A stretch of 14,633 bases of DNA, from contig DAOVJH010000006.1 of the NCBI GenBank assembly GCA_030673345.1, positions 1-14,633 on the forward strand, read 5' to 3'. Made by a program: the position numbers and the translations under genes. Source of the DNA: Pseudomonadota bacterium (GTDB lineage Bacteria > Pseudomonadota > Gammaproteobacteria > SZUA-229). Positions 1-14,633 of the stretch are shown here, piece after piece. Each line of letters starts with the position of its first letter. The first letter of the stretch is position 1. The notes beneath the pieces are model-generated. The model saw only the letters and a list, made by a program, of their open reading frames with translations. It did not search any database and was not told the DNA's origin.

Positions 1-498
1 ATGAACGAAATGAATAGTGAGCCAGTGCTTCGGCAGTGTTTTTTAGCCGATGAGTCGCAGCAGATAGCCCTGGCGCAAGCCGTGGCGAAAGCTGCTGCTG
101 AACTGAAAAGTCAGTCTTTTATCATGCTGTTAAAAGGTGATCTCGGTGTTGGCAAGACAACATTCGCCCGGGGATTTATTCAGGCCAGTGGTTTTGATGG
201 TGTGGTAAAAAGCCCGACGTATACACTGGTAGAGCCGTATCCGATCAGTCATGACCGCATGTGTTACCACTTTGACCTGTACCGGTTGTCGGACCCTGAA
301 GAGCTGGAATTTACGGGTGCACGAGATTATTTTAATGACATCTGTTTAGTCGAGTGGCCAGAAAAAGCAGAGGGATTTTTGCCGCCAGCTGACTGGATCT
401 GTGAATTCAGTCATCATAACGAAGGAAGAAATCTAGATATTTCTGCACTGACAGACAAGGGTAAAAAATTGATGTTACAGGTCTTTTCTGACTTTTGA
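1..498 (+). CDS. tsaE: TsaE, tRNA threonylcarbamoyladenosine biosynthesis ATPase
   Basis: This is a P-loop ATPase of the TsaE (YjeE) family. In the family, TsaE works with TsaB and TsaD in the cytoplasm to place the t6A modification at position 37 of ANN-decoding tRNAs. Visible motifs are the Walker A loop GDLGVGKT at residues 46-53, the family segment SPTYTLVEPY at 71-80, FDLYRL at 91-96 and the LVEWPEK segment at 116-122. The length of 165 residues is close to the usual 150-160. The frame begins at the first base of the window, so the ribosome-binding site cannot be seen. Met4 or a start further upstream are possible. It is followed by 147 bp of AT-rich DNA and then the amidase, the normal gammaproteobacterial order. 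No catalytic motif is missing. Confidence 0.95.
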   Translation: MNEMNSEPVLRQCFLADESQQIALAQAVAKAAAELKSQSFIMLLKGDLGVGKTTFARGFIQASGFDGVVKSPTYTLVEPYPISHDRMCYHFDLYRLSDPEELEFTGARDYFNDICLVEWPEKAEGFLPPADWICEFSHHNEGRNLDISALTDKGKKLMLQVFSDF

Positions 499-542
499 CT
501 ATAGGAAAGTGATGTATCTATATAAAAAATATAAAAAAATAC

Positions 543-570
543 TTGCATTCTTTTTTATTTTTGCCACAAT
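543..570 (+). promoter_or_regulatory. Weak candidate sigma70-type promoter for the amidase
   Basis: TTGCAT at 543-548 and CACAAT at 565-570 are separated by 16 bp in an AT-rich stretch just after tsaE. The match is only 3/6 and 4/6, so this is a guess based on position and composition. The 147-bp gap between the two genes does leave room for an independent promoter. Confidence 0.22.
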
Positions 571-608
571 AGATTAAACAGAGGCAATCACGTTAAATAC
601 ATAACCGG

Positions 609-649
609 GGGGAATGATGATGATTTCCCCAATTATGGAACACCAATGA
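609..649 (+). other. Short hairpin and 11-codon upstream ORF overlapping the amidase start
   Basis: GGGGAA (609-614) and TTCCCC (625-630) can form a 6-bp stem just ahead of the amidase gene. From 614 an ATG-ATG-ATG run opens an 11-codon frame (MMMISPIMEHQ) whose TGA at 647-649 overlaps the amidase ATG at 646-648 as ATGA. Such overlaps often allow translational coupling. The G-run at 607-612 is very close to the first ATG, so initiation there is uncertain, and the ORF may be chance. Confidence 0.25.
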
Positions 650-1968
650 TAGAAACTGATCGTCGAAAATTTCTTAAAAGCATAGCTGGACTAAGTGGTC
701 TGGCTGTTTCTGCTGTGCCCGGACTGGCATCGGCCAGGGGGCCTGTTGCAGCACAGGTGCAGGACATCAGACTTTCCAAGAACAAAAATTATATCCGCCT
801 GGTTTTTGACCTCGATGGCATTGCTGACCATTCTCTATTCGCACTGCAGGCCCCGAATCGTGTCGTACTGGATATAAAAAATACCAAAATGCCGCATGGC
901 ATGGTCGATCAGGTACAGGCTAATTCATTGATCCGCAGTATCCGCAGCGGTGTAAGAAACGATAAAGATCTACGGGTTGTATTTGATCTAAGTAAAGATG
1001 TTTCCCCCCGCAGCTTTCTTCTGGCGCCATCAGGCAAGTCCGGGCACCGTTTAGTCATCGACCTGCATAATAAAAAAGGCAGGACAGCAACGATTAAAAA
1101 GGCCAGTAAACGAGACGTTATCATCGCGATCGATGCCGGCCACGGTGGCAGAGACCCGGGCGCAACCGGACGTTCTGGTACCCATGAAAAAATTATTACA
1201 CTGCAGATTGCAAAACGTTTAGAAAAGAATATTAATCAGCAGCGCGGCATGAAGGCGGTTCTTATCCGTAAGAATGACCGTTATATGCGGTTGCGTGACC
1301 GCATCACTAAAGCGCGTGACTATCGTGCTGATATGATGATCTCGCTGCATGCAGACTCATTCCCCGATCCGCGCGCGCGTGGCTCGTCGATATATGCGTT
1401 GTCTGTCGATGGTGCCAGCTCTGAAACAGCACGTATGCTGGCTGAAAAAGAAAATGCAGCGGATATATTGTTTGGTGATGTGAATTTAGCAGTCGACGAT
1501 CAGATGGTTAAAGAGGTTTTGTTTGACCTGTCATTGACTGGCACGATTGAATCAAGTCTGGATATCGGCGGTGAAATACTGGGTCAGCTGAAGACGGTGA
1601 ACCGTGTGCATAAGAAGAAAGTACAGCAGGCTGGTTTCGCTGTATTGAAAGCGCCGAACATACCGTCCGTTTTGCTGGAAACCGCCTTTATTTCAAATCC
1701 GAGAGAAGAGAAGAACTTACGTAGCGCATCTCATCAGAAAAAAATAGCCAGCGCGATCACGCGCGGTGTGAGCAAATACTTCTCACGTAAAGCGCCACCA
1801 GGTACCTGGTTAGCCTCTTCAGAATGTGAATATTCCGTCTGTGACGGTGACAGTGTGGCAGCGATAGCAGAAAAACATCAAGTAAATGAATCAGATTTGT
1901 GTGCACGTAATGGCTTGTACGCTGATAACCTGCTGGCAGGACAGGTCATTAAAATTCCAGTGAGTTAG
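646..1968 (+). CDS. amiB: N-acetylmuramoyl-L-alanine amidase, AMIN-Amidase_3-LysM, Tat-exported
   Basis: This periplasmic zinc amidase cleaves the bond between N-acetylmuramic acid and the stem peptide, splitting septal peptidoglycan at cell separation. The N-terminus TDRRKFLKS followed by a hydrophobic stretch and ASA at residues 28-30 is a twin-arginine signal. An AMIN domain covers about residues 35-142. Amidase_3 begins near 158 and shows the expected zinc and catalytic residues: His166 in DAGHGG, Glu181, His235 in SLHAD and Glu345 in LLETAF. Residues 270-318 match the helical insert that autoinhibits AmiB/AmiC enzymes until an EnvC or NlpD type activator binds. A LysM domain spans about 394-438. 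The symbol follows synteny with mutL. By its Tat signal the protein resembles E. coli AmiA/AmiC, by its LysM domain Pseudomonas AmiB. Upstream TGGA at 636-639 is a weak ribosome-binding site. Confidence 0.95.
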   Translation: MIETDRRKFLKSIAGLSGLAVSAVPGLASARGPVAAQVQDIRLSKNKNYIRLVFDLDGIADHSLFALQAPNRVVLDIKNTKMPHGMVDQVQANSLIRSIRSGVRNDKDLRVVFDLSKDVSPRSFLLAPSGKSGHRLVIDLHNKKGRTATIKKASKRDVIIAIDAGHGGRDPGATGRSGTHEKIITLQIAKRLEKNINQQRGMKAVLIRKNDRYMRLRDRITKARDYRADMMISLHADSFPDPRARGSSIYALSVDGASSETARMLAEKENAADILFGDVNLAVDDQMVKEVLFDLSLTGTIESSLDIGGEILGQLKTVNRVHKKKVQQAGFAVLKAPNIPSVLLETAFISNPREEKNLRSASHQKKIASAITRGVSKYFSRKAPPGTWLASSECEYSVCDGDSVAAIAEKHQVNESDLCARNGLYADNLLAGQVIKIPVS

Positions 1969-2015
1969 ATATATAAAAATAATAAAAACAAAAACAACTC
2001 ACGGAAATACTGCTG

Positions 2016-2042
2016 ATGACCCTTTTTAGGGTCATTTTTTTT
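2016..2042 (+). terminator. Intrinsic terminator after the amidase
   Basis: TGACCCT (2017-2023), a TTTT loop, AGGGTCA (2028-2034) and then eight T residues (2035-2042). The perfect 7-bp stem, extendable by one A-T pair, followed directly by a T-tract is a textbook Rho-independent terminator. It separates the housekeeping pair from the surface locus. Confidence 0.9.
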
Positions 2043-2210
2043 GACTGTTTTTTGTCAGTATCAGAAGATTTTGCAGAATAAGTTTGCTGGATGATGAAGG
2101 ATTTACCGTCTCGTAAAATGGTTTTTTAAAGCGCATCTATCTGTGAGAAGGGCGTTTTTTGGTGATATAACTCACAATTTACGGTTATTTCCATCTCATA
2201 TTTCCTGTGA

Positions 2211-2232
2211 AGCTGTTGGTTTTATGACAGCT
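2211..2232. repeat. Small perfect inverted repeat
   Basis: AGCTGT (2211-2216) and ACAGCT (2227-2232) are separated by 10 bases. It could be a hairpin or a dyad protein-binding site. A 6-bp stem is only weakly supported on its own. Confidence 0.3.
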
Positions 2233-2247
2233 AAAATATTGGAAACT

Positions 2248-2270
2248 TACCCTGGTAAAAATAAAGGGTA
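2248..2270. repeat. Small perfect inverted repeat
   Basis: TACCCT (2248-2253) and AGGGTA (2265-2270) are separated by 11 bases, only 15 bases after the previous dyad. There is no T-tract, so it is not a terminator on this strand. Confidence 0.3.
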
Positions 2271-2368
2271 GAAATTTAGTGATGCATGGGCATATTTGTC
2301 TTTAGACTCTGCATTTTTCGGTCAAATTAGCAGGCTATTTGCTTTGATAATCGCTACCTGGAAAATGG

Positions 2369-2403
2369 TGTCAAAGAATTGACAATTATGTCAGTAATTG
2401 ACA
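2369..2403. promoter_or_regulatory. Array of four alternating TGTCA/TGACA half-sites, candidate operator
   Basis: TGTCA (2369-2373), TGACA (2380-2384), TGTCA (2389-2393) and TGACA (2399-2403) alternate in orientation with gaps of 6, 4 and 5 bases. The half-site centres are 11, 9 and 10 bp apart, so all four lie on nearly the same helix face. TGTCA-N6-TGACA has the shape of a CRP/FNR-superfamily site (compare TGTGA-N6-TCACA), and CooA is known to use a TGTCA/TGACA-like half-site. That family assignment is inference only. The array lies about 35 bp upstream of the candidate promoter at 2437-2465, a usual place for an activator. Confidence 0.5.
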
Positions 2404-2436
2404 CAGAAATTAAACAATTATTTTACCTATTTTTCT

Positions 2437-2465
2437 TTGATATTCACGTACTTAGCGTCTATTTT
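2437..2465 (+). promoter_or_regulatory. Candidate sigma70 promoter of the surface locus
   Basis: TTGATA (2437-2442, 5/6 to consensus) and TATTTT (2460-2465, 4/6) are spaced 17 bp apart. Transcription would begin near 2472, giving a leader of about 170 bases before the TTG start at 2645. The region is so AT-rich that other -10-like boxes exist. Confidence 0.35.
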
Positions 2466-2644
2466 ATATCTATTACAAAAACAAAAAAACAATAATAAAA
2501 ATTTTCAGATTCAAACGTTTTCTATTGCATTTTTCTACATGCAGATTTGATGCCCCAAATGAGATAAAAAATTTCGTTAATGTTTTTTGTTTTAAGACGA
2601 AAGGGTTTGTTGACGAATAGACTATTTTTTCGAGTTAAATAATT

Positions 2645-3877
2645 TTGCAAAAACAGTACAACAATTTATGGTTTTATATTTTTAAGCTCGTTCGGGCTTT
2701 AATTGTTTCTGCTGACAAAGCTTTTGTTTCTAGCAAAACGATCGTACTACTCGGTCTTAGTCTTTCACTTTTAAATTCAACCAATGTTTTCGCTGTTGCT
2801 GGTGACACAATCACGACCACAGCGACCATAAGCTATGACATCGGTGGTGCTCCCGGAACGAGTAATGCGTCAGTATCATTTGTCGAAGACCGTAGAATAA
2901 ATTTTCTTGTAACAGATTCTAACGGCGGTTCAGCTGTCCCCGTAATCAGTGACATGACTGATGCTGTAATACAGTTCACTGTTACTAACACGGGCAACAC
3001 GGTTCAAGATTTTCTGGTAACCGCTGTTAATACATCACCTAATCCTTTTGCTGCACCAGCTGATAACTTTGATCCTCTGGCTGGAACTATCCAGGTATTC
3101 GTTGAGAGTGGTCTGACGCCGGGTTATCAGGCGGTCGAAGATACCGCTGTTTTTATTGACGAGCTGGTTTCAAATACATCACGTGTTGTTTATGTTGTTG
3201 CCGATATGCCAACCCAGGTGATCGATAATGTCGCAGCGATTGCTTTGATAGCACAGGTTGCTGAAAGTGGTGCTGTAGGTGTTGAGGGTGCTGCTATCAA
3301 TGCAGACGACAATGGAATGATTAGTCCTGCAGGTGTGTTCAGCAATGGCTCGACTAATATGCCTTCAGGAATTGCCAATGTCATAGCTGATTCACCGTTC
3401 ACGATGGAAACTGTGTTCAATGATCCTGCTGGTTTATCCCCTGAAGACATCAGCACTGCTCTGATTCAGGATGTCGTCCGCAATGGCCAGCATTCTGATG
3501 CGGGCGCCTACCAGGTCATGTCACCGGTAAACATTTTAAAAACGGTAACTGTAATCGATGCTTTAGGCGGTACCGACCCACACCCCGGTGCAACGCTGCG
3601 TTACCAGTTAGATGTCAATGTGGCTGGCAATACGCCTGTTGATAATTTGGTTGTTACAGATTTGATTCCAGCAAATACGACATATAGCGATGGTTCGATA
3701 ACATTGAATGGTGCGGTACAGTCAGATCTAAATGATGCAACGGCAGACTATTCACGTGCTATCGATATCTTAGCCAAACCCGTCATATCTATCGAAGTTG
3801 ATCTTAGTCAGGGTGGTGTACTAGCAGTATCCCCTGGCGCAACTAACGTAATTATTTTTGAAGTAACTATTGATTGA
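2645..3877 (+). CDS. Exported DUF11-like surface protein, paralogue A
   Basis: This is a 410-residue exported beta-rich protein of unknown function. The frame has no ATG before the signal peptide. TTG at 2645 is the best start, since an in-frame TAA lies at 2636-2638, although ATA and ATT codons lie between. The N-terminus is long: about 30 residues, then a hydrophobic core at 31-48 and a likely cleavage after VFA (residue 50). The mature protein starts with TITTTATISYD and carries VEDRRINF at 80-87, a DDNG.ISP motif at 221-228, METVFNDPAG at 254-263 and RNGQHSDAGAY at 279-289. Residues 294-410 form a DUF11-like (TIGR01451 type) domain with VVTDLIPANTTYSDGS. It aligns along most of its length with the protein at 4824-6224. 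The stop codon lies inside the ribosome-binding site of the next gene, indicating an operon. No lipobox or LPXTG sorting signal is visible. Its exact role, adhesin, matrix or layer component, is unknown. Confidence 0.85.
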   Translation: MQKQYNNLWFYIFKLVRALIVSADKAFVSSKTIVLLGLSLSLLNSTNVFAVAGDTITTTATISYDIGGAPGTSNASVSFVEDRRINFLVTDSNGGSAVPVISDMTDAVIQFTVTNTGNTVQDFLVTAVNTSPNPFAAPADNFDPLAGTIQVFVESGLTPGYQAVEDTAVFIDELVSNTSRVVYVVADMPTQVIDNVAAIALIAQVAESGAVGVEGAAINADDNGMISPAGVFSNGSTNMPSGIANVIADSPFTMETVFNDPAGLSPEDISTALIQDVVRNGQHSDAGAYQVMSPVNILKTVTVIDALGGTDPHPGATLRYQLDVNVAGNTPVDNLVVTDLIPANTTYSDGSITLNGAVQSDLNDATADYSRAIDILAKPVISIEVDLSQGGVLAVSPGATNVIIFEVTID

Positions 3878-3881
3878 GGAA
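3876..3881 (+). promoter_or_regulatory. Shine-Dalgarno site setting the start of the 170-residue DUF11-like gene
   Basis: GAGGAA at 3876-3881, six bases before ATG 3888, overlaps the TGA of the preceding gene (3875-3877). It makes 3888 the start, not the in-frame TTG at 3870, and suggests translational coupling. Confidence 0.8.
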
Positions 3882-3887
3882 GAAAAA

Positions 3888-4400
3888 ATGAAAAATCTAA
3901 AAGAAAATCATATGAGAAATATCTGGAAAGCGGTCTTGCTTTCAGTGATGGTTATGTTCTCAGCGGTCGGTGCGCATGCAGAAGAAGGTGCCATACGTTT
4001 TAGTAACAATGCATTCAAACAGGTTATTAGCAAATCAGCTGATGGTTCTGTGCAATATGATTATGTTGAACCGGGTCTGGTATTGCCAGATGACGTTATC
4101 TTGTATGAGATCGTTTTTGAAAATATTTCAACCCAGGATGTTTCGAACATCGTTGTTAATAATCCGATTGCAAATAATTCAAGCTATCGCGGAAGTTCTG
4201 CAACCGGTGATTCAACAGAGATAACTTTTTCAGTCGACGGGAAAGGTTTTGCATCGGCTGACTCGCTGACGGTGAAAGATAAAACTGGAAGGGTATGGAA
4301 AGCGAAACCTGAAGATTATACGGCTATCCGCTGGGTTTACAAAAAATCATTGAAGCCTGGTGCGAAAAGCAAAGTCACTTATAAAACGACGATTAAATAA
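3888..4400 (+). CDS. Small exported DUF11-like protein
   Basis: This is a 170-residue secreted protein made of one DUF11-like beta-sandwich. A Sec signal peptide occupies residues 1-31, with basic residues up to Lys14, a hydrophobic core and cleavage after AHA. The mature part contains the family pattern: LPDDVILYEIVFENIS at 66-81, NIVVNNPIANNSSYRGSS at 87-104, ITFSVDGKGF at 112-121, and AIRWVYKKSLKPGAKSKVTY at 146-165. In such proteins this fold is a cell-surface or periplasmic structural module, and no catalytic residue is expected. It sits ten bases after paralogue A with its ribosome-binding site over that gene's stop, so the two are likely made in step. A terminator-like hairpin follows. 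Function unknown; a subunit or chaperone-like partner of the neighbouring surface proteins is a guess. Confidence 0.88.
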   Translation: MKNLKENHMRNIWKAVLLSVMVMFSAVGAHAEEGAIRFSNNAFKQVISKSADGSVQYDYVEPGLVLPDDVILYEIVFENISTQDVSNIVVNNPIANNSSYRGSSATGDSTEITFSVDGKGFASADSLTVKDKTGRVWKAKPEDYTAIRWVYKKSLKPGAKSKVTYKTTIK

Positions 4401-4423
4401 TCGATGAACAGTTAAAAAAATAT

Positions 4424-4735
4424 ATGCGAAGTTTAATTCGACAATCTGATACTGGATTATGGCCCATTTCGACTGGGCCAATTGTCGTTTTTGCGCATGG
4501 AAAAAATGCAATAAAAAAGATAACAAAATTAGCGGCAGGTTACGGAACTGCACATAGCAGGGACGGGCCTATTATCTTCCACATGCGTGACGGGCCGCCA
4601 AATGTTACCGGCCCGCCAGGTGGAACTGGACCGCCACGCCACTTATGTTTTTTGGCAAGTGGTTTAAGTCCACCGAAATCAACAGGCCCGCCGATGGAAT
4701 GGCTGGTCAGAAAAAAATCTCTGAAGAAATCTTGA
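4424..4735 (+). CDS. Doubtful small ORF with Gly-Pro-Pro repeats
   Basis: This open frame of 103 codons contains (T/D)-G-P-(P/I) six times, at Gly18, 48, 57, 63, 69 and 88. Three of these are in strict 6-residue steps (DGPPNV, TGPPGG, TGPPRH). In favour of coding, the repeats share one frame and differ mostly at third codon positions: Thr as ACC, ACT or ACA, and Gly as GGG, GGC or GGA. Against it, the ATG has no ribosome-binding site, there is no signal peptide although all neighbours are exported, and codons 5-23 run through a terminator-like hairpin. The composition (His, Cys, Arg, Lys-rich tail) is also unlike its neighbours. A true ORF may start later, or the stretch may be a GC-rich structured RNA. 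I do not recognise a family. Confidence 0.3.
   Translation: MRSLIRQSDTGLWPISTGPIVVFAHGKNAIKKITKLAAGYGTAHSRDGPIIFHMRDGPPNVTGPPGGTGPPRHLCFLASGLSPPKSTGPPMEWLVRKKSLKKS
4439..4492 (+). terminator. Terminator-like hairpin after the small DUF11-like gene
   Basis: The inner stem TGGCCCA (4460-4466) / TGGGCCA (4474-4480) has a 7-base loop. Directly outside it, CGACAAT (4439-4445) pairs perfectly with ATTGTCG (4481-4487), leaving a 14-base bulge on the left side. Five T residues follow (4488-4492). It probably ends or attenuates the paralogue A operon. Confidence 0.7.
4589..4642 (+). repeat. Three 18-bp tandem units with a GC-rich hairpin
   Basis: Three consecutive 18-base units share the core GGNCCGCCA. 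A further related copy (GGCCCGCC) lies near 4685. Within the units, CGGGCCG (4591-4597) and CGGCCCG (4609-4615) form a perfect 7-bp inverted repeat. A second one, CCACTT (4639-4644) / AAGTGG (4657-4662), follows at once. The stretch is much more GC-rich than the DNA on either side. Confidence 0.55.
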
Positions 4736-4823
4736 AAAATTAACGAAAGAATCTTCAGAAAAAATAAAGGAAAAACTTAAACATTAAAAAATCTAATAGA
4801 GATTTATTTAAGAGGAAAATAGT
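4736..4823 (+). promoter_or_regulatory. AT-rich leader and ribosome-binding site of paralogue B
   Basis: A strong AGAGGA Shine-Dalgarno site (4811-4816) lies 7 bases before ATG 4824. Just ahead of it AAATCT (4789-4794) and AGATTT (4800-4805) can form a small 6-bp hairpin. No convincing -35/-10 pair was found, so whether transcription reads through from upstream is unclear. Confidence 0.55.
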
Positions 4824-6224
4824 ATGAAAACAAGTAAACGAAACAAGCTATTAAGCTTGGCACTGACAGGCGGTTTAGGCCTGTTCAGTGCATCAAATGC
4901 ATTTGCTGCGGCAAATGATGACATTTCAAACACGGCGACACTCAGTTATGAAGTGGGCACTGTTTTGCAAACTGTGATTGAATCAGCTGGCGGTGTAGGT
5001 AACGCAACACCGGGTGTGGGTGCTGGTACGCCTACGCTGTTTAAAGAGGACCGTGTGGTTAACTTTACCGTGGTACGGGAAGCAGGTGCCTCTAGACCGG
5101 TAGCGCCGGGTTCGACTGATGTAACCGCTAATGCGGTTCCGTTCCTTATCCAGAACCTGGGTAATGCACCGCTGGGATTCCTGTTGAAGGGTGTACATAA
5201 CCTGGCTGGAACCGATCCGTATACGGCAGGTACGGATATATTTACACCGATAAACATCAGAACGTATGTCGACATAAATGATGACGGCATCTATACACTG
5301 GCTGGTGATGGTGCTGTCGAGTTTGTCGGTTCTTTATCTGCGACACCTGGGGTAAATTTCGTGCGTGTATTCGTCATCTCAGATATACCGACCTTACGCA
5401 CAGCCGGTACCGGTATCCAGGACAATGATCTGGCTGTGGTGTCACTGGTGGCTCAGGTGTCTGTCGATGGTACGACCGGTATTGCAGCTGATGCGATCGT
5501 TTCTGATGACAATGGTAATACCAGCCCGGGTGGTACTTTTAGTGTGGCAGGTTTAGTAGGCCCCGGTGCAGTGGTCGATATCATTGATGATCCGGCAACG
5601 ATGCAGACGGTATTTAACGACCCTGCAGGCACCGAAGATGGTGCTGGTACTGCGCCAGGTGTGATACAGAACGGCCAGCATGCTGATGCCAGTTCGTACA
5701 TCATCCAGACAGCGGCATTAACGGTGGCCAAGTCATCTGAGGTTATCTATGACCCGCTGAACCTTGATAGCTTTACTGCAGGTAATTTCCCGAAAGCGAT
5801 ACCAACGGCTTACATCCAGTATACGATCACTGTGACAAACGATCCGGCTGCAGGTGCATCGGCTGACCTGACCACACTGGTTGATGCTATCGCGGTTACT
5901 GGTACAGCAGCGGTTGCCCTCGATGTGAATCTGCTCGATTCAGGAAAAGCATTGGGTGCAACACTCAACTTCCCAGGTGATGAAGAAGGTGGTCTGGTTA
6001 CTGCTGTTCGTGTTGACACGTTAGGTACGGCTCGTCCTTCACAAGGTTTGTCTTACTGTCTGAGTGCAGTAGCTGATGGCTGCACTTATTCAGGCGGTTT
6101 GAACGGTTCGGTCAGTGTCGACTTTTCAGCGGTTGCCGGTATGGCTGTTGAAGCAGGTTACACTGCTGGTGAGTTGAAACCTGGCGAAAGTGTTGAGATC
6201 GTTTTCAACGTGATCGTACAGTAA
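4824..6224 (+). CDS. Exported DUF11-like surface protein, paralogue B
   Basis: This is a 466-residue exported protein with a clean Sec signal: MKTSKRNK, a hydrophobic stretch and cleavage after AFA at residue 28. The mature part repeats the plan of paralogue A: ISNTATLSYEVG at 34-45, FKEDRVVNF at 73-81, SDDNGNTSPGGTF at 227-239, MQTVFNDPAG at 260-269 and IQNGQHADASSY at 281-292. A DUF11-like domain (about 297-466) holds AYIQYTITVTNDPAAGASAD and closes with ELKPGESVEIVFNVIVQ. Unlike paralogue A it has DINDDG at 150-155, a calcium-loop-like motif, and two cysteines (412 and 420) that could form a disulfide. A good ribosome-binding site precedes it. It is followed 22 bp later by the open frame of the giant protein, with an RNA hairpin array between. 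No sorting or anchoring motif is visible. The molecular function is unknown; a structural role outside the cell is inferred from the domains. Confidence 0.9.
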   Translation: MKTSKRNKLLSLALTGGLGLFSASNAFAAANDDISNTATLSYEVGTVLQTVIESAGGVGNATPGVGAGTPTLFKEDRVVNFTVVREAGASRPVAPGSTDVTANAVPFLIQNLGNAPLGFLLKGVHNLAGTDPYTAGTDIFTPINIRTYVDINDDGIYTLAGDGAVEFVGSLSATPGVNFVRVFVISDIPTLRTAGTGIQDNDLAVVSLVAQVSVDGTTGIAADAIVSDDNGNTSPGGTFSVAGLVGPGAVVDIIDDPATMQTVFNDPAGTEDGAGTAPGVIQNGQHADASSYIIQTAALTVAKSSEVIYDPLNLDSFTAGNFPKAIPTAYIQYTITVTNDPAAGASADLTTLVDAIAVTGTAAVALDVNLLDSGKALGATLNFPGDEEGGLVTAVRVDTLGTARPSQGLSYCLSAVADGCTYSGGLNGSVSVDFSAVAGMAVEAGYTAGELKPGESVEIVFNVIVQ

Positions 6225-6245
6225 TCACGGAAGATTCGCAGAGCC

Positions 6246-9200
6246 ATGTTGCAACGATTGTTACACACAGTACGTACCTGTTTTGGTCTAATGACCAGAG
6301 CAGGTTCTGCTGTGTGTGCAATTATTGTCAGGGCTTTTGTGACAATGTTTCAAAGAAATGAGATGCACTGTATGATCACACATACAGTGCATCTTCCACA
6401 GGCTATTCGACGTGATGGTTTTTCGAATGGTCTGTGGAAGGTGTATCTAACATTTTTATTTATCGTATTATTATCTGCATCCTTTGTTGCTGAAGCGGTA
6501 ACACCGCCTGGCACGCTGATCGACAATACTGCCTCTGCCGCATTTGATTTCACTGGTGCGGGCAGCACTGCAAACAGTAATACCGTGTCGATAGTATCCA
6601 GCATCATACAGACACCGTCATCGATCACGATGTATCAGTATGATGCAACAGGAACCAGTCCGTTCACGCCAACGGTTGTTACACAGCATGCGACCAGTGG
6701 TCCGCCTGGAGCCGGTTTTGTTGCTTCGGCCGATCCACTGATCCCTCTCGTTGGCGGTGGTTTGACCGTATTAGTCGCAACTGACCCACAACCGTTGAAT
6801 GTCGTTAACCTTTATGCGACAGGTGAACCAGTATTCACTCAGGTCGACGATCAGGATCAGAACCTGGACCCTGCTATACGTGAGACGGTACGTGTGGTGG
6901 TAACCAGTTCGACGGGTGATCAGGAAGAACTGATATTGATAGAGACCGGTGTTGATAGCGGTATCTTCGTCGGTTATGTGCAGTCAACATCAAACACCGT
7001 TGCGCAATATGACGGTCTGTTAAGTCTGGGTGCTGAAACCGATGTTACGGTTCAGTACACTGACCAGTATGACCCGACTGATATTAGCACCGGTGGTTCA
7101 TTGGTCGATCCTTACGGTGTCGTGTTCAGCAGCCTGGATGGCACGTTGCTCGATGGTGCTACTGTCAGCATCCTTGATACCAGTGGTAACCTGGCGGCAG
7201 TTTTTGGTGATGATGGTGTCAGTACTTATGCTAATCCGGTAACCACTGGCGGCAGTGTTACTGATGGTGGCGGCACTGTCTATAATTTCCCAGCCGGTGG
7301 ATATCGGTTCCCACGCATGAATACTGGCAGTTACCGTATCGTGGTTGATCCGCCAGCAAGTTACCAGGGCCCTTCAACAGCTAACATCAGTGATCTTCAG
7401 GCATTGCCCGGTGCGCCGTATGCACTCAATGCGGATGCCTCGTTTGCCGGCGTATTCGTGCTACAGCCGGGACCGCCGTTGCATGTCGATGTTCCGCTTG
7501 ATGCATTAACCTCATACCTGGTGATCGAAAAGTCTGCATCAAAAGAAACAGCTGCCATCGGTGACTTTGTTCAATACACCTTGCGCTTGAGTAATACAGA
7601 TACGGCTACCAGTGCGAACAACGTCGTCATAACAGATACCTTGCCGGTTGGTCTGCGATACCAGAAAGCGTCTGTCAGGTATGACGGAATAGCGGGGCTT
7701 GAACCGCAGATAACTAACGATGGCCGTACGCTTGGTTTCCCCGTCTCTGCAATACTGCCGGGAACATCTGTTCAGGTTCAATATGTTACAGAGATTTCAG
7801 TCGGCACAAAATTGGGTAAAGCGGTAAACAGTGTTGTTGCACAGGATGATCGAGGAACTCAATCTAATATCGCTGTAGCTGGCATCACAGTGACGGAAGA
7901 TCTTTTTGCCAGCAGAAGTTTTATCGCAGGCCGTGTGATCATCGGTGAATGTGACGAGGATAGTACATTGATCAACCCGGGTCTGCCTTCTGTGCGTGTA
8001 TTTATGGAAGATGGTAAATATGCAGCAACGGATGAGCACGGCCGTTTCCACTTCGAAGGTATCAAACCGGGTACACATGTCGTACAGGTCGATAAGGAAA
8101 GTATCCCGGATAACCTGGAAATCGTCGACTGCGTTAAAAACACACGTTTTTCTGGTACGCCATACTCACAGTTTGTCGATATTCAGGGCGGCACTTTATG
8201 GCGTACAGATTTCTATGTGCGTGAGAAAAAACCGATCACGGATACGGCAACTTTATTTATCCAGACCGAGTTAAATGAAGAAGATATCAAATACACCATC
8301 GAGATGTCGAATGGTGATATCCCCGTAAGAAACTATCGTCTCATTGTTAACATGCCAGAAGGCATCGACTATGACCTGGGCAGCAGCACGCTCGATGGTG
8401 CTTTTATAGAAGATCCATATGTTAATGAGAATGTCGTTATCTATCGTTTCGGTGATTTAGGCAGTAACTGGTCAAAACAGCTTAAGATCCGTGGTCGCAT
8501 CAAGGACAGGGCCGATGGTGAACTGGTGACTTCTGCATTTATTATTATGGATACTGGTATCAAGAAAAATATTCGTTCTGTACCTGTCAAAAATAAACTT
8601 GATGTCTCGGATGTGAGTGTTGAAAGCAGATCTGTTGTTTCACAGTCTGTACCTGTGCCGATCAAAAATAAAACTGAAGTGCCACGTGTAGCTCCTGTGA
8701 TTAATCCCGTTGGAGAACAGATTGATGATAACTCGTCTTTATCTGTTCACACTGAATTAAGTGAAGAGGATATCAAATACCGGATAACAATGGTTAACAC
8801 TGAAATTCCTGTAAAGAATTATCGTTTGATTATTAACCTGCCAGAAGGTGTTGCTTATGATGCAGGTAGCAGTGTTCTTTCTGGTCAGAAGATAGAAGAC
8901 CCATATGTGATTAAAAATGTTGTGGTTTATCGTTTTGGTGATGTCGGCAGTGACTGGTCAAAAGAGCTTACGTTCCGTGGCTGGATCAAAAAACATACAG
9001 ATGATGACTTTATTACGACAGCATTTGTGCTTATGGATACGGATGATAAAAAGAACATTCGTTCCACACCGATCAAAAATATACTTGAGGTTTCTGGTGC
9101 CAGCTCAGAGAGTAAGTCTGTTAAAGGCCAGACCATCTTTGAGCGAATGAAAGGAGGTGCAGGTGCATCGGCTCTTCTTGCCACAAATAACACTGCGCAG

Positions 9201-12200
9201 GCTGCAGCATTAAATAGTCGTGTTGAACTGGTGGCGAATACTAGCGAAGTGAGCGGGCCAGGAAAGGTCGAACTTGTCACTTCTGAAAGTGAGGTAAGTA
9301 AAGTTGTTCTTGAGGGCCAGCCTGAATTCAAGACCGAAAAACTGATCGAAGCGCCACCCGTGACAGAGCAGTTGGACATAAGTACGTTTGACGAATTCTG
9401 GATCAAAGAAACCACGCCCGGTTATGAGTGGTTGATGCCGGATGTGAATTATTCTCCGTTTGCGCCATCTGTAAATGTCGCTATCAAACACAAACCGTCT
9501 GACCGTTTTGAGATGCTGTTAAATGGCGAACCGATAAATCCATTGTTCTATTTTGGAATGATAAGGAATAAATCTAATACTATTGCGCGCAGTTACTGGC
9601 AGGGTGTGCATCTGGTTAATGGTGCTAACCGATTTGATTTCATCGTTAAAAATAAAGATGGAGAAGTAATAAAAACGATGACCAGGGATATCGTATTTGC
9701 CGGCATACCTGTAAGGGCTGAGTTTGATGTTGAACACTCACGCCTGATCGCTGATGGCCGCAACGCACCTGTCGTTGCTATCCGTGTCTATGACAAAGAT
9801 GGTAACTTTGCTCGTCCTGGATCACGCGGAAAATTTACTTTATCAGAACCGTATATGTCTCAGCAACTGGTCGAGGCACTGCAGGTGAATCGTCTATCTG
9901 GTTTAAATCAGCAAAATCCAGAATATGTCGTTGGACAAAACGGTATCGCATTTATCGTATTAGAGCCGACAACGATCACCGGTAAACTTGAGATCGAGAT
10001 GCCTTTCTCAGGCCGTAAACGCTCGCGCATAGAAACCTGGGTGCAGCCTGAAGTACGTGACTGGATTATGGTCGGTCTGGCCGAAGGTGCGGCGGGTTAT
10101 AATTCTGTGTCAGGCAATAAAGAGGCGCTCGATGCCAGTGACATAAGCGATGAGTTCTACGGTGACGGCAAGGTCGCTTTCTACGCGAAAGGTAAAGTGA
10201 AAGGCGAATGGTTGCTGACCGCATCTTACGATACATCTAAAGAGTCGTTGGCTGGTGATAACCGGGTCAACCAGTTGATTGACCCGAACACTTATTACAC
10301 GATATATGGGGATAATTCACGCCAGCGTTATGATGCATCAAGTGCAGAAAAGCTGTATATAAAGATCGAACGTGAGCAGTTCTATGCATTGTTCGGTGAT
10401 ATGAGCACCGGCCTGAACATAACAGAGTTATCGAAATTTGAACGCAACATGACCGGTGCTAAATCTGAATATGATGATGGTCAATTCTCGTACACCGCAT
10501 TCGCTGCTGAAAATATAAATAACTTCATCAAAGATGAGATACAGGGTGAAGGTATTTCCGGGTTGTATCATCTAAGCGGCAAAGATATCGTCATCAACAG
10601 TGACAATATCGTCATCGAAACGCGTGACCGCTTCCGTAGTGAGATTATCGTTAAAACAGAAGTCCTGCGCCGTTATCTCGACTACAGCATCGATTACACG
10701 GATGGCACTATCTTCTTCCGCCGCCCGATCCAAAGCCGTGATGAAAACTTCAATCCGGTATTCATCGTGGCTGATTATGAAGTCGAAGCACCGGTTACAG
10801 GCGATATAACAGCTGGTGGACGTGCAGCTGTACGATTTAACGAGGGTCAGATAGAGATTGGTGGTAGCGTCGTACACGATGCAACTTACCAGAATGAAGG
10901 TGACCTGATAGGTGCAGATGCTCGCATCGAAATCGATACTGCGACAGAGGTAAGGCTGGAGATAGCAACATCTGATGTTACATCCGGCACACAGGATCTT
11001 AGTGGTTCTGCATACAGTGCAGAGATCGTCCATGGTGGGGATGACCTTAAAGCAAGATTTTATGCGAAACAGGAAGATGCAGATTTCGGTTTAGGCCAGC
11101 AATCGAAAGGCCAGTCTGGCACACGAAAGTATGGTGCCGATGCCGACTATCATATCAATCAGGCGTTAGTGCTGGATGGTACTGTGTACCATGAAGACAA
11201 TCTTGTGAGCGGTGGTAAGAGAGATGTTGCCGAAGCGAACGTTACTTATAGTAAACGCAATTATTCGTTGAGTGCCGGAGCATTACTCGCCAGGGATCAG
11301 TTTGTGACGGGTGATAAAAATGCATCTAACCTGTTGACCTTCGGTGCCAGTAAAAACTTCCTTCAGGATACGGTTAAGTTAAGAGGTAATGCTGAGATAG
11401 CTGTTGATTCGGCTGATAATGTCGATCATCCTTCAAGGTTCATCCTTGGTGCTGATTATTTCATCACGCCGAAAGTAAATCTGTATGCTGAAAATGAATG
11501 GACGGTAGGCAATGTACAGGATACGCAGATGACACGTGCAGGTGTACGTGCATCGCCATGGACTAACGCACAGGTGAACTCAGCAGTAAACCAGGAAACT
11601 AATGAGAATGGTATCCGTTCATTTGCTACCTTAGGCCTGACTCAGGCATTCCCGATCAATAAGCGCTGGAGTGGCGACGTAACACTCGATCATGCAAAAA
11701 CATTACGCTCACCTGGTGCGGTGCCGTTTTATGGTGATGTTCCAGTAGCGCAAGGTACTGCTGACAACGATTTCACCGCAATATCTGTCGGTACGACTTA
11801 TAACGCAGAAACATACACGCTGAACAACCGGGTTGAATTACGCACAGCGGAGCTGGAAGACAAGCTGGGTGTAATCGTTAACTGGGAAAGAAATCTGAAA
11901 GGCGGCGTTGGTTATTCAGCAACGACGAAATTATTTAAAACTGATCGTACAGACAACAGTGCGCTGCTCGATGGCGACATCAGGTTCTCAGTTGCTTACC
12001 GACCACTACAATCACGATGGATCACTTTGAACCGTCTCGACTTTAAGTTTGATTCGAATACCGATATCCTCGGCATTAAAACTCGTCAGAGAAAACTGAT
12101 TGAAAACCTGACCTCAAACTTCCTGATCAATAATAGAAACCAGGTATCGTTTAACTTTGGTCTAAAATATGTTGTGGATACTTTTGATAAAGATGAGTAT

Positions 12201-12500
12201 AGCGGTATCACTAATTTATTAGGCAGTGAATACCGTCATGATATCAGCGACAATTTTGATATCGGAGCACATGTGCATACCCATTATTCAGCTAACTCTT
12301 CAACCATGAAGTATTCAACCGGCCTGTCATTCGGCTGGAATATGGCCAGAAATATCTGGTTAAGTGTTGGCTATAACGTCGAAGGCTTCGAAGACAGTGA
12401 TTTCTCAGCAGCAGGTTATACTGCTGCCGGTCCATACATCCGCTTCCGCATGAAGTTTGATCAGGATACTGCTGATGCGGTGCAGGACCTGTTCGAATAA
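6246..12500 (+). CDS. Giant multidomain outer-membrane protein (DUF11, carboxypeptidase-regulatory-like, beta-barrel)
   Basis: The open frame is 2,084 codons; residue numbers count from 6246. The signal peptide core is at 66-84 with cleavage after AEA. Met43 (6372) is a more credible start because residues 1-42 are Cys/His-rich and overlie RNA hairpins, though neither start has a good ribosome-binding site. Order: a short segment like the mature start of the paralogues (85-120); a DDQDQNLDP...ETGVDSGIFVGYV domain (about 195-275); a DUF11 domain (about 424-548); a carboxypeptidase-regulatory/Cna-B-like domain with DEHGRFHFEGIKPGTHVVQV (about 555-660); two tandem copies of a 129-residue unit (669-797 and 831-959); a low-complexity linker (960-1045); Ig-like segments with LIADGRNAPVVAIRVYDKDG (about 1060-1265); a conserved module with ETRDRFRSEI and DYSIDYTDGTIFFRRPIQSR (about 1350-1515); then alternating beta-strands to the end, closing with YIRFRMKF, a barrel-terminal signature, and a 13-residue tail. 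Probably a surface-exposed anchor, adhesin or exporter; function unproven. Confidence 0.88.
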   Translation: MLQRLLHTVRTCFGLMTRAGSAVCAIIVRAFVTMFQRNEMHCMITHTVHLPQAIRRDGFSNGLWKVYLTFLFIVLLSASFVAEAVTPPGTLIDNTASAAFDFTGAGSTANSNTVSIVSSIIQTPSSITMYQYDATGTSPFTPTVVTQHATSGPPGAGFVASADPLIPLVGGGLTVLVATDPQPLNVVNLYATGEPVFTQVDDQDQNLDPAIRETVRVVVTSSTGDQEELILIETGVDSGIFVGYVQSTSNTVAQYDGLLSLGAETDVTVQYTDQYDPTDISTGGSLVDPYGVVFSSLDGTLLDGATVSILDTSGNLAAVFGDDGVSTYANPVTTGGSVTDGGGTVYNFPAGGYRFPRMNTGSYRIVVDPPASYQGPSTANISDLQALPGAPYALNADASFAGVFVLQPGPPLHVDVPLDALTSYLVIEKSASKETAAIGDFVQYTLRLSNTDTATSANNVVITDTLPVGLRYQKASVRYDGIAGLEPQITNDGRTLGFPVSAILPGTSVQVQYVTEISVGTKLGKAVNSVVAQDDRGTQSNIAVAGITVTEDLFASRSFIAGRVIIGECDEDSTLINPGLPSVRVFMEDGKYAATDEHGRFHFEGIKPGTHVVQVDKESIPDNLEIVDCVKNTRFSGTPYSQFVDIQGGTLWRTDFYVREKKPITDTATLFIQTELNEEDIKYTIEMSNGDIPVRNYRLIVNMPEGIDYDLGSSTLDGAFIEDPYVNENVVIYRFGDLGSNWSKQLKIRGRIKDRADGELVTSAFIIMDTGIKKNIRSVPVKNKLDVSDVSVESRSVVSQSVPVPIKNKTEVPRVAPVINPVGEQIDDNSSLSVHTELSEEDIKYRITMVNTEIPVKNYRLIINLPEGVAYDAGSSVLSGQKIEDPYVIKNVVVYRFGDVGSDWSKELTFRGWIKKHTDDDFITTAFVLMDTDDKKNIRSTPIKNILEVSGASSESKSVKGQTIFERMKGGAGASALLATNNTAQAAALNSRVELVANTSEVSGPGKVELVTSESEVSKVVLEGQPEFKTEKLIEAPPVTEQLDISTFDEFWIKETTPGYEWLMPDVNYSPFAPSVNVAIKHKPSDRFEMLLNGEPINPLFYFGMIRNKSNTIARSYWQGVHLVNGANRFDFIVKNKDGEVIKTMTRDIVFAGIPVRAEFDVEHSRLIADGRNAPVVAIRVYDKDGNFARPGSRGKFTLSEPYMSQQLVEALQVNRLSGLNQQNPEYVVGQNGIAFIVLEPTTITGKLEIEMPFSGRKRSRIETWVQPEVRDWIMVGLAEGAAGYNSVSGNKEALDASDISDEFYGDGKVAFYAKGKVKGEWLLTASYDTSKESLAGDNRVNQLIDPNTYYTIYGDNSRQRYDASSAEKLYIKIEREQFYALFGDMSTGLNITELSKFERNMTGAKSEYDDGQFSYTAFAAENINNFIKDEIQGEGISGLYHLSGKDIVINSDNIVIETRDRFRSEIIVKTEVLRRYLDYSIDYTDGTIFFRRPIQSRDENFNPVFIVADYEVEAPVTGDITAGGRAAVRFNEGQIEIGGSVVHDATYQNEGDLIGADARIEIDTATEVRLEIATSDVTSGTQDLSGSAYSAEIVHGGDDLKARFYAKQEDADFGLGQQSKGQSGTRKYGADADYHINQALVLDGTVYHEDNLVSGGKRDVAEANVTYSKRNYSLSAGALLARDQFVTGDKNASNLLTFGASKNFLQDTVKLRGNAEIAVDSADNVDHPSRFILGADYFITPKVNLYAENEWTVGNVQDTQMTRAGVRASPWTNAQVNSAVNQETNENGIRSFATLGLTQAFPINKRWSGDVTLDHAKTLRSPGAVPFYGDVPVAQGTADNDFTAISVGTTYNAETYTLNNRVELRTAELEDKLGVIVNWERNLKGGVGYSATTKLFKTDRTDNSALLDGDIRFSVAYRPLQSRWITLNRLDFKFDSNTDILGIKTRQRKLIENLTSNFLINNRNQVSFNFGLKYVVDTFDKDEYSGITNLLGSEYRHDISDNFDIGAHVHTHYSANSSTMKYSTGLSFGWNMARNIWLSVGYNVEGFEDSDFSAAGYTAAGPYIRFRMKFDQDTADAVQDLFE
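6263..6317 (+). promoter_or_regulatory. RNA hairpin 1 of the giant-gene leader
   Basis: The outer stem is ACACACAG (6263-6270) / CTGTGTGT (6310-6317), 8 bp. A 5x4 internal loop follows, then the inner 13-bp stem ACCTGTTTTGGTC (6276-6288) / GACCAGAGCAGGT (6293-6305) with a TAAT loop. Two inner positions are G-U wobbles, which points to RNA and not DNA as the selected molecule. No T-tract follows. Confidence 0.65.
6324..6346 (+). promoter_or_regulatory. RNA hairpin 2 of the giant-gene leader
   Basis: ATTGTCA (6324-6330) and TGACAAT (6340-6346) form a perfect 7-bp stem with a 9-base loop. It contains the same TGTCA/TGACA dyad seen at 2369-2403, so a protein-binding site is an alternative reading. 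Confidence 0.5.
6361..6394 (+). promoter_or_regulatory. RNA hairpin 3, perfect 14-bp stem around an in-frame ATG
   Basis: AGATGCACTGTATG (6361-6374) is exactly complementary to CATACAGTGCATCT (6381-6394), with a 6-base loop ATCACA. A perfect 14-bp arm pair is far beyond chance in this neighbourhood. The in-frame ATG at 6372-6374 lies at the top of the left arm, next to the loop. Confidence 0.8.
6393..6440 (+). promoter_or_regulatory. RNA hairpin 4, 18-bp stem with two G-U pairs
   Basis: CTTCCACAGGCTATTCGA (6393-6410) pairs with TCGAATGGTCTGTGGAAG (6423-6440) over all 18 positions, 16 Watson-Crick and 2 G-U, with a 12-base loop. It shares two bases with hairpin 3, so the two are nearly coaxial or compete at the junction. 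It ends just before the signal-peptide codons. Confidence 0.75.
8250..9122 (+). repeat. Internal tandem duplication, two 129-codon units
   Basis: Bases 8250-8636 (residues 669-797) and 8736-9122 (residues 831-959) encode units that align without gaps. Shared blocks include EEDIKY, NYRLI.N.PEG, IEDPYV, YRFGD.GS.WSK, and KKNIRS followed by P.KN. The DNA copies have diverged at many silent and replacement sites, so the duplication is not recent. A 33-residue spacer with extra PIKNK-type sequence separates them. Confidence 0.9.
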
Positions 12501-12536
12501 ATTAGTATGATGAGTGATACATGCCTGCATTTTTCA

Positions 12537-12576
12537 GTGAACAAGTGAGGAGCTAAGGATGAGCTTACTTGTTCAC
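12537..12576 (+). promoter_or_regulatory. 10-bp inverted repeat enclosing a ribosome-binding site upstream of thpR
   Basis: GTGAACAAGT (12537-12546) and ACTTGTTCAC (12567-12576) are perfect complements. Between them AGCT (12551-12554) and AGCT (12563-12566, offset by one base from the outer arm) can pair further, leaving loop-side bases with the AAGGATG start region. In RNA this would hide the leader ORF's ribosome-binding site and ATG. There is no T-tract, so it is not a standard terminator. Operator function in DNA is possible too. Confidence 0.55.
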
Positions 12577-12600
12577 CGAAATTTATTCGCCCTGTTTTGA
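12559..12600 (+). CDS. 13-codon leader ORF coupled to thpR
   Basis: ATG at 12559 has good Shine-Dalgarno candidates just ahead (GAGGAG at 12547-12552 and AAGG at 12555-12558). It encodes MSLLVHRNLFALF and stops with TGA at 12598-12600, one base before the thpR ATG at 12602. The thpR ATG itself has no ribosome-binding site, so coupled re-initiation from this leader is a sensible reading. The peptide resembles nothing known to me. Confidence 0.35.
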   Translation: MSLLVHRNLFALF

Positions 12601-12601
12601 T

Positions 12602-13123
12602 ATGAAAACCCGTCGATTATTTTTTGCTCTATGGCCATCAGCTAGTACCAGGCAATCTATAGTCGATACAGCATCTCCCTACATCTTCGATCTAAAAGGC
12701 CGTGTTATACAGCCGGCTAATCTGCACATTACTCTGCATTTTGTCGGTCAGGTCAACGACGCTGTAAAAGATCGCATGCATAAAGCAGCGCGCGGGGTTT
12801 CTGGCAGACTATTTGTGCTGGATCTAAACAGTTACGGTCATTTCTCTAAGGCGAAGATCTTCTGGATGGGACTGCAGGAAATTCCGCCAGAGCTCGTTTA
12901 TCTGCATAATAAACTGGGTGATGCGTTGACGGAATGCGGTTATTGTTGTGAACAGCGGCCATACAGGCCGCACATAACGCTGATGAGAAAATGTGCTGGC
13001 ACAGATCTGAAATACTCAAATTTCTCTATCCCCTGGACCGTGAATGAATTTGTTATGGTCGAGTCTGTACAGGATGGTGCTTCAGTGAATTATCGGGTCA
13101 TAGAGCACTATCCGCTCTTTTGA
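12602..13123 (+). CDS. thpR: RNA 2',3'-cyclic phosphodiesterase (2H family)
   Basis: This is a 173-residue cytoplasmic 2H phosphoesterase of the ThpR/LigT family, which opens 2',3'-cyclic phosphates on RNA and can ligate tRNA half-molecules in reverse. Both catalytic H-x-T-x motifs are present: HITL at residues 42-45 and HITL at 124-127, placed as in the family, with the N-terminal MKTRRLFFALWPS start and a PYRPHITLMRK block. Length matches the E. coli enzyme (about 176). I chose ATG 12602 because homologues begin just before RLFFA. A TTG at 12569 would add 11 residues that look untranslated. It is preceded by a hairpin and a coupled leader ORF. The gene is not usually between amiB and mutL, so it may belong to the inserted segment. 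Confidence 0.93.
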   Translation: MKTRRLFFALWPSASTRQSIVDTASPYIFDLKGRVIQPANLHITLHFVGQVNDAVKDRMHKAARGVSGRLFVLDLNSYGHFSKAKIFWMGLQEIPPELVYLHNKLGDALTECGYCCEQRPYRPHITLMRKCAGTDLKYSNFSIPWTVNEFVMVESVQDGASVNYRVIEHYPLF

Positions 13124-13136
13124 GGGTCAACAGCAG

Positions 13137-13154
13137 GCGTAGACGCTACTACGC
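13137..13154. repeat. Short inverted repeat after thpR
   Basis: GCGTAG (13137-13142) and CTACGC (13149-13154) with a 6-base loop lie 13 bases past the thpR stop. The next bases are A-rich, not T-rich, so it is a weak terminator candidate at best. Confidence 0.3.
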
Positions 13155-13183
13155 ATAAAAAACGCACCTACAGATTTGATGAT

Positions 13184-13211
13184 TTGCGATAAACTAGCGC
13201 ATATTCATATT
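13184..13211 (+). promoter_or_regulatory. Weak candidate promoter for mutL
   Basis: TTGCGA (13184-13189) and CATATT (13206-13211, 4/6) are 16 bp apart, in the 104-bp gap before mutL. Position is right but the match is poor. Confidence 0.25.
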
Positions 13212-13227
13212 AGTAATTAGTTTCCTT

Positions 13228-14633
13228 ATGACGACACATAGTCGAATTCAGACGATGCCAGTGCAACTGGTCAACCAGATCGCAGCCGGAGAAGTTGTCG
13301 AACGTCCTGCCTCTGTGGTAAAGGAATTGCTGGAAAATAGTCTCGATGCCGGTGCCACTAAGATCAGTATCGACATCGAAAAAGGTGGTACCAAACTTAT
13401 CCGCATTACGGATAACGGGCAAGGCATCCATAAAGACGACCTCGTGCTGTCACTGTCGCCACATGCCACCAGTAAGATATATTCCATCGATGAACTGGAA
13501 GTAGTCAGCAGTCTGGGCTTTCGCGGTGAGGCGCTACCAAGCATCGCATCAGTGAGTCAGTTGCAACTGACCTCCTGCTGGAAGGGCGGTGATGAAACCT
13601 GGCAGCTGACGATGAACAATAGTCAGGCCAGTGATATAGCCCCTGCGGCCAATAAACCGGGTACGACCATCGAAGTGCGGGACCTGTTCTTTAATATCCC
13701 GGCCAGGCGCAAGTTCCTGCGTACGGAAAAAACAGAATTTTCTCATCTCGATGATGTGGTAAAGCGCATCTCGCTTAGCCGTTTTGACGTCGATATCTCT
13801 CTACGGCATAACCAGCGTGTTGTTAAGGCATTACGTGCTGCGAATAACCGCCTGGAGCAGGAAAAACGCATTGCCGACATTCTCGGGCCTGCCTTTATCG
13901 AGCAGGCAGTGCATATGGATTTTGAATATGAAGGGCTTCGTCTCTGGGGCTGGATCGCGCAGCCGACATTTTCAAGAAGCCAGGCGGATATGCAGTATTT
14001 TTATGTGAATGGCCGCGTGATTAAAGATCGCCTGGTCAGTCATGCTGTTCGGCAGGCGTATTCGGATGTCCTGTTTCATGGCAGGCATCCTGCTTATGTC
14101 TTATTTTTTGAATGTGACCCGGTGATGGTCGATGTGAATGCGCACCCGGGGAAACATGAAGTGCGCTTCCGCCAGGGACGTAAGATACACGACTTCCTGT
14201 TCCGTGCAATTCATAAGAGTCTTGCAGAAGTAACGGCGGGTGAGAACAGCGCTCATGACTACCAGCATTTCTCTCATTCACCTGACGCTGCGGCAGCACC
14301 GCAAAACCAGACTGCCGTGTTATCCGGGGTGGGTACATTTGGCTCAGCTAAGCAGCCTTCCCAGGGTTACCAGCCATCGCAGTCGTCGATGCCTTTTGCG
14401 GCAGCAGAACAGCGGCGTGCCTATACCGTGTTCGCCGCTGAAACAAATAATGCGGCTTCAGATACTGAAGATCATGATATGCCGCCACTAGGGTTTGCGC
14501 GTGCTCAGCTACACGGTATCTATGTACTTGCAGAAAATGCCCAGGGTATGGTTCTGGTCGACATGCATGCAGCACATGAGCGTATAACTTATGAGCGTTT
14601 AAAAACGGCACGTGAGGGCGAGGGGATACAGTC
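13228..14633 (+). CDS. mutL: DNA mismatch repair protein MutL (3' end outside window)
   Basis: MutL links mismatch recognition by MutS to strand removal. The frame is open to the window edge, giving 468 codons of what is usually about 600. GHKL ATPase motifs are all present near the N-terminus: NQIAAGEVVERPASVVKELL, ENSLDAGA, DNGQG, ATSKI and GFRGEAL. GTTIEVRDLFFNIPARRKFL and VDVNAHPGKHEVRF follow, then a Gln/Ser/Ala-rich linker and the start of the C-terminal dimerisation domain. Residues 445-456 read DMHAAHERITYE, which fits the D-[QM]-H-A-x2-E-x4-E metal site of endonuclease-type MutL. This suggests a MutH-independent repair pathway. The start ATG 13228 has no clear ribosome-binding site; Met10 (13255) is an alternative but lies very close to the conserved core. 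Confidence 0.97.
   Translation, partial: MTTHSRIQTMPVQLVNQIAAGEVVERPASVVKELLENSLDAGATKISIDIEKGGTKLIRITDNGQGIHKDDLVLSLSPHATSKIYSIDELEVVSSLGFRGEALPSIASVSQLQLTSCWKGGDETWQLTMNNSQASDIAPAANKPGTTIEVRDLFFNIPARRKFLRTEKTEFSHLDDVVKRISLSRFDVDISLRHNQRVVKALRAANNRLEQEKRIADILGPAFIEQAVHMDFEYEGLRLWGWIAQPTFSRSQADMQYFYVNGRVIKDRLVSHAVRQAYSDVLFHGRHPAYVLFFECDPVMVDVNAHPGKHEVRFRQGRKIHDFLFRAIHKSLAEVTAGENSAHDYQHFSHSPDAAAAPQNQTAVLSGVGTFGSAKQPSQGYQPSQSSMPFAAAEQRRAYTVFAAETNNAASDTEDHDMPPLGFARAQLHGIYVLAENAQGMVLVDMHAAHERITYERLKTAREGEGIQ

Follow-up and report, generated by a model that had tools for sequence, protein, structure and literature searches.

Comparison between relatives shows that three long hairpins (H1, H3 and H4) form a conserved mRNA structure at the 5' end of a giant open reading frame and are selected as plus-strand RNA. 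Covariation, a comparison with synonymous recodings, and an asymmetry between G-U and A-C pairs agree that RNA folding is under selection, as a first-pass annotation of this DNA had suspected. Rfam 15 at curated score gave 0 matches in the window (the whole 14,633-nucleotide stretch that was analysed) and in 20 far loci, in line with the annotation, whose author knew of no named RNA family with this layout. Relaxing the threshold to E 1 gave just five rows, all from microRNA models (E 0.36-0.94, far under the cut-off), and no paper on the element was found in the open-licence literature searched.

Structured RNAs are often sought between genes, and a long, covarying, translated one can escape such scans. 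The candidate RNAs of one comparative search (Weinberg et al. 2010, PMC2864571) resemble the element in having covarying structure linked to one gene family. That pipeline took regions between annotated genes, so an element within an ORF could be passed over, and OmpA, outer membrane and DUF11 do not occur in the main text of PMC2864571. The element provides a testable case of simultaneous selection on RNA shape and protein, and a candidate means by which bacteria could keep a small exported protein in proportion to an outer-membrane partner of 2000 residues. Such double use of a stretch, in which matched mutations in close relatives preserve the hairpins while the same bases encode protein, is rare, and here it may tune the ratio of giant to small protein.

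Position and folding of the leader

The upstream partner gene, paralogue B (4824..6224, plus strand), encodes a 466-aa protein and was defined from the ORF list and phmmer searches of upstream ORFs. A small ORF with many GPP/RDGP codons (GGNCCGCC repeats) lies 5' of it at 4424-4735, and in L047, L048, L049 and L051 the upstream ORF has a similar RDGP/RDAP stretch at its start. The giant ORF (6246..12500, plus strand) encodes 2084 aa with DUF11 and carboxypeptidase-regulatory-like domains, and several homologues of its product are named OmpA family protein. Among 120 listed homologues, most have the OmpA domain PF00691, which was not found in the giant protein at E 0.001. Residues about 663-718 and 825-880 of the giant protein are one segment present twice (61% alike). 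Between the B stop and the giant start codon is a CACGGAAG block (6226..6233, plus strand), possibly a weak ribosome-binding site, which is unchanged in 10 of 17 flanks and altered in L036, L043, L046, L047, L048, L049 and L050.

The hairpins had been described as lying between paralogue B and the giant gene. They are instead inside the giant open frame, whose first ATG is at 6246, and occupy its first 66 codons, 5' of the signal peptide. A start codon downstream of H4 was not preferred, because relatives have M, V, L, T or A at that residue. Readthrough of the B stop was likewise rejected: although the two ORFs are in one frame in the window and in several relatives, their frames differ in L003, L012, L013, L015 and L026.

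Folding, covariation, the frame test and a match to the R1 covariance model define the structured leader at 6246..6443 on the plus strand. H1 (6259..6320; 8+13 bp) has a 13-bp inner stem, 6276-6288/6293-6305, and a middle stem, 6259-6270/6310-6320. H2 (6324..6346) has 7 bp. H3 (6361..6394) is a perfect 14-bp stem, 6361-6374/6381-6394, made of a core (6366-6374/6381-6389) and an outer part in which 6361-6365 pairs with 6390-6394 in competition with H4. H4 (6390..6443) has arms at 6390-6410/6423-6443, including 18 consensus pairs (6390-6407/6426-6443), and is in contact with H3 without a spacer. Its 3' arm codes for SNGLWKV, immediately 5' of the signal peptide's hydrophobic segment (Y67-A84, 6444..6497), as judged by eye from the translation. 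All four hairpins of the first-pass annotation could be recognized in the window, and, as it had stated, every non-Watson-Crick pair in the inner stem of H1 and in the stem of H4 is a G-U wobble. Conservation of the four as a unit was not supported: relatives keep H1, H3 and H4, and H2 is missing from the consensus of 17 leaders. The conserved object is thus three hairpins, of which H3 and H4 abut.

Positions 6263-6440 fold at -91.2 kcal/mol. The 200 dinucleotide shuffles gave -46.4 (sd 4.4), and not one was as low (z -10.25); the shuffled controls proposed with the annotation therefore reveal excess folding. The 180-nt steps starting at 6181, 6241, 6301 and 6361 (z -5.96 to -8.38) are the lowest four of the 241 steps in the window, for which the mean z is -0.70 (sd 1.43). 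Elsewhere in the window, strong folding steps occur at 6661-6840 in the giant gene (z -5.45), at 4681-4980 around the paralogue B start (z -4.6, -5.0 and -3.4) and at 1861-2100 at the end of an amidase gene (z -5.1 and -3.3), with a hairpin and T-run near 2018-2045 that is terminator-like by eye.

Covariation, coding and strand

Alignment A5 consists of 17 leaders, from the window and 16 relatives. L045 (genus g9, weak folding), the g13-type loci L057, L072, L073 and L078, and the fragment L044, which is without a leader, are excluded, and A5 counts thus describe structure-bearing leaders. L039, misaligned in H4, was kept in the covariation count over 51 pairs and dropped from H4 in the count of G-U and A-C pairs. 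Another alignment, A6, contained opposite-strand matches and was unused.

Both-side changes that keep pairing were found in 39 of the 51 named pairs, a number reached by 0 of 500 shuffles. Compensatory changes among homologues, the evidence that the first-pass annotation had asked of a structured RNA, are therefore present. Across these pairs, 92.2% of cells are paired, against 34-45% when the partner is slid. RNAalifold recovered the H1 inner stem, H3 and H4 from A5 unaided, with a compensated double change in 30 of 40 pairs. Pairing is high in the H1 inner stem (96.4% of cells) and weakest in the H1 middle stem (76.5%), and the 16 invariant columns of the 17 leaders are in stems, in the base of extended H3 or in the start codon. 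In the two Acidiferrobacteraceae loci, all 49 consensus pairs are intact, with one doubly compensated pair in each of H1, H3 and H4. The four g13-type loci, aligned apart, have double changes in 7 of 60 pairs and a broken member in 10. The leader frame was open in all 15 relatives that were folded, with long hairpins there in most; the weakest-folding was L011 of genus g9 (z -2.4).

The leader also folds better than its encoded protein demands. Synonymous recodings were compared at 68 of 81 loci (80 loci and the window), those dropped having short leaders, ambiguous bases or a short gene body. Relative to recodings of the same protein, near leaders had a mean z of -5.66 (15 loci; gene-body controls -0.56) and far leaders -2.65 (53 loci; controls -0.68), with z < -2 in 14/15 near and 34/53 far leaders, compared with 1/15 and 7/53 of the respective controls.

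As far as sequence can tell, the leader is translated in the frame of the giant protein, to which it adds some 60-75 residues ahead of the signal peptide. A fixed 120-nt stretch was compared at 69 of the 81 loci (12 named loci were excluded as fragments, for N runs or for a different N-terminus): the giant frame has a stop at 9 loci, and the two alternative frames at 54 and 50. This test was preferred over the distance from the start codon to H4, which is a multiple of three in every A5 leader but L049 (16 of 17), because the ends for that distance were placed by hand. In L055 and L069, strong hairpins are, by eye, 5' of the giant ORF and not within it, so the structure may exist untranslated.

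Across 849 paired-column cells, G-U occurs 119 times and A-C 14 times, against 156 and 58 in column shuffles; no probability is attached to these counts because related sequences are not independent. The retention of G-U and avoidance of A-C point to the plus-strand mRNA as the selected molecule.

Candidate functions

We hypothesize, with a probability of about 0.4, that the element is a cis-acting operon-junction RNA that protects the upstream message and throttles the giant gene. On a message running from B into the giant gene, the hairpins would form when few ribosomes occupy the leader. Once formed, they would stop 3' to 5' decay from entering the upstream small gene and would slow or cut the giant message, the latter by an RNase III-like cleavage of the near-continuous H3/H4 double strand. 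The outcome would be an excess of the small exported protein over its giant partner in the outer membrane. With the leader apparently translated, ribosomes starting the giant gene would open the hairpins, and the stability of the giant gene would be tied to its own translation.

Codon usage is compatible with such a role. Ribosomal-protein-like codon bias is higher in the upstream gene (1.48 times random) than in the giant body (1.35 times) at each of the 16 near loci, a small difference for which the window genome's ribosomal genes were the reference at all 16 loci; in the window the values are 1.47 for B, 1.37 for the giant gene and 1.35 for A. Together with the conserved junction, this bias favours an expression-balancing role. 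The first-pass annotation had located here a switch from small abundant proteins to one giant protein, and this idea fits the conserved gene pair and the slightly higher upstream bias.

One likeness is to the multiple hairpins of the Rhodobacter capsulatus puf operon, which are thought to make parts of the message unequally stable and which separate a small gene from the gene downstream of it. As at puf- or REP-type junctions, strong hairpins are present at an operon junction, co-transcription being assumed from gene order. Stabilising hairpin arrays typically sit in untranslated gaps; in contrast, the distribution of stops places the present element, a candidate stabiliser, within the downstream ORF, where ribosomes must cross it and where it covaries among relatives. 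A mobile or REP palindrome was rejected, as the element occurs at one place in its own genome (85.6% complete) and at one or two leaders per family genome. In RNase III-cleaved leaders such as that of the rnc operon, too, the message has long double-stranded stems close to its 5' end. Those stems lie in untranslated leaders, whereas here the frame test indicates translation and cleavage is a proposal. Autoregulation of the rnc operon by RNase III cleavage is described in PMC7509114.

An effect on export timing is an unlikely alternative to the operon-junction role, but one with several features in its favour. Ribosomes slowed by the hairpins, together with the long N-terminal extension, would delay the emergence of the signal peptide and thereby promote proper targeting of the outer-membrane protein, in the manner of the extended signal peptides of autotransporters, large surface proteins with a long N-terminal extension ahead of the signal peptide. 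The element stops immediately before the hydrophobic segment, and the leader passes for translated in the frame test. Its protein is moderately conserved in close relatives, an H3-encoded motif (EMNC, ETGC and similar) being found within the first 75 residues in 56 of the best 77 homologues, whose starts are gene predictions, and an open extension precedes the signal peptide in most distant homologues too. However, pausing for targeting is usually placed 35-40 codons after the signal peptide, and these hairpins are 5' of it. The Pfam extended-signal-peptide model had no match in the whole protein or in three leaders, distant leaders have little protein sequence in common by eye, and the RNA shape outlasts the peptide motif across genera.

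It is doubtful that the element is a regulated leader, in which a protein, a small RNA or a condition would flip the shared strand (6390..6394, plus strand) between its pairings and so toggle translation of the giant gene. In close relatives this strand can pair in H3 or in H4, and both options are mostly kept, extended H3 being paired in 94.1% of A5 cells. At one column triple (122/161/212) all three strands differ between clades, T-A-T having become C-G-C, with G-U retained in L050, and many of the 17 leaders have a partly paired start-codon region. Against this, the triple represents one clade split, and of the five covariation measures for extended H3 two are within shuffles (both-side changes 7 against 5.5, 83/500; pair types 190/500). 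Its pair 123-160 does not hold in 7 of the 17 leaders, and in L100, L106 and L111 H3 and H4 only abut. The shared strand may be a switch, or the two hairpins may only stack. The first-pass annotation had also suggested an attenuator or a sensing leader. No terminator or attenuator hairpin with a U-tract was found on the plus strand at 6263-6443, which removes an attenuator of the terminator type, and loops and joining strands vary among the 17 A5 leaders, unlike ligand-binding cores, with no riboswitch-like unpaired core among them.

A DNA-level feature (a cruciform or a recombination site) or a transcript of the other strand is very improbable. The long inverted repeats would suit it, as would a minus-strand ORF (6350-6628), a terminator-like minus-strand site (6394-6361) and 13 weak opposite-strand R1 rows at the same places as the sense matches, but it is the plus strand that keeps G-U and avoids A-C, and the element has a single place in its own genome, with sense R1 matches at giant-gene leaders only. 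That the structure is a by-product of protein coding or base composition is scarcely credible, although the region is coding and its protein partly conserved, since nearly all near leaders outfold their synonymous recodings, and pairing is held while leader proteins differ at many positions.

Occurrence in relatives and in other phyla

A search with part of the giant protein found matches in 24 of 58 relatives' genomes at E<=0.001, some of them other DUF11 proteins, and the giant gene was present at E<=1e-60 in 19 of 54 family genomes. The R1 model matched 17 of these 54, namely 16 of the 19 and G017, and all 18 sense-strand matches were giant-gene leaders, including one on a separate contig (G013:C221). 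Genera g9 (G025) and g13 gave no R1 match, though g13 leaders fold strongly. Over 369 class genomes, R1 found the own genome and one weak match (G130, L146, E 4.9e-4), which is not a giant-gene leader and was taken as chance; the filters in the scans of family and class genomes were stricter, and weak members can thus be missed.

The 80 loci used for wider comparison are the best 80 of 195 in a scan of named genomes and come from Gammaproteobacteria, Acidiferrobacteraceae, Comamonadaceae, Gallionella, Methylotenera, Steroidobacter, Povalibacter, Geobacter, Geomonas, Desulfuromonas, Nitrospirota and others. In other lineages, phmmer identified small genes related to paralogue B, for DUF11-like proteins, directly 5' of the giant gene. 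Among 72 loci surveyed, 69 have an upstream ORF over 100 aa; 38 of the 69 matched B, 37 matched A and 43 matched either, the window included. Many of the unmatched ORFs have similar ends by eye, and in L065, L113 and L114, outside the 69, the partner appears once a longer N-terminus is allowed for. Judged by these matches, the pair of genes for a small exported protein and a giant protein recurs in other proteobacteria, in Geobacter/Geomonas and in Nitrospirota, usually with excess folding.

The mean folding z was -4.42 for 58 of the 64 far leaders (L052-L115), 49 of them below -2, compared with -0.55 for 59 controls inside the gene (5 below -2). Leader length and folding were not correlated (rho -0.20, p 0.15). 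Abutting hairpins were modestly more common in far leaders (29/52) than in control segments (34/104), and far more so in near leaders (14/15 against 4/30). At E up to 1, R1 reached five of 52 far loci at the same place (L100, L102, L056 and L111, with L073 marginal at E 0.017). The pair is present without clear folding in L062, L098, L107 and L094, and also in L045 of g9 (z -1.3 against recodings), so the pair can work without the element. This counts against the proposed operon-junction role, as do the genera that R1 misses, the absent length correlation and the modest enrichment of abutting hairpins in far leaders. What the phyla have in common is thus a place and an excess of folding, which does not amount to a demonstrated single RNA family.

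We tentatively raise, as a less than likely generalization, a widespread class of coding-region hairpin arrays that would occupy the first 60-80 codons, as translated sequence, of genes for giant OmpA/DUF11 outer-membrane proteins in several phyla, after the same kind of small gene, with the H3/H4 strand as a translation-sensitive valve that would set the protein ratio. Leaders of the Desulfuromonadales/Geobacter type (L096, L092, L054, L058 and L063) form a large compound or multi-branched hairpin and not three in a row.
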